Assembly: GCF_013343295.1 (NCBI RefSeq)
Contig: NZ_CP049074.1
Location: 372,001-436,000 of the forward strand
Length of the DNA stretch: 64,000 nt
Source of the DNA: Metallosphaera tengchongensis
GTDB taxonomy: Archaea; Thermoproteota; Thermoprotei_A; Sulfolobales; Sulfolobaceae
Direction: 5' to 3'
Part shown: piece after piece, positions 1 to 64,000 of the stretch
Numbering within the stretch: the first letter of the stretch is position 1
How the letters are laid out: the number at the start of each line of letters is the position of its first letter
Position numbers and translations under genes: made by a program
The notes under the pieces: generated by a model
The model's input: the letters and a program-made list of their open reading frames with translations, nothing else
Database searches by the model: none
Told to the model about the DNA's origin: nothing

Positions 1-257
1 TGAAGCACTATTAGGTTTATCCCCTTTCCATAGTACAGCCTCAAAGGGGACTTGGCTACCCCGTCATCCACATGAAGTATGGGAGGTAAGTATTTTCTAG
101 AGAATATCTGCCCGAATTCCTCAACTATTCCCTTGGAAATGAGGAACTCGGTGACTATTTCACCCACCAGTCCAGCATCTGGGATTCCTATTAACATGTA
201 CGCTGGCTTCCTTAGTTCTGGAATGTACCTCTCTTCGATGTCAAAATTTTCATCCAT
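1..257 (-). CDS. PAC2 family protein (partial, 3' end outside window)
   Basis: This is the N-terminal ~85 residues of a leftward gene whose 3' end is cut off by the window edge. The translation begins MDENFDIEERYIPELRKPAY and continues with a hydrophobic strand and a glycine-rich turn (LIGIPDAGLVGEI), the pattern I associate with the PAC2 family, archaeal relatives of proteasome assembly chaperones. The ATG lies one base beyond the gcvH stop codon, so it is almost certainly co-transcribed with gcvT and gcvH. A second ATG at 253 is out of frame. A link to protein quality control is family inference; nothing here ties it to glycine metabolism beyond operon position. Confidence 0.7.
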   Translation of the reverse strand, partial: MDENFDIEERYIPELRKPAYMLIGIPDAGLVGEIVTEFLISKGIVEEFGQIFSRKYLPPILHVDDGVAKSPLRLYYGKGINLIVL

Positions 258-258
258 T

Positions 259-666
259 TTAATCACCCTTTACTCTCTCTGTATACATGTCAGGAGTGAG
301 CAGCTTTTTAGTTTCCTCTTTGTTTGATAGTTTAATCTTGAATAGCCAACCATTACCGTATGGATCCTTGTTTATTAATTCGGGGCTTGAAATGAGATTC
401 TCATTCACTTCTACAATTTCACCACTCAGTGGGGTATATATATCTGCAGCCGCTTTCACGGATTCCACCACAGCCACGACTTCTCCTGAAGATACCTTCT
501 GACCCTTCTTCGGTAAGTCCACCCCGACTATGTCCCTCAGCTTCTTCTGCGCATAGTCTGTTATCCCCACAGTTGCATTGTCTTCCTCTATCTTTATCCA
601 CTCATCGGTCTCAGTGTAAAGTAGGTCGTTCCTAAGTACGTATTTCCCGACCTTAAATTCGGTCAT
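259..666 (-). CDS. gcvH: Glycine cleavage system H protein
   Basis: GcvH is the lipoyl carrier that shuttles the aminomethyl group between the P, T and L proteins of the glycine cleavage complex. The 135-residue protein has the usual length and fold pattern; the lipoylation site is Lys71 in the motif [12 protein letters not shown]. It starts 10 nt after gcvT ends (both leftward) and is followed after 1 nt by the PAC2 gene, giving the operon gcvT-gcvH-PAC2. gcvPA-gcvPB diverge from the same promoter region near 1.74 kb. No lipoate ligase or E3 gene is visible in the window. Confidence 0.95.
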
Positions 667-676
667 TCCAAAGACC

Positions 677-1720
677 TCACTTTAATAGTGGGAAGTCCGA
701 TAATTTAATATTATAATCTCTTCCCCTAATTTCAACGTCCGCGTTTCCTCCAAGGAGAAAGTGCCTTGAGTTTACGTAACCCATTCCTATAACTCTCGAG
801 AGAAATGGGGAGTAACTAGAACTGGTGACTTTACCTATTTCCTCTCCCATTATCTTGATTCTAGTACCGTTCCTGGGAATTACCCTCAAGTTCTTGGGGA
901 GTTTAATGCCTATCCTTAATTTATCTACTCCACTTTTCAATATCTCTACAAGAGCCTGTTTTCCAATAAATTCCTTTTCAAGCGAGTAAACCCAATACCT
1001 GGCTTCCACTGGGTTTACTTCCTCTCCTATGTCCTCCCCATACAACACGAAACCCATCTCTTGCCTCAGACTGTCCCTAGCCATAAGCCCTGCAGGTTTC
1101 ACTCCTTTCGATACTAGCTTATTTAGGATCACCTCTGCCGCTTCTGGCTTAGCCCAAAACTCGACTCCGTCCTCTCCTGTCCATCCAGAACGGCTCAAAA
1201 GAAAGACTTCCTGTCCCTCAAAATTCACATTAAGTTTAAATTGCAGAGGTTGCAGGTTTGGTTTTTCTATGTAGTCCCAGACTTTCTTTCCTTGGATTGC
1301 TATCATTACCAGACCAAACGTCAAGTCCTCTACGTCTAAACTGGAGTTTTTCCTTATCCATGAGATTACCTTTTCCCTGTTTATCGCATTAGTAACCACG
1401 AGGAATTCAGATTCCGACACCTTGTAAGTCATGACGTCATCTATAAAACCAGCTTTGTCACTAAGAAACGCAGTTGGCCCAATCATCGAATACTGCGGGG
1501 CATCCGCCACCTTTTTCGCAACTAGATTTTCAATTTCCTCAATTTTTCCCTTTATTTTTAACCTTCCCATGTGAGAGAGGTCGAAAAAAGCTGACTCTGT
1601 CCTCACTGCCAGGTGCTCCTCTTGATAAGAAGAATAAGACATTGGCATTTTCCATCCTGCGAACTCACCAAGGCTGGAGTTTAACTTTTCCTCAAAGTTA
1701 ACTAGTGGTGTACAAAACAT
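677..1720 (-). CDS. gcvT: Glycine cleavage system T protein (aminomethyltransferase)
   Basis: GcvT releases ammonia from the aminomethyl-lipoyl H protein and passes the methylene group to a tetrahydrofolate-type carrier (a methanopterin derivative in Sulfolobales). The 347-residue protein has the expected length. The N-terminal block with FDLSHMGRL and the central segments SGWTGEDG and [12 protein letters not shown] are GcvT hallmarks. It is the first gene of the leftward gcvT-gcvH-PAC2 operon. Its ATG lies 44 bp from the divergent gcvPA ATG, so both operons share a very short promoter region. A perfect 10-bp inverted repeat (985-994/1010-1019) sits inside the gene and is listed under findings. 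Confidence 0.95.
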
Positions 1721-1764
1721 TCATAACCGCCTTCTATTATTCATAGTTTGCTGAATGAGTTTAA

Positions 1765-3108
1765 ATGAACATGCATCCCTGGCTTCCAAATCTATCCAGA
1801 GTTCAAGAGATGTTGAAAGCAATAGGGGTTGACAAAGTAGAGGACCTTTTTAAAGACGTGCCCGAGGATCTTGTTCTAAAGGAGGATCTAAAAATTGGAT
1901 ATGGTAAGCCTCTATCAGAGGAAGAAATTAGAGAAAGGCTTGAACAAATAAGTAACAACAACGCCAAGTTAAGATACCCGCCTTTTCTAGGTGGAGGTGC
2001 ATATCCTCACTCTGTCCCATCTGCAGTGAAGTTCATTATTAGTAGATCGGAGTTCTACACAGCATACACACCGTATCAACCTGAGGCTAACCAAGGATTA
2101 CTCCAGGCTCTCTTTGAATATCAGAGCCTTATGGCGGAGCTGCTGGACATGGAGGTAGTGAACTCCTCGCACTACGATTGGGGAAGTAGTCTAAGTGAGG
2201 CAGTGCTCATGGGAAACAGAATTAACGGTAGGAGAAAGGTTCTTGTCCCTGAATCTATAAATCCGCTACATGAAGAGGTATTGAGAACATGGATAAGCGG
2301 AAAGGGGATAGAATTAGTGAAAATACCCATGCGAAATGACGGTAAACTAAACCTCGAGTTTCTCTCGTCCATTAACCCGGACGAGATATCCTCGATATAT
2401 GTGCAACAGCCTAATTTCTACGGTGTAATGGAAACTGAGCTGGAATACGTCACGGAATGGGCCAAAAAACATAACGTAATTTCCATCATGGGTGTGAGTC
2501 CCATCTTATTGAGTATAACCAAAAGCCCAGGAGAGTTAGGATTCGATATAGCAGTAGGGGACGGACAGGAGCTGGGAGTTCCGCTAAACTTCGGCGGACC
2601 ATACAACGGTATTATTGCCACCAGAATGGAAATGAAGCTCGTAAGGCAGATGCCAGGTCGCATAGTCGGCATGACTCAGGACACCACAGGAAGGAGAGGC
2701 TTCACCCTGATCCTACAGACTAGAGAGCAGTTCGCAAGACGGGAGAAGGCTACCTCAAATATAACAACCAATGAAGCCCTCGTAGCTATTATTAATGCGG
2801 TGTACATTTCTTTGCTGGGAAAAAATGGATTGAAGGAACTTGCCATTGAGATATACAAGAGATCTCACTACGCAGTTGAAAGTATGGAGAAAGCCGATCT
2901 GGGCTACAGGAAATGGGATTCGGATTTCTTCGAGGAATTTACCTTCTCTTTTAAGGCGAATTATCCCAAGATTTACAGAGCACTTCTGAAAAAAGGAATT
3001 CATGGTGGACTAATAATAGGAGATAGGGACGCCCTATTCTGCGTAACTGAAGTACATTCTAAAAGGGCTATAGATGACTTGATAAATTCAATTAAGGAGG
3101 TCATGTAA
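1765..3108 (+). CDS. gcvPA: Glycine dehydrogenase (decarboxylating) subunit 1
   Basis: This is the N-terminal half of the split P protein. With GcvPB it decarboxylates glycine and loads the aminomethyl group on GcvH. The 447-residue product has typical GcvPA features: LRYPPFLGGGAYPHSVP near residue 70, YTPYQPEANQGLLQ near residue 97, and GVPLNFGGPYNG near residue 275. ATG at 1765 follows the promoter closely, so a leaderless or very short-leader mRNA is likely. gcvPB begins directly at the next base after the stop, giving tight translational coupling. Confidence 0.95.
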   Translation: MNMHPWLPNLSRVQEMLKAIGVDKVEDLFKDVPEDLVLKEDLKIGYGKPLSEEEIRERLEQISNNNAKLRYPPFLGGGAYPHSVPSAVKFIISRSEFYTAYTPYQPEANQGLLQALFEYQSLMAELLDMEVVNSSHYDWGSSLSEAVLMGNRINGRRKVLVPESINPLHEEVLRTWISGKGIELVKIPMRNDGKLNLEFLSSINPDEISSIYVQQPNFYGVMETELEYVTEWAKKHNVISIMGVSPILLSITKSPGELGFDIAVGDGQELGVPLNFGGPYNGIIATRMEMKLVRQMPGRIVGMTQDTTGRRGFTLILQTREQFARREKATSNITTNEALVAIINAVYISLLGKNGLKELAIEIYKRSHYAVESMEKADLGYRKWDSDFFEEFTFSFKANYPKIYRALLKKGIHGGLIIGDRDALFCVTEVHSKRAIDDLINSIKEVM

Positions 3109-4587
3109 ATGTGGAAGCAGGCTTATTGGGACGAACCCCTCATAACCGAATACAAAGGTAAGGGTAAGCAGGGGTTTCTTATACCTAAAGAAGAAATAGA
3201 CTTAGATGTAAGGATACCTGAAGAAATAAAACGGGGTAAAGAACCTGAGCTTCCTGAGGTATCGGAACCAGAGGTGGTAAGACACTTCATAAGACTGTCT
3301 CAAATGAGCTTCGGGGTTGACCTTGGAATGATGCCTCTTGGATCTTGTACAATGAAGTATAACCCAAAAATAGAGGAGGAAGCCGCAAGGATTACGGAAA
3401 ACGTTCACCCGTTACAGGATGAGGAAACCGTACAAGGAAACCTAGAGACGATTTATGAAATGCAAAGGTGGCTCTCAGAAGCCACTGGCATGGATGAGTG
3501 TACATTACAAGTTCCTGCAGGATCAGCAGGGGAACTAAGTGGTGTCCTGATGATGATGAAATACCATAAAGATTTGGACAGGCAAAGAAGAGAGGTCTTG
3601 GTCGCGGACACCGCCCACGGAACCAACCCAGCAAGTGCAGCTATGGCTAATTTTGAGGTTGTATATGTTAAATCCAACAAAGAAGGGCTCGTGGACATGG
3701 AGATCTTCAGGACTTTAATTAACGATAAGGTAGCAGGCTTTATGATCACTAATCCAAATACTCTAGGACTTTTCGAGGAGAATATCAAGGAAATTGCAGG
3801 CTTGGTACATTCCATAGACGGAGTACTTTACTATGATGGAGCTAACTTGAACGGAATTTTGGGGGTGGTGAGACCTGGAGACATGGGTTTTGATATTGTC
3901 CATCTGAACCTACATAAGACCTTTGGCGTTCCCCACGGAGGAGGAGGCCCTGGTGCTGGTGCTACATGCGCCAAAGGAAAAATGGTTGACTACCTACCCT
4001 ACCCAGTTATTAAGAAGACCGACAAGTACACCATGACCAAGCCCCCAAAAACCATAGGTAAAATTTCAGTGTTCCACGGAAACTTCGGAAATGTCATGAG
4101 ATCATATGCTTACATCTTAGGGCTCGGGAATGCCGTTTCCTTAATAGGTAAGATGAGCACATTAGCTACTAACTATCTGATAGCTAAGCTAAGAGACGTA
4201 AGGGGACTAGAGTTAATTGCTCCTCATAGGTTCAGGAAACACGAAGTTGTGTTTAGCGCCAAGAAAGTTTCAGAAGAAACAGGAATAACTGCCTTCGATA
4301 TAGCTAAGGCATTACTGGATAGAGGCTTCTACGCTCCCACAATCTATTTCCCGCCTAACATTGAAGAGGCCTTAATGATAGAGCCCACGGAGACCGAGAC
4401 CATAGAGACCATAGATGACTTCGCTAACGCTCTGAAGGAGATTATAGAAAAGGCCTACTCAGATCCCTCTTCAATATCTTCTGCACCTAAACAAACGTCT
4501 GTATCAAGATTAGATCAAGTTAAAGCGAATCATCCCAGCACATTAGCTCCCTCCTTCAAGGTGCTTAAGACACGAGGAAAAACCTAA
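3109..4587 (+). CDS. gcvPB: Glycine dehydrogenase (decarboxylating) subunit 2
   Basis: The PLP-bearing half of the split P protein, 492 residues. The cofactor lysine is Lys270 in LNLHKTFGVPHGGGGPG, followed by the glycine-rich loop typical of GcvPB. Other family signatures are GSCTMKYNP near residue 83 and AHGTNPASAA near residue 172. The gene abuts gcvPA with no gap. The last ~45 residues form a low-complexity Ser/Pro/Lys-rich tail. A ~250 bp AT-rich gap without a convincing gene follows. Confidence 0.95.
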   Translation: MWKQAYWDEPLITEYKGKGKQGFLIPKEEIDLDVRIPEEIKRGKEPELPEVSEPEVVRHFIRLSQMSFGVDLGMMPLGSCTMKYNPKIEEEAARITENVHPLQDEETVQGNLETIYEMQRWLSEATGMDECTLQVPAGSAGELSGVLMMMKYHKDLDRQRREVLVADTAHGTNPASAAMANFEVVYVKSNKEGLVDMEIFRTLINDKVAGFMITNPNTLGLFEENIKEIAGLVHSIDGVLYYDGANLNGILGVVRPGDMGFDIVHLNLHKTFGVPHGGGGPGAGATCAKGKMVDYLPYPVIKKTDKYTMTKPPKTIGKISVFHGNFGNVMRSYAYILGLGNAVSLIGKMSTLATNYLIAKLRDVRGLELIAPHRFRKHEVVFSAKKVSEETGITAFDIAKALLDRGFYAPTIYFPPNIEEALMIEPTETETIETIDDFANALKEIIEKAYSDPSSISSAPKQTSVSRLDQVKANHPSTLAPSFKVLKTRGKT

Positions 4588-4841
4588 AGAAATTATAAGT
4601 TGCTTTATTATCTCTAAGGTTAATTTATACTATTGAAAGGCGTCTATCGCGCTTCCCATTAATTTTAGAGCCTCTAATATAAATTGGATGTAATTAATTC
4701 TTTTTAGAATAACTAAGTAGTTATACCGAATGACGTTTAAGATCCTGCCAGACCTCTATCAGAGCTCTCCATACGAATTCTTTAGAAACAAAAGTATATT
4801 GAAAATATAAAGAAATTCTATTCCTTACTTTCAATAGCCAT

Positions 4842-5270
4842 TTATTTGGCTAGAGATGATATCAAGATTGAAAGGTATCCTAGATAAGGTATGGAAATAA
4901 CGTAATTGTTAACTTCTACCACTTTTCCAATGACATAGTTAGCTGGTACCCCTGGGGCAGGCTCTAGTCCTATCTCGTTGTCTGGTTGAGGATTAGAGAT
5001 CTTATCTACGCCTTGCGTAACGTAAAATTCACCGTCCACCCTTACCACTCTATGTATCACATATGTATGTAACTGCGGTGATTTGTAAATTATTATTGAA
5101 TGGTATTGAATATTTGATGGAGATTCATAAAAAGTCATTGCTCCGTTTTGGAATATCGGGTACATAGAAACTCCCTCGACGCTGGCAGAACTGATTAGAT
5201 TGGAGTAAAACACTATGTAAATTAGCGCTATAAGAAGAATTATGGCGATGTCACTCTTCTTCATCTTCAT
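4842..5270 (-). CDS. Signal peptidase I (archaeal/ER type)
   Basis: A membrane-bound signal peptidase that removes N-terminal signal peptides from exported proteins. The 142-residue protein has one N-terminal transmembrane helix (about residues 6-28), the catalytic serine at Ser35 in VEGVSMYP, and His73 in YVIHRVV where bacterial enzymes have lysine. This Ser-His arrangement is the archaeal/eukaryotic SEC11 type. The C-terminus is again hydrophobic (SIPYLGYLSILISSL), possibly a second membrane contact. Its start overlaps the upstream zinc-ribbon gene by 20 nt. A start two codons later (MKKSD) is also possible. Confidence 0.88.
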   Translation of the reverse strand: MKMKKSDIAIILLIALIYIVFYSNLISSASVEGVSMYPIFQNGAMTFYESPSNIQYHSIIIYKSPQLHTYVIHRVVRVDGEFYVTQGVDKISNPQPDNEIGLEPAPGVPANYVIGKVVEVNNYVISIPYLGYLSILISSLAK

Positions 5271-5580
5271 CTAAATCCCCTAAATCAAGCTCTATAACTT
5301 CGCCTTCTTCCTGTTTCTCTGCTCCCTTTTCTCCGCCTATCTTCTTTACACCTTTCTTCCCCTCAACCTCTACGTCAGAGCCACCGGCCCTGATTTTGGA
5401 TACAACTGTGCGCCATCTGTGGCCACATTTGGAGCATTCGTAGGATCCCATTACCGTGATAGTTATTCTACCGTACGCGTCAGGCAAAGGAGATACAAGG
5501 TTCCAAGTCTTTATTGGCTTTTCTGCTTTAGTTCCACAGTTGGGACAAATATCTGGATCACTTTGTTTCCTCTTTGGCAT
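5251..5580 (-). CDS. Small zinc-ribbon protein with acidic tail
   Basis: A 109-residue protein I cannot name. It has a zinc ribbon made from CPNC (residues 12-15) and CSKC (about residues 49-52), then a basic/glycine segment and a strongly acidic C-terminus ending in LGDLDEDEEE. The layout resembles TFIIS-like or RNA-polymerase-associated ribbons but lacks a diagnostic motif. The gene overlaps the signal peptidase gene by 20 nt on the same strand, so the acidic tail is encoded in the overlap. The two are likely co-transcribed. Confidence 0.75.
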   Translation of the reverse strand: MPKRKQSDPDICPNCGTKAEKPIKTWNLVSPLPDAYGRITITVMGSYECSKCGHRWRTVVSKIRAGGSDVEVEGKKGVKKIGGEKGAEKQEEGEVIELDLGDLDEDEEE

Positions 5581-5586
5581 GTCAGA

Positions 5587-5892
5587 TTATATGATAGGTG
5601 AAAGTTTAAAAAATAGTATCGTTATAACAAAGGCACTAAAGAACAATAACCCGTTATATATATATTTATAGTTTCTTTTTATGATAAGAATATATCCAAT
5701 TAGATTTAGAATAACTATCAACGACGACAGATAATAGGATGATATTAAATACGGATAGGAGGCCAGGAAAGGTGCGGTAACCCACGTTATCGTAAACGCA
5801 ACACTGTTACTTATTTTACCCTTTAGCAACCTATAGTACAATGGAGATATAATTCCATAGAATAGGAATAAAATTGTAGGCACCATAAACAT
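5587..5892 (-). CDS. Small integral membrane protein, unknown function
   Basis: A 101-residue very hydrophobic protein with about four predicted membrane segments (roughly residues 3-20, 30-48, 51-70 and 80-98) separated by short basic loops such as KRNYK. I do not recognise a family. It lies 6 nt upstream of the zinc-ribbon gene on the same strand and 35 nt from the divergent enolase start, so it probably heads the leftward operon with the zinc-ribbon protein and signal peptidase. Confidence 0.6.
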   Translation of the reverse strand: MFMVPTILFLFYGIISPLYYRLLKGKISNSVAFTITWVTAPFLASYPYLISSYYLSSLIVILNLIGYILIIKRNYKYIYNGLLFFSAFVITILFFKLSPII

Positions 5893-5927
5893 TTTAGCCT
5901 AGTTGTAGTCTAACACAACGAATTAAA

Positions 5928-7178
5928 ATGCTGAACGGATTTTCCATAGCTAGAATACAAGGGATTGAAATAATCGATTCTAGAGGAAACCCCACTGTCA
6001 GGGCTAAGGTCACATTAGAATCTGGCATTAAGGCTACAGGAGACGCCCCTTCGGGAGCTTCCAAAGGTACAAGGGAAGCCGTTGAAATTAGGGATCCCAA
6101 CGGTTCAGTCAGGGGCGCTCTAAACTCAATAAACTATTACATTTCTCCGGCCCTAACAGGTGTCGACTCAAGGAACCAATCTTACGCTGACAATATGATG
6201 ATAGAACTAGATGGGACGGAGAACAAGGCTAGACTTGGAGCCAACGCTACCATTTCTACGTCCATAGCCATAGCGAAGGCTGCAGCCAAAGCCATGGACG
6301 TAGAGATTTTTACATATATAGGTGGCGCAGGTCCACACTACATTCCAGTACCCTTACTTAATATACTAAATGGGGGGCTTCATGCAGGGAACATGCTCAA
6401 AATTCAAGAATTCATTATCGTACCTGTAGGGTTCGACACATTTAAGGAAGCTTTGCTTGGCTCGATAGCTGTTTACAAAACGCTCAAAAATTTGGTAACT
6501 GAGAAGTACGGGAAAATTTACACTGCGTTGGGAGACGAAGGCGGGATATCTCCTCCACTTAGCGTAACGGAAGACGCTCTAGACCTAGTTTACACCGCGA
6601 TCAAGAACTCCGGAATGGAAGGGAAGATAATGATTGGCATGGACGCGGCTGCTTCGGACTTTTACAACGAAAAGAAACAAATATATGAGATAGATAACGT
6701 AACAAAGACCACTCAACAACTCATGGACTTCTACGTAGATCTAGCCAATCGGTACCCCTTGGTTTATTTAGAAGATCCGTTCGAGGAAAATGACATAAAA
6801 AGCTTCTCTGAACTTCAGGGGAAGATTAAGGACGTTATCGTTACTGGCGACGACCTGTATACCACGAATATAAAGTACCTTAAAAGGGGAATGGAGCTAG
6901 GAGCCACCAAAGGTGTAATAGTGAAGCCTAACCAGATCGGTACCCTTACCGAAACTATAGAGTTTCTCAATCTAGCCAAGGAGAATTCCATTAAGACTGT
7001 TGTAAGCCATAGAAGTGGAGAAACGGAGGACGGGTTCATCGCGGATCTGGCGGTAGGACTCAACAGCAACTTCATTAAAACTGGTGCCCCGTCAAGAGGA
7101 GAGAGGACGTCTAAATACAATAGAATTCTAGAAATAGAAGAAGAGTATAGCTTGAAATATCGTGGAAATAAATATTAA
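5928..7178 (+). CDS. eno: Enolase
   Basis: Enolase interconverts 2-phosphoglycerate and phosphoenolpyruvate in glycolysis and gluconeogenesis. The 416-residue protein has the N-terminal [15 protein letters not shown], the substrate loop [16 protein letters not shown], the metal/catalytic segments [18 protein letters not shown] and TGDDLYTTN, and the catalytic-lysine motif VKPNQIGT. The start ATG at 5928 places EIIDSRGNP near residue 14, normal for archaeal enolases. It functions with ppsA, also in this window, in gluconeogenic carbon flow. Confidence 0.97.
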
Positions 7179-7179
7179 T

Positions 7180-7434
7180 TTATGGTAAGATTATTCCTAT
7201 CACTACCATGAATACTGCAATCAATAGCAATGCCAATATGAACTGCTTAGTGGTTAAATTGGGTACAGCTTTAACTGCCTTAAAGAGCCCGTAAGCCATC
7301 CCACCCACAGCCACTATAAGCAATAGTATTAAGCCTGCTGCTACTAGGCTTATTGACAGCGGTTCCGCATTAAAGCCCAATGGATGGAATATATGTGTGG
7401 TTACGTTTAGGAGTGTCTGTAGTGTCATGTTCAA
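7180..7434 (-). CDS. Small two-helix membrane protein, unknown
   Basis: An 84-residue protein with an N-terminal polar segment and two clear hydrophobic helices (about residues 27-50 and 63-84), joined by a short basic linker containing FKAVKAVPNLTTKQ. It is convergent with eno (stops 1 nt apart) and its start faces the cdvA promoter region. I do not recognise the family. Normal codon use and tight packing argue it is real. Confidence 0.6.
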   Translation of the reverse strand: MNMTLQTLLNVTTHIFHPLGFNAEPLSISLVAAGLILLLIVAVGGMAYGLFKAVKAVPNLTTKQFILALLLIAVFMVVIGIILP

Positions 7435-7457
7435 ACTTCTTATTAGCTCGGGGAAAC

Positions 7458-7464
7458 TTTATTT
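7458..7464 (+). promoter_or_regulatory. TATA-like element for candidate sRNA
   Basis: TTTATTT lies about 24-26 nt before the predicted 5' end of the candidate C/D box sRNA at 7486. This is the spacing expected for archaeal TBP/TFB promoters. It is supported only by position and composition. Confidence 0.35.
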
Positions 7465-7485
7465 GAATTATTGCTCAATATTTTT

Positions 7486-7544
7486 GCGCCAATGATGATG
7501 GTTAAAAGCGCGTATTAGATGAAGATAGACCTGAGCTGAGGTGC
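7486..7544 (+). ncRNA. Candidate C/D box sRNA
   Basis: A 59-nt segment with the layout of a Sulfolobus C/D box methylation guide. A 5' strand GCGCC (7486-7490) can pair with GGTGC (7540-7544, one G-U). A perfect C box ATGATGA (7492-7498) follows the 5' stem strand and a D box CTGA (7536-7539) precedes the 3' one. Internally there is a C'-like TAGATGA (7516-7522); the D' box is degenerate. A 12-13 nt guide (about 7523-7535) sits before D. A TATA-like TTTATTT lies at the right distance upstream. Nop5 and fibrillarin, the protein partners of such RNAs, are encoded at 58.5-60.5 kb. The target is unknown, and the degenerate D' is the main weakness. Confidence 0.5.
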
Positions 7545-7551
7545 ACTAATG

Positions 7552-7559
7552 CTTTTAAA
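7552..7559 (+). promoter_or_regulatory. TATA box of cdvA
   Basis: CTTTTAAA at 7552-7559 lies about 42-48 nt before the cdvA ATG, predicting a start site near 7580, i.e. inside or beside the inverted repeat at 7576-7596. Confidence 0.5.
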
Positions 7560-7575
7560 CAGTTTGAGAGTTAGC

Positions 7576-7596
7576 TAATACTTTTGAGGAGTATTA
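7576..7596. promoter_or_regulatory. Perfect 7-bp inverted repeat in cdvA promoter (candidate cell-cycle operator)
   Basis: TAATACT (7576-7582) and AGTATTA (7590-7596) are exact reverse complements separated by 7 nt and lie between the cdvA TATA box and the ATG. From memory, cdvA promoters of Sulfolobales carry a short conserved box bound by the RHH regulator aCcr1, which represses division genes after cytokinesis. The AGTATTAC half here looks like that box, but I have not verified the consensus. A repressor bound here would block initiation. Confidence 0.5.
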
Positions 7597-7599
7597 CCT

Positions 7600-8319
7600 A
7601 TGTCTATATCGTTTGAGAACCTTACGAAATTCATAGGTCAGAAGGTCAAAGATGTTTATGGAAGAGAAGTTGGGTTTCTAGTTCACGTATATACTGAGGT
7701 CGATGGGACTGTTACTGGAGTGGAGGTAGCTTACGGAAACTCCTTTTCCACTATAGAACCCTCCAAGATCAACCTAAACAATGACGTACTTGTAGTTTTA
7801 CCTGACTGGAAAGCTGAGTCTATGAAATCGATCTTACAGATGGAAAAAATAAGGAAAAGACAGAGAGCTTTAGAAGAACTATATAGCAAACAGGAAATAC
7901 CTAAATCCTCTTATGATGAAATGAAAAGAAAATTAGATGCAGAAATGGTAAAAATAAGAGAGGACTACGCTAAAATAAAGAGCAAGCTAAAGAATAGGCT
8001 TAATGAGGTCGAGGATCAAATAGCTCACATTGATAGAGCAATGATAGCTGTTAAAATGAGTTACATAGCTGCTGAACTTGGCGAAACTGCATATAAGAAC
8101 TCGATAGAGATCCTTAGGCAGGCTAAGGAGAGTTATACTGTGGAGAAGGACGATATAAGGAAGACCATGGAAAAGTTAGACCTAAGTGATAGGGATAGTG
8201 GTTTGGATATAAAAGGAGCTGGGCCCCTAACTAGCGGAGCTGAGCAGTTAGCCAAGTCGGATATACCAAGGGCGGAATTACCAACACCTATACCTGTAAA
8301 AGTCTTAAACACTCAGTGA
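7600..8319 (+). CDS. cdvA: Cell division protein CdvA
   Basis: CdvA is the crenarchaeal-specific membrane- and DNA-associated scaffold that recruits ESCRT-III (CdvB) to mid-cell. The 239-residue protein has an N-terminal PRC-barrel-like domain (about residues 8-70, with [15 protein letters not shown]), a central charged coiled coil (about 75-150), and a C-terminal proline-containing peptide ([12 protein letters not shown]) matching the position of the ESCRT-III-binding motif that pairs with the CdvB winged helix. It heads the cdvA-cdvB-cdvC set: cdvB begins 18 nt later. The upstream inverted repeat suggests cell-cycle control. Confidence 0.93.
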
Positions 8320-8337
8320 TGAACCTATTTATTTAGA

Positions 8338-9135
8338 ATGAAGATAAGCTTACCAATTTTCACTTCTAGCAATAAGAAAAGGAAGGAGGACTTGTCCGCT
8401 AAGATAACGGAAGTTTCTTTGAAATTGAAGGATCAACAAGATAGGTTAGACGAAGCTCTAAGAAGATTGGAGGATAGAGATAAGGATCTGTTTGATAAGG
8501 CCGTTAGATCTCACATGAACGGGGAGTCTGCCAGGGCTACAATATACGCTCAGGAAATATCGGATATAAGGAAAATAATGAAAATAATCTATACCGCTAG
8601 GTTAGCCATAGAGAAGGTAAGACTGAAACTCGACACGGTTCACGAACTACAAGGCATCTCTTTGGTCCTGGCACCCGTAGGAAGGATATTAGAGAACTTG
8701 AAGGAACAGATAAGAGGAATAGCTCCAGAAGTGGCAATTTCTTTGGATTCCATTACAACTAGTGTTAACAGCATAGCTGTAGAGACCGGAACTACGGTGA
8801 CAGACAGAAGCATAATACCTGCGACTGACGATGAAGCGAGGAAGATTCTGGACGAGGCCAGAAAAGCTGCAGAGGCAAAGATAAACGAGAGGTTACCAAA
8901 ACTAGATTTACCACATCCCCCCACTGACCTTCCGTTCCCGCATCCTCCATCTGCCTCAGAGTTCAAGATAAAGGTCAACAAGATATCGGAAAATGAACTC
9001 TTGGACCATATCAAGAGAAGCGGCGGAGTTTTAGATGTTAACTCAATCTCAACCCAATACGGCGTGGACAAGGACGATGTGATTAATGTGTTGAATAGTT
9101 TAGCCAAGAAAGGGTTAATCGTTCTAGACGCGTGA
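8338..9135 (+). CDS. cdvB: ESCRT-III-like division protein CdvB
   Basis: CdvB polymerises at the division site to form the non-contractile division ring. The 265-residue protein has an ESCRT-III helical core (about residues 15-185), then a proline-rich MIM2-type segment ([16 protein letters not shown], about 193-212) that binds the CdvC MIT domain, and a C-terminal winged helix (about 218-265, [16 protein letters not shown]...) that binds CdvA. This winged helix distinguishes it from the shorter paralogue at 30992-31657. It sits between cdvA (18 nt) and cdvC (6 nt). Confidence 0.93.
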
Positions 9136-9141
9136 TCTACC

Positions 9142-10251
9142 ATGAGCGCTCAAGTAATGTTAGAGGAAATGGCTAGGAAGTACGCTGTGGCTGCAGTTAG
9201 GGCAGACAAAGAAGGTAGAAGGGAGGACGCAATAAATAACTACAAAAAGGCTATAGAAATACTAACACAAATAGTCACGCTGTATCCCGATATGATAGCT
9301 AGGAACGCTTACGAGCAGATGATAAGTGAGTACAAGAAGAGACTGGAGGTTCTAAACCAAGCTTTACCTGAAGGTGGGAATGAAGGAGAAAAGCCGGATG
9401 AGGAAATAGTGATGAAGGAGAAACCTAAGGTATCGCTTAACGAAATTGTGGGACTAGAGGATGTTAAGGAGGCATTAAAAGAGGCTGTAGTATATCCAAG
9501 CAAAAGACCGGATCTATTTCCTCTAGGCTGGCCTAGGGGAATACTTCTTTATGGACCTCCTGGCTGTGGGAAAACGATGATAGCGGCTGCGGTAGCGAAC
9601 GAGTTGGACTCGGAATTTATACACGTGGATGCGGCTTCCATCATGTCAAAGTGGCTTGGGGAGGCAGAGAAGAACGTGGCTAAAACGTTCAGGACAGCTA
9701 GAGAGATTTCTAAGAAGGAAAATAAACCAGCAATAATTTTCATTGACGAGCTTGACGCTCTCCTAGCCTCCTACACCTCAGAGGTCGGAGGAGAAGCGAG
9801 AGTGAGAAACCAGTTCTTAAAGGAGATGGACGGCTTATTGGATAAAAATGAGGTATCTAGAGTATACGTGATAGGCGCTACCAATAAACCATGGAGGTTA
9901 GACGAACCATTCTTGAGGAGGTTCCAGAAGAGGATATATGTTACACTGCCTGACAGGGCACATAGACTAGAGTTACTTAAGCACTACTCCTCAAAGGTGA
10001 AGTTGGAACAAGGAGTAAGTCTTGAGGAGTTGGCTGACCTAACTGATGGATACACAGCCAGCGATATAAGGGACATAGTGCAGTCGGCTCACATGAGGGT
10101 GGTAAAGGAGATGTTCGAAAGAGGTCTGCAGGAGCCAAGACCTCTCACCATGGAAGATTTCAAGGAAGTTCTGAAGGTAAGAAAACCGAGCGTAAATCAA
10201 GATATGCTTAAGGCATATGCAGCGTGGCATGAAAAGTTCAAAGCTCTTTGA
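9142..10251 (+). CDS. cdvC: Vps4-family AAA ATPase CdvC
   Basis: CdvC is the AAA+ ATPase that disassembles ESCRT-III during division and vesicle release. In the 369-residue protein an N-terminal MIT helical domain (about residues 1-75, with [19 protein letters not shown]) is followed by an acidic linker and the AAA core. Walker A is GPPGCGKT (Lys144), Walker B is [10 protein letters not shown] (Glu203), and FLRRFQKRI carries arginine fingers. Only one AAA cassette is present, as in Vps4. It ends the cdvABC operon. Confidence 0.95.
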
Positions 10252-10421
10252 TCAGATACCTCGGGTTTATCTTCATCGGTCATTTGGCACGACTCACATC
10301 ATTTCGTTTTTTCTAATGTCTTCCAAAATACAACTCTACTGTGAGGATTTAAATCTAAAAGCTTTTCCGATCAATGCCCCCACTTCATTTAGATAGGTGC
10401 GTGCTCTGGCCTAATCCCTGA

Positions 10422-10459
10422 AGTTCTGATAAGTTAGATCATTTGGACATATCAGAACT
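10422..10459 (-). terminator. Stem-loop at the 3' end of rpo6
   Basis: A perfect 10-bp inverted repeat, AGTTCTGATA (10422-10431) and TATCAGAACT (10450-10459), straddles the rpo6 stop codon with an 18-nt loop. In the rpo6 mRNA the 5' arm is the last coding sequence and the 3' arm is just past the stop. No strong U-run follows, so it may protect or process the 3' end rather than terminate. Confidence 0.4.
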
Positions 10460-10741
10460 ATTCAATTTCAAAATGGACAAAAGCATCACTTGACCGTTTG
10501 GGAATCTCCTCCTGACAGTTATGGGTAGTAAATTATTCCTGAACTCCTCCTCAGCTATTCTTATGGAGCTCGGGCTTGTAAGACCTATGGATGATATATC
10601 TATCAACGGTGAGGCGCCCATAGCCAATTGTAATGCCCTAGAACTAATTATTCTCGCCTTTTCGTACGCCGTCAGCTTATTCTTCCAGCTTTCTATGAAA
10701 GTTGACGTAAGAGGATTAACGCCTTCTCTTGTCTGGCTCAT
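10439..10741 (-). CDS. rpo6: DNA-directed RNA polymerase subunit Rpo6 (RpoK)
   Basis: Archaeal homologue of eukaryotic Rpb6 and bacterial omega, which stabilises the clamp region of the core enzyme. The 100-residue protein has the diagnostic segment [20 protein letters not shown] (about residues 23-42) followed by GASPLIDI. The N-terminal ~20 residues and the C-terminal tail are species-variable. It lies 31 nt downstream of the class V aminotransferase on the same strand. A perfect 10-bp inverted repeat spans its stop codon. Confidence 0.92.
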
Positions 10742-10772
10742 GGTGTTTTTTCATCTCCACTCTAAAATAAAA

Positions 10773-11894
10773 TTAGTTATCCCAGTCTACCTCTTCTCTG
10801 ATTGACTCAGGTAATTCACACTCCTTTGGAGGTTCCTCTGGTATATCGGTCTTCAGAATGTCAGATAACGCGTACTTTAGCCTAGACACAGCCCTACTGT
10901 CCACAACGCCTAAAGTACCTATTCTCACGATCTTGTCTTTGAGCTCCCCCATACCTCCTGAAATTTCTATTCCCCTTTTCGCAAGTTCAAGAATTGTCTG
11001 TTTAGCAGATATGGGAGGAGATCCTGCAACAACTGTGTTTGAGAAATTATCTTCATTTCCGAGTAAATTAAAACCGACATTCCTAGTAATCTCCCTTATG
11101 AACCTTGCACAAGCCTCATGTCTCCTCCACCTCCTCTCTACTCCTTCTTCATGTAGTATTTCGACAGCCCTCAACGTAGCGAAAAATGCGCCTACCGCAG
11201 GTGTGAATGGGGTCTCCTTTTTATCTTGAAACTTGAGATGAAGCTTCAGGTTAAGGTAGTTTGGAACGTCTTCCAACAATTCATTAATCCCAGATTCAGA
11301 TAGCCCGACTAACCCCAGTCCTGGGACTGAAGCCAACGCCTTCTGACTTCCTGTGGCGACAGCGTCTATCCCCCAATCGTTTACTCTTAATTCATAAGCC
11401 CCGAAGCCGGAGACTGAGTCCACTAGAACCTTGAGACCTCTTTGTTTACCTAAAGATACAACAGACTTTAGATCCCTGAACGCCATCCCTACGCTAGTCT
11501 CGTTATGCACAAACGCAATTGCTGTTGCATCCTTGTTGTTGTCTAAAACTTTCTTAACCTCCTCCAGTGAAAACATCTGTCCTAAAGGTTTCCTGAAGAC
11601 TATGGGAAGCGCTCCTCTCTTTACGATGGACTCAAGCATCCTCTCGCTGAATTCTCCGTAAGTCAGCACAATGACCTTTTCATCTCTCTTTAGTAAAGAG
11701 AAAACCATCGATTCCACAGCGAGGGTTCCTGAGCCGGTTAAAAGTGCAACTCTAGATGAGAAGAAGGCCTTTCTTAGGTAGAGTTCTAAGTCCTCCACTA
11801 CTCTCCTGAACTTGTCCGACCTATGATTGACTATAATAGAGGAACTTTGGGCAACGCTCCTGGGGACGTTAACTGGACCTGGTATTAGCATCAA
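10773..11894 (-). CDS. Class V aminotransferase (serine/alanine-glyoxylate aminotransferase family)
   Basis: A PLP-dependent aminotransferase of the alanine-glyoxylate/serine-pyruvate group, 373 residues. It opens with [10 protein letters not shown], has [17 protein letters not shown] near residue 53, and the PLP lysine in [17 protein letters not shown] near residue 186. It overlaps the stop of the upstream 2-hydroxyacid dehydrogenase gene (serA-like) by 4 nt. That coupling suggests the two work together in serine metabolism: 3-phosphoglycerate oxidation followed by transamination. Substrate choice cannot be read from sequence. Confidence 0.85.
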
Positions 11895-12862
11895 AGTTTA
11901 ACACCGAGATCTTGGAGTGTCTTTAGCAGATTCTCGGTCGTCATCACGGCAACCCTATATTGAGCTTCTTTAGTCTGAGCCCCTATGTGCGCAGTGACAG
12001 TAACCCTTTCGTGTCTCAATAGTTCGACTTCCCATTCCTCCTTGGGGGGCTCATGCCAGAACACATCGGTAGCGTAAGATCTAACCTTGCCTTCCTTTAT
12101 ATACTTCAGCAGGGCCTTCCCATCCACTGCTACAGCCCTGCTTGTGTTTACAATGATTACACCATTCTTCATCTTTTCAAACTCCCTAGCTGTAAGTATA
12201 GGCTTGGCATCCTTTCCCACAGTTACATGGATGCTAATAACATCAGACGCAGATACGAGCTCGTCTAAGGTAACTGCCTTACCACCTATTTCGGCAGCCT
12301 TTGCACTCACGTCCACCACATCATACGCAATTACGTTCATTCCCATAGCCTTCGCTATGAGGCCCACTTTATACCCTATCCTTCCAAACCCTATAATTCC
12401 TATAGTCTTTCCATGAAGTTCTACTCCTTCCGTTTTCTTATAAATTCCAGATTTAGCCAAAGACATGGAAGTAAACATATTTCTGGCCCCAGCTATCATC
12501 AGCCCAATTGTCAGTTCTGCGGCGGATTCGGTGGAAGCACCAGGGGCATAAACTACCTTAATGTTTCTCCTTTCTGCCTCGTCTACGTCTATATTGTCCA
12601 CCCCTATTCCTGCCCTTGCGATCACTCTGAGGCTCTTTCCCCGTTCAATAATCTCCTTATCTACCTTGGTTCTACTCCTTACTACAAGGACGTTGTAGTC
12701 TTCTATGGTTTTCAATAACTCCTCTCTTTCTATATCTGGTCTGTAATTTACCTTGATACCTTTAGACCTCAAAGCCTTTATCATATACTCGTCAACTGGA
12801 TCCGTAATTAGGATCGCTAGGTTTTCTCTAGATAGAGAAATATTGATAACGTTCTTCTCCAT
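11891..12862 (-). CDS. serA: D-3-phosphoglycerate dehydrogenase-like 2-hydroxyacid dehydrogenase
   Basis: An NAD-dependent D-isomer 2-hydroxyacid dehydrogenase of 323 residues, most likely the first enzyme of phosphorylated serine synthesis. The Rossmann motif is [13 protein letters not shown] (about residues 153-165), and the catalytic Arg, Glu and His fall in [10 protein letters not shown], the Glu-containing segment after it, and [12 protein letters not shown]. It is the short form lacking C-terminal ACT regulatory domains, so serine feedback by ACT is not expected. It is translationally coupled to the aminotransferase. Confidence 0.85.
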
Positions 12863-13063
12863 TACATCTCACCTCATTTAGAATAATGTTTAACAGGATG
12901 AAAGTGATGATGAAAGAACCAGCTTGGAGATAGAAATAGAACTAAAAGCTAATTTAAAATTAACAGCACGGTTCCCGGTTCTGTATTCATTATTCATGTT
13001 TAGTCACTCTTATCCTAAAATACTAGTTAATATACTTTTTTCAGTGAATCCTTGCTAAAGAGT

Positions 13064-13678
13064 TTATTTGGCGATCTTTCCAGTTTTAATAAACCAAATA
13101 TAAAGATCCATTATACCTACCTGGATATTGAAGTTATAAGCCACAGATTTTAAAATATTTTCATAGTACAAATATTGGTTTTTACTTAGGGACTTCCTGT
13201 CTACTTCAGCTATATAATCAAAAAAGAACTTCAGAATGTGCCTGTCAATAATTGCCACGTCAAAGTAACCCACGTTCCTTAAGAAGTGGCTCGCCTCCTT
13301 CATTCCTATCCCATCGATCTCCAACAAGTACTCCCTCGCTTCAATCTGGTCTTTATCTGCGAGTTCCTTGACGTCACGCTTCAAATGCCCAAGATATGAT
13401 CTACTTTTCACAATGTATTTGGCTTTCAGGTTGGGAAACCTGTATCCCTCCTTCTTCAGGACTGCTGAGATCTCATCCACTGTACCAGCGAAGATTAGGT
13501 TGTTTAAGGACTGGAGAGCGGAAAAGGCAGAAATGAAAGTTGAGTTTGAGGTTAATATGCACAGAACGAGTTCCCTATACCACGTAGATTCTCCCGCACT
13601 GTTATTTAGCTTAAATTCTTCAGCTCTTTCTAGAACCTTTGCTCTTAATCTTGCGTCTTTTACGACTTTTCTTAGCAC
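13064..13678 (-). CDS. ogg: 8-oxoguanine DNA glycosylase/AP lyase, Ogg2 family
   Basis: A base-excision repair enzyme removing 8-oxoguanine. It has the helix-hairpin-helix LEIDGIGMKEASHFLRNVGY with the catalytic lysine in GMKEASHF and the catalytic aspartate in IIDRHILKF, matching archaeal Ogg2 enzymes of ~207 residues. The longest frame starts at 13744, but Ogg2 homology as I recall it begins at VLRKVVKDARLRAKVLER. I therefore choose GTG at 13678 (204 aa), which cuts the overlap with the upstream gene from 125 to 59 nt. The basic segment before it is probably antiphase coding of the neighbour's Lys/Arg-rich tail. Confidence 0.85.
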   Translation of the reverse strand: MLRKVVKDARLRAKVLERAEEFKLNNSAGESTWYRELVLCILTSNSTFISAFSALQSLNNLIFAGTVDEISAVLKKEGYRFPNLKAKYIVKSRSYLGHLKRDVKELADKDQIEAREYLLEIDGIGMKEASHFLRNVGYFDVAIIDRHILKFFFDYIAEVDRKSLSKNQYLYYENILKSVAYNFNIQVGIMDLYIWFIKTGKIAK

Positions 13679-14144
13679 GTGCTCTCTTCCTCTTCTTCTT
13701 TTCCGGAGTTTTAGAATCTCTCGGAATTTCCGGCTTAATATCACGTATAGTTGAAACTGAGATTATCTTACTACCTTCCTCGGTTTCAATCGTTATAAAG
13801 GGCACGTCAGGAGTGAATTCGATATCTAATCCAATGAAACCTAACGCCTCCGAAATAGGTTTATAACTAAGTTGAACAGCTTCTCCAGTTATCTTAACCG
13901 GTATGGCAATACCTTTGACGTTAATTATTTTATGAAAACTGTAAGCCATGTTGACACCAATGTTTATCACAAAGTCATCTTTCATCCTAACTAGAATTAC
14001 CTTACCTGGAACTTGAATGTTCTCAGCCTCTTCTCGAGAATTTACTGAGATTCTTTCCTCCTTTTCATATCTAACTCCGTACAACCTCACATTTGGTACC
14101 ACATCGAAGGGAACCACATCGTAATGGATAACGACAGCGTCCAA
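13620..14144 (-). CDS. Uncharacterised protein with Lys/Arg-rich C-terminal tail
   Basis: A 174-residue protein of unknown family. Residues 1-135 look like a beta-rich globular domain (alternating hydrophobics such as GKVILVRMKDDFVINIGV). The last ~35 residues are almost all Lys, Arg, Ser and Pro, the pattern of a nucleic-acid-binding tail. The tail is encoded in the 59-nt overlap with the ogg gene. Same strand and overlap suggest co-expression with ogg, so a nucleic-acid role is conceivable but unproven. Confidence 0.6.
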   Translation of the reverse strand: MDAVVIHYDVVPFDVVPNVRLYGVRYEKEERISVNSREEAENIQVPGKVILVRMKDDFVINIGVNMAYSFHKIINVKGIAIPVKITGEAVQLSYKPISEALGFIGLDIEFTPDVPFITIETEEGSKIISVSTIRDIKPEIPRDSKTPEKKKRKRARAKKSRKRRKIKSKGSRKS

Positions 14145-14375
14145 TCTCTATCAACCTAATCTATGGTGTAATACGATATTAAACTTCCCGTGAAAGCTAA
14201 TTGACAGCAGGTCGTAGAATCTTTTTCCTCATCGCTCTGTGGATGGAGCTGAAAACATATTCGTCTGGAATAGAAGAAAAATACTGGGCCGTCTGGTTTA
14301 GACTGTGACCGTATGTATAGCTTAGGTATAGGAAAATATATAACACCGTTAGTGACACTCAAAAAAGGATAAGAA

Positions 14376-14594
14376 ATGAGTTTGAGGCTTAAGGGAACAA
14401 ACTCTTACGGTCACTTAGGGTGGTTCGAGGTTTACTGTAGTATATGTCACAGAACGTTAAAACTGGGTATAGACGTAGTTTTTAAGTGCCCTAAATGCGA
14501 AAGGAAATATAAGGCTTATTTCTGCGAAGCTGACAAGAGAGGGGTAAAGGGAAAGTGCCCCTACTGTAACACCGAACTGGTACCTGCAGTATGA
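14376..14594 (+). CDS. Small double zinc-ribbon protein
   Basis: A 72-residue protein with four cysteine pairs or singles arranged as CSIC, CPKC, a lone Cys in YFCEADKRG and CPYC near the end, consistent with two zinc knuckles or one ribbon plus an extra site. The central segment VVFKCPKCERKYKAYFCEAD resembles archaeal zinc-ribbon proteins with ribosome or RNA-polymerase roles, but I cannot name it. A TATA-like AAAATATATAA lies about 35 nt before the ATG. The stop overlaps the next gene by 4 nt (ATGA). Confidence 0.72.
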   Translation: MSLRLKGTNSYGHLGWFEVYCSICHRTLKLGIDVVFKCPKCERKYKAYFCEADKRGVKGKCPYCNTELVPAV

Positions 14595-14896
14595 TAGAAC
14601 GTCATAAGGTTGATCGTTTCGGGGTATCCTTCCTAAGGATACCGGGTAAGCAAGGAAGGATAGTTTTTGCTGATGTGGCCATATTTTGCGAGAAAGAGAT
14701 CCATGAAATCGAATATATTGATACGAAAATCGCTCTAGAATACGGGGAGATTGTGAAAATAATTTTATGCCCCACAGACCTGGGCACTATAATCTGCAAC
14801 GTGGTAGTGGAGTTGAACTCCCAATCTCAACCTACCCCCGAAGAAATCTATCGGGACATCCTATCTGCACTCAACAGGGTAGGATGTACTCCATAA
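14591..14896 (+). CDS. Uncharacterised protein, coupled to zinc-ribbon gene
   Basis: A 101-residue protein with no family I recognise. It is a mixed alpha/beta sequence with strands GRIVFADVAIFC and GEIVKIILCP and a C-terminal helix (PEEIYRDILSALNRVG). It starts in a 4-nt ATGA overlap with the zinc-ribbon gene, strong evidence for coupled translation. Its 3' end overlaps the convergent gene 14848-15159 by 49 nt, so the two mRNAs would be antisense at their ends. Confidence 0.55.
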   Translation: MIERHKVDRFGVSFLRIPGKQGRIVFADVAIFCEKEIHEIEYIDTKIALEYGEIVKIILCPTDLGTIICNVVVELNSQSQPTPEEIYRDILSALNRVGCTP

Positions 14897-15159
14897 TCCT
14901 TGAGCTTAGAATATATCTTATAAGATAGGCTGACTATTTCCTCTGAGTCTCTCGATTCTAGCCTAACCGCCAGGAATAGCGGACGCATCTCTTGATCTGA
15001 GAAATAAACAGTTACCAGTGAGTTGGACGAAGGAGAGCATAGATAGGAGGCTCCTATTCTGACTGGGGGGCAAACGTCCTTTAGTACATCCTCCATCTGC
15101 TTAAATACTTCTCTCAATTTTTGGGGGTCAGCTTGGGTACTCAGTGTTACAGAAAACAC
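14848..15159 (-). CDS. Uncharacterised small protein
   Basis: A 103-residue leftward protein with no recognised motif. It has an amphipathic helix (DPQKLREVFKQMEDVLKDV) and beta strands (SLVTVYFSD, PLFLAVRLESR), suggesting a small alpha/beta fold. It follows the gene at 15166 after 6 nt on the same strand, so it is probably the last gene of the leftward operon 16504-14848. Its 3' end overlaps the convergent gene by 49 nt. An internal start at a later Met is possible. Confidence 0.55.
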   Translation of the reverse strand: MFSVTLSTQADPQKLREVFKQMEDVLKDVCPPVRIGASYLCSPSSNSLVTVYFSDQEMRPLFLAVRLESRDSEEIVSLSYKIYSKLKDYGVHPTLLSADRMSR

Positions 15160-15165
15160 CTTAGG

Positions 15166-15543
15166 TCACTTTAAGTTTACTCTCTTGACTGGTATTTTTA
15201 AGTAATCCATAACGTCCTTTACTACGTTGTAAAGACTGGGGTCTCCGGAGACTTTCTTTAATTTCAATTTCCTATAGTTCATCTCTAAAGAGATAGTACC
15301 GTCTTTTATTATCAGAATTTTGCCAAAGACCCTACCCTTCACGTTCTTAATGAACCTTGCATAGACAAACGTCCCTCTCTCCCTTAAGTTAACCAGAACG
15401 GCATCTCCTTCTTTATACACAGGTGGGATTCTAGTTCCCTTTATACTCGCCTGCTTTACGCCGTTTTCCCACTTAAAAAGAAGGGATCTGATAGCGTGCT
15501 TGCCGGTCTTGCTCTTGGACTGCTCAACTATTAATTCCACCAC
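15166..15543 (-). CDS. Uncharacterised protein (basic, beta-rich)
   Basis: A 125-residue basic protein I do not recognise. Segments such as [20 protein letters not shown] and [18 protein letters not shown] look like a small beta-barrel of the kind found in RNA-binding domains, and the C-terminus ([16 protein letters not shown]) is basic. Its start overlaps the flavoprotein gene by 20 nt, so it is in the same leftward operon. Confidence 0.6.
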
Positions 15544-16504
15544 TTCTGATCAACTCCAGTGACTCCTTTATCCCTTGTAGATCCAATTTATCTTCAAGGA
15601 ATGCGTCTATTAATATCTCACTCTTTAAGAAATGTCTTAGCATAGATTTCCTTATTACTAAGCTGGATTTCCTATAGGCGTCCAAGAGGAGCCGTTGGAT
15701 CCATATTCTGGACTCTATCCTTCTCAAGCCCTCATTTAACTCCTCTTCCATGGACTTTCCTCTCTGAATTGCCCTAAAAGCTATTTCCGCCGAAATGGCT
15801 GACGGCCTTATTCCTTCACCGCTCAATGGGAAAACTAGGCCACGCGCCTCACCAATCCTTCCTTCCTTAACCGGGACCTTCCCAACGGATATCGGAGCTC
15901 CTCTTAGATCTATGACCTCAAATTTATCAAACCTCTGCCTCATGTAATCAAGCAAGAGAGCTCTGGAGTTCTTGTTTTCAAGAAAGCCAGAACCAACATT
16001 GAGCAACCCTTCCTCGGCAGGAAATATCCAATAGAACCCAGTTAGCTTAGTGTCGAATTCAAGGATAGCCTCAGGATTGAATTTGTCTACCTTCACCAAT
16101 GCCCTCGTGGTGTAAACCACTTCTCTATCCATTGGATAGGGACCTCGGGAGTCTATCGAGAGATCATAGTTCTCAAGGTTAGGTCTCTCATTGGTAACTA
16201 TCTGTCTGAGATTACTTCTCATTGAGTTTATCCAACCACTCTTATCTATGGTAAGCCATTTGGGACTCCTATATCTAACGTCGTACAACCTCTCATTATC
16301 AAGGTAAAACGCGAACTCCTTTATCTCGTACTTAACGTCCCATTGAAAAGGTGGTCTATAAACGTTAGGTACAATATCCCCACATGGTTTTATGTACTTA
16401 TCCTTGATATCAAATAGGGTAACGTCATGCCCCACGCTTTGAAGGAGGGCGCCAAGCAGGGACCCTCCTACGCCTCCACCTCTAATCGCTACTTTAAGCA
16501 TCAT
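15524..16504 (-). CDS. Geranylgeranyl reductase family FAD-dependent oxidoreductase
   Basis: A 326-residue flavoprotein. The N-terminal dinucleotide-binding motif is [20 protein letters not shown] followed by an acidic residue (LFD), and later segments ([38 protein letters not shown]) match geranylgeranyl-reductase-type flavoproteins that saturate isoprenoid chains of archaeal lipids or quinones. It is shorter than the classic ~450-residue archaeol reductases, so substrate is uncertain. It heads the leftward operon and diverges from valS across ~75 bp. Confidence 0.75.
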
Positions 16505-16567
16505 TTAAAAATTGTCGAAAAGTATAAAAGATTCTTTGCAAGACTCCTTTTAACTGTTTACCATACG

Positions 16568-16574
16568 GTGATCT
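16568..16574 (+). promoter_or_regulatory. Ribosome binding site deciding the valS TTG start
   Basis: GGTGATC matches the anti-Shine-Dalgarno of Sulfolobus 16S rRNA exactly and ends 4 nt before TTG at 16579, which supports that start over the downstream ATG. Confidence 0.6.
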
Positions 16575-16578
16575 GTTA

Positions 16579-19005
16579 TTGTTATCCCAGGAAGATATTT
16601 TAAAGAAAATGGAGGAATGGCCTAAGCATTACAATCCTAAGGAAATAGAGCCCAAATGGCAAACCATATGGCTAACTCCACAATTTTGGGAGAAGGTTCT
16701 CAAGTTCGATGAAAACTCAGAAAAACCGATATTTTTCATAGATACACCTCCACCATTTACCAGCGGAGAACTTCACATGGGGCATGCATACTGGGTAGCT
16801 ATAGCTGATGCCATGACCAGGTTCAAAAGAATTCAGGGCTATAACGTGCTTATACCTCAGGGTTGGGATACCCAGGGCCTTCCAACAGAGCTAAAGGTAC
16901 AGTATAAACTTGGAATCCCAAAGGAAAATAGAGATTTGTTCCTAAAGAAATGCGTTGAATGGACTGAGGAAATGATAGGAAAAATGAAATCTGCGATGAT
17001 TAGACTTGGATATAGACCCAACTGGGAACAGTTTGAGTATAGAACGTACAACCCTGAGTATAGGAAGGTTATCCAGAAAAGTTTACTTGACATGCACGAG
17101 AAAGGACTCGTAAAAATGAAAAAGGGACCAGTGTATTGGTGCCCTAAATGCGAAACGGCGGTGGCACAAAGCGAGGTAGGGTATATAGAGAGACAGGGAA
17201 TTCTAGCATACATAAGCTTCCCGTTAAAGGAAGGTGGAGAGATCGTAATTGCTACAACTAGACCAGAACTACTCGGTGCTACACAAGCAGTGGCAGTGAA
17301 CCCGCAGGATGAGCGCTATAAATCCCTAATAGGTAAGAAGGTTATTATTCCAATTTTCAATAAAGAGGTAGAAATTATAGCTGATAACGCTGTAGAAAAG
17401 GAATTTGGGACAGGAGCTGTAATGATAAGTACTTACGGTGATCCTCAGGACATTAGGTGGCAATTAAAGTATAACCTTCCAGTGACGGAACTCCTTGACG
17501 AAAGGGGCAGAATTAAAGGAACAGGTCTTCTAGATGGAACGAAGGTGGAAGATGCAAGAAAGAAAATGGTGGAAATTCTCAAAGAGAGAGGCTATCTGAA
17601 GAAGGTAGAAACCCTAAAACACAACGTTCTCTCCCACACTGAAAGAAGCGATTGTCTATCACCAATCGAATTTTTAGTAAAAGAACAGGTTTATATTGAT
17701 GTCGTGGAGTATAAGGGAAAGCTTCTCGAAGAGTCTAAAAAGATGGTCTTTAAGCCCCAAAGAATGGGTGAGAAGCTTGAGGACTGGATAAAAAGCGTAG
17801 AGTGGGATTGGAACATAAGCAGGCAGAGGCTGTACGGGACTCCGTTACCCTTTTGGTACTGCGACAACTCTCATTTGGTTCCAGCCAAGGAAGATTCACT
17901 CCCGGTCGACCCAACCAAGACCGCTCCTCCTAGCGAGAGGTGTCCGCAATGTGGCTTACAGTTAAAACCTGTCACTCATGTAGCTGACGTCTGGATAGAC
18001 TCGAGCGTAACTGTTCTCTATCTTTCAGGTTTCTATGGAAACAAAGCTAGATTTACCAAAGCGTTCCCTGCGGACGTCAGACTACAAGGTACGGATATAA
18101 TAAGGACTTGGCTGTTCTACACGTTATTTAGGACCTTGATGTTAGCAGGGGACGTTCCATTCAAAAAGGTCGTTATTCACGGTCAAGTCTTAGGTCCTGA
18201 CGGGACAAGGATGAGCAAGAGCAAAGGGAACGTTGTATCCCCCATGGACAAAATAGACGAGTTTGGGGCAGATGCAATAAGGATGACGTTACTTGATGCG
18301 TCCTTGGGAGACGATTTCCCATTCAAGTGGGAGACCGTTAAGGGGAAGAAGCTGCTCTTACAGAAGCTATGGAACGCCAGCAGACTTGCGTACCCGTTCA
18401 TCGCTAAGAGAAACTTAGCCAAGCCTAACTCACTAAATGTAGTTGATCAGTGGATTTTAGCGAAACATAAGGAGTTCGTGGATAGATCCATTTCTGCTTA
18501 CGAAAACCAGGACTTCTTCATAGTCCTTTCTATGCTCTATTCCTATTTCTGGGAAACTGTGGCAGACGAGTATTTGGAACTGATCAAACACCGACTATTT
18601 GCGGATGACCTGTCGGCTATTTACACGCTGAGCAGAATCTTAAGAGATATTATAATAATACTGCATCCAATAGCACCGCACATTACTGAAGAGATTTACT
18701 CTAGGCTTTTCGGAGAGAAGGAGACCGTATTAATGGAAAGATTGCCGTCAACAGATGATATAGAGGTCAACGAGAATGCCGTGAGGGTAGGGGAAACTGT
18801 AAAGAAATTCAATTCCTTGGTAAGGACGGGTAAGGTTAATATGAAGCTTCCCATGAACGCTTCAATAAGGGTAAAACTAAGCGCCCCAGAAAAATTCCTG
18901 GATGATATAAGGATCGTAGAGGAGGACATTAAAAAGACATTAAAGATAACGGAAATTACCTTTAACAAAGGTGAAGAGCCCTCAGTGGAAATAATCCCTG
19001 GTTAA
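16579..19005 (+). CDS. valS: Valyl-tRNA synthetase
   Basis: A class I aminoacyl-tRNA synthetase of 808 residues. The HIGH-type motif is HMGHAYW (about residue 67), the KMSKS-type motif is RMSKSKGN (about residue 548), and the connective editing domain contains [15 protein letters not shown]. Tandem CxxC pairs (CPKCETA; CPQCG) indicate zinc sites. The TTG start at 16579 is supported by the ribosome binding site GGTGATC at 16568-16574, complementary to the Sulfolobus 16S 3' end; an alternative ATG lies 10 codons in. Length and insert favour ValRS over IleRS. Confidence 0.93.
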
Positions 19006-19053
19006 GCTCAGACCATGGGAGTTTTGATCATCGGTCACCCAGTAACTTTCTCA

Positions 19054-20250
19054 TCAGCTTGAGAGAACCTTTTCCACAAACAGTTTCATTCTTGAAACAC
19101 CTTCTTTAATTTTCTCCTCCCCCAAAGCGAAGCTAAGCCTCAAGAAGTTCTTTCCCACACGTTCAGGAAACACCTCTCCCGGTATCGTGACTACTCCAGC
19201 TTCCTCTATGAGCTTGACTGCAAGAGATTTGGAGTCCATTCCGCCAGCCCCAAGAACCTCACTGAAATCAGGGAACATGTAAAACGCACCTGAGGATTTG
19301 TATACCTTAATCCCTTTGACCCCCGACAGCTCATTGTACATTACGTCTCTCCTTCTTCTGAACAAATCAATCATTTCCTTAACCTGAGCAAAGGAGTCGA
19401 AGGATGCTAGAGCACCATATTGCGCGAAACTAGTTGGACAAGTATAGATGTTTGATGCTAAAATGCCCATTTTTCCTATCACCTCTTTTCTAGCTACTAT
19501 ATATCCTAACCTCCATCCTGTCATACTGAAGGTCTTGCTAAATCCATTGATGTAAATAACATTATCCCGCCAGGAGGGAGTCTGAAGAACGCTCCAGAAA
19601 TTCTTATCAAACACAAAGTAATCATAGATTTCATCTGAGATAAGAACTATTTTCCTTTCCTGAGATATTTCTGCTACGGTCTTGGAAAGGTCTGCATCAA
19701 ATGTCATCCCTGTAGGGTTGTGTGGATTATTGTAAACTATCATTTTGGTCTTGGGGGAAATTTTGGATGATAGTTCGTCTGTAACATAGTAAAAACCCTT
19801 CCCTTGATCGAAATGAAGCGGAACGTAGACAGGTTTTCCGCCCAACAGCTTAACCACTTCAGCGTAGGAATAAAATGAAGGATCGAATAATATCACTTCA
19901 TCGCCTGGGTTAACGTAAGCCAGAAAAGCCAAGAAAAGGGCAGTTTTGGCTCCAGGAGTCACGGCTATTTCGTCCTTTATTATTTTGTCGCCATATTTCT
20001 GTGAAAGGAATTCAGCTATTTTAGATCGGAGCTCATCCAAACCCAATGCTGGTGTGTAGGCAGTGTAGCCTTTTTCCAAAGCCACCTTAGCTTCATCCCT
20101 TATCCTTTGAGGAGTAGGAAGATCCGGTTGGCCTATTCCGAAATTTATAGTTTTGATTCCCTTGGTCTTCTCAACCTTCCTGGCAATTTCCTGGTAGAGG
20201 AGCGTGGACTCTCCCGTAAGTTTTGAGAGGGAACTTGCGAAACTCTCCAT
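19054..20250 (-). CDS. Class I aminotransferase (aspartate/aromatic type)
   Basis: A PLP-dependent fold-type I aminotransferase of 398 residues. The PLP lysine is in [18 protein letters not shown] (about residue 237), with [12 protein letters not shown] and the C-terminal arginine segment [10 protein letters not shown] as further hallmarks. It begins 11 nt after trpC on the same strand, as the last gene of the trp operon. That context hints at a role with aromatic or related amino acids, but substrate specificity is not readable here. Confidence 0.85.
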
Positions 20251-20261
20251 TTTTCCCTATA

Positions 20262-21014
20262 CTAACCACTAACAAACGCTTTTATCTTATCCGGATCCCT
20301 CATCAGGGACGAGCCGATCAGAAAGGCGTCAGCACCCTTTTCCTTTAGTAGGCTTATCTCCTCTTTAGTCTCTATCCCACTTTCTGCGACTTTAACTACA
20401 TCCCTTGGTAGCATCTCCAGGATCTTCATCATCTTTTCCTTCTGGATCGAGAGAGATATCAGATCCCTTGAATTAACGCCCATTAGCTTAGCTCCGCATC
20501 TAAGGGCTATTTCTAAGTCCTGCTCGTCGTGAACCTCCACCAGAGCTTCCATGTTATAGGAGTTAATGTACTCCAACAAACCGCTAAGTTCCCTCTCAGT
20601 GAGGATCCTGACTATGAGGAGTACAACGTCAGCACCAAGATCATAAGCAGTATCAATCTGGTTTTCAGTAACAACAAAGTCCTTCATTAGAACAGGTATT
20701 TTGACCGTTTTACCAACTGTGTATAGATAATCGTAAGATCCTTGGAATACTGTGTTTTCAGTTATGACGCTCATTGCAACTGCTCCATTCTGTTCCATCA
20801 ACCTGGAATACTCCACAGGGTCCCTGTCCTGGGCAAAACCAGAGGGGGATCTTCTTTTGAACTCTGCAATTATGGGGTTTAAACCCGATTCCTTCATTTT
20901 TTTAATTCTAGGGATCAAAGGCAAAACTGGTTTTTCTCTAGCTCTAGATAAATAAGGTCTCCTTAAGGCATTTTCCACAACGTCTTTGATCCATCCTTCG
21001 AGATATCTTGGCAT
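20262..21014 (-). CDS. trpC: Indole-3-glycerol phosphate synthase
   Basis: Closes the indole ring of CdRP in tryptophan synthesis. The 250-residue TIM barrel has [12 protein letters not shown] (catalytic Lys on beta-1), [13 protein letters not shown] (beta-3) and [15 protein letters not shown] (beta-5 region), plus GVNSRDL and VAESGI phosphate-binding segments. It is a stand-alone enzyme, as in Sulfolobus, not fused to TrpF. It follows trpG after 2 nt. Confidence 0.95.
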
Positions 21015-21016
21015 TG

Positions 21017-21598
21017 TCAGATTCTGTTGAGAAAGTTGTAAAATATTTTTTGTCCATTAGATGTCCCTATGCTTTCCGGATGAAATTGAACCCCAAATAT
21101 CCTGAACTCCTCATGATGAATCCCCATTATCTCTCTGTCCTCTGCTGAAATGGAATCTACAACAAGAGGGGAAGATACTTTGTCCACTACTAAGCTATGG
21201 TACCTAGTGGCCTTAAATTGAGAAGGTAATCCGGAGTAAAGCTGGGTCTCGTTGACTTTCTCTATGGTACTTAGCTTGCCGTGATAGATGATCTTTGCCC
21301 TTCTTATTTTAGCCCCAAAGGTGAAGCCTATTGCTTGATGTCCTAGGCAAATTCCTAAAACGGGCGTCCTCTTCCCGAGATACTTAATTACCTGTGGGAC
21401 GATCCCTATATCCTCAGGATTTTCAGGTGATCCGGGACCCGGAGAAATGATAATCCTGTCCGGTCTCAATCTCTCTACACCCTTTACCGAAATCTCATCA
21501 TTTCTGATAACTATCGGGTAACTCCCTAACTCCCCTACACTTTGAGCTATGTTGTACACGAAGCTATCATAATTGTCAATTATTAACGTGATGTCCAT
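21017..21598 (-). CDS. trpG: Anthranilate synthase component II (glutamine amidotransferase)
   Basis: Class I glutamine amidotransferase that feeds ammonia to TrpE. The 193-residue protein has the nucleophile elbow [10 protein letters not shown], the oxyanion segment ISPGPGSPE and the His-Glu pair in QFHPES. It lies 4 nt after trpE and 2 nt before trpC. It is not fused to TrpE or TrpD. Confidence 0.95.
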
Positions 21599-21602
21599 CT
21601 AA

Positions 21603-22865
21603 TCACCCCAGACCTAACGATACTTTCAAAGCCCTCATTTTATGCTCGGTTTCTCTATATTCTTGCTCAGGGTTTGAGTCGAAAACTATTCCGGCTCCGG
21701 CCTGGATACGTAAAAGGTCACCGTTAATGAACGCAGATCTTATTGTGATTGCAAATTCTGAGCTATTCTTAGAGAGGAACCCTATAGCTCCGGCGTATGG
21801 TCCTCTCTTGTAGGGTTCGAGTGTCTCTATAATATTCATGGCCATCGGCTTTGGCGCCCCACTGACCGTTCCTGCAGGGAACATGGATTTCAACACGTCT
21901 ATAGAACTAACATCCTTTCTTAAAGTCCCGACCACTTTGCTGACTATGTGCTGAACGTGACTATACTTTTCCACATAGGCAAATTCCGGAACCTTAACCG
22001 TACCTGGTACGCAGACCTTACCCATATCATTTCTAGCTAGATCCACAAGCATAAGATGTTCGGCCATCTCCTTCTCGGATGAGAGAAGTTCCTGCTCAAG
22101 TTCAAAGTCTTCCTCCTTAGTCTTCCCTCTAGGTCTAGTTCCTGCTATCGGAAAAGTTTCAGCTATTCCCTTCTGCGTGGAAAAGAGGAGCTCAGGGCTA
22201 GAGCCTATCAATTTTCTTTGCCCAAACTTCATGTAAAACATGTAGGGTGAAGGGTTTATCTTTCTAAGAGCTCTGTAGAACCTCATGGGATCGCCCTCAA
22301 TTGAATACCTGTAAAACCGTGATAACACCACCTGGAAAGCGTAACCTGCTCTAATCTGCTCTAATATTGAATTTACACCGGATTCAAATTCGGGCTTTGA
22401 CATGGACTCGTCGTAAGGCGAGACTTTGAAATGGTCATCGTTAACGCAATTACTAACTTCCGGCATGTCACCTTCAACAAAAACCTTACCTAAGTTATGA
22501 TCATAGACTAAGACGTTCTCAGGGATGAAGAACTCAGCATCAGGCCAGTCCTCTGCCACCGGTTTTATGTCTTTGACCCTCTCCCATCTCCTCACTGCGT
22601 CGTACGATATGTATCCCAATAGGCCTCCCGTAAACCTTAGCTCTCCCTCTTCAGTTCCTTTCAAAGATTGATTAATTGAGTCCTCCAAATCGTCTTCCCT
22701 AGATATGACTAGCTTCCTTTTAACTCCCCAGGCAATTACGCTATATCTAGCGTTGTTTTGTGAACCTTCTACACTTTCCATTAGAGCTGCGATTTCCTGA
22801 TCTTTTTCAACGCATTGAAAAACCTCATAGGGCTGGGCAAAAGCGGTTATAGGAAAGGTCTTCAT
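21603..22865 (-). CDS. trpE: Anthranilate synthase component I
   Basis: Converts chorismate to anthranilate. The 420-residue protein has [30 protein letters not shown] and [15 protein letters not shown], all core chorismate-binding motifs. Near the N-terminus the sequence [14 protein letters not shown] fits the LLES-x10-S tryptophan-binding site, so feedback inhibition by tryptophan is expected. It overlaps trpF by 4 nt. Confidence 0.95.
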
Positions 22866-23449
22866 TTAGCCACCTCCAAAAGTTTCTTCACGAGCTCTAG
22901 GTTCTTCTTCCCAGGATAGGATTCTACACCCCTCGAAACGTCAATCCAGCCCGGCTCCAAGGCCACGAATGAGGAAACGTTACTTAAGGTTATTCCCCCA
23001 CCTACCCCAAGACCTGGGTAGTCCCTTAACACCTTAGAGATTAGTTCCATGTTTGGTCTATCCTCTTTCCTCTCCAGATCCAGGAGAACCATTTCCGTAA
23101 AATCTATCGCCTTTTTCAGATATGGAAGATATTTCTCCGAAATTGGAACAAATAGTATTACCTTCTTTTGGAAGGAAGTTATCATCTCAAGCTCCTCTTG
23201 GTTGAGTACCCTATGAACTTGAAGAATGTCGGCATTGGCTGATCTAACAAGCATCTCCTCTAGGTTAGATTTGACGTTAACAGATACAATTGGAGACGGA
23301 ACCTGATTCTTTACAATTTTCAAAAATTCTGGTTTAACAAATCTAGGACTGATCGGATCGGTTAAGAATCCCAACATGTCCGCCCCTAGAGCGGATATGG
23401 TTACAGCGTCGGAAAGGATGGATATACCGCATATCTTTACCTTAACCAT
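22862..23449 (-). CDS. trpF: Phosphoribosylanthranilate isomerase
   Basis: Catalyses the Amadori rearrangement PRA to CdRP. The 195-residue protein begins with VKVKICGIS, carrying the catalytic Cys, has DILQVHR in the centre and [14 protein letters not shown] plus IDVSRGVES at the phosphate-binding end. It is close to the short ~200-residue TIM-barrel form. It overlaps trpD by 8 nt and trpE by 4 nt. Confidence 0.93.
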
Positions 23450-24479
23450 ATGAGATCTCCTTTATTTTCATGAATTTAGACAGATCACCATTATTTTTCA
23501 CTATACTTTCTATTTTTTCAGGTAATTTCAAGATTAACTCCTCTGAAAACTCGTACCCTTCCTTGAAATCTGTTACTACATCCGCCGCATAAAGGGCAAC
23601 AGCCACGTTTATCCTGATAAAATGATTTACATCCGGATCCTTCCCTCTGCATGCCCTCAAAACCCTCACGGCAGATTCTGTTGAATCTGACACTAGTAGC
23701 CTCGACGGAGGGACTTCCTTTTTGGAAATGTCTCTAAAATCTACATCCATCTCCTCCATTTTATCTCCCTTCACTTCCGTGATGTACGTCTTTCCTTGTG
23801 GACTGACCTCATCTAGTCCTGGCTCTCCGTGCAGTATTAAGAGCTTGGAGTAACCTAAACCTGCTGAGGTTTGGGCTATCTTCCTCATTATGGATAGGGA
23901 GTAAACTCCCATTACCTGCCTCTTGGAACCTGCTGGGTTAGCTAGAGGACCTAGGAGATTGAATATGGTCCTTATCCCCAGGAGCTTCCTAACTGGGGCT
24001 ACATTTTTCATGGAAGGGTGATAAAGTTGAGCGAAAAGAAAAACGAAGTTGTCGCGTTTAATCAGTTGAGTAGCCCTTTCTGGGGGAACGGTTATGTTGT
24101 AACCCAACGTTTCTAGAAAATCCGCACTTCCGCTTTTACTACTGGCGGCCCTATTCCCATGTTTAGCAACCGGGAAGACGTTACTTATGGCTAAAGCAGC
24201 TGCTGTACTAACATTTATGGTTCCGAAACCATCCCCTCCAGTTCCAGCTGTATCCAAGGTATCTTTAAGATCAAGTTTTATGGCATGCTCTCTCATGGAT
24301 TTCACAAATCCCTTTATCTCTTCAGCTGTCTCTCCCTTCATTTTGAGCGCAACAAGTATGGCTGCAACTAACGACTCTTGTATGGACCCTTCCATTATCA
24401 TGTCAGCTAGCCCCCTGCTCTCCTCTTCAGTTAATGATATTCCTTCCGTGAGTTTCCTCAAGATCTCCCTAGCTTCCAT
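23442..24479 (-). CDS. trpD: Anthranilate phosphoribosyltransferase
   Basis: Transfers phosphoribosyl from PRPP to anthranilate. The hallmark [19 protein letters not shown] binds PRPP, and [18 protein letters not shown] and [18 protein letters not shown] follow in family order. I place the start at ATG 24479 ([13 protein letters not shown], 345 aa) because Sulfolobus TrpD as I recall it begins at this helix. This gives a normal 11-nt overlap with trpA, whereas the longest frame (24530) would overlap it by 62 nt. Confidence 0.93.
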
Positions 24480-25203
24480 CGAGAATCCCTCTGTAACTCT
24501 TAGCGAGGGAAATTGCAGACTCGACTCCATGCTTCTCGATTTCCTCTATGTATGCAGTCCCTATGGCAATCCCATCTGCGCCCGCAAGCAACGCCTTCTT
24601 CATATCGTTAACGTCGGACAACCCGAAACCCACAACTAGCTTATTGTTAACCAATGTTCTTACCCTTGTTATTAGGGAGTCCACGCTGACCGGTAACGGT
24701 ACTCCTGTAGTTGGTCTCACCCCGTAGTAGAGGAACATATCGGAAATTCCAGAAACCTTATGAATTATTGGATCGGGCACGGAGGGAGAGGTAAAGATAA
24801 TAGCGTTTAAGTTACTTTTCTTTATAATTTTAACATATTTTTCATAGTCATCTATGAAATCAATAAGTAAATCTGGAAATAATATGCCATCTATTCCAAT
24901 TATCCTTAGCCTGTTCAAAGTCTCTTCCAAACTGGATAACCAGTCCTCCAGATAGGTTAGGATTACTATTGGAACGTTAACTGTTCTTCTGGTCTCTTCC
25001 AGAAGTCCCCAGAAATCCCGTAGCCAACTAGAAACTTGCTTGTAGCTCCTTCTTATCACAGGTCCGTCATATTTAGCGTATTTTGGTAGAAGACCTATTT
25101 CTAGGATATCTGAACCGGCGTCGACCAGACCTTTCACTAGTTTAAGGTATTCCTCCCTATTGGGATAGCCTAGAGTAGCGTAAGACACCAAAAGCCGTCT
25201 CAA
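24469..25203 (-). CDS. trpA: Tryptophan synthase alpha subunit
   Basis: Cleaves indole-3-glycerol phosphate to indole and glyceraldehyde-3-phosphate. The 244-residue protein has [16 protein letters not shown] (with the N-terminal loop), [13 protein letters not shown] (catalytic Glu region), and [25 protein letters not shown] at the phosphate site. It is shorter than bacterial TrpA, as in other Sulfolobales. It sits 1 nt after trpB. Confidence 0.92.
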
Positions 25204-25204
25204 T

Positions 25205-26473
25205 TTAACCTATCCTCTTCATCATGGATTCGTAGTTTGGTAGGTCTAGGAGACCGTGACCACTTAAGTTGAACACTATCACTCTCTTTTCGTTCTTAGC
25301 CTTAGCCTCCCTAGCCTCGTCTATAACTGCCTTTATAGCGTGGGCTGACTCAGGAGCAGGCACTATACCTTGGGTTTGTAGGAACATCTGAGCCGCTTCG
25401 AAAATCTCCCTCTCGTTGTATTCCTTCCAGCTAACTATCCCCTCCTTAATGAGCATACTCAAAGAAGGTGCAGCGCCGTGATATCTCAAACCTCCTGAGT
25501 AAATAGGTGGAGGAACATAGTCTCTGCCCAAAGTTATCATCTTAACTAAAGGAAGTAGACCTGCGCTGTCTGGAAAGTCGTAGTTATATGCCCCTTGGCT
25601 AAATTTAGGTATTTCGTAGGATCCCACTGCAACGTACTTAGAACCTTTTCTAGAGCCAATGAAGGGAAAAGTAAATCCGCCGAAATTACTACCTCCGCCC
25701 ACACAACCCACAAGAACGTCTGGTTCCTCATCAATGTCCTCTAACTGTCTCATGGTTTCCAGGCCTATTACACTTTGGTGCAATACCACGACGTCAAGGA
25801 CGCTACCTACTAGGTATTTGTAACCGTTGGACATTGCATACTCTATAGCCTCGCTCATAGCGATACCTAAGGATCCAGGATGAGAGGGGTTCTGATTTAT
25901 TACCTTCTTTCCGAATTCAGTGAGCGGCGTAGGACTTGAATGCACTTTGGCTCCATATAGTTGCATAATAGTCCTTCTTTGGGGTTTTTGTTCATAGCTT
26001 ACCTTTACCATAAATATAGTGGAATTGAGGCCGTACATCCGTGCAGCTAACGCTACAGCAGTGCCCCACTGACCTGCTCCAGTTTCAGTCACCAAGTGAT
26101 TTATTCCCTCCTTCATGGAAAAGAAGGCCTGAGGTATTGCTGTGTTTATCTTGTGGGAGCCAGTCGGTGTGGCTCCTTCGTATTTGTAGTATATCCTTGC
26201 AGGTGTGTTCAAGACCTCCTCTAGTCTTTTTGCCCTGACAAGAGGAGTAGGTCTTCCTATATTAAAGTAGGCTTCTCGGACTTCTTTGGGTATTGTTACG
26301 AATCGCTCCACAGTGAACTGTTGCCTTAGAACTTCTTGAGGCATGATCTTCCTCAGAAGGTCAATCCTAGAGAACTCGGCATCTGGTGGATCTCTAGGGG
26401 GAGGAAGAGGCTTGGGTAAATCTGGTATTATATTATACCAATAATTTGGTATTATATCCTCTATATTTGCCAT
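25205..26473 (-). CDS. trpB: Tryptophan synthase beta subunit, TrpB2 type
   Basis: Condenses indole with serine using PLP. The 422-residue protein has the PLP lysine in [13 protein letters not shown] and [17 protein letters not shown]. The long N-terminal arm rich in prolines ([17 protein letters not shown]) and overall length mark the TrpB2 subfamily rather than TrpB1. From memory, Sulfolobus operons carry a TrpB2 that interacts only weakly or transiently with TrpA. It is the promoter-proximal gene of the operon. Confidence 0.93.
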
Positions 26474-26773
26474 TGGTGCAACAAGAACACCTAGCTAGTT
26501 AAATAACTTTGTCCTTTATAAATCATATTGTTTGGCCTCAATTAGAGGCTAGCGTCCTCAGACTTTGTCACAAGAACGGCAAACCTCGTACTTTACTGCT
26601 GGGGGTCAGAATGCCCAAACTTAATTCCGAGTCCTGAAACTTAAGAAACCTCTCCCCTAGGCTTAACTCAGAAGCCGTGCTAGTTTTACAGTACAACTAT
26701 CACATGTCCATTGGGAATTAACCTTTATGCATCTATCTCCTCACCTTAAAGGGCAGGGCTTATTCCCCTCTTG
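26474..26773. other. 300-bp intergenic region between trp operon and acylphosphatase
   Basis: It holds the trp promoter at its left end and, at its right end (26738-26773), a hairpin-prone stretch CCTCACCTTAAAGGGCAGGG that resembles the right end of IS200/IS605-type elements. The middle (about 26530-26730) shows no gene or clear signal. Confidence 0.5.
26515..26523 (-). promoter_or_regulatory. TATA box of the trp operon
   Basis: On the minus strand ATTTATAAA (plus coordinates 26515-26523) lies about 45 nt upstream of the trpB ATG, predicting a leader of roughly 15-20 nt. I see no obvious attenuator or operator between it and the start. Confidence 0.55.
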
Positions 26774-27052
26774 TCAATAAGTTTCAAACGATGAGAATTC
26801 TCCCTTATACTCCTCATACCTGTGAGTTACCTTCGTTACTAGAGCCAGTGGTGGACCTTTCCATAGATGGTTGAGTAGCTTCTCAAGAGACTCTTGGTAA
26901 CCTTCAGCAACTACCTCTACTGTTCCATCTGGTAGGTTTTTGGCGTAACCCTTCAAGCCTAACCTAGCAGCGTGGATTTGAACATATCTTCTAAATCCCA
27001 CTCCTTGAACTTCTCCTTCCACAAGTGCATATAACCTAGCTAAACCCATCAC
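26774..27052 (-). CDS. acyP: Acylphosphatase
   Basis: Hydrolyses carboxyl-phosphate bonds such as acyl phosphates. The 92-residue protein has [15 protein letters not shown] with the catalytic Arg (GFRR) and the catalytic Asn in [15 protein letters not shown]. Length is standard. MMG offers two adjacent starts. The gene diverges from ino1 and is followed by the possible IS200/IS605-like remnant. Confidence 0.93.
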
Positions 27053-27106
27053 ATCACCTCAGAGTCGCTCCACTTCTTCACTTCTCTGCTAAATCCCTTT
27101 CATCAC

Positions 27107-27117
27107 TATATTTTTTA
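27107..27117 (+). promoter_or_regulatory. TATA box of inositol-1-phosphate synthase gene
   Basis: TATATTTTTTA at 27107-27117 is a strong TATA element immediately before the ATG at 27118. Initiation about 25 nt downstream would fall near 27135, past that ATG, so translation should begin at ATG 27142. Confidence 0.5.
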
Positions 27118-27141
27118 ATGCATGTTCCCCCTAAAAAGGCG

Positions 27142-28218
27142 ATGATTAGGGTAGCTATAGCAGGTCTTGGGAATTGCGCCTCAATGTTGGTACAGGGGAT
27201 AGAGTTCTACAGGAGAATGGGGCCCAATTACTTTGATGGGTTAATCACCCCAGTCATTGGAGGGTATAAGATCACTGACATAGAGGTGGTTGCAGCTTTC
27301 GATGTGTCCGCAAATAAGGTAGGGAAGGACGTGTCGGAGGCTATCTTTGAAAGACCAAATATTACCCCAAGGATAGTGGACCTGGACAAACTGGGTGTTA
27401 AGGTCTCCCCTGGTCCCGTTTTGGATGGAGTAGCCCCGCACATGAAGAACATCTTTAATCCTCTGGGTGAAGGCAGCCTTAACTTAGTCATAGAAGAGCT
27501 GAGAAGTAGCAGGGCCGACATCTTGGTAAACATGTTACCTGTGGGTAGCGAGAGCGCTTCCAGAACGTACGCTCAAGCCTCATTGGAAGCAAGGGTAGGT
27601 TTCATAAACGCCATACCGGTATTCATAGCGAGCGATCCTACTGGGGAGTTTCCTAGAAAATTCAAGGAAGCCAACATACCCATAGCAGGAGATGATGTAA
27701 AAGGGCAGGTGGGGGCTACAATATTCCACAGGGCTATCACTTCGCTTTTCAGACTTAGAGGTGTAAAGGTCGATGAGACCTATCAATTAAACGTGGGTGG
27801 CAATACTGATTTCCTGAACATGAAGACTGAGGAGAGGTTACACTCAAAGAGGATAAGCAAAACTAAGGCTGTTACAAGCACCCTCGAAAACGAAGAAATA
27901 GAAGAAAGAGGTAGAATAAGAATAGGGCCTAGTGATTACGTTCCCTTTCTAGGCAACACAAAGGTAGCATACATTTACGTTAAAGGAACAGGATTCGCTG
28001 GAAGACCAATTAAGGTCGAGGCCAGCCTTGAGGTGGATGATAAGTCAAACTGTGCCTCTGTCATTGTTGATGTGATAAGGGCAGTAAAGCTAGCTAAAGA
28101 TAGGGGGATAGGGGGTCCGTTAACAGAGGTATCTGCTTTCTATTTCAAACACCCTCCCGTGCAGGCGAAAGATGATGAAGAAGCATACTTACAATTCAAG
28201 AAATTCATCGAGATGTGA
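27142..28218 (+). CDS. ino1: Inositol-1-phosphate synthase
   Basis: Makes L-myo-inositol-1-phosphate from glucose-6-phosphate with NAD, feeding the inositol headgroup of archaeal phospholipids. The protein begins [20 protein letters not shown] with the GxGNxAS NAD motif. The central [11 protein letters not shown] and [11 protein letters not shown] are family signatures, and the ~358-residue length fits the short archaeal/actinobacterial form. ATG 27142 is chosen over 27118 because the TATA box abuts the earlier ATG. The 3' end overlaps the zinc-finger gene by 47 nt. Confidence 0.93.
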
Positions 28219-28480
28219 AATATGCGAAGAGAGAGAGGCTAGCTACACTTGTAAGACTTGTGGGAGAAATGTATGCGATACGCACATGAAGGGTAATATA
28301 TGCTCAGTGTGTGAGATTAGTATGTGTCAGGTTTGTGGTAAAAACCTTTCCATAGGGTACTGTAATTCCTGCGGTTCCCTCGTTTGCGAGGACTGTGTAG
28401 GTTTCGCCATAGGCTCTAAGAGGGTATGCAAGAAATGCTATCAAGGGAAGCAAAATCGGGTTTTGAGTCAAAAGGTTTAA
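28172..28480 (+). CDS. Cysteine-rich zinc-binding protein (B-box/treble-clef-like)
   Basis: A 102-residue protein with many Cys/His pairs: CEIC, CKTC, CDTH, CSVC, CQVC, CNSC, CEDC and CKKC, giving at least three or four zinc sites. The order CxxC...CxxC...CDTHMKG resembles a B-box or HIT-type zinc finger. Its start lies 47 nt inside the ino1 3' end in another frame, and no later in-frame start precedes the first Cys pair, so the overlap is probably real. Function unknown; protein or RNA binding is plausible. Confidence 0.7.
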
Positions 28481-28537
28481 GTAGATAAGTCAACTCACAC
28501 TAGAAGTTTACTGCTTTCGAAAAACAGATCCAGTCTC

Positions 28538-30886
28538 TCATTTGCGCCCTCTCAATAATAGCTTCTGCTCTATACTTGCCACTAGCCTTCTCGTGTAAAT
28601 AACGGTGTCAGGATTTATACTAACGCTGTCTATTCCCTCCTTAACTAGGAATTCGGTTACTTCAGGGTATACGCTAGGTGCTTGTCCACATATCGAAACC
28701 GTTCTGCCATATTTATGGGCTGTCCTGATTAACTTCTTCATGGATCTAAGGACCGCTGGATCTCTTTCGTCGTAGTATCCCATTCTCCCAAGTATTTCAG
28801 AGTCCCTGTCTACCCCTAAAGTTAACTGAGCTAAGTCATTACTTCCTATGCTAAACCCGTCAACTAACTTCGAGAACTCGTCAGCTAACACTATGACTGA
28901 CGGTACTTCAGCCATGAGCCATACCTTAAAGTCGCTAGTCCTTCTTAGCCCTTCATCCTCCATAATTCCCACCGCCTTATTCAACTCCCAAGTAGTTCTA
29001 ACGAATGGGAACATTACCCAAACGTTTTTGAGACCCATTTCTTCCCTGACTTTAGTTATAGCTTTCACTTCTAGCCTAAATGCGGGCTCATATTGTTGAC
29101 TCACGTATCGAGATACGCCCCTCCATCCTATCATTGGGTTTCTCTCTTCCGGCTCAAATTCCTCTCCGCCGATGAGACCTCTGTACTCGTTTGTCTTGAA
29201 GTCAGAAAATCTAACCACAACCGGTCTTGGATATATGGCCGAAGCAACCTTAGCTATCCCTTCAGCTAGCTTATTGACAAATTCATCTGGTTTTCCTATC
29301 TTAATGAGATAGAGTGGATGGTGCTTTATCCACTCACTTACTATGAACTCTATCCTCATTAGACCTATTCCATCGAAGGGAAGATCTAGGTATTTCTCTA
29401 TTACATCAGGTTGACCTAAGTTCATGTAAATTTTTGTTCCGGTTACTGGGAACAGGCTCAGCAACACGTCCCTTGATATTCCGCTAAACGTACCACCTTT
29501 CTGAACTTCCTGTTTAGCCTCCTCTGCAACTATTTTCCCTTCGTATACTACTCCCCTTGTGGCGTCAACCGTAATCTCTTGCCCAGTCTTTAAAACCCTG
29601 GTACCGTCCTTGGTACCCACAATGGCAGGAATCCCCAACTCCCTTGATACAATAGCGGCGTGACTTGTAATTCCACCCTCGTCTGTGATAATGGCAGATG
29701 CAATCTTCATTACTGGAACCCAATCTGGGTCAGTCATTTTGGTCACTAGGATCTCGCCTTTCTCAAATTCCTTTGCTTCCTTGACATCCATAAGAACCCT
29801 TGCTCTCCCGCTTGCTATGCCAGGGCTCGCAGCAAGTCCCTTTATTAGTACCCTTCTCTCAGTTACTTCCCTCTGAGCCTCTTGTTTCCCATTGCGACCC
29901 TTTGAAGACCAGAAGGTTTCGGGTCTAGCTTGAACTATGAAAACGTTTTCAGGGAACTTAAGATCAGCGTCTATGGCCCACTCTATGTCCATTGGCATGC
30001 CGTAATGCTTCTCAATCTTTAGTGCCAGTTTAGCGAGCTCCAAAGCTTCCTCATTAGTTATACTTAAGCTCTCACTCTCCGGATTTTGAATGATAACTTC
30101 CTTATTCCTACCTGATTCTGGGTCATATATGATTTTCAAATTCTTTTTGGATATTCTCCTGTCTATTATCTTTAGTTCCGACTTAGAAATCAAGAACTCG
30201 TCAGGAGTCACTTTCCCTCCGACAACGGCTTCCCCTAAACCCCACGAGGACTCTATGACAATGAAGTTTGGATCTCCATCGGCTGGGTTCAGTGTAAACA
30301 TTACCCCGGCTGACCTTGAGTTAACCATCTTCTGAACTACGACGGCCATCTCGACCTTGGCAGAGTCTATTCCTTTGCTCTTTCTGTACTCTATAGCCCT
30401 CTCGTTGAACAGACTAGCCCATACTGCCTTTACCATCTCGATCAGATTGGATCTCCTTACGTTGAGATAGGTGTCCTGCTGCCCCGCAAAGCTTGCGCTT
30501 TCTATGTCCTCCGCCGTTGCTGAGGATCTAACTGCTACAAAGACTTCCTTACCGGCCATTTTTGAAAGCTCATCGTATGAAGTATATATCATGTTCTCAA
30601 GGTCTTGGGGCATCTTTGACTCCAAAATAAGACCTTTTATTCTCTCACTTGCCCTCTCGGACGAGTTCTCCTCCTTTAAAATAGAGACTATCTTATCTCT
30701 CAACCCATTATACTCCAGGAAGTACGAGTAAGCTTTTGAAGTAATAACAAAGCCAGGGGGTACTCTGATCCCCTGGCTAAGGAGTTCTCCTAGGTTAGCT
30801 CCCTTTCCTCCAGCGAGATCTACCATTTCCCTCCTTATTTGCGAGAGAGAAAGGATACCCTCTTCTTTCAAAATCTGCGTAACCAA
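28538..30886 (-). CDS. ppsA: Phosphoenolpyruvate synthase
   Basis: Converts pyruvate, ATP and water to PEP, AMP and phosphate for gluconeogenesis. The 782-residue protein has the N-terminal ATP-grasp part ([34 protein letters not shown]), the swivelling phosphohistidine domain with [16 protein letters not shown], and the PEP-binding TIM barrel ending in [18 protein letters not shown] and SICGQAPS. It works in the same direction of carbon flow as enolase at 5.9 kb. Confidence 0.95.
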
Positions 30887-30991
30887 TAAGATATCCCCGG
30901 TATCTATTTCGAATCAAAACTTAAAAATCTACTTAGAACATTAAAACCTCCAAAAAAGTACTAGTACAAAAAGAATTTAAATTAAAAATGA

Positions 30992-31657
30992 TTATTTCGA
31001 TCCGTTACCATTTTCAGCTTTCTGAGCAGTACTCACGAAGGAAGGTAAGTCTGGGAAGTTCTCCTTCATTCTCTGCTCAGCTATCATGCTAGCCTCCTGT
31101 AATATCTTCCTTGCCTCTGGACTCGATGCTGCCTGCTCCAGTCCTCCTCCAGTGAAGTCACCAGCCTCAATTACAACCTCCTGTAACCCCTCTTCCACCT
31201 CCGTAAGCTCCATGCTTATCTCTGGCATAACGCCCTTGATAGCGTTCCTCAACTCTCTGACTACGCCTATAACAGGGATCAAACTGTTGAATACGTCAGC
31301 CACCTCAGTCACAGTTTCAAGCCTGAGCTGAACCTGCTCTAAGGCTATCTGTACTCCAATGAGCTGCTTGGTCATCTTCCTTATCTCAGCTATCTCGTTT
31401 GCATACATGGCAGCCCTTGCGTTGTCCTTCGACATCTGGGCAGTTACTATTCTTTCAAATAGAACTCTATCCCTTTCCTGCATCTTGGAGATGTAGACTT
31501 CCAACCTATTTATGGTGGTTTTCAGCCTGTAATTCGAGGTGACTAGCTTGTACCTAAGTGGTTGCTTCTGCTTAAATGCGCTCTTAAATTTCTCGCCTAT
31601 ACCGGGTTCCTGTCTACCGTTCCAGTTCTTAACGAACTCTTCTACTTTGCTAGTCAT
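30992..31657 (-). CDS. cdvB2: ESCRT-III-like protein, CdvB paralogue (CdvB2 type)
   Basis: A second ESCRT-III protein, homologous in its helical core to CdvB (both contain [21 protein letters not shown]-type and [20 protein letters not shown] segments). It lacks the C-terminal winged helix and keeps only a short [11 protein letters not shown]2-like stretch, so it probably cannot bind CdvA directly. By analogy with Sulfolobus it acts in late constriction; assignment to CdvB2 rather than CdvB1 rests partly on remembered gene order. I use ATG 31657 (MTSKVEEF) because the TATA-like ATCTTAAAAG at 31691-31700 puts the start site past ATG 31672. Confidence 0.85.
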
Positions 31658-31738
31658 GTAGTATCTAAACAACTAATTGAGATAGTTATGCTTTTAAGAT
31701 AAAGCGTTAATAATATGCGATAAGTTCTCTATAATTAT

Positions 31739-32011
31739 ATGGTAAAGTTCAAGGCAAAGATAGACGGAGAAAAGATTATATTGGAAACTATAGATGGGAA
31801 GCCTATCCAAGTTAGGGAAATCATAGTAAAGTATAGCGTTAGTTCAACCTCTCCTTCTGAGGAGAGGACTAGGAGAGTAATATCTGATTCATTAATGGTC
31901 GAAAAGGGAATAACTAAATTCGAAATTCCTACAAAAGGTCTTGATGTTGTTGGAATCTCAGTAATTTACAAGGAAGGAGAACAAACGCTTAGGGAGGACT
32001 TGAATATTTAG
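31739..32011 (+). CDS. Uncharacterised small beta-rich protein
   Basis: A 90-residue protein of unknown family with regular beta strands ([46 protein letters not shown]), like a single beta-sandwich domain. It diverges from cdvB2 and its 3' end overlaps the convergent UbiD-family gene by 23 nt. No signal peptide or metal site is visible. Confidence 0.6.
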
Positions 32012-33437
32012 ACTTTATATTATCCCATATTTTTGAGACTCTCTTGACAACCTCAGGGTCGCTAGCCACTTCCTCAGGCCACTCCCTTCCAAGCTCTTCC
32101 TTGAATTTTCTTGTAGCGTCTATACCCATTTTGCTACCCAACGGAGGATTTAAAACGGTGTGGTCGAGACTGTCGTTTAACGCATTATTGACTATCATAA
32201 CATCCCTTTGAGGATCTACGGTGCTAGCTATGGCGTAAATTACTTGGTTGATGTCGTGAACATCAACGTTGGCGTCAACCAGGATTATCAATTTGAGGAA
32301 GCCCAGTTGCCCGGTTCCCCAAATGGACATCATGGCTCTCCTTGCCTGCCCCGGATACCTTTTCTTTATGGAGAAGATGCCCACGCTGGTAAATAGTCCA
32401 TATTCAGGAAGGTTCATATCAACGAGGTCAGGGATCACCATTTTCAGGAAGGGAAGGAAAACGCGTTCTACTCCCTTTCCAATCCACGCGTCTTCAAGGG
32501 GAGGTTTCCCTACTGACGTCACATGGTATATTGGATTCTCCCTTATGTAAGCCCTCTCAAGTTTAAATACTGGGTAGTAGTCCTTAGGTGTGTAGTATCC
32601 CAAGTGATCACCGAAGGGACCCTCAAGCCTGTTATCTTCTAAATCGACGTAACCCTCTAAAACTGACTCCGCGTGGGCTGGAACTAAAATACCGTTACTC
32701 AGCTCTACTACATCCACTCCTTCTCCCCTAAGAATCCCCGCAAAAAGGTACTTGTCCAACCCTGGAGGGACAGGAGAGGCTGCCGTAAATGTGATAATGG
32801 GATCCACTCCGTTCACAATGGCTATGGGAACTCTAGTTATTCCTTTGTCCCTGTAGTTGGATGCTGCCATTGACCCCCTCTTAAAGGCTTGCCAGTGGAC
32901 TAAAGCTTCTCGCTCATTCAAAATTTGTACTCTATAAATGCTCAGATTGTTAACGTTTTTCTCAGGATCCCTAGTAATGACAATGGAGAAAGTCATATAC
33001 CTTCCTGCGTCGTGGGGCCAGGTCTTGGTCGCAGGGATGTTCCCCAAGTTAACCGAGTCGTCCTCACTGAACAAGGGTCTCTTTGAACTTGGCATATACT
33101 TCCCCATCTTTAGGAGAGATGGAAGCGACTTCACCTTATCCATGATGGTCACCGGCATCTCTCCAAACTGGGAAAGGAATCCCTCGGCTATCTGCTCTAA
33201 GTTTCTAGTACCAAAAAGTTCGTAGACCCCCTCCATGGAATAGTAAACGTTGGTTAGTACTCTCCAACCCTGAAATCCTTTAACGTTAGTGAAGAGGAGA
33301 GGTGGAACGTGGGAGTAAGTGGCTTGACGACCCAGTTCTGGTATTTCTAAGATGGGGTCAACTTCTTCGCTTATCTCAACCAACTTGTTTTTCGATCGCA
33401 TAAAATCTAGGTAATGCCTGAGATCCTTGAAAGCCAT
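31989..33437 (-). CDS. UbiD family (prenylated-FMN-dependent) decarboxylase
   Basis: A 482-residue reversible decarboxylase of the UbiD/3-octaprenyl-4-hydroxybenzoate carboxy-lyase family. The protein begins [20 protein letters not shown] and contains [47 protein letters not shown] and DDVDPQRDV-like C-terminal segments typical of UbiD. The substrate may be an aromatic acid or a quinone/isoprenoid precursor; no ubiX is visible nearby. A 12-bp palindrome GCCCATATGGGC lies between its TATA-like box and its start. Confidence 0.85.
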
Positions 33438-33811
33438 TTTTATTCAGCCTTACAATAAAAGCCCATATGGGCACTATTATTACCTTTTATTCAAGAGCTT
33501 TATTACGCCGCGTTAAACGTTGGGTGGTATTGAGAAGTTGGTTTAATCCTGCTTAACAAGTTGCTTAAGGAATTTTGACTCCCAACACGCGTCAGGAGCT
33601 TGCTCTCGGTACACCGTCTAGATCCTTACCGTCAAATCCATCAAATTACCAAACTCTACGTCACAGTACCCCATCCATCGGCATAGAAGCTCGATCTTGA
33701 CACAAACTCCCTTAATAATCAAAACCTCTTAAAGAAGGTAAAGTTTAAATTTTTACATACATGGATCATGAAGGCTGGTGACATACCGTTGGAAACAAGC
33801 TAGAAGGGGTT
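33438..33811. other. 374-bp intergenic region between divergent ubiD-like and thrC genes
   Basis: The left end holds the UbiD promoter and palindrome. The right end holds the thrC TATA box (TTTAAAT at 33744-33750) and a tiny possible leader ORF (33768-33803). The middle, about 33500-33720, contains no reading frame or repeat I can support. Confidence 0.5.
33461..33472. promoter_or_regulatory. 12-bp perfect palindrome upstream of the ubiD-like gene (candidate operator)
   Basis: GCCCATATGGGC sits 24 nt before the start codon of the UbiD-family gene and ~11 nt downstream of its TATA-like element (plus coordinates 33483-33491, minus-strand AATAAAAGG). A dimeric repressor bound there would cover the transcription start. 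Confidence 0.4.
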
Positions 33812-34996
33812 ATGCGTTGTATCGATTGCGGGTTTGAAACCGAATTGGATCAAAAGACCATTACTTGCCCTAGATGTGGGGGAATTCTGGAAATTTCCGT
33901 GAAGTTACCCTCCACATTTTCGTTTTCAAGGTTAAGAGGAAGAGGGGTATGGAGATACTCCGAGGCCATTGCGGGAAACTACAAAACGGTAGTGAGCATC
34001 AATGAAGGGGGAACTCCGCTAATTAGGTCAAAAACCAACGAGAACGTCTACTATAAATTTGAGGGAGCTAACCCTACAGGGAGCTTTAAGGATAGAGGAA
34101 TGACCGTAGCCATAAGCTCTGCTGTCAATGAAGGCTATAAAATAGTAGTTGCCGCTTCCACAGGAAACACAGCGGCCTCAGCAGCTGCGTATTCTGCGAG
34201 GGCTGGATTGAAAATCTACCTGGTTCTGCCAAAAGATAAAGTTGCGGTAGGTAAATTAGCACAGTCTATCCTATACGGAGCCACAATTCTAGAGGTGGAA
34301 GGAAGTTTTGATGTGGGAATGAAGGCTGTAATGAAACTTTATAGGGAAATGGGAATCGTTTACCCCCTAAACTCCTTCAATCCATGGCGTCTAGAGGGAC
34401 AGAAAACCATAGCCTACGAGATAACAGAAGAGATAGGGGTTCCAGACGCTGTGGTCGTCCCAGTTGGGAATGCAGGAAACATATACGCTATATGGAAAGG
34501 GTTTACTGAATTGAGAAACGCCGGGCTAATAGATAAGGTTCCCAGGATGATAGGGGTTCAGGCAGAGGGGGCGTCCCCTATAGCTAGAGCCATCGCCCAA
34601 AACCTAAATACCCCTGAATTCACTGAAAACCCTGAAACTATTGCCACTGCCATAAGGATAGGTAAACCAGTTAACTGGAAGAAAGCCTTAAGGGCTATAA
34701 GGGAGTCCCAAGGAACTGCCATATACGTCAGTGATAGTGAGATAGTAGATGCTCAAAGAGATCTGGCTAGAATCGAAGGCGTTGGTGCCGAGCCAGCGTC
34801 TGTGGCGTCCTTCGCTGGTCATAGGAAAGCCTTAAAGGAAGGGATTCTAAGCAATTCGGATAAAGCAGTTCTAATTCTCACTGGGCATGCCCTAAAGGAT
34901 CCAGACTCCATGGTCAGATCTGGATCAAGGAGGATAACCACTAATCCAGATTATTTGGAAAAAATTATTCTAGGTGATCTTAATGCCAATTCTTAA
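33812..34996 (+). CDS. thrC: Threonine synthase
   Basis: Converts O-phosphohomoserine to threonine with PLP. The 394-residue protein has an N-terminal zinc ribbon (CIDCG...CPRCGG) and the PLP lysine in [11 protein letters not shown], followed by [20 protein letters not shown] and [16 protein letters not shown]. It starts the thrC-lysC-asd operon with tight overlaps. Its stop lies inside the beginning of the aspartate kinase gene. Confidence 0.95.
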
Positions 34997-36317
34997 AATT
35001 GGAGGATCTATTCAAAAAGATGAGAAAGATTATGAATTAATAGCAGAAAGGATAGAAAAGTACTCCAGCAAGACTGATAAAGTGATTGTTGTAACCTCCG
35101 CTTTAAAAGGTGTGACCAACAGTTTAATTGAAGCTACTGAGAACCGCGATAAGGCTGTGGATCTGATAACCGAAATTTATGACAGACATGTAAAGCTCCT
35201 GTCAAAGCTGGTTGAGGGACCGGAGTTCGAAAACGCTTTCAAGTCACTTTCCAAACTAGCGGATGAGCTATTTAGAATAGCGTGGTCAATCAAGGTTTTA
35301 GACGAGACCTCCACAAGGGTGAGGGACTATATCCTCTCCTTCGGAGAGAGAATGGCTAGCGTTACTCTCGCATCGGTTCTGAAGAGCAAAAGGATGAACG
35401 CCCAAGCCTACCCTGAACCAGTTCTAGTAACTGACGACTCCTTTGGAGAGGCTAACGTAATAGAGGACCTCTCCATTAATGAGGCCCGAAAGCTTCTAGA
35501 GATTGATTCCAAGATAGTTGTCTCTCCTGGATTCATAGGGAAGACAGTTATGGATAGGTACACAACCGTGGGAAGGGGAGGTAGCGACTACACAGCGACG
35601 TTGCTGGGGAAACTTCTGGGCCTTTCTGAAGTGAGGCTAATAACTGAGGTTCCAGGAATTATGACTGCCGATCCGAGGAAGTTTCCAGGGGCTAAGACCA
35701 TAACCCGTCTCTCGCTGGAGGAGGCGATGGAGCTCGCTCAAATGGGTGCAAAAAGACTTCATCCTAGAACTTTCGAGCCCATGTTCAATAATGACCTCAA
35801 GGTCTATATAGAGGGTCTATACGACGAAGGTTACACCCTCGTTGAGGGAACTTGTGACTCCTCGGATAAGTTAAAGGGGATAGCGATCCTTGAGGACCTC
35901 AAACTCATCTCAGTGGAAAGCACAAAGATAGTAGGCAAAATTGGCTCCGCTGCAAGAGTTATGGAGAAAGCTAGAGAAGCTGGGGTGAACATCGTGTCCC
36001 TATCCCAACCCGCATCTGAGACTACTATTCATCTTTTGGTGGACGCTAGAAGTTCCAACACCTTAACTTCCCGTTTAGAGGAACTAAAGGACGTAAATAC
36101 GGTGAACGTTCAGGACGCCAGCGCCGTAAGCGTGGTAGGATGCGGTCTGAGAAAAAAGGAGCTATTCAAGGAAATCCTGAGGGAGGCCTCTTCCTTTGAT
36201 ATCACCTCCGTTTCAAGAGGGCTCAGTAACGTCAGCGCAACCTTCATAGTTAAAAGGGATGAAGGTTTTAATCTTGCAAAGGACTTACATGAGGTGGTCA
36301 TAAGATGGACAAACTAA
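34983..36317 (+). CDS. lysC: Aspartate kinase
   Basis: Phosphorylates aspartate, the first step to threonine, methionine and lysine-type products. The protein begins [10 protein letters not shown], has [13 protein letters not shown] (catalytic/ATP region) and two C-terminal ACT repeats ([22 protein letters not shown] and [18 protein letters not shown]), so allosteric control by an end product is likely. The longest frame starts at GTG 34974. I prefer ATG 34983 because GGTGATCT at 34973-34980 then reads as a ribosome binding site and the protein begins at the usual kinase strand. It overlaps thrC by 14 nt. Confidence 0.93.
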
Positions 36318-37351
36318 GAGTCTCCCTCCTGGGCGCTACTGGAATGGTTGGGCAGAAAATGGTTAGGCTTCTCTCCAACCACCCTTTCATTGAGCTCACC
36401 AAGGTAAGTGCTTCCCCTGGGAAGATTGGAAAGAAGTACAGTGAGGCAGTCAAGTGGGTTGAGGGCGGAGAGATACCTCAGCACGCCACTGACCTCCGAG
36501 TAGTCTCCACTGAACCTGAAGATCATAAGGACGTAGACGTTGTTCTCTCTGCTTTACCCAATGAGCTTGCTGAGGGAATAGAGCTGAAGTTAGTAAGGGA
36601 AGGAATAACTGTGGTCTCCAATGCCAGTCCTTTCAGGATGGATCCAGAAGTTCCTCTAATAAACCCTGAGGTAAATTGGGAACACCTAAAGCTATTGGAT
36701 ACTCAAAGGCAGAAGAGGGGCTGGAAAGGACTAATGGTTAAGAACCCCAACTGCACCGCCGCAATAATGAGCATGCCAATAAAACCGCTCCTGAAGTATA
36801 AGCTTAACAACCTGATAATTACTACACTGCAGGCAGTTAGCGGAGCAGGATACAACGGACTGTCTTTCATGTCCATTACTAATAACGTAATACCCTACAT
36901 TAAGGGAGAGGAGGACAAGATCCCAAAAGAGTCAGGAAAAATGCTTGGAAGACTAAACGGGGACAGGATAGACCATGTAGAGCTTAAGGCCATGGTTACT
37001 AGCACTAGAGTTCCGGTAAAAGTAGGACATATGGGCGTAATGTACTTGTTCTTCGACTCTCAAGTGAACGCAGAGGAAGTTAAGAATGAGCTCTCAAGGT
37101 TTAGATCTCTACCCCAGGAGAAGAATTTACCCACTGCTCCAAAGACTCCCATCAGGATCTTAGAGGGAGAAGATAGGCCTCAACCCGAGATTGACGTAAG
37201 AAGCGAGAACGGGATGAGTATTAGCGTTGGGAGAGTAAAGAACGAAGGTAATGCGATAAGAATGGTAGTGCTGGGTGACAACCTAGTGAGGGGTGCAGCT
37301 GGGATCACAATCCTGACCCTAGAGGTCATGAGAGAGTTAGGTTACGTATGA
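36305..37351 (+). CDS. asd: Aspartate-semialdehyde dehydrogenase
   Basis: Reduces aspartyl phosphate to the semialdehyde. The 348-residue protein has the N-terminal NADP motif [14 protein letters not shown], the catalytic cysteine in [13 protein letters not shown] and [11 protein letters not shown]. It overlaps the kinase gene by 13 nt and the PHP gene by 4 nt. Homoserine dehydrogenase and homoserine kinase are not in this window. Confidence 0.95.
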
Positions 37352-38010
37352 AGATAGACCTTCATGTCCACTCCTTTTTTAGCGACGGAAAGTACGATCC
37401 TCTCTTTCTAGTGAAATTTGCCCAGAAAATGGGAATATACCTAGCACTTACGGACCACGATACCTCCAAAGGAATTTCCAGAGTCGAGGGAATGGTAGTG
37501 CCTGGCCAAGAGGTTACAACTCAGTTTGGACATGTCGTAGTTCTTTGCGACTTTCTCCCAAACCCTCCAAAGGAAATAGCGTCATTAGTTGACTACGCCA
37601 ACGATAACAACTGCATTTCATTTCCTTCCCATCCTTTCGACCTTTTTAGGAAAGGAATAGGAAATCATGTGTACGAGTATAAATTTACTGCATTAGAGGT
37701 CTTCAATTCCAAAGCTCCTAGAAAGGCCAATGAACTTGCGAGGAGAGCTGCTGAAAGGTTAAATTTACCTGGCCTTGCTAATAGCGACTCTCACGTCAAG
37801 GAAGCTCTAGGATCAGCGTACAACGAGATAGACCTCCAGGAGTTCAACGTTGAGGCTATCCTGGAGAAGCTGCGTAAAAGGGAGATTAAACCGGTTCCAA
37901 GGGGCTTGACGGTAACTGCTAAATTAAATATTGCTAAATGGTATATAGAGAGGAAACTGAGACTTGAGAAAGATACCGGCGGAGTTGTGCGTGAGATGCA
38001 AGGGAACTAA
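37348..38010 (+). CDS. PHP domain phosphoesterase
   Basis: A 220-residue PHP-family metal-dependent phosphoesterase. The metal motifs are [15 protein letters not shown] (HxH) at the N-terminus, [18 protein letters not shown] and LANSDSHV, giving a complete metal-ligand set. The substrate is unknown (nucleotide or phosphorylated intermediates are usual). It overlaps asd by 4 nt and nreA by 47 nt, so it probably belongs to the same transcript. Confidence 0.82.
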
Positions 38011-39190
38011 GTTCCTCTGCGGTCTCCCCTCTTGTCCTATCACTCAAAGGTTCAGATCCATCGTAAACACCACGTCAAAAATATCTTTGGAGAAGGGAAT
38101 AATCGAAGGTTCAACGCCCCCAAGCGCCATAGTCGGGGAAAGAGGTTACCCAAAGGTTTCCCTAAATTTCAACGTAGTGCCCGGAGTTACGGGGGAAGAG
38201 ACGAGGATATATAACGACCCTGCAAATTGGTGGGGAAAGGCCAACATTTACGATATAATAAATTACAGATCTTCTCTGGTCTCCAATTTGTCCGAGGTTA
38301 GAATAACTGACGTATGGAAGCTCTACGAGAAGGAGTTGTCCCTAGCTATAGTTTCGGAGAAGCCTGTAGTTTCCGAGAGCAAAATAACTGGGAAACTGGA
38401 GACCAAACTGAGGTTTGATGGAGTTGTAATGCCTAGAGGTCCTTCGGTCGTAGCTGAAAACATTAGGATTGTGGAGGACCCCAAGCCTCCCAGAACTCTG
38501 GAGAAGTTATTCAACGATGACTTAAAGGCGGAGGAAGGAGTTCGCGTTCTATACGAGGAAGGGAATGACGTTTACAGAATAATTGACGCTCTCTCATTAG
38601 GATTCCTAGGCAAACGAAAGACCAGGAAGCTCGTCCCAACGAGATGGGCCATAACCGCGGTGGATTCTATTGTAGGAAAGTCCCTTTACGAAAAGGTTAG
38701 AGATCTGGAGCCAGTGAACGAGATCTCCGTGTTTTATCAAGGATACCTTGGGAACCACTTTCACGTCATACTGTTTCCCTCAGCGTACGCCTCTTACTGG
38801 GTCGAGATTTGGCACCAGATGTCCCTTTGGGCTAACGAGTTAGTAATTTCAGACCTCAAGGAAGACTATTGGGGTAACTACGAGACCATAGACGGGGGAT
38901 ATATGGCAGCTAGGACTTCAGTCCTCGAATACCTAAATTCCATCAGGAGATCAGCTGGAGTAATAATAGTGAGAGAGATCACGAGGGATTATTTTGCGCC
39001 ACTAGGTAATTGGCACATTAGGGAAACTGTTAGAAGATCGTTCCAGAATAAGATTGCCGTGGTAGAGAACCTGCAAAGAGCAATTGACCTAGTAAATTCT
39101 AGATTGAAGGTCCAAGGAGTTAACCTTAGGGAAGTTAGGGTGATTAAACAGGTTTTGGGCCAAAGTAGAATAGACTCTTTCTTCTCCTAA
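37964..39190 (+). CDS. nreA: DNA repair protein NreA with PCNA-interaction motif
   Basis: A 408-residue protein of the archaeal Nre family, linked in haloarchaea to resistance to mitomycin-type damage with PCNA. It has an N-terminal zinc-like site ([17 protein letters not shown]), the conserved [15 protein letters not shown] and [10 protein letters not shown], and ends with QSRIDSFFS, a perfect PIP-box (QxxIxxFF) at the extreme C-terminus. The start is TTG 37964; a later in-frame GTG would remove the first zinc Cys. It overlaps the PHP gene by 47 nt. Convergent argF overlaps its stop by 4 nt. Confidence 0.88.
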
Positions 39191-40110
39191 AATATCAAGG
39201 AGAAAGCCGACATGGCAGTGTAAAGCCTATTCTCGGCTTGATCCCAGACCCTGCTTTTCTTTCCGTCAATTACTCCCTGCTCTACTTCCTCCCCTCTCAC
39301 TGCAGGTAAACAGTGCATGAAAATGGAGTCTGAAGAGGTATACCTCATCAGATCCTCAGTCACCCTGTAGGTTGACAAGACCTCTCTCCTTTTCTGAGCT
39401 TCGCCTTCCTGCCCCATACTGACCCAGACGTCGGTATATACCACAGATGCTCCCCTCACAGCCTCGTAAGGATCTTCGTAAAATTCGATGATTGCGCCAC
39501 TACTTTCAGCCTCCTCCTCTATCCTTTTCCATATGTCAGGTCTAGGTCTCATATCCTTTGGTGAAGCTACCTTGAGTTCTAGACCAAATTTAGCCACAAA
39601 TGCCATTAGACTTACCAGGACATTATCTCCCCCATCTCCCACGAAGGCGATAGGTTTCTCTAACGTCCCAAATATTTCCTTTATTGTCATAAAGTCAGTA
39701 AGAGCTTGAAGTGGATGAGATAAATCGCTGAGTAGGTTCACTACCGGTCTCCCTGAGTACTCGGAAAGCTTAAGGAGAGTTTCATGCTTTAGAACCCTAG
39801 CCCCTATACCGTGGACCATCCTCCCCAAAACCCTTGCGGTATCCTCGATGGGTTCTCCTCTCGAGATCTGTATGTCGTTCTTTCCTATTACTATTGGGCT
39901 ACCCCCCAACATTGATACAGCTAGCTCAGAGCTGATTCTGGTTCTAGTACTGGGCTTTTCGAAAAGAAGGACTATCCTCTTCCCATCCAACGACTTGGGG
40001 ACCAAATTGGTTAACACTTTCTCCTTCATGGAGAACGAAACGTCCAAAAGCCTCTGTAAGTCCCATCTATCGAAGTCGAGAAGACAAATGAGATTTCTAC
40101 CCTTTAGCAT
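39187..40110 (-). CDS. argF: Ornithine carbamoyltransferase
   Basis: Forms citrulline from ornithine and carbamoyl phosphate. The 307-residue protein has the carbamoyl-phosphate site [12 protein letters not shown], the segment [16 protein letters not shown], and [10 protein letters not shown], the ornithine-binding Cys loop that separates it from aspartate carbamoyltransferase. It diverges from a winged-helix gene across 32 bp and meets nreA tail-to-tail with a 4-nt overlap. Confidence 0.95.
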
Positions 40111-40142
40111 CGTTTAAAAGTAAAAGATGAATATTATAAGCT

Positions 40143-40760
40143 ATGAGCGAACTGTCGGCCCTGGAGGAGACAACAAGAGCTAGGCAGGGCAACAAACCTA
40201 GCTACGATGAGGCTTACGTACTTTGGGCCTTGAATCTCATATATGATGAACCTCCCATGGGAAGACTTACTCTCATGAAAAGGCTGACTCTTAGCGAGGC
40301 GTCAGTGAAGACTATGCTCAGGAGGTTAAGGGAGTCCAATCTGGTCTCTGTGGACAGGGTAGGTGGAGCTGAACTTACCCTCAAGGGAAAGAGGCTGGTG
40401 GAGGAGTGGCGATCTAGGGTTTCAATTTTCAGCGCAACCTTAAGCTCCATAGGTTGGGAGTCCATACAAATAGCCTTAAAAAATGGTGGAGAACTGATCG
40501 AAAAGGTAGGTATTATTCAACTAAGAGATGATATTATAAAAATAGGCGCAGATGCTGTTCTAATTACTGTTAAAACTCAGGAAGATATAGAAATTCCCCC
40601 TAAAACAGAGGAATTTGCAATAAAATCACTCTTAGAGGAACTATCCAATCTCTCTTCCCAGTATAGTTCTGGGGATTTAATTATTTACATAAAGCCAAGT
40701 GATTTACACCTTGCGTATAAAGTTGGAATATTTCTTTTACAGAAACTTCAAAGGAATTAA
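40143..40760 (+). CDS. Winged-helix regulator-like protein (DUF4443 type)
   Basis: A 205-residue protein with an N-terminal winged helix (about residues 20-85: EAYVLWALNLIYDEPPMGR, then SEASVKTMLRRLRESNLVSV recognition helix) and a C-terminal alpha/beta domain with repeated strands (DIIKIGADAVLITVK, DLIIYIKPS). I recall this layout as DUF4443, a predicted archaeal transcriptional regulator. Divergent arrangement with argF suggests, but does not prove, that it controls arginine biosynthesis. Confidence 0.75.
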   Translation: MSELSALEETTRARQGNKPSYDEAYVLWALNLIYDEPPMGRLTLMKRLTLSEASVKTMLRRLRESNLVSVDRVGGAELTLKGKRLVEEWRSRVSIFSATLSSIGWESIQIALKNGGELIEKVGIIQLRDDIIKIGADAVLITVKTQEDIEIPPKTEEFAIKSLLEELSNLSSQYSSGDLIIYIKPSDLHLAYKVGIFLLQKLQRN

Positions 40761-40883
40761 ATTTTTCATTTTGAAGGAAATTAAAAAGTCCCATGCAGAC
40801 TAAAGTTTCCACGTTTCGAGACGGAGCAGGTCTCCTGTAGGATTTGAGCAAAGCTTTTCAGAATGTGGGTTCAGGAACCATGA

Positions 40884-41948
40884 ATGAAGGTAGGTTTTCT
40901 GGTTAATCCTTACGCTGGAGCTGGAGGTAGGCTCGGATATAAGGGGAGTGATGATATTAGAGAGGAAAACCCAGAAATTCCCGCTAGGGTCTCCAGGTTT
41001 CTTTCAAAGGCTCCTGACGTCGAGTATTTAACTCCCCGGGAAAAGATGGGCGAAGTTTATTTTGCTGGATCGAATAAAAAAGTGATCATACTAAATTCTG
41101 GGAAAAACGACTCAACTAGAGAAGATACTGTAAATTCAGTTAAAGAGATGATTGAAAGGGGAGCGGATATCATAACTTTTGTGGGAGGTGATGGGACTGC
41201 TAGAGACGTTGCCCAGGTAGTTGGTACCACGATCCCTATTTTAGGGGTTCCTGCAGGTGTCAAAATGCATAGTGGAGTCTTCGCTTCCACGCCAGAAGCT
41301 GCAGGCACACTCCTTTCCCACTTCGTTCTGGGGAGGGCTAAAGTTGTCGCTACCGAGGTTTTAGACGTTGATGAAGAAATGTATAGGAGAGGTAAGTATG
41401 TAGTAAAACTGTATTATATAGCAAAAACTATATCTTTTAACCGTTTGTTGACACCATCTAAACAGGAATATAGTTATTCTGATGAATTGGATGGTATAGC
41501 CGACTTTTTCCTGGATAAGGTGATGAAAGATGGAATTGTTTACATAATGGGTCCAGGATCCACTGTAAAGAGGATAGAGGAGAGGCTTGGCCTTAAGCCC
41601 AACTTTCTCGGCATAGACGTCTTCTTGGGAAAAAAGTTAATCAAAGCAAATGCAAACTACCTTGATTTAGTTGCTTTAACTGGGGGGTTAAAACTAAAGA
41701 TAGTACTCACCCCGATAGGGGGCCAAGGGTTCGTTATTGGGCGTGGAAATCAAGAAATAGGACCTGAAATCCTGAGGAGGATAGAAAAGGAGGACATTAT
41801 CATCCTTTCAGTTCGCGAGAAACTGGACAGAATCGATTGCTTAAGATTCGACACAGGCGATCCGAGCCTTGACGAGAAGTTCAAGGGAGTCTACAGAGTC
41901 ATAATAGGCTACGACGAGACCATGGCCGTGAAGACGTGTAGTACTTAG
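40884..41948 (+). CDS. ATP-NAD kinase-like protein
   Basis: A 354-residue protein of the archaeal NAD kinase-like group (COG3199 type). It begins [21 protein letters not shown], has the key [13 protein letters not shown] loop (GGDGT) and [17 protein letters not shown], then a C-terminal beta-rich domain with PGSTVKRI and [12 protein letters not shown]. Whether it uses NAD or another substrate is open. An in-frame competitor start is not seen; ATG 40884 directly precedes the conserved strand. Confidence 0.83.
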
Positions 41949-42024
41949 ATCGGAAAACAGTGATATTACCCAGGATTACGTTTGGTTATCCATTAAAAAC
42001 CAGTTTACGCATATTAGTTTCACA

Positions 42025-42747
42025 GTGTCTGATAGAGACTCTAGCGTCAATAGGGCAACTGAACTGAGCGAGGAGGTCTCTAGGTCCTCTCCTAGATCTA
42101 AGTTAATGGATGCTATACTTGTCCTTCTTCACGCTAGACCTCTCCGTACTTCTGAAATTTCCTCCAATCTGGGATATGAAACTAAGTACGTTAGCAGTTA
42201 CTTGAGCTATTGGAAAAAGAGGGGACTTGTGTACCAGGAGGGAGGGAGGTGGTACCTTACTCCTGATGGAGAAAATCTAGCGGTCACAATCATAGACTCT
42301 TACTCTAATTCGAGGTTCAAGGAAATGCTAATGATAGCCAAGCAAATGATAAACGAACCGGTTAAAGAGTCAATAAACAACAAAAAGCCACAAAGTAACA
42401 GAAGTGAACCTAAGGAAGTTTTGTCGTTTATTGACTCTAAAACCAAATCGGATGTCAATAAACAACAAAGAACGGATCCAAGTGTTTGTATATCTGATAT
42501 TTCAGAGAAATTAGACAATGACGAGAAAGATATTCTCCTTTTCTTACTAGAAAGATATAAACAGTGGGGTTCAACCTACGTCTATCTGGACCAGCTTCAG
42601 GAGGAATATAAGGCCGATTCGACCTGGCTCTTCAAAGTTCTAAGAGGTTTGCAGACTAAGAGAGTCCTCTACCTTTATAACGACCCCAAACTGGGTTTCA
42701 GGATAGGTTTTTCGCAATCTGTCAAGAGAAAGCTTGAGAACTGCTAA
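42025..42747 (+). CDS. whiP: WhiP-like winged-helix initiator protein
   Basis: A 240-residue protein with two winged-helix domains: residues ~25-85 ([20 protein letters not shown], then a recognition helix before [13 protein letters not shown]) and ~165-235 ([34 protein letters not shown]). They are joined by a long Lys/Gln/Asn-rich linker. This matches WhiP, the Cdt1-like initiator encoded next to oriC3 in Sulfolobus. Remembered gene order (cdv genes, trp operon, cdvB2 and whiP in one region) supports the call. The frame begins at GTG 42025 (gtgtctgat). Confidence 0.75.
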
Positions 42748-43010
42748 TCGTAGTATTCGCAGGCCTGTCCTGTGTCCTTTCAGAGGAATTCATTACAAGT
42801 TCTTCTTAACCCTGTAAAACAGCGTTAGTTGTTATTTACAACTACTATATCCGAGTTTTCTTGTTGACCCAGTCTGGATCCATTAGATAATTATACAAAA
42901 GATTGGATTTTTCGTAAAGACTCTTAAGACAATAAATTAGCGTAAGAGTAGTAGTAATCTATATAACTGGTCCAGTGGAAGAGTAGCTTAAGACAAAAGA
43001 GGTGCTTTAG
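42748..43010. other. Candidate replication origin region (oriC3 type) beside whiP
   Basis: A 263-bp AT-rich gap directly 3' of whiP. It contains TCCAGTGGAA (42971-42980), identical to the core of Orc1/Cdc6 mini-ORB sites, a 7-bp inverted repeat TAGTTGT/ACAACTA (42826-42844), two copies of CTTAAGACAAWAA-like sequence (42923-42935 and 42987-42998), and two copies of AAGAGTAG. WhiP binds the adjacent oriC3 in Sulfolobus. Only one mini-ORB is visible, so the call is provisional. Confidence 0.45.
42971..42980 (+). promoter_or_regulatory. Mini-ORB-like site
   Basis: TCCAGTGGAA matches the palindromic core recognised by archaeal Orc1/Cdc6 initiators. It lies in the whiP-flanking gap, between the TATA-like TATATAAC (42960s) and the next gene. 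Confidence 0.45.
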
Positions 43011-43337
43011 TTGTCTTCGAATAAATCAGTAAAAATGTCCGAGGAGGAGATCGATAAGGCTTTGGAAAAGGCCGAAAAGGAGGCTGAAAAGAAAGATCAT
43101 AAAAAAATATGGATGGACAAAATGATGAAGAGCGCCAAGACTTACTATAAGGTATGCCCGTACTACGATAAGAAAACTTCCAAATGCTTCCTCTCACTTT
43201 CAAGTAAATGTAATAGAGATGGAAAATATGAGAATTGTCCTGTATTTCTAGATTTCTTAGACAATAAATACAAAGAATTTACATCTAAAAAGAAAATACT
43301 TCCATTGGATTTCCTAGATTTAGCCCAATCTGTGTAA
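43011..43337 (+). CDS. Small cysteine-containing protein, unknown
   Basis: A 108-residue protein with a charged helical N-terminus (EEEIDKALEKAEKEAEKKDH) and a four-cysteine C-terminal half: VCPYYDKKTSKC, SKC and ENCPVF. The cysteines could bind zinc or a small Fe-S cluster. The TTG start at 43011 is supported by GAGGTG (42999-43004) 6 nt upstream; an ATG eight codons later is the alternative. It lies next to the candidate origin. Confidence 0.62.
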   Translation: MSSNKSVKMSEEEIDKALEKAEKEAEKKDHKKIWMDKMMKSAKTYYKVCPYYDKKTSKCFLSLSSKCNRDGKYENCPVFLDFLDNKYKEFTSKKKILPLDFLDLAQSV

Positions 43338-43356
43338 GATAGAGCGTGTAACGGGA

Positions 43357-44151
43357 GTGGTAAGGAAAAAGACGGATGAGGAAGAGGGAGAACTAGAGGA
43401 AAGGGAGGAGAAAAAGGACAAGAAGTCTAAGAAAGAAAAATACATCGACGCAGAAAAGCTACTGGACGAATATATTGAGGAAGTCGAAATAGGGCTGGGG
43501 CTGAGCCATCTTAAGCTGGGCAAGGACTTATTTAAGGAAATAATTAAGGAACCTTTCATCTCCGCAGTAGGACAGGTTAAGTCTAAGCCAAAACCTAAAA
43601 CCATAATTAATAGGCTCAACTCCTCGAAGGACGTCCTGATGGAGTACGTAGCAGCAAAGCTAGTAAGGTTAGTGGAGCTCTCCAAACTTACAGACGATCA
43701 ACTTGAGTTTCTTGTGTTTTACTCAGGTAGAGCAGTGGTTGATCTAGCCCCAGCGTTATATAGGGAAGTTACCAGAAGGGGAAGAACTGATCTACTGGAC
43801 AACTTGAGGTATAATTGGAATCTTTACGGCATAAAATCCCCCGCAAAGTGCCCTAAATGTGGTTTCGAAGCTGTCATGCCAGACTACTCATGTAAAATCT
43901 GTGGATATGTCCTATCCAGCAAGGAACTCAAGGACTCAATAAACCTGATTCCGCAGTTGGAAGAGATGGTAAGGTACGATGCTGAAGGGTTAAAGGAAAT
44001 TATTTCCAGCGGATATCTTTACTATAACTCTGCAGGGCCTATACCACCTTCAAGATTTAAACCAAAAGAAATGGAAATATACTATGAAATTGTACTCAAT
44101 GGCCAGGAGAAATCTCTTTTGAGCAAAGTTTACAATACTCACCATCCTTGA
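43357..44151 (+). CDS. Uncharacterised protein with zinc ribbon
   Basis: A 264-residue protein with a highly charged N-terminal ~28 residues, a helical middle (about 30-160) and a zinc ribbon CPKCGFEAVMPDYSCKICG (about residues 166-184), followed by a helical C-terminus. It is unnamed to me. The start is GTG 43357. It follows the previous small gene by 19 nt, likely in the same transcript. Its 3' end overlaps the convergent gene 44096-44803 by 56 nt. Confidence 0.65.
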   Translation: MVRKKTDEEEGELEEREEKKDKKSKKEKYIDAEKLLDEYIEEVEIGLGLSHLKLGKDLFKEIIKEPFISAVGQVKSKPKPKTIINRLNSSKDVLMEYVAAKLVRLVELSKLTDDQLEFLVFYSGRAVVDLAPALYREVTRRGRTDLLDNLRYNWNLYGIKSPAKCPKCGFEAVMPDYSCKICGYVLSSKELKDSINLIPQLEEMVRYDAEGLKEIISSGYLYYNSAGPIPPSRFKPKEMEIYYEIVLNGQEKSLLSKVYNTHHP

Positions 44152-44803
44152 TTAATGCCCCACACATTTTGCACCTTGAGAATCTACTCGAAATGACTTG
44201 AATGGAAGGCGGAAAAGTGTGAAACACCTCGTTATCCTTGAAGCTGTCATGTAACCAGAGAAATATGGCGTCAAAGACTTCGTCACCTGTCTTTAACTCC
44301 CCGGTTAATTCCGAGAATCCCATCATCTCGGTGAGAGGAGTGTTGTAAAGGGGGAGAAGAAAAAGTTTGTCTCCTACTCTGTTAACTAGGGAAAACAGAG
44401 AGAGGTATGAATTTTCTAGCTCAGACGAGGAGTAAATTAGATAAGCTTCAAAGAAGTCGGCCGTGAAAGGCAAGACTACTATTTTTTCTTCCTCTTGATT
44501 TAATCTTAATATTAAACTACGTATAGTCAGATTAATTCTATTATAATTTTCTGTTATTATATTTTTTATATTAAGATCACATTGGAGACACAGTTTAGTC
44601 ATCATTGAAGATAACAGCTCGCCCACTTCTTTGTAAAATTCTGGGTAAGCTATGATAATGCTCTGCTTTCTTAGATTTATTCCAGTCTTGCTCATGTTTT
44701 TCCTTACCCGGTGAAGAACTTCGTTCCTAGAACATCTTGGGCAAAGTAACTTTCCGCTAACCATTAAGGAGGCTCCTTCGTTCCCGCAATTAACGCATTT
44801 CAC
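44096..44803 (-). CDS. Degenerate tRNA-thiolase-like (TtuA/Ctu1-Ctu2 family) protein
   Basis: A 235-residue protein whose two ends carry zinc fingers of the tRNA 2-thiolation family: N-terminal CVNCGNEGASLMV...CPRC followed by a basic RVRKNMSKTG, and C-terminal CKMCGALIKDGEYCKLC. The middle, where TtuA/Ctu1 have the PP-loop SGGKDS-type ATP site, reads INLRKQSIIIAYPEFYKE with no such motif. It is also shorter than the ~300-residue enzymes. It may be a catalytically dead partner like eukaryotic Ctu2/Ncs2, by inference. The 3' end overlaps the convergent gene by 56 nt. Confidence 0.55.
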   Translation of the reverse strand: MKCVNCGNEGASLMVSGKLLCPRCSRNEVLHRVRKNMSKTGINLRKQSIIIAYPEFYKEVGELLSSMMTKLCLQCDLNIKNIITENYNRINLTIRSLILRLNQEEEKIVVLPFTADFFEAYLIYSSSELENSYLSLFSLVNRVGDKLFLLPLYNTPLTEMMGFSELTGELKTGDEVFDAIFLWLHDSFKDNEVFHTFPPSIQVISSRFSRCKMCGALIKDGEYCKLCSKEISPGH

Positions 44804-45007
44804 CTTATGAACCAGTAGTTATGATAGGAACACATCAAAATATTATTTACTTGGTATCCTAACCACCCTATAGTTAGTAATGTTATAGAAAAGGAGATTC
44901 CATAGGGAAGTTACTCTCATTTAAGCTTAGAACCAGATAAATTCCGAGACTAGGCTCTTGATAAGACAACTCTACGTTAATTGTCCTTAAGTTGGGGGAT
45001 AGAAAAA

Positions 45008-45016
45008 TTTATATAT
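45008..45016 (+). promoter_or_regulatory. TATA box of thermosome alpha gene
   Basis: AATTTATATATAA around 45006-45018 is a strong TATA element about 40 nt before the ATG. It is followed by AAGGTGATAA (about 45040-45049), a good ribosome binding site just before ATG 45054, consistent with very high expression. Confidence 0.6.
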
Positions 45017-45053
45017 AACCGATCTGAATGGACTTCAGAAAAGGTGATAATGT

Positions 45054-46739
45054 ATGGCTGGAGTTCCAGTTCTTCTATTCAAGGAAGGTACTTCCAGATC
45101 GACTGGTAGAGATGCGTTAAGAAATAACATTTTAGCAGCAAGAACTTTAGCTGAAATGCTTAGGTCAAGCCTAGGTCCTAAAGGACTCGACAAAATGCTC
45201 ATTGATAGCTTTAACGACGTCACTATCACCAATGATGGAGCTACAATAGTCAAAGAAATGGAGATTCAACACCCGGCAGCCAAGCTCCTCGTGGAGGCTG
45301 CTAAAGCTCAGGACGCTGAGGTTGGAGACGGTACGACTAGCGCAGTGGTTCTTGCAGGACTTCTCTTGGAGAAGGCTGAGGCGTTATTGGATCAGAACGT
45401 TCATCCTACAATCATAATAGAAGGGTACAAGAAGGCCTTCAGCAAGGCCCTTGACATTTTGAGCCAAATTTCAACCAAGATCGACGTCAAGGACTTGCAG
45501 AATCCCTCAGTCAAGGCTAACCTGAAGAAAATAGTTTACACGACAATGGCTAGCAAGTTTATTGCAGAATCCGAAGCTGAAATGAACAAAATAATGGATA
45601 TAATAATTGACGCAGTGGCTAAGGTAGCTGAACCTCTACCTAACGGTGGATATAACGTCAGTCTTGACTTGGTTAAGATTGACAAGAAGAAAGGAGGAAC
45701 AATAGAGGACAGTGTTCTAGTCCACGGTTTAGTCCTAGACAAGGAAGTTGTCCATCCGGGTATGCCCAAGAGGGTAGAAAAGGCAAAGATTGCGGTACTT
45801 GACGCTGCTTTGGAGGTCGAGAAGCCCGAAATATCTGCAAAGATAAGCATTACCAGTCCTGACCAGATTAAGTCTTTCCTAGACGAGGAGACCAAGTACC
45901 TCAAGGAAATGGTCGACAAGTTAGCTAGCATTGGTGCCAACGTGGTGGTGTGCCAGAAGGGCATCGACGACATCGCCCAACACTTCCTTGCCAAGAAGGG
46001 TATACTCGCTGTGAGGAGAGTGAAGAGGAGCGACATCGAGAAGCTCGAGAAGGCTTTAGGAGCCAGAATAATAAGCAGCGTGAAGGACGCTACACCCGAA
46101 GATCTAGGCTACGCTGAGCTCGTCGAGGAGAGGAGAATTGGTAACGATAAGATGGTATTCATAGAGGGCGCAAAGAATCCCAGGGCAGTAAACATCCTCC
46201 TGAGAGGTTCGAACGACATGGCTTTGGATGAGGCTGAAAGGAGCATAAATGATGCACTTCATGCTCTAAGGAACATATTGCTCGAGCCCATGATAGTTCC
46301 CGGTGGGGGAGCAATAGAGGTAGAGCTATCCATGAGGTTGAAAGAATACGCTAGGACTGTTGGAGGCAAGGAGCAGTTGGCCATAGAAGCCTATGCTGAT
46401 GCGCTGGAGGAGATACCCAGTATACTCGCAGAGACTGCTGGAATGGAACCTATATCTGCCCTCATGGACCTAAGAGCTAGGCACGTGAAGGGAATTTCAA
46501 ACGCTGGAATAGACGTGATAAACGGTAAGATCACGGATGATATGTTTAGTATCAATGTATTAGAGCCAGTTAGGGTGAAGAGGCAAGTCCTGAAGAGCTC
46601 GACTGAAGCTGCTACAGCTGTGCTTAAGATTGACGATCTGATAGCCGCGTCTCAGCTGAAGTCAGAAGGTGGTAAAGGGAAGGCTGGAGGAGAAGAAGGA
46701 GAAGGAATGGGAGCTGGAGGAGCTCCCTCGTTCGGGTAA
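45054..46739 (+). CDS. thsA: Thermosome alpha subunit (group II chaperonin)
   Basis: A group II chaperonin subunit that folds proteins in an ATP-driven double ring; in Sulfolobus it is the main heat-shock protein (TF55). The 561-residue protein has [44 protein letters not shown] and the C-terminal GGG-rich tail. The sequence is closest to my memory of TF55-alpha rather than beta (e.g. [20 protein letters not shown]). The strong TATA and ribosome binding site fit abundant expression. Confidence 0.95.
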
Positions 46740-46745
46740 CGTAAT

Positions 46746-47132
46746 TTAAAATTTTTTATACATTAGTAAAGTATCCGTATCTTCAATATTTTTGAATCCA
46801 TCTATTTCATCCAGGGCCTTCTTTGCTGCTGCCTGAATGTCCTTATCGCTATAGCTCGCAATTACCTCTTGGAGAAGCTTCTTAGATAACTCCACTCCCA
46901 GAACGAGTATCAGGTCAACGAAATCTGGGCTCTCAAAATACTCTACAAGTCGCTTTGGATCCCCTCCGTATGAGGAGAACTTATACTTCGACTCTGCACT
47001 GGCGAGTAACCTCCTCACGTCATCCAGCCTTTTTAGATCCAAGGCTGTGGGTGTCAAAATCTTACTCGCAATGTTTCTCAGAAAGTCCGGTTCGCCCAAA
47101 ATCCAATCGCCTAATGTGGTATTATCCCTCAC
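46746..47132 (-). CDS. Uncharacterised helical protein
   Basis: A 128-residue, mostly helical protein (e.g. SPDFVDLILVLGVELSKKLLQEVI; KDIQAAAKKALDEIDGF) with no motif I recognise. It is convergent with thsA (stops 6 nt apart). The start is GTG 47132 (GTG AGG GAT). Regular codon use and position make it likely real. Confidence 0.58.
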   Translation of the reverse strand: MRDNTTLGDWILGEPDFLRNIASKILTPTALDLKRLDDVRRLLASAESKYKFSSYGGDPKRLVEYFESPDFVDLILVLGVELSKKLLQEVIASYSDKDIQAAAKKALDEIDGFKNIEDTDTLLMYKKF

Positions 47133-47163
47133 ATCTATAAAAGGATTAGTTTATCTTGAAGTC

Positions 47164-47253
47164 ATGATTAGGAAAGAGGATAAAGGACTGGGATTCAAGT
47201 TTAAAGGGAACATGTTAACTATCAATCCAGGGTGTAGGGAAGCTCCAACTTAA
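47164..47253 (+). CDS. Possible small leaderless ORF (29 aa)
   Basis: ATG 47164 opens a 29-codon frame (MIRKEDKGLGFKFKGNML...). A TATA-like CTATAAAAGG at 47135-47144 is centred about 25 nt upstream, ideal for a leaderless mRNA. The peptide is basic with no family match. It could be spurious; the TATA could also belong to another transcript. Confidence 0.28.
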   Translation: MIRKEDKGLGFKFKGNMLTINPGCREAPT

Positions 47254-47560
47254 AACTGTAAAGCATAGTAAGGTACTGTAAGGTCTAGTGAAGAAAGCTA
47301 GCGTTCAATTCGAAAACTTTTCATCGAATCCGAACCTGCATGTGGCTATTTCACTATGATAAACTAGTTAATTCTAGATTTTATCTTAACTAATTTAAAC
47401 TGAGTATGAAATGCTAATGTATTAAAATTGGTTATAGCTTCTTCATTGTAACAATTTATCAAGAAGACACTTAATCTAGTTGAGGCAATATTTTTGGTAC
47501 ATCAGGAAAAAATCTATCCCTTTCACAATATTTAAAAAGGAGATTTAGGAGTCTATATTA
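47254..47560. other. 307-bp AT-rich intergenic region
   Basis: It holds the promoter of the next gene (TATA-like AATATTTAAAAAGG around 47524-47538, right before GTG 47561). The rest is AT-rich with no reading frame, RNA motif or convincing repeat that I can support. Confidence 0.5.
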
Positions 47561-47872
47561 GTGAGTGGATTGAGCACCAAGAGTAAGAAAAGCAGAAGAG
47601 TGAAGGAAGAGGATAGTGAAGTAGAGAGCAAGCTGAAGGTAGTCTACTCAGATAAGGACGTAGTGGTAATGACGGCCCCCAATGAGGAGGAACTTAAGCA
47701 AATATTACTAGATCTCCTGACGGAAAAGCCCATGAACCTGAAGGAATTACACAGCAAATTGTCAGGAATAGCAAGTGAAGACAAAATAAGAAGGGCTTTA
47801 GCTAGTTTAACTGAAAGTAGACACGTTACCATGTTGGAAGACGGCAGATACGCCAAGCTAGGTACAGATTGA
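47561..47872 (+). CDS. Small winged-helix DNA-binding-like protein
   Basis: A 103-residue protein with a charged N-terminal tail (KSKKSRRVKEEDSEVESK) and a C-terminal winged helix (about residues 43-100: EELKQILLDLLTEKPMNLKELHSKLSG, then KIRRALASLTESRHV and a short wing MLEDGRYAKL). The fold suggests DNA binding; the target is unknown. The start is GTG 47561, 20-25 nt after a TATA-like element. Confidence 0.62.
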   Translation: MSGLSTKSKKSRRVKEEDSEVESKLKVVYSDKDVVVMTAPNEEELKQILLDLLTEKPMNLKELHSKLSGIASEDKIRRALASLTESRHVTMLEDGRYAKLGTD

Positions 47873-47875
47873 AAT

Positions 47876-48244
47876 TTATGTCCTGTAAGGGCAACTTCTC
47901 CAATATTTGCTACACATCTCGGCGTTCGTGACCGTGAGTATTCTCCCTAAGGCAGTGCAAAAGGCTACGTAGCCCTTACCAGTTCTCATAGGTCTGTAAT
48001 TCTCGCATGAGCTTTCCAGCGGGCTTTCCATCACGTTCACCAAAGGGTAAAATTTTATCTCTTGCTCAACCGATTGATATAGTTCGAGACCTTGCTTTTC
48101 CTCTCCTGTATCAACGAAATACCTACAACCCTTAAAGGAATTAAAGCAACGATTTGGGCTGGTCACATCAGCGGTGGGAGTGTCAAGCATCGGGGAGGTA
48201 CAGTAGCCAGACTTGTAGTGGGGACAAATATCATGTTTCTGCAA
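47876..48244 (-). CDS. Cysteine-rich protein, possible metal or Fe-S site
   Basis: A 122-residue protein with cysteines at ICPHYKSGYC, RCF, KGCRYF, SSCENY, AFCTAL, EMCSKYW and SCPYR, too many to be chance. The order CPxY-x5-C...C...C resembles that in the gene at 43011-43337, and the N-terminal half could bind a 4Fe-4S cluster or zinc. I cannot name the family. It overlaps the next upstream gene by 14 nt on the same strand. Confidence 0.58.
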   Translation of the reverse strand: MQKHDICPHYKSGYCTSPMLDTPTADVTSPNRCFNSFKGCRYFVDTGEEKQGLELYQSVEQEIKFYPLVNVMESPLESSCENYRPMRTGKGYVAFCTALGRILTVTNAEMCSKYWRSCPYRT

Positions 48245-48434
48245 CTTCTCTCACTACTACATGGATACCAGATAAGTTCTCTGCATCCTCAGTCCAGATG
48301 GGAACGTGGATCCTGCTTATCTTTACCTCATCTACGTTTTTTATCTTCGACATAACCTCTTGAATCTGAACGTCCACTTGGTTGCTCCTCCCGGAGAAGT
48401 CCTCTATAACTAATATTTCAGCTATTTTCTTCAT
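48231..48434 (-). CDS. Small alpha/beta protein, unknown
   Basis: A 67-residue protein with strand-helix-strand pattern (KKIAEILVIEDFSG, VQIQEVMSKIKNVDEV, ISRIHVPIW, GIHVVVREV), like a ferredoxin-like fold. It overlaps the cysteine-rich gene by 14 nt and diverges from argS by 52 nt. No catalytic motif is visible. The two genes are likely one transcript. Confidence 0.55.
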   Translation of the reverse strand: MKKIAEILVIEDFSGRSNQVDVQIQEVMSKIKNVDEVKISRIHVPIWTEDAENLSGIHVVVREVAET

Positions 48435-48486
48435 AATAAAACTCTTGCCTCTAAAGAGTTAAAAGGCTAATAGCATAATAACCCCC

Positions 48487-50343
48487 GTGGACGTCCTAGC
48501 AAAGATAAAAAGGGAAGTAGCTGGCGCAGTAGCTAGAAGCCTGAGCGTTTCTCAAGACCTAGTATATAAGGCTATGGAGTACCCTCCGAGAGAAGAAATG
48601 GGAGATATAGCAATCCCTTTGCCTGCATTAAACGTAAAGGGGGTACCCCAAATAACAGTAGAATCAAGTTACATCAAATCGTTTCACCTGTCAGGAGCCT
48701 TTCTCAACCTTAGAATAGACGAAAAAAAGCTCTTTATGGAGCTCCTTTCATCCATTACGTCAGACTATGGAATTGAGAAGGCTGAAAAGCAGAAAAAGGT
48801 CGTGATAGAGCACACCAGCGCAAATCCCATTCACCCGTTGCACATAGGTCATCTTAGAAACGCAATAATAGGCGATACCCTCGTTAGGCTCTCGAGAGCC
48901 CGAGGGCATAACGTAGTTTCGAGGTTTTACGTCAACGATAGTGGGAGACAGGTAGCTATACTTATATATGGTCTCTCCAAACTCGGGTATCCTGAGCCAC
49001 CAGCAGACGCCAAAAAGGACATTTGGGCCGGAATGATCTACGCCATGACTAACATCATCTTGGAAATAAGATCCATATCTGAGGAATTGAAGGTAGCTCC
49101 AGAGAATGAGTACAGAGAGAAGTTAACTAAGAGAGACGAGCTAGTTGGGCTAGCCTCTCAGATTAGAATGAGAAACCAGGAGTACTTCGACAAGCTTGCT
49201 GAGGCAGTTAGGGACGATCAGGATCCTGAGGGTAAGATAGCTGAAATAATCAGGAAATATGAAAGCGGGGATAAGGATATGAAAGAAGTGGTCAGGAAAT
49301 ACGTTAATTACGTGCTGGAGGGATTTAAGGAGAGCCTTAGTAAACTCAATATAACCTTCGACTATTTTGACTTCGAGAGCGATCTGCTTTGGTCAGGAGA
49401 AGTTAAAGCGATTTTAAGGTCCGCTCTCAACTCTCCAGCAAGGTTTGAGTATAAAGGCACTGAAGCTTTAGATCTAAACAAGTACATTGACGATACGGTT
49501 AGGAAGGAGCTAAGGATACCTGAAGGGCTTGAGATTCCTCCTCTAGTTTTAACCAGATCGGATGGAACGACCTTGTACACCATCAGAGACATAGCTTATA
49601 CCGTAAGGAAATTCATAACCAGCCAAGCTGACCAGGTGATAAACGTCATAGCAGAACAACAATCTATTCCCCAAATACAGTTGAGAGCAGCGCTTTATCT
49701 GCTTGGTTATCCTGACATGGCTAGGAATCTAATCCACTACTCCTACAGTATGGTGACCCTACCAGGGATGACGATGAGTGGAAGACTTGGCAGATACGTT
49801 TCCTTAGACGAGGTTTATGAGAAGGTTAGGCTCTCTGTGGAGGAGAAGATAAAGAATAGGAGCCGAGAGGTAAATGTGGGGGAAATCGTGAACTCTGCTA
49901 TAAGATACGCGATGATATCGGTCTCAGCTGATAAGCAGATTACGTTTAATGTAGGTAGAGTGACCAACTTTGAGCAGAATAGCGGTCCATATTTGCAGTA
50001 CACTTACGTGAGAGCCTATAACATTCTTTCTAAGTATCCTGGGGAGATAACTCTGGATGTAGATTTTGACGACCTAGTGGGGGAGAAGAGAAGTATTCTG
50101 CTGAGTTTGGCCAAATTCCCTGAGACTTTCGTTGCAGCAGCAGAGAGCCTGGAGCCAGAGGTTTTGGTGTCCTACCTTAGACAGTTGGCGGATCTCTTCA
50201 ACGCCTGGTACGATAAGGAGAGAGTCCTGCAGGAGCAGGACGAAAGGAAGAGGATGTGCAGGTTGAACTTGGTCAAGGGAATAGAGATAGTAATGAGGAA
50301 CGGCTTAGGTGTACTGGGTATAAACTCGTTAACCAAAATGTGA
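48487..50343 (+). CDS. argS: Arginyl-tRNA synthetase
   Basis: A class I aminoacyl-tRNA synthetase, 618 residues. The HIGH-type motif is HPLHIGHLRNAIIGDTL (about residue 118), preceded by IEHTSANP, and the C-terminal DALR anticodon-binding domain contains GPYLQYTYVRA, with KEIVLKG-type helices at the end. ArgRS lacks a canonical KMSKS in many species. The GTG start at 48487 gives VDVLAKIKREV as the N-terminal helix. A tRNA-Arg(CCG) gene starts 10 nt after its stop. Confidence 0.94.
   Translation: MDVLAKIKREVAGAVARSLSVSQDLVYKAMEYPPREEMGDIAIPLPALNVKGVPQITVESSYIKSFHLSGAFLNLRIDEKKLFMELLSSITSDYGIEKAEKQKKVVIEHTSANPIHPLHIGHLRNAIIGDTLVRLSRARGHNVVSRFYVNDSGRQVAILIYGLSKLGYPEPPADAKKDIWAGMIYAMTNIILEIRSISEELKVAPENEYREKLTKRDELVGLASQIRMRNQEYFDKLAEAVRDDQDPEGKIAEIIRKYESGDKDMKEVVRKYVNYVLEGFKESLSKLNITFDYFDFESDLLWSGEVKAILRSALNSPARFEYKGTEALDLNKYIDDTVRKELRIPEGLEIPPLVLTRSDGTTLYTIRDIAYTVRKFITSQADQVINVIAEQQSIPQIQLRAALYLLGYPDMARNLIHYSYSMVTLPGMTMSGRLGRYVSLDEVYEKVRLSVEEKIKNRSREVNVGEIVNSAIRYAMISVSADKQITFNVGRVTNFEQNSGPYLQYTYVRAYNILSKYPGEITLDVDFDDLVGEKRSILLSLAKFPETFVAAAESLEPEVLVSYLRQLADLFNAWYDKERVLQEQDERKRMCRLNLVKGIEIVMRNGLGVLGINSLTKM
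50318..50324 (+). promoter_or_regulatory. TATA box for tRNA-Arg inside argS
   Basis: GTATAAA at 50318-50324 lies within the last argS codons, about 30-36 nt before the tRNA, suitable for independent transcription of the tRNA with a very short leader. Confidence 0.4.
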
Positions 50344-50353
50344 GAGCCTGCCT

Positions 50354-50430
<77 letters not shown>

Positions 50431-50460
50431 TTAAATCCTCTCTAATATTCTAACGTTTAG

Positions 50461-50566
50461 GTCGAGGCCTTCGTAAATTGCAACATAACGAGTGCCTCGT
50501 CCTTTGAGACGTGGAGGAAGTCCGAATGATATCCATCACCTCTTCCTAGACCCTGAGCGTTATGTT
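50461..50566 (+). ncRNA. Candidate structured RNA between tRNA-Arg and nrdJ
   Basis: AACATAACG (50482-50490) is a perfect reverse complement of CGTTATGTT (50558-50566). Inside, CCTC/GAGG with GTC/GAC (495-501 and 508-517 of the 50 kb line) and AGGAAG/CTTCCT (50515-50520/50542-50547) can form hairpins. Alternatively CGAGGC (50463-50468) pairs with GCCTCG (50494-50499). A TATA-like CTTTAAATC lies ~26 nt before 50461. The family is unknown; C/D, H/ACA and RNase P signatures are incomplete. Confidence 0.35.
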
Positions 50567-50689
50567 ATTGGATGTACAGTTGGTCTATCTATTGGAACCC
50601 ATACATTATACTTATAAAACTGAAAATAGTAAAAATTTTTTAAATAAGTTAGATTTAGTGTGGAATTATCAACTAGGCTTTTCATCTGG

Positions 50690-50793
50690 TAATACCAACC
50701 GTTATCAGGAAACAGTTTGTTTATAGATAATACCAACCGTTATCAGGAAACGGTTTATTTATGGAAACAATAGCAGAAATGGTTTATTTATGG
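50690..50793 (+). repeat. Tandem promoter repeats upstream of nrdJ
   Basis: Two 37-bp units with a 38-bp period (50690-50726 and 50728-50764) share TAATACCAACCGTTATCAGG followed by AAAC(A/G)GTTT(G/A)TTTAT(A/G)G, with 3 mismatches. Part of the unit, GGTTTATTTATGG, recurs a third time at 50781-50793, with (A/G)AACAATA after it. Each unit carries AACCGT and ACGGTT (or ACAGTT) as an inverted repeat around TATCAGGAA, and a TATA-like TTTATTTATGG. The third copy is about 30 nt before the nrdJ ATG, a plausible working TATA. Confidence 0.7.
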
Positions 50794-50818
50794 GAACAAT
50801 ATATTTTAATAGATTCTC

Positions 50819-53275
50819 ATGCAGAGTGATACCAGTGTACTTTCCATCTCCAAGTTATCTGTAATAAAGAGGGATGGAAAACGTGAGGAGTTCAGGCTAG
50901 AGAAGATCTTATCAAAGTTAGGTTCAATCCCTGAAGAAATAATAGATGGGATAGTCAAGGATGTAGCCCAAAATTCCTCCGACAATGTAATTAGTAGTAG
51001 AGTTCTAGCAGATATAGTCGAGAGGAACTTAATTGAGGGATCTCTTGAGCATCCAGAACTAATGGAGTTGGCCAAGAGGTATGTCCTCGCTAGGATCTAC
51101 AACCATGTTTTCGGCAAGGGGAGGTGGAAGGAGTTCGATGGAAGGGATCTGCTCATAAGTTATAATGCCCTCAAGGTTCTAGAGGCTAGGTACCTTCTCA
51201 AGAACCCAGATACCCTGAGGTATATGGAGACGCCACAGATGATGTTCAGGAGAGTTGCCAGGCACTTGGCTAACGTTGAAAGCACAAGGAAACAGGAGAT
51301 AGAGGAGAAGTTCTACGAAATAATGTCTTCTCTCAAGTTCGTACCCAACACGCCTGCCTTGATGAACTCAGGCACTAGGCTAGGTATCCTCTCAGCTTGT
51401 TTCGTGTTGCCTGTTAAGGACTCCATGACCTCGGCTCAGGGTGACGGGATCTACGACACGTTAAGGGCCATGGCATTAGTCCACCAACAGGGAGGTGGGA
51501 CTGGCTTCGATTTCTCTGAGCTCAGACCTAAGGGCGACGTAGTCGCCTCAACAGCCGGGGTAGCATCAGGCCCTGTCTCGTTCATGAAGATCTTTGACGT
51601 CTCCACCGACGTGGTAAAGCAGGGAGGGAAGAGGAGGGGAGCTAACATGGGGGTGATGCACGCTTGGCATGCAGACGTGGAGGACTTTATCCACGCTAAG
51701 ACCGGGGAGTTAAAGGACGTCCAGCTACAGAACTTCAATATCTCTGTAGGTGTTTATGACTACTTCATGGAGGCAGTATTAAGGGAGGAGCAAGTCCCCC
51801 TTATTACGCCCAGAAAGACTAAGATCCCTGGGACTGACCACGAGTACTACATGGTAAAGGCAAGAAACTATATGCGGGAAGAGTGGGTACAGGAGGAAAT
51901 ACTTAGGGAGTTAGAGGAGAAGGGCTCTGTCTACCTGGACGAGAGTAAACTGATAACTGTGGACGAAGCGTTAGCAATTGCAGAGAAGGAGGGGGCCGTA
52001 GTCAGGTGGGTTAACGCAAGGACTATCTTCCAACAGGTTGTCAAGGGAGCTTGGGACAGCGGTGACCCTGGACTACTCTTCATAGATGAAATAAACAGGC
52101 GTCACCCAGTTTGGTACCTAGGTAAGATCCAGGCCACAAATCCCTGTGGTGAGGAACCCCTCCTCCCCTGGGAGTCATGCAATCTAGGCTCTTTAAACCT
52201 GGAGAAGTTCGTCATAGAGAAGGACGGTAAGGTCGTCATTGACTGGGAAGGGCTTAGGGATACCATAGAGTACGCCGTGAGGTTCTTGGACAACGTCGTG
52301 GACGCCAATAGGTACCCTCTACCCCAGATAGAACAGGCGACGAAGATGACTAGAAAGGTGGGTCTAGGAGTTATGGGGCTGGCCAGGATGTTGATAAAGC
52401 TAGGTATACCATATGACAGCGTCGACGCTATTTATGTTTCATATCTACTGGCTAAGTTCATATATTATCAGGCCATGAGGACTTCCATAGAACTGGCAAA
52501 AGAAAAGGGATCTTTCCCAGCCTATGACCCTATTAGGTACAGGGACGTGTGGGAATCTGCCAGGGAATTCGACGAACTCTTATCGATAGCTGGGGTGAAG
52601 GGAGAACCTTCGGAAGGGGTGAGGAGACTAATGCAAGAGGCTGAAAGGTTGGACATCTCCATCCTCAAGGACATGAGGCTCAGGTATGGGCTTAGGAACG
52701 CGACTGTGGTATCTGTAGCTCCAACCGGTACGATCTCTATCATTGCCGGCACCTCCTCCTCTATAGAGCCACTCTTTGCCTTAGCCTTCATTAGGAACGT
52801 AGCTGTGGGGAAGTTTATGGAGATTGACCCCCTCTTCCTAGAGTACCTCAGGAAATACGAACTTGATACCCCTGAAGTGGTGAAGAAAATAGCTGAGACG
52901 GGAGAGGTCGGGGACAACCCGTTTATGCCAAAGACCCTCAAGAGGCTTTTCAGAACTGCACATGAAGTGGAGCCAATCTACCACGTACTCCACCAGGCTA
53001 GCTGGCAACAGTGGAACGACTCAGGGACGTCCAAGACCATCAACTTGAGGAGCGAGGAAAAGGAGGACGTTGTAGAGAAGGTGTACTTACTAGCTTGGAA
53101 ACTTGGCATAAAGGGGATCACAGTGTATAGGGATAAGAGTAAGTCGCAACAGGTCATCTATTTCGGCATTAAGAAGGAAAGGGAAGAGAAGGCTAAACTC
53201 TCCATGAGGTTAGAGAAGAAGTTTGTCGAGGTAAATGAAAACTTCGCTGGCGGATGTAAGACCTGCGAATTGTGA
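50819..53275 (+). CDS. nrdJ: Ribonucleoside-diphosphate reductase, adenosylcobalamin-dependent (class II)
   Basis: Supplies deoxynucleotides by reducing ribonucleotides. The 818-residue protein begins with an ATP-cone ([18 protein letters not shown], about residues 13-31) for allosteric control. The catalytic barrel includes [47 protein letters not shown] (catalytic Cys and Glu), and [17 protein letters not shown]. It ends in GGCKTCEL, a redox-active CxxC. No NrdB radical subunit or NrdG activase is nearby, supporting class II. Transcription is probably governed by the tandem repeats just upstream. Confidence 0.9.
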
Positions 53276-53379
53276 GCTGTGGATTTTTGCAGTGTACTCT
53301 ATATAAAATCTAAAAGATCTGCGTAATATAAGTTCATGTTTTTATATGTGTGTTTACAAATCATTAAAATGATAGAGTA

Positions 53380-53754
53380 ATGTCTTTGGTTCCACCCTGT
53401 GAGTTTTCGGTAAAGGAGCTGTTGCCTGCCATGAGGTCAGTAATAGCGACCAAGTTAGTGAAGGATAAGGGTTACCCGCTCTACAGGGCTGCCCTCGTAA
53501 TGGGTGTTACTCCTGCAGCCGTTGCGAATTACATGAACGGAAAGAGAGGTACAGCTATCAAGAGTATGATCGAAAAGGATCAGAGATTGATGGAGATGAT
53601 AGGGGATTTAGTTGACAAAATGGCCTCTTCAGGAAGCACTAATCAGCTCGCTACTTACTATTGCATATTATGTGCTGAAGGAAAGAGGGTTCTCAAGAGG
53701 AACGGAATATCTCTTCCCTCTTGCTTGTACGAGAGTAACTTGATGTTAAAGTGA
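53380..53754 (+). CDS. HTH transcriptional regulator with C-terminal cysteines
   Basis: A 124-residue protein with N-terminal PPCEFSVKELLPAMRSVIATKL, characteristic of a COG2522-type archaeal regulator (related to the DNA-binding part of ThiN-like proteins), and a helix-turn-helix GYPLYRAALVMGVTPAAVANYMNGKRG (about residues 31-57). The C-terminal half has CILC plus a further Cys (SLPSC), possibly a metal or Fe-S sensor. It follows nrdJ by ~100 nt with its own TATA-like region. Its 3' end overlaps the convergent gene by 9 nt. Confidence 0.75.
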   Translation: MSLVPPCEFSVKELLPAMRSVIATKLVKDKGYPLYRAALVMGVTPAAVANYMNGKRGTAIKSMIEKDQRLMEMIGDLVDKMASSGSTNQLATYYCILCAEGKRVLKRNGISLPSCLYESNLMLK

Positions 53755-54774
53755 CTTTTTCTTTAGAAGCCCTTCCAATAATTTCCTTATTTCGATCTTA
53801 AGTAAGAGTAGGCCCCATCTTCTCACTGGGACTTTGACTCTGTCAAATTCCGGTTCTAACTTATCTACGTGACCATCCCTAGGATCTACAACCTGGGTAG
53901 AGAGCAACCTACCTGCTAGATAGATTGTAGCAACTACGGGCCTACTTTCCAAATTGAGAATTCCAAGCGTTAGCGTTGAACTCCTATAGTCAAGATACAG
54001 TGGGACTACAGAGGACGGCTCAATCTTTATCAATGAGACTCTATATTTTGGCTTACAGTCTATGGGAATAATAGGGTTAACTAGGTTCCAAGCTAGCCTA
54101 TGGGGCTTGGTTTCGTTCCTCAACCCTTCTCTGTAAATTTGAACGTTTTCTTCCAGCTCGATTTCTCCAGAATTGAAACTAAAATTAAATGGTCTATTGG
54201 ACACTAGGGTGAGGGAATTGGATATTCCTTCAATTGAGATCATGGAGGTAGTCAAGCTCAAGCTTGAGGATGGGCCAACGGATGATATATAGAGCGGATT
54301 GAGATAGTGAAACTTGGCATTGAACAAGTTAAGATTCCTAATTTTCTGGAAATTGGGATCAGGTTCCTTCACCTGCCCCTCCCCCACCTCTCCTGGGGCT
54401 TTCCTAGCAAGTTTCCCTCCATCTATAACTTCCCTTTCCCACGGTGATGGATTGATAAATCCCTCGCCTTCAGAGCATGGAATCAAATCCATAGCTAAGG
54501 AGACAAAGGAATTGTTGTCTATACTTTGGAAAGCCCAGGGGAAAGAGCCGTGAACTAGAGGAGAGGAAGCTTCCAGCGTTTCACCTTCACCTTTTACCTT
54601 GACAATACTTTCATCAGGTCCATGTAGTTCGAGGTTTTTCCTCCACTCTAAAGAAAGATTCAAGATTCTCGATATGAGCGGAAGCTGTTCGAGTTTCATT
54701 AAATCCTCGTTTATATAAACTGTGTCTCCTCTTCTCACTCCTAGACTTTTTTCTAGATTTTCTTCCAAAAGCAT
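53746..54774 (-). CDS. Uncharacterised 342-aa protein with beta-sandwich-like C-terminus
   Basis: I do not recognise this protein. Residues ~20-140 are polar and proline-rich (SPLVHGSFPWAFQS, NPSPWEREVIDGG), and residues ~150-330 alternate strands (SSLSLTTSMISIEG; STLTLGILNLESRPVVATIYL; HVDKLEPEFDRVKVPVRRWG) like a beta-sandwich of the type attached to glycoside hydrolases. There is no signal peptide or membrane helix. It stands alone between an HTH gene (9-nt convergent overlap) and a ~280-bp empty gap. Confidence 0.55.
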   Translation of the reverse strand: MLLEENLEKSLGVRRGDTVYINEDLMKLEQLPLISRILNLSLEWRKNLELHGPDESIVKVKGEGETLEASSPLVHGSFPWAFQSIDNNSFVSLAMDLIPCSEGEGFINPSPWEREVIDGGKLARKAPGEVGEGQVKEPDPNFQKIRNLNLFNAKFHYLNPLYISSVGPSSSLSLTTSMISIEGISNSLTLVSNRPFNFSFNSGEIELEENVQIYREGLRNETKPHRLAWNLVNPIIPIDCKPKYRVSLIKIEPSSVVPLYLDYRSSTLTLGILNLESRPVVATIYLAGRLLSTQVVDPRDGHVDKLEPEFDRVKVPVRRWGLLLLKIEIRKLLEGLLKKKSL

Positions 54775-55052
54775 ATCTTAATCAGGTAAAAAGAGGCTCT
54801 AATAAAAGGTATTCCATTTCTTTAAATCTTTCCTTAGATCAGAAAACCTAATGTACGGAATAAGAAAAGCGTAAAACCTTCAGATCTTCATCGCGAGATT
54901 CTTACAAATCAAGAGTGCTACACCCCCATTTCTACTTCGAAGATCCCACGGACATAATAACTTCCTCAGTTCCCTCAAGTGAAAAGGTGAATTGGATCCG
55001 ACAAATGCCTTTTCGTCACCATCTCAGGTTCGGGGGTAACTCTTCATCTTTA

Positions 55053-56939
55053 CTATTCTTGCATTACTTGCTTTATTAGTTCTGCCACTCTCTTTCCTTC
55101 GGCTTTCCCTCTAACCCTTTCCATCACTTTTCCCATTAGGTACCCGAAAGCCTTATCTCCCTTTGCCCTTATCTCTTCCTTGTTCTCGTTTATTATATTT
55201 TCTATTATTTTTATTAATTCATCATCTGATATCTTAGAGTATTTGGCTATAATGGAACTTAAGGTCTCTTTGGCATCCGGCATTGAAAATTCCAGCAATA
55301 TCTGAGGTATTGAGTCCTTGTTTATCTTTCCATCGTAGACGTTAGCTATAAGGGTCTCGATAACTTCGTCGGTTATCTTATCTAGATTACCCCCCTGTGA
55401 TTTAACGTATTTCAGAGTGTTCTCCAAAAGAGTCGCAATTACCATAGATGAAACCCTCCCTCCATACTTCATGTATAGGTGCTCAAAAAGGTCTAGTCTA
55501 GGACTGTTGAGAATCTGTTTTGCTACCTCTTCATTCAATCCTAGCTTTAACAGGCTTTTGAGCTTCTCCTCAGGAGAAGGAGGTATTAGTTTCTGAGCCA
55601 TTTCAAGCAGGGATTTAGAGGCTATGGGAGGGATGTCAGTCTCAGGATACATTCTAGCAGACCCAGGCTGGGGTCTCATAAATTTGCTCGTTCCGTCCTC
55701 ATTGGCAGCTCTGGTTTCCTTTGGTACCCCGTCGAAGGCTTGAAGCAACCTGTCCCTTATAACTGAGGATGCCTTCTCCACCTTGTCCTTAGGCCCAACG
55801 ACCAGGATGAAGCCGTCAGTTTGCTCTATGCTAAGCTCTTTAACTACCTTCTCCACCTCCTCCTTAGTTATTCCGTAGTTGGGAAGCTCATCTGAATGAA
55901 ATATCCCGCCTAGTCCGGCGAGGGCCTTCACGTAGTCCGAAATTTCTGTTCCAAACCTCCTCCCAGGCATTAACTCCCTTCCAATAAGACCTTTAAACCC
56001 TGGCACACGGAAACCTAGAACTATACCTCCTCTTCTCAGCTCAGATTGAACCAACCTACTTTTAGCGGACGCGAATAAGGAAGAAAGGTCTTTGATCTGG
56101 AATCTTTCAGCAAACTGCTTCTTATCCAAACGGGATCTTAATTCCTCTCTGAGCTTTAAAAGCTCATGCTGTCTTCTTGCCTCATTTTCTATAATCTTTG
56201 GAATTAAATCTAAATCTTGGACTCCTTTAATCTCAACCTTAACCCCTCCAGAAATTGAAACGTTTAGGTCTTGCCTAATGGTTCCTAGCCCCCTCTTCAC
56301 CTTTCCAGTAAGTCTCAGCATCTGTCCAATCAGAAGCGCTACTCTCTTAGCCTGCTCCGGGCTCCTAATGTCTGGTCCTGTGGAAATTTCTATGAGAGGA
56401 ATCCCTAGCCTATCTAGGCTATACTTAACAAAGTCCTGACCCTCCTCTATTTTCCTGGCTGCATCCTCCTCGATGGCTACGGTTTGAATTGAGATATCCC
56501 CATCAACGTCCTTCACTCGGCCGCCTAGCCCCACTATGGCGGTCCTCTGAAATCCTGAGGTGTTTGAACCATCAATCACGACTTTCCTCATTACGAATAT
56601 TTCATCTATCGGTTGTCCGTTAAAGGCCAAGGTCATGGCAACACCAAGCGCTAAAGCGTCCTTATTCATGGGATGAGGCGGCTCCTCATCGCACTCCACA
56701 AGGCAACTGGATTTCTGAGGGATTTGATAGAGGAACCTCTTTCCCTTTTCCCACTCAAAGAACGCCGCAGTATCTACCTGTCCGAGCTCACTTACAACGG
56801 GCCTTAGATACCTTTCCAGTTTACCTCCATCAGTTTCATCCAAGAGAGTAGGGCAGTCACAAAATAGTTTATGACCCGTATTCAATTGTTGATGGATTTC
56901 CAGACCTACCCTTAATCCAAGCTTCTCGTATTCACTCAT
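55053..56939 (-). CDS. gatE: Glutamyl-tRNA(Gln) amidotransferase subunit E
   Basis: With GatD it converts Glu-tRNA(Gln) to Gln-tRNA(Gln), the archaeal route to glutaminyl-tRNA. It begins [19 protein letters not shown], carries the GatB/E core with [13 protein letters not shown] and [16 protein letters not shown], an AspRS-like insert (about 270-400), and a C-terminal tRNA-binding tail with [23 protein letters not shown] 56939 (628 aa) is chosen since it starts at the conserved GLRVGLEIH region and leaves an 8-nt overlap with gatD; the longest frame (56993) overlaps more. Confidence 0.94.
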
Positions 56940-58251
56940 GATCCCACCTAGGAAACAGATCAAGGGAGTGTCTCGTATTATACTCACCGACAAGATTGGT
57001 GAGCATAATCCCCCTTACTGCGTCAAGGTCATCCTCGTGACCTAGTGCCCACATTAATTTGACTAAGGCGACCTCAGGTAGTATATCGCCCAATGGGGTC
57101 ACTCCTGACTGTTGAAGTAATCTCCCCGTTTGGTAAACGTTCATGTTGACCCTTCCAAACAGACATTGAGAAGTCATTCCAACAAATATACCTTCTTTAG
57201 TTGCTTTTTTGAAGACCTCTAGGAAATCCGTGGACGTGTGCCCTAGGCCAGTTCCCTCTATAATTATCCCTCTAACACCTGAGGCTATCAACGTATCCAC
57301 TATGTCTGGTCTTAATCCTGGATAAAACTTGAGAAGGAAAACGTTCTGATTAAATTTTGGGGAAGCCTTTATTGTATCGTTCCTTTTAATGAAGTCACTC
57401 CTCAGGACTTTAATGGCTTTCTCCTTGGGGAAAACCTTAGCTAAGGGCTTGTCATTAATGCTTTGGAAAGCGTCCCTCCTGCTCGTGTGCATTTTCCTGA
57501 CCTTTACCCCCCTATGGGCTACAGTATATGTGTCTGAGCTCTCTCCGTGCATGTTTACCACAACTTCTCCGAAGGGAGCTTCCTTTGCTAGGATGACCGA
57601 GGAAATTAAATTGATAGCGGAGTCACTACTTGGCCTGTCACTGCTTCTCTGGGATCCAACCAGCACCACCGGTCCTGGAAGCCCAATAAGGGAGAAGGCC
57701 AGGGCCGCTGCTGTGTAAGTCATGGTATCCGTTCCGTGGGCTACTACTACCCCTTCATGCCCTTCATCGAATGCCCTCTTCACGGATTCCGCGATCTTAA
57801 TCCAAAACTCAGGCTTCATGTTCTCACTTAATATACTGAAAAGAATTTCTGCTGAAACTGAAGCTATTTCCTGAATCTCTGGCGCAAACCTCAAGATTTC
57901 TTCTGTGGTCAGGGCAGGTCTAACTGCACCGGTCTCATACTCTACTCTGCTCACGATTGTACCTCCTGTGCTTATTATTCTCACCTCGCCCTTCTCCCGA
58001 TTTTCCCTGTACTCTGACTGATCCACTCTTAGGCGCTTACTTATCAACCTCACCTGGGCCCCACTTAAAGAGAACCCTGCGTTGTAGCCGTTGTCTAGTT
58101 TAACGACAACTATGGAGTCATCCTCTGAATAAGAGGGCATTAAAATTCCTTCCACCTTGATCCCGTTTTTTTCAATTTCTATAATATCTCCTACATCAAC
58201 ATTCAATGATTTCAATGTTTCAAAAGCCTTTCCCCTATATCCTTCTAACAT
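56932..58251 (-). CDS. gatD: Glutamyl-tRNA(Gln) amidotransferase subunit D
   Basis: The asparaginase-like subunit of GatDE that releases ammonia from glutamine. The 439-residue protein has an N-terminal small beta domain (about 1-85) and the asparaginase motifs [18 protein letters not shown] and [16 protein letters not shown]. It precedes gatE on the same strand with an 8-nt overlap, so the two subunits are co-translated. Confidence 0.95.
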
Positions 58252-58285
58252 TTTAGAAGTAGTGGGGGAAAATATTTAAAAAACC

Positions 58286-58459
58286 TTACATTCTTCTTGA
58301 CGCGCGCTGAGGTCTTTGTTCCTTCTGCTTCAATACTCTCTTCTCGTACTCTATCCTGTTCCTTACTCTTGGGACTTCTTTGTGTCTCTCTTTAGCCTGT
58401 ATCTTAGGAGTTTGACCTCTCACTTTTCCTGCTTTGGTTAGCGAACCATGGGATGGCAT
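58286..58459 (-). CDS. rps30e: Small ribosomal subunit protein eS30 (S30e)
   Basis: A 57-residue, highly basic protein read directly from the minus strand: it starts [20 protein letters not shown] and ends [10 protein letters not shown]. The opening [16 protein letters not shown] and central [10 protein letters not shown] match archaeal eS30, the short unfused form. The ATG (58459-58457) and the stop (TAA, 58288-58286) are clear. It lies 34 nt upstream of gatD on the same strand and diverges from nop5 across 70 bp with shared TATA-like TTTAAA. Confidence 0.88.
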
Positions 58460-58529
58460 AGTGTTCAGTTATATTGTGGTAAAACAAGACATTTAAACTT
58501 AAAGCATAACTGACATCGGGGCTTACTCA

Positions 58530-59762
58530 ATGAAAGTTTATTTAGCGGAACACACAATTGGGTCCTTTGCCTTCGACGAGGATGGAAAGCTTATAGACTA
58601 CGTTTTGAACCCGAAGGAGCTGGGAAAGATTGTTGATATACTAATAAACTCAGAGAAGGGAGAACCCATGCCATCCACACTAGAGCTTTTGCAGAAAGTG
58701 AAACCAACCGAAGTCGTTCTGGAAAGCGAGAGTGAAAGCGCAAAGATGCAAAGCCTAGGACTGAAGGTCACATCTAAACCACATCACTTGGGCACTAAAA
58801 CCTTGAGGAACTCCCTTGTTGAGTATGCGATTAAAACTAAGTTTGCTGAAAATCAGGACGAGGTTTATGACTTTCTTTATCAAGTGTCCTTGGAGTACAC
58901 CAGGAGGAAACTAAGAAGAGCAGCTCAGAAGAGGGATCTCCTAGCTATTCAAGCTATACGGGCAATAGACGATATTGACAAGACGATTAACTTGTTCTCT
59001 GAAAGGCTTAGGGAGTGGTATAGTATACATTTCCCAGAAATGGATAAAATGATAGAGGATCACGAGCAGTACTCAAGGATAGTGTCAAACATAGGGTACA
59101 GGGACAACGTCACGGAGGATCAACTACTTCAATTGGGTTTGAATGAACAGAAGGCGAGGAAACTTTTCGATGCTTCAAAGAAAAGCATAGGGGCTGACAT
59201 ATCTGAGGCTGATATAAACTCCATCAAGGACTTAGCTGACACGATTCTGTCTCTTTATAAACTGAGAAATTCACTTTACGATTATCTAGATTCCATAATG
59301 AGGGAAGTCGCACCTAACGTGACTGCCCTAGTTGGACCCACTTTGGGCGCTAGATTGTTGAGCCTCGCTGGCAGCTTGGAGGAACTTTCTAAGATGCCAG
59401 CTAGCACCATTCAGGTTCTAGGGGCTGAGAAAGCTTTATTCAGGGCTCTAAAGAGCGGAAGCAGGCCTCCCAAACATGGAATAATATTCCAATATCCAGC
59501 AATTCACGTCTCCCCCAGATGGCAACGAGGTAAGATAGCCAGAGCTTTAGCGGCTAAGTTGGCGATAGCTTCAAGGATAGATGCATACAGCGGGAGGTTC
59601 ATCGGAACTCAACTTGTAGATCAGATGAACAGGAGGATTGAGGAGATAAAGACTAAGTATGCACAGCCTCCGCCTAGAAAGGCACAGCCCCCTAAGGATC
59701 AAGGCGAAAGGAGGGAAGGCAAGAAAGAGCATAAAAAGGGAAAAAAGGGTAAGAGAAGATAG
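58530..59762 (+). CDS. nop5: C/D box RNP core protein Nop5 (Nop56/58-like)
   Basis: Scaffold of archaeal C/D box 2'-O-methylation particles, joining L7Ae-bound RNA to fibrillarin. The 410-residue protein has an N-terminal fibrillarin-binding domain, a central coiled coil (about 110-230) and a NOP domain with [24 protein letters not shown] and [21 protein letters not shown], then a Lys/Pro-rich tail. It is followed 14 nt later by fibrillarin. A candidate guide RNA is at 7486-7544. Confidence 0.95.
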
Positions 59763-59776
59763 GAGCTTGAGTAATC

Positions 59777-60478
59777 ATGTCTGAAACTCTTGACACTATA
59801 AAAGAGTCTGGGATGGAGAACGTTTACGAGTGCATTTACAATGATGGGACTGTAAGGCTTTGCACGAAGAACCTAGCTAAGGGATTTACAGTTTACGGAG
59901 AGAGAACTGTGAACTTTAAGGGTGTAGAATATAGGGAGTGGAACGCCTTCAGGAGTAAGTTGGCTGGAGCTATATTGAAGGGGTTGAAGGAGAACCCGGT
60001 CAAAAAAGGCTCAAAGGTTCTTTATTTAGGAGCTGCGTCTGGCACTACACCGAGTCACATCTCCGACATAGTAGAGAAAGAAGGAAAAGTATTCGGAGTT
60101 GAGTTCTCCCCTAGGGTTGTAAGAGAGTTAATACTTGTAGCTCAGCATAGGCCCAACCTTTTCCCTATCCTAGCAGACGCTAGATTCCCCCACACATACT
60201 CTTCCCTAATAGAGGACGTTGAGATACTGTATGTTGATATCGCTCAGCCGGATCAAACGGACATAGCAATTTATAACGCGCGTTATTTCCTAAAAGAGGG
60301 AGGAAGCCTGCTGTTGGCAATAAAGGCCAGAAGCATAGACGTCACTAAGGACCCATCTGAGATATTTAAAGCGGAAGCAGAGAAGTTGAGCAGAGAAGGT
60401 TTCGATATATCTCAGATAATAAATCTAACTCCGTACGACAAGGACCACGCCATGGTATTAGCCAAGTTCAAGGGCTGA
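59777..60478 (+). CDS. flpA: Fibrillarin-like rRNA/tRNA 2'-O-methyltransferase
   Basis: The catalytic subunit of C/D box RNPs, using S-adenosylmethionine. The 233-residue protein has the SAM motif [43 protein letters not shown] and the C-terminal [12 protein letters not shown]. The N-terminal short beta domain fits archaeal fibrillarin. It sits between nop5 and a DUF61 gene in one rightward operon. Confidence 0.96.
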
Positions 60479-60482
60479 GCCA

Positions 60483-60896
60483 TTGTTCGATAAAATCTTC
60501 CAGATAGGACTAAGGGATATCTTAGATTCTATGCCAGCGGAATACGTTACTCTAAAGGAAGCTCTAGACGGTAAGTTGGAAATTTCTCTACATAATGGAC
60601 TAAAGCACCGCTTTGATATTAACGAAGTAAAGAAGATCTCTTCCGTGGTTCCCCTATACCTTTGGTCAATGGTGAGGATACCATTTATCATAGTTAAGTT
60701 ACAGACTCCTGGAGAATATTCAATAAACGGATCAGAGTGGGATAGGAAGGCTATATCTATGGTTCTTCAGGATTCGAGGACGGTAATTTCTGTAGGACAA
60801 ATGGAATCCCTTTTGAGGGAGTTTAAATCATTAATATTTATTACCCTTGGTTATGATAGTATTTCTGAAGAGAGCATCAAAGAGGAAGGTTTATAA
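60483..60896 (+). CDS. DUF61 family protein
   Basis: A 137-residue protein I recall as the archaeal DUF61/UPF0216 family: [28 protein letters not shown] near the N-terminus, then [26 protein letters not shown]. Function unknown. The start is TTG 60483, 4 nt after the fibrillarin stop, suggesting translational coupling. The operon context with nop5/fib and trm1 hints at an RNA-modification or translation role. Confidence 0.75.
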
Positions 60897-60897
60897 C

Positions 60898-61803
60898 ATG
60901 ATGCCTAAACTTTTTGAAGAGGTATTGGAATTACTTCATGAAGAGAGTGTAAATTTCACTCTGATAGAGTACCCGGAGAAGACTAGAAAATCAATAGATA
61001 TTATAGCAAAGGGATACAAGGACAGAAGATTTGTTATTAAAGTATCCTCAGAAAAAATTTCAAAGGAGGAGGCAAAGGATCTAAGAAACTTCTCCGCGGT
61101 TGTTGGAGGTATGCCCATAATAATCACCGAGGAAACGGAAGAGGACATTGCAATTGGCAAGGACAACGTGGTCGGACTTTCGTTAGAGGGGCTAATAAAA
61201 GCTGTAAGGGGAGAGAAGATTTACATATATAGAACCAGGGGAGGGATATTTGTAAAAATTAAATCGGATGTACTAAGGAGAAAGAGGACGGAAATGAATT
61301 ACAGTATGGGTGACCTATCCAAAATACTGGGAGTTTCCAGGAAAACCATCTACGATTACGAGAACGGAGAGTCAGATGTGTCCATTGAGGTCGCAGAGAA
61401 GTTAGTCGATTTGTTCGGAGAGGAGGTCATAGGTGACGTCTGTGAGTATTCAAAATTGAAACTTCAGGTAGAAGAAGGGGAAGAAGGAGATACCATAAGC
61501 TCTAGGATAGCAAAGAACTTGAGCGAGATAGGTTTTAAATCAACGTCAGTCAGGTTTACTGCAGTGGACGTAGCAGCTTCAAAGGGTTCTAAGAAGGTTT
61601 TGATAACCATTGAGCCCAGGAACTCTGAGCTGATAGAGAAGAAGCTCAGGGAAGCGTCAAAAATAGCCAACGAGCTGATGTCAGAACTTCTAATAGTAGT
61701 GAGGAGCGCATCCTTAGCAAATAAGCTCAGGAAGGATGGATTTAAAACCCTCATGTCCGATGCTATCAGTAGCCTGGATAATGAGGTTAATAGAGACAGT
61801 TGA
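60898..61803 (+). CDS. XRE-type HTH regulatory protein (archaeal COG1395 type)
   Basis: A ~301-residue protein with an N-terminal restriction-like domain (about 1-115: [20 protein letters not shown]) and a central lambda-repressor-type helix-turn-helix ([27 protein letters not shown], about residues 134-160), then a C-terminal alpha/beta region. This matches archaeal putative HTH regulators of COG1395. ATG 60898 lies 1 nt after the DUF61 stop; the longest frame begins earlier in the upstream gene and is less likely. It overlaps trm1 by 23 nt. Confidence 0.78.
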
Positions 61804-62914
61804 AGGAAAGGCAAGAATTTTACTCCCTGATCCCTCGGAGTATGAGAGAGACGGTAGGTTCGATCCTGCCTGGTCCCCAGTCTTTTACAATCCCAGGATG
61901 ATCTTCAACAGGGATCTGAGTGTAGTAGTTGTATCTTCCATTTCCCCCAAATCAGTTCTGGACGTTATGTCCGCTACTGGCGTAAGGGGAATAAGATACT
62001 ATCTTGAGAGCGAGGTTCGCGGAGAAATTATTTTTAACGATAAAAACCCTGTTGCTACAGAACTTATTACAAAAAATATAGCATCGAACGGCGTTGAGAA
62101 GGCAAGGGTAGAGAGGTCAGATGCCAATTCTCTAATGCATAGGGTGAAGGTAGAGTACACCGATCTGGATCCCTTTGGAACCCCAGCTCCCTTTCTGCAA
62201 GCAGCAGTCTCATCTCTTAGAAGGAGGGGAGTGTTGGGAGTGACAGCTACAGACCTATCGGCTTTGGAGGGAAAATCAAGGAATTCCTGTAAGAGGAAAT
62301 ACGGCGCATTTTGCAATAAACTCTCCTTCTCTAAGGAGGCTGGATTAAGACTCCTCCTGGCAAAGATTGCAATGGAAGCTTCAATAGTGGAAAAGGGGAT
62401 CCATCCATTAATAACCTTGTATAGGGATTACTATTACAGAATTTTTGTTAGGATGGAAGACGGTGCGAAGAAAGCCGACAATACTTTGGAAAAAATCGGG
62501 TCTCTTTATGAATGTGAAAGTTGCGGGTACTCGTTTATGGGTAAGGGCTTCTGCGATAGGGTATGTCCCGTGTGTGGGGGAAGTTTGAGGTCAATGTATC
62601 CAGCATGGATAGGAGAGCTAGCCGATGTTGAATTTTTGGGTAAAGTGAAAGAATTGCTCCCTAGATTTAATTATCTTGAGAACTTCCCAGCCCTCTTTAA
62701 ACTCATTGGGTCTTTGACCAGCGAGCAAAGATATGGACTGTACTACCGACTTGACGTCCTGTCGTCCAAGCTCAGACGAAATATGCCCTCCATGGAAGAG
62801 ATGATCAAATGCCTTGGAGACGCTACTAGAACCCACTTCCACCTCCAGGGAATAAAGACCTCTAAGGAATTTCATGAGGTCTTGGAATGCATAAAATCAA
62901 GTAGCCATGGTTGA
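61781..62914 (+). CDS. trm1: tRNA (guanine26-N2)-dimethyltransferase
   Basis: Forms m2,2G26 in tRNA using SAM. The 377-residue protein (ATG 61781, [16 protein letters not shown]) has [19 protein letters not shown] (SAM loop) and the catalytic [15 protein letters not shown], plus a C-terminal zinc site CESCGYSF...CPVCGG. The longer frame from 61736 adds 15 residues without family support. It starts 23 nt inside the HTH gene. Confidence 0.93.
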
Positions 62915-63035
62915 ACGTCAAGGATTAATATGTTTTAACAGAATATTGGCTTAAATTCAGCTCAGTTAAACGGTAGTAAAGTAAATAAGATAGGAATCAC
63001 ATATTATATAATCAGCCAACGCGGGTGTAAACACT

Positions 63036-63407
63036 TTGGAATCAAAATTTTCAATAGAAAAGGAGGAGTTAATTCATCAAAAAATAATGGAAAGAGGAGA
63101 TGACGGAATTTCTCAGCAGGAACTGGCGAAGAGTCTTGGACTTTCTACAAGAGAACTTGCCGTTGTCATTAAAAAACTTATTGAAAAGAAAATGATAACC
63201 AAGAAGGCCATCAGGGAAAATGGAAAGAGTGTCATAAAGCTTTTTGCCATAAGGACAATAGAAGAGTCCAATATTCGGATTAACCTAGTCAGTATAGAGA
63301 ACATTCCATGTTTTTCGTGTAAGCTTCTATTTAAATGTGATAACGGTGCACACGTTAACCCAAGCTCGTGCACTAAACTATCTTCGTGGATTCTTTCTCT
63401 GGTATGA
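63036..63407 (+). CDS. tfeB: Transcription factor TFE-beta (Rpc34/RPC39-like) with Fe-S cluster motif
   Basis: The crenarchaeal partner of TFE-alpha, aiding promoter opening; the homologue of RNA polymerase III subunit RPC39. The 123-residue protein has one winged helix (about residues 10-75: HQKIMERGDDGISQQELAKSL, then TRELAVVIKKLIEKKMI) and a C-terminal cluster Cys92, Cys95, Cys101 and Cys112 for a 4Fe-4S cluster. The start is TTG 63036, ~30 nt after the TATA-like ATTATATAA. Length matches Sulfolobus TFE-beta as I recall it. TBP is the next gene. Confidence 0.82.
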   Translation: MESKFSIEKEELIHQKIMERGDDGISQQELAKSLGLSTRELAVVIKKLIEKKMITKKAIRENGKSVIKLFAIRTIEESNIRINLVSIENIPCFSCKLLFKCDNGAHVNPSSCTKLSSWILSLV

Positions 63408-63425
63408 GGATCTTTACGCGTTTAG

Positions 63426-63446
63426 GAACTGTTGAGGCAACAGTTC
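63426..63446 (+). terminator. Stem-loop downstream of tfeB
   Basis: GAACTGTT (63426-63433) and AACAGTTC (63439-63446) form a perfect 8-bp stem with a 5-nt loop, 18 nt after the tfeB stop codon. There is no long T-run, so it may mark the mRNA 3' end rather than be a classic terminator. Confidence 0.45.
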
Positions 63447-63651
63447 TGTAATCTAATCAAGGTAATTTATGGAAGATGGTATCTTATCTTCAATGTTACT
63501 TATTGGTATTCTCCCCACGGATCCCTCTACACTTGAAAAGGAAGTTTAGAACAGTAACCTCAAAATATAAACTAGAAGCATGGTTAATAAATGTCAAAAC
63601 CTTAAAACCCTTACTTTGGGTCGATATTTAAGGAGGATTAAAAAGCTGGAG

Positions 63652-63660
63652 TTTATAAAG
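63652..63660 (+). promoter_or_regulatory. TATA box of the TBP gene
   Basis: TTTATAAAG at 63652-63660 lies about 25 nt before ATG 63679, the ideal geometry for a leaderless TBP mRNA. A second TATA-like TATAAAAAC follows at 63664-63672. Confidence 0.55.
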
Positions 63661-63678
63661 TAGTATAAAAACTATATT

Positions 63679-64000
63679 ATGGTGACTCAGTATTTCCAAT
63701 TCGCCGGCTTATAAGCCAATAATAAGTATCGAGAATATAGTTGCTACCGTAACTTTGGAGCAAACTCTGGATTTGTACGCGATGGAAAGAAGCGTTCCAA
63801 ATGTGGAGTATGATCCAGATCAATTTCCAGGTTTAATTTTTAGATTAGAGAGTCCTAAGGTAACATCCCTCATATTCAAGTCTGGGAAGATGGTGGTTAC
63901 TGGGGCTAAAAGTACCGAGGAGTTGATAAAGGCCGTAAAGAGGATTATCAAAAGTCTAAGAAGATATGGAATAAGGATAGGTGGCAAACCTAAGATACAA
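63679..64000 (+). CDS. tbp: TATA-box binding protein (partial, apparent 1-nt frameshift at the start)
   Basis: The N-terminal repeat of TBP is unmistakable: [69 protein letters not shown]. The gene runs off the window end. The TBP frame (codons beginning at 63722) has no ATG, GTG or TTG back to an in-frame TGA at 63683-63685. The expected leaderless ATG at 63679, ~25 nt after the TATA box, is one base out of frame and stops at TAA 63712-63714. Removing one T from TTT 63693-63695 joins them as [20 protein letters not shown], a natural N-terminus. A sequencing error is the simplest explanation; a real frameshift is the alternative. Confidence 0.85.

Follow-up and report, generated by a model that had tools for sequence, protein, structure and literature searches.

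A palindromic box conserved upstream of nrdJ in Sulfolobaceae, and tandemly expanded in Metallosphaera tengchongensis, as a candidate aCcr1 operator

The ribbon-helix-helix (RHH) protein aCcr1 is reportedly 58 residues long, and Yang et al. are said to have found in 2023 that the aCcr1-box lies between the TATA box and the start codon of most of the repressed genes. The motif of aCcr1 was reportedly given by Li et al., also in 2023, as AGTATTA (reverse complement TAATACT), and the abstract of that work is said to mention targets that are repressed or induced. The archaeal virus SIRV2 presumably encodes a protein of the same clade, gp21. Position-dependent regulation is known in archaea from TrmBL1 and the Thermococcales glycolytic motif, and in bacteria the NrdR box serves the control of ribonucleotide reductase. 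Among the reported targets of aCcr1, cdvA is repressed by this RHH repressor (PMC12796447, PMC7617429), and cren7 is reported to be regulated by it and is listed beside the repressed gene cran1 (PMC12796447). The effects of aCcr1 that we found in the literature on its regulon (PMC12796447, PMC12284271, PMC7617429), namely those on cdvA, cran1 and segAB, are repression. How Sulfolobales control their G1 and S phases has been described as unknown (PMC12796447), and the coupling of dNTP supply to replication in archaea is poorly understood.

We analyzed a 64-kb window, i.e., the whole stretch of DNA presented above, from the genome of M. tengchongensis (Sulfolobaceae; 2,176,897 bp), whose close relatives include genomes of 2,191,517 and 1,840,348 bp. 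The window contains nrdJ, whose product we take, from its protein family, to be a class II ribonucleotide reductase (Table 1). Class II ribonucleotide reductase has been described in Sulfolobus (PMC5134839). Upstream of nrdJ lies an array with two direct copies of a 38-bp unit that are 92% identical to each other. Its Tandem Repeats Finder score of 132, compared with 41 for the next best of the 17 arrays in the window, argues that it did not arise by chance. A third copy is partial, comprising 26 nt that are 92% identical to positions 50747-50772. Its distance to the matching part of unit 2 is 29 bp, as opposed to the 38 bp between the units, and it contains the TATA part only, without TAATACC. 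In total, the array holds two GGTAnTACC boxes and three TATA-like boxes.

Table 1. Features discussed in the text. Plain positions count from the first letter of the window; those beginning with G000:C1 refer to the host genome.
Feature	Position	Strand	Remarks
cdvA box, AGTATTACC	7590..7598		precedes the cdvA ATG (at 7600) by 1 bp; same 64-kb window
Box 1, GGTAATACC	50688..50696		GGTAnTACC palindrome without mismatch; at -131 relative to the nrdJ start codon
Unit 1, 38 bp	50690..50727	+	box core and TATA-like TTTATAG at 50720
Box 2, GATAATACC	50726..50734		one mismatch; variant also in two congeners; -93 from the nrdJ start codon
Unit 2, 38 bp	50728..50765	+	box core and TATA-like TTTATTT at 50754
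AACCGT...ACGGTT inverted repeat	50735..50755		this species only
Partial third copy	50776..50801	+	TATA core, TTTATTT at 50783; boxless
nrdJ, ribonucleotide reductase, 818 aa	50819..53275	+	ATP-cone and ribonucleotide reductase large-chain domains
purM-RHH-argG box	G000:C1:713858-713866
aCcr1 orthologue, 58 aa	G000:C1:1712344-1712514		ribbon-helix-helix; 57% identical to SIRV2 gp21

The earlier note on this DNA had recognized a tandem promoter repeat with a partial third copy nearest the gene. Both are real, with a period of 38 bp instead of the 37 bp of its title, and with a third copy that is in a 29-bp register and limited to the TATA part. Two motifs that it had assigned to each unit are distributed less evenly. 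The sequence TTTATTTATGG is present in unit 2 and in the third copy, unit 1 carrying TTTGTTTATAG, and the AACCGT/ACGGTT inverted repeat is exact in unit 2 (50735-50740 and 50750-50755) and imperfect in unit 1, where the second arm reads ACAGTT.

Comparison with relatives pointed to a different element from the one that the note had singled out. The 38-bp repeat was absent upstream of nrdJ at the other Sulfolobaceae loci (30 family loci in all), and the AACCGT/ACGGTT inverted repeat, which had been proposed as the operator, was found upstream of nrdJ at none of the other 29. A 24-mer of the unit had no second site in the host genome even with 3 mismatches allowed, and no match in the other genome contigs searched, a set from which the source species is possibly absent. 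Likewise, the 20-mer put forward as a functional motif occurs only here and is not conserved as a whole. The conserved element, GGTAATACC, is a palindrome located on the left edge of the unit.

Of 60 related genomes, 52 yielded an nrdJ gene, and 30 Sulfolobaceae loci were compared. The sequence GGTANTACC, with at most one mismatch, was found within 150 bp upstream of nrdJ at 28 of these 30 loci, 11 times in exact form, compared with a mean of 1.2 and a maximum of 5 in shuffled sequences; the loci are not fully independent because the genomes are related. The distance from the box to the ATG was 58 to 67 bp, with a median of 65 (27 loci measured), and the box was located upstream of the best TATA-like match, as placed by a simple hand-set scoring matrix, in 23 of 27 loci. 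Near position -65, no box was found in the family members G005 and G011. In other families of the order, for which the start codons were estimated, the nrdJ upstream regions contained an exact box in 4 of 12 cases (shuffles, 0.03) and a box with at most one mismatch in 7 of 12 (shuffles, 0.74).

Two or more boxes within 220 bp upstream of nrdJ were found at 6 of the 30 family loci, compared with 0.04 in shuffles. As the spacings at such loci differ (38, 17, 16, 14, and 34 bp), multiplication of the box recurs at nrdJ. This comparison supports the suspicion of the earlier note that repeated operator-like sites form a multi-site pattern before this gene. In the 1,840,348-bp congener, the nrdJ boxes are two copies of GATAATACC with a spacing of 17 bp (-168 and -151), and the region around -65 is boxless.

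The origin of the array can be reconstructed from these distances. The box lies at -63 to -65 in the congeners G001 to G004, and the third copy of the array aligns with their single core promoter. In M. tengchongensis the boxes are shifted from the ancestral position, -64, to -93 and -131. When one unit (38 bp) and one TATA copy (29 bp) are subtracted from the distance of box 1 (131 - 38 - 29 = 64), the box position of the congeners is restored, and thus two tandem duplications explain the array. The ancestral nrdJ module would have comprised one GGTAnTACC operator some 20 bp upstream of a TATA box; duplication of the 29-bp TATA core and of the 38-bp box-plus-TATA segment would have produced two operators and three TATA-like boxes. 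The array thus appears to be a recent, species-specific tandem expansion of that module, an order of events that we infer from the duplication arithmetic.

Genome-wide enrichment of the box is not clear, with 35 sites for GGTAATACC versus 27 for a reversed control in the host genome. For so short a motif without clear enrichment, lone sites mean little unless they are conserved. A regulon based on exact boxes throughout the genome was abandoned, 78 of the 105 sites examined falling inside ORFs.

Conserved boxes are present at several other genes. A search of the host genome for RGTATTACY yielded the cdvA site (Table 1), and a box of the form [AG]GTA[AT]TACC is found at the cdvA start codon at 16 of 18 Sulfolobaceae loci (shuffles, 0.52), with a TATA-like match upstream of it in 15 of 15. 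The cdvA start region of this species also contains a second half-site, TAATACT, at 7576-7582. Upstream of cren7, by 65 to 70 bp, a box of the GGTATTATC/GGTATTACA type occurs in 12 of 18 Sulfolobaceae (shuffles, 0.65), and the TATA box follows 31 to 33 bp downstream of the box start at all 12 loci. The helicase gene herA has two boxes in the host genome, and 12 of 15 relatives carry one at -53 to -67 (shuffles, 0.37). At 11 of 19 loci, the promoter of the aCcr1 gene itself also contains a box-like site, located at -60 to -63 (shuffles, 0.58). With respect to the start codon, the boxes fall into two position classes, one upstream (nrdJ, -65; cren7, -69; aCcr1, -61; herA, -58) and one close to it (cdvA, -10; purM-RHH, -14). 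The main TFB gene, TFB1, which is preceded by a box in the host genome, had none in 18 relatives; it served as the control and was dropped as a target.

The box sequence at nrdJ (GGTAATACC/GATAATACC) matches that of cdvA and cren7. Because these two reported aCcr1 targets share the motif, an aCcr1-type box is the best reading of the nrdJ element, an assignment based on this coincidence and on the motif reportedly given for aCcr1. The earlier note knew of no described element of this form; as far as the box is concerned this is probably incorrect, given its match to the AGTATTA motif reportedly recognized by aCcr1. Using SIRV2 gp21 as a query, we found one clear aCcr1 orthologue of 58 or 59 residues, mostly 58, in each of 19 Sulfolobaceae genomes. 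Three other RHH genes were rejected as aCcr1. The gene between purM and argG encodes 45 to 49 residues only and is boxless in most other genera; neither the one beside a phosphate-permease-like gene nor another widely conserved one, of 48 to 50 residues, has a conserved box, and both are less similar to SIRV2 gp21. A tblastn search of phages with an RHH protein gave no match.

The locus thus resembles the aCcr1 regulon in its 9-bp box, in the presence of a gene for a 58-residue RHH orthologue and in the kinds of target genes, which concern division, chromatin and DNA metabolism. It differs in the placement of the box, which at nrdJ, herA and cren7 is fixed within -53 to -70 and in general precedes the TATA region; the published one is said to lie between the TATA box and the start codon. 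At most nrdJ loci the box is not in that interval, and the reported target cren7 has the same upstream geometry. A further difference is the tandem duplication of the nrdJ box with its core promoter in this species. As with TrmBL1, one palindromic motif is found upstream or downstream of the BRE/TATA elements in different gene sets; protein family, motif and physiology are different, and the sign of the upstream class to which nrdJ belongs is only proposed here. The NrdR system shares the operator repeats upstream of ribonucleotide reductase genes but has another motif, and the three weak NrdR-box matches in the 64-kb window are at chance level, none of them near nrdJ. An Rfam search of the nrdJ leader detected no riboswitch or structured RNA, its sole match being the tRNA-Arg gene upstream of the array (50354-50428).

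Our main reading, to which we assign a probability of about 70%, is that the array represents an expanded nrdJ promoter module whose operator is bound by aCcr1, timing nrdJ to the cell cycle. Dimers of aCcr1 would occupy the predicted box upstream of the nrdJ core promoter, their occupancy would make nrdJ transcription dependent on the cell cycle, and deoxynucleotide supply would thereby accompany S phase; aCcr1 binding at the nrdJ box and cyclic expression of nrdJ are the steps that we infer. The doubled operators would be expected to increase aCcr1 occupancy or strength rather than to bring new logic, and the array may offer alternative TATA boxes for nrdJ. A tie to the cell cycle, as surmised in the earlier note, is plausible because the same box marks cdvA and cren7, its support coming from comparison. 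As to the sign, we lean slightly toward repression outside S phase, because the reported effects of aCcr1 are mostly repression and cren7, of the same geometry, is a reported target.

Activation would also fit the position of the box, since the BRE and the TATA box stay free when the operator is some 20 bp upstream of the latter. According to this alternative, which we regard as a tentative possibility, aCcr1 bound upstream of the TATA box (nrdJ, herA, cren7, and aCcr1) recruits or stabilizes TBP/TFB, and aCcr1 bound downstream of it (cdvA and the purM-argG RHH gene) represses. The two distance classes argue for it, as does the order of the elements, with the TATA box upstream of the box at all cdvA loci scored and downstream of it at all those of cren7 and most of those of nrdJ. 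Targets that are induced as well as repressed, as reportedly mentioned in the abstract of Li et al., would also agree with it. However, the effects described at cdvA, cran1 and segAB are all repression, cren7, whose box is upstream, appears beside the repressed cran1 among the targets (PMC12796447), and the simple TATA score gives no consistent place for the TATA box at herA and aCcr1. We consider unlikely, taken as a whole, a more general positional code through which one small RHH protein would govern the cell cycle of Sulfolobales, and in which division genes (cdvA) are shut off from boxes at the start codon, the S-phase and DNA-maintenance genes nrdJ, herA and cren7 are switched on from boxes fixed about 55 to 70 bp upstream, nrdJ promoters are tuned by box multiplication and the link to nrdJ extends beyond Sulfolobaceae.

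The extra copies might also be neutral, i.e., the box would be functional and its multiplication the product of recent slippage without regulatory effect, which is compatible with the main reading of the box. The 92% identity of the units, their confinement to one species and the fact that congeners function with a single box are in line with this explanation, which nevertheless seems rather improbable to us given the recurrence of at least two boxes, variously spaced, at 6 of 30 nrdJ loci against 0.04 in shuffles. The least probable of these alternatives is that the box serves a different conserved regulator of DNA-metabolism genes, of the RHH or HTH type. Candidates would be the product of the HTH gene at 53380-53754, which seems to follow nrdJ at further loci, or one of several RHH paralogues, such as that encoded between purM and argG, which has a box at its own start in 6 of 6 genomes of the genus. 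Two reported aCcr1 targets carry the same box, though, and the purM-RHH gene looks like a target rather than a universal regulator because it is boxless in most genera outside this genus.

If aCcr1 is the ligand of the nrdJ box, as we favor, these comparisons suggest that DNA-precursor supply is wired to this cell-cycle regulator. The conserved, position-fixed operator common to nrdJ, herA, cren7 and cdvA constitutes a concrete candidate circuit that is testable by existing genetics. The nrdJ promoter of this species, which naturally combines two operators with three TATA-like boxes, provides a ready-made dose test. The conserved herA box similarly suggests cell-cycle control of a DNA-repair helicase.

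Some additional genes are of note. The small HTH protein gene directly 3′ of nrdJ, seemingly in the same place at other Sulfolobaceae loci, encodes a product with no Pfam family above cut-off. In all six genomes examined from the genus, a GTATTAC(C/T) box stands just 5′ of the start codon of the small RHH gene located between purM and argG. This gene may be a regulator that is in turn a target of aCcr1, or else a paralogue that regulates itself. Finally, in the host genome, a gene for a NERD/Schlafen-helicase-like protein has two boxes, one on each side of its start codon (G000:C1:2160688-2160712).
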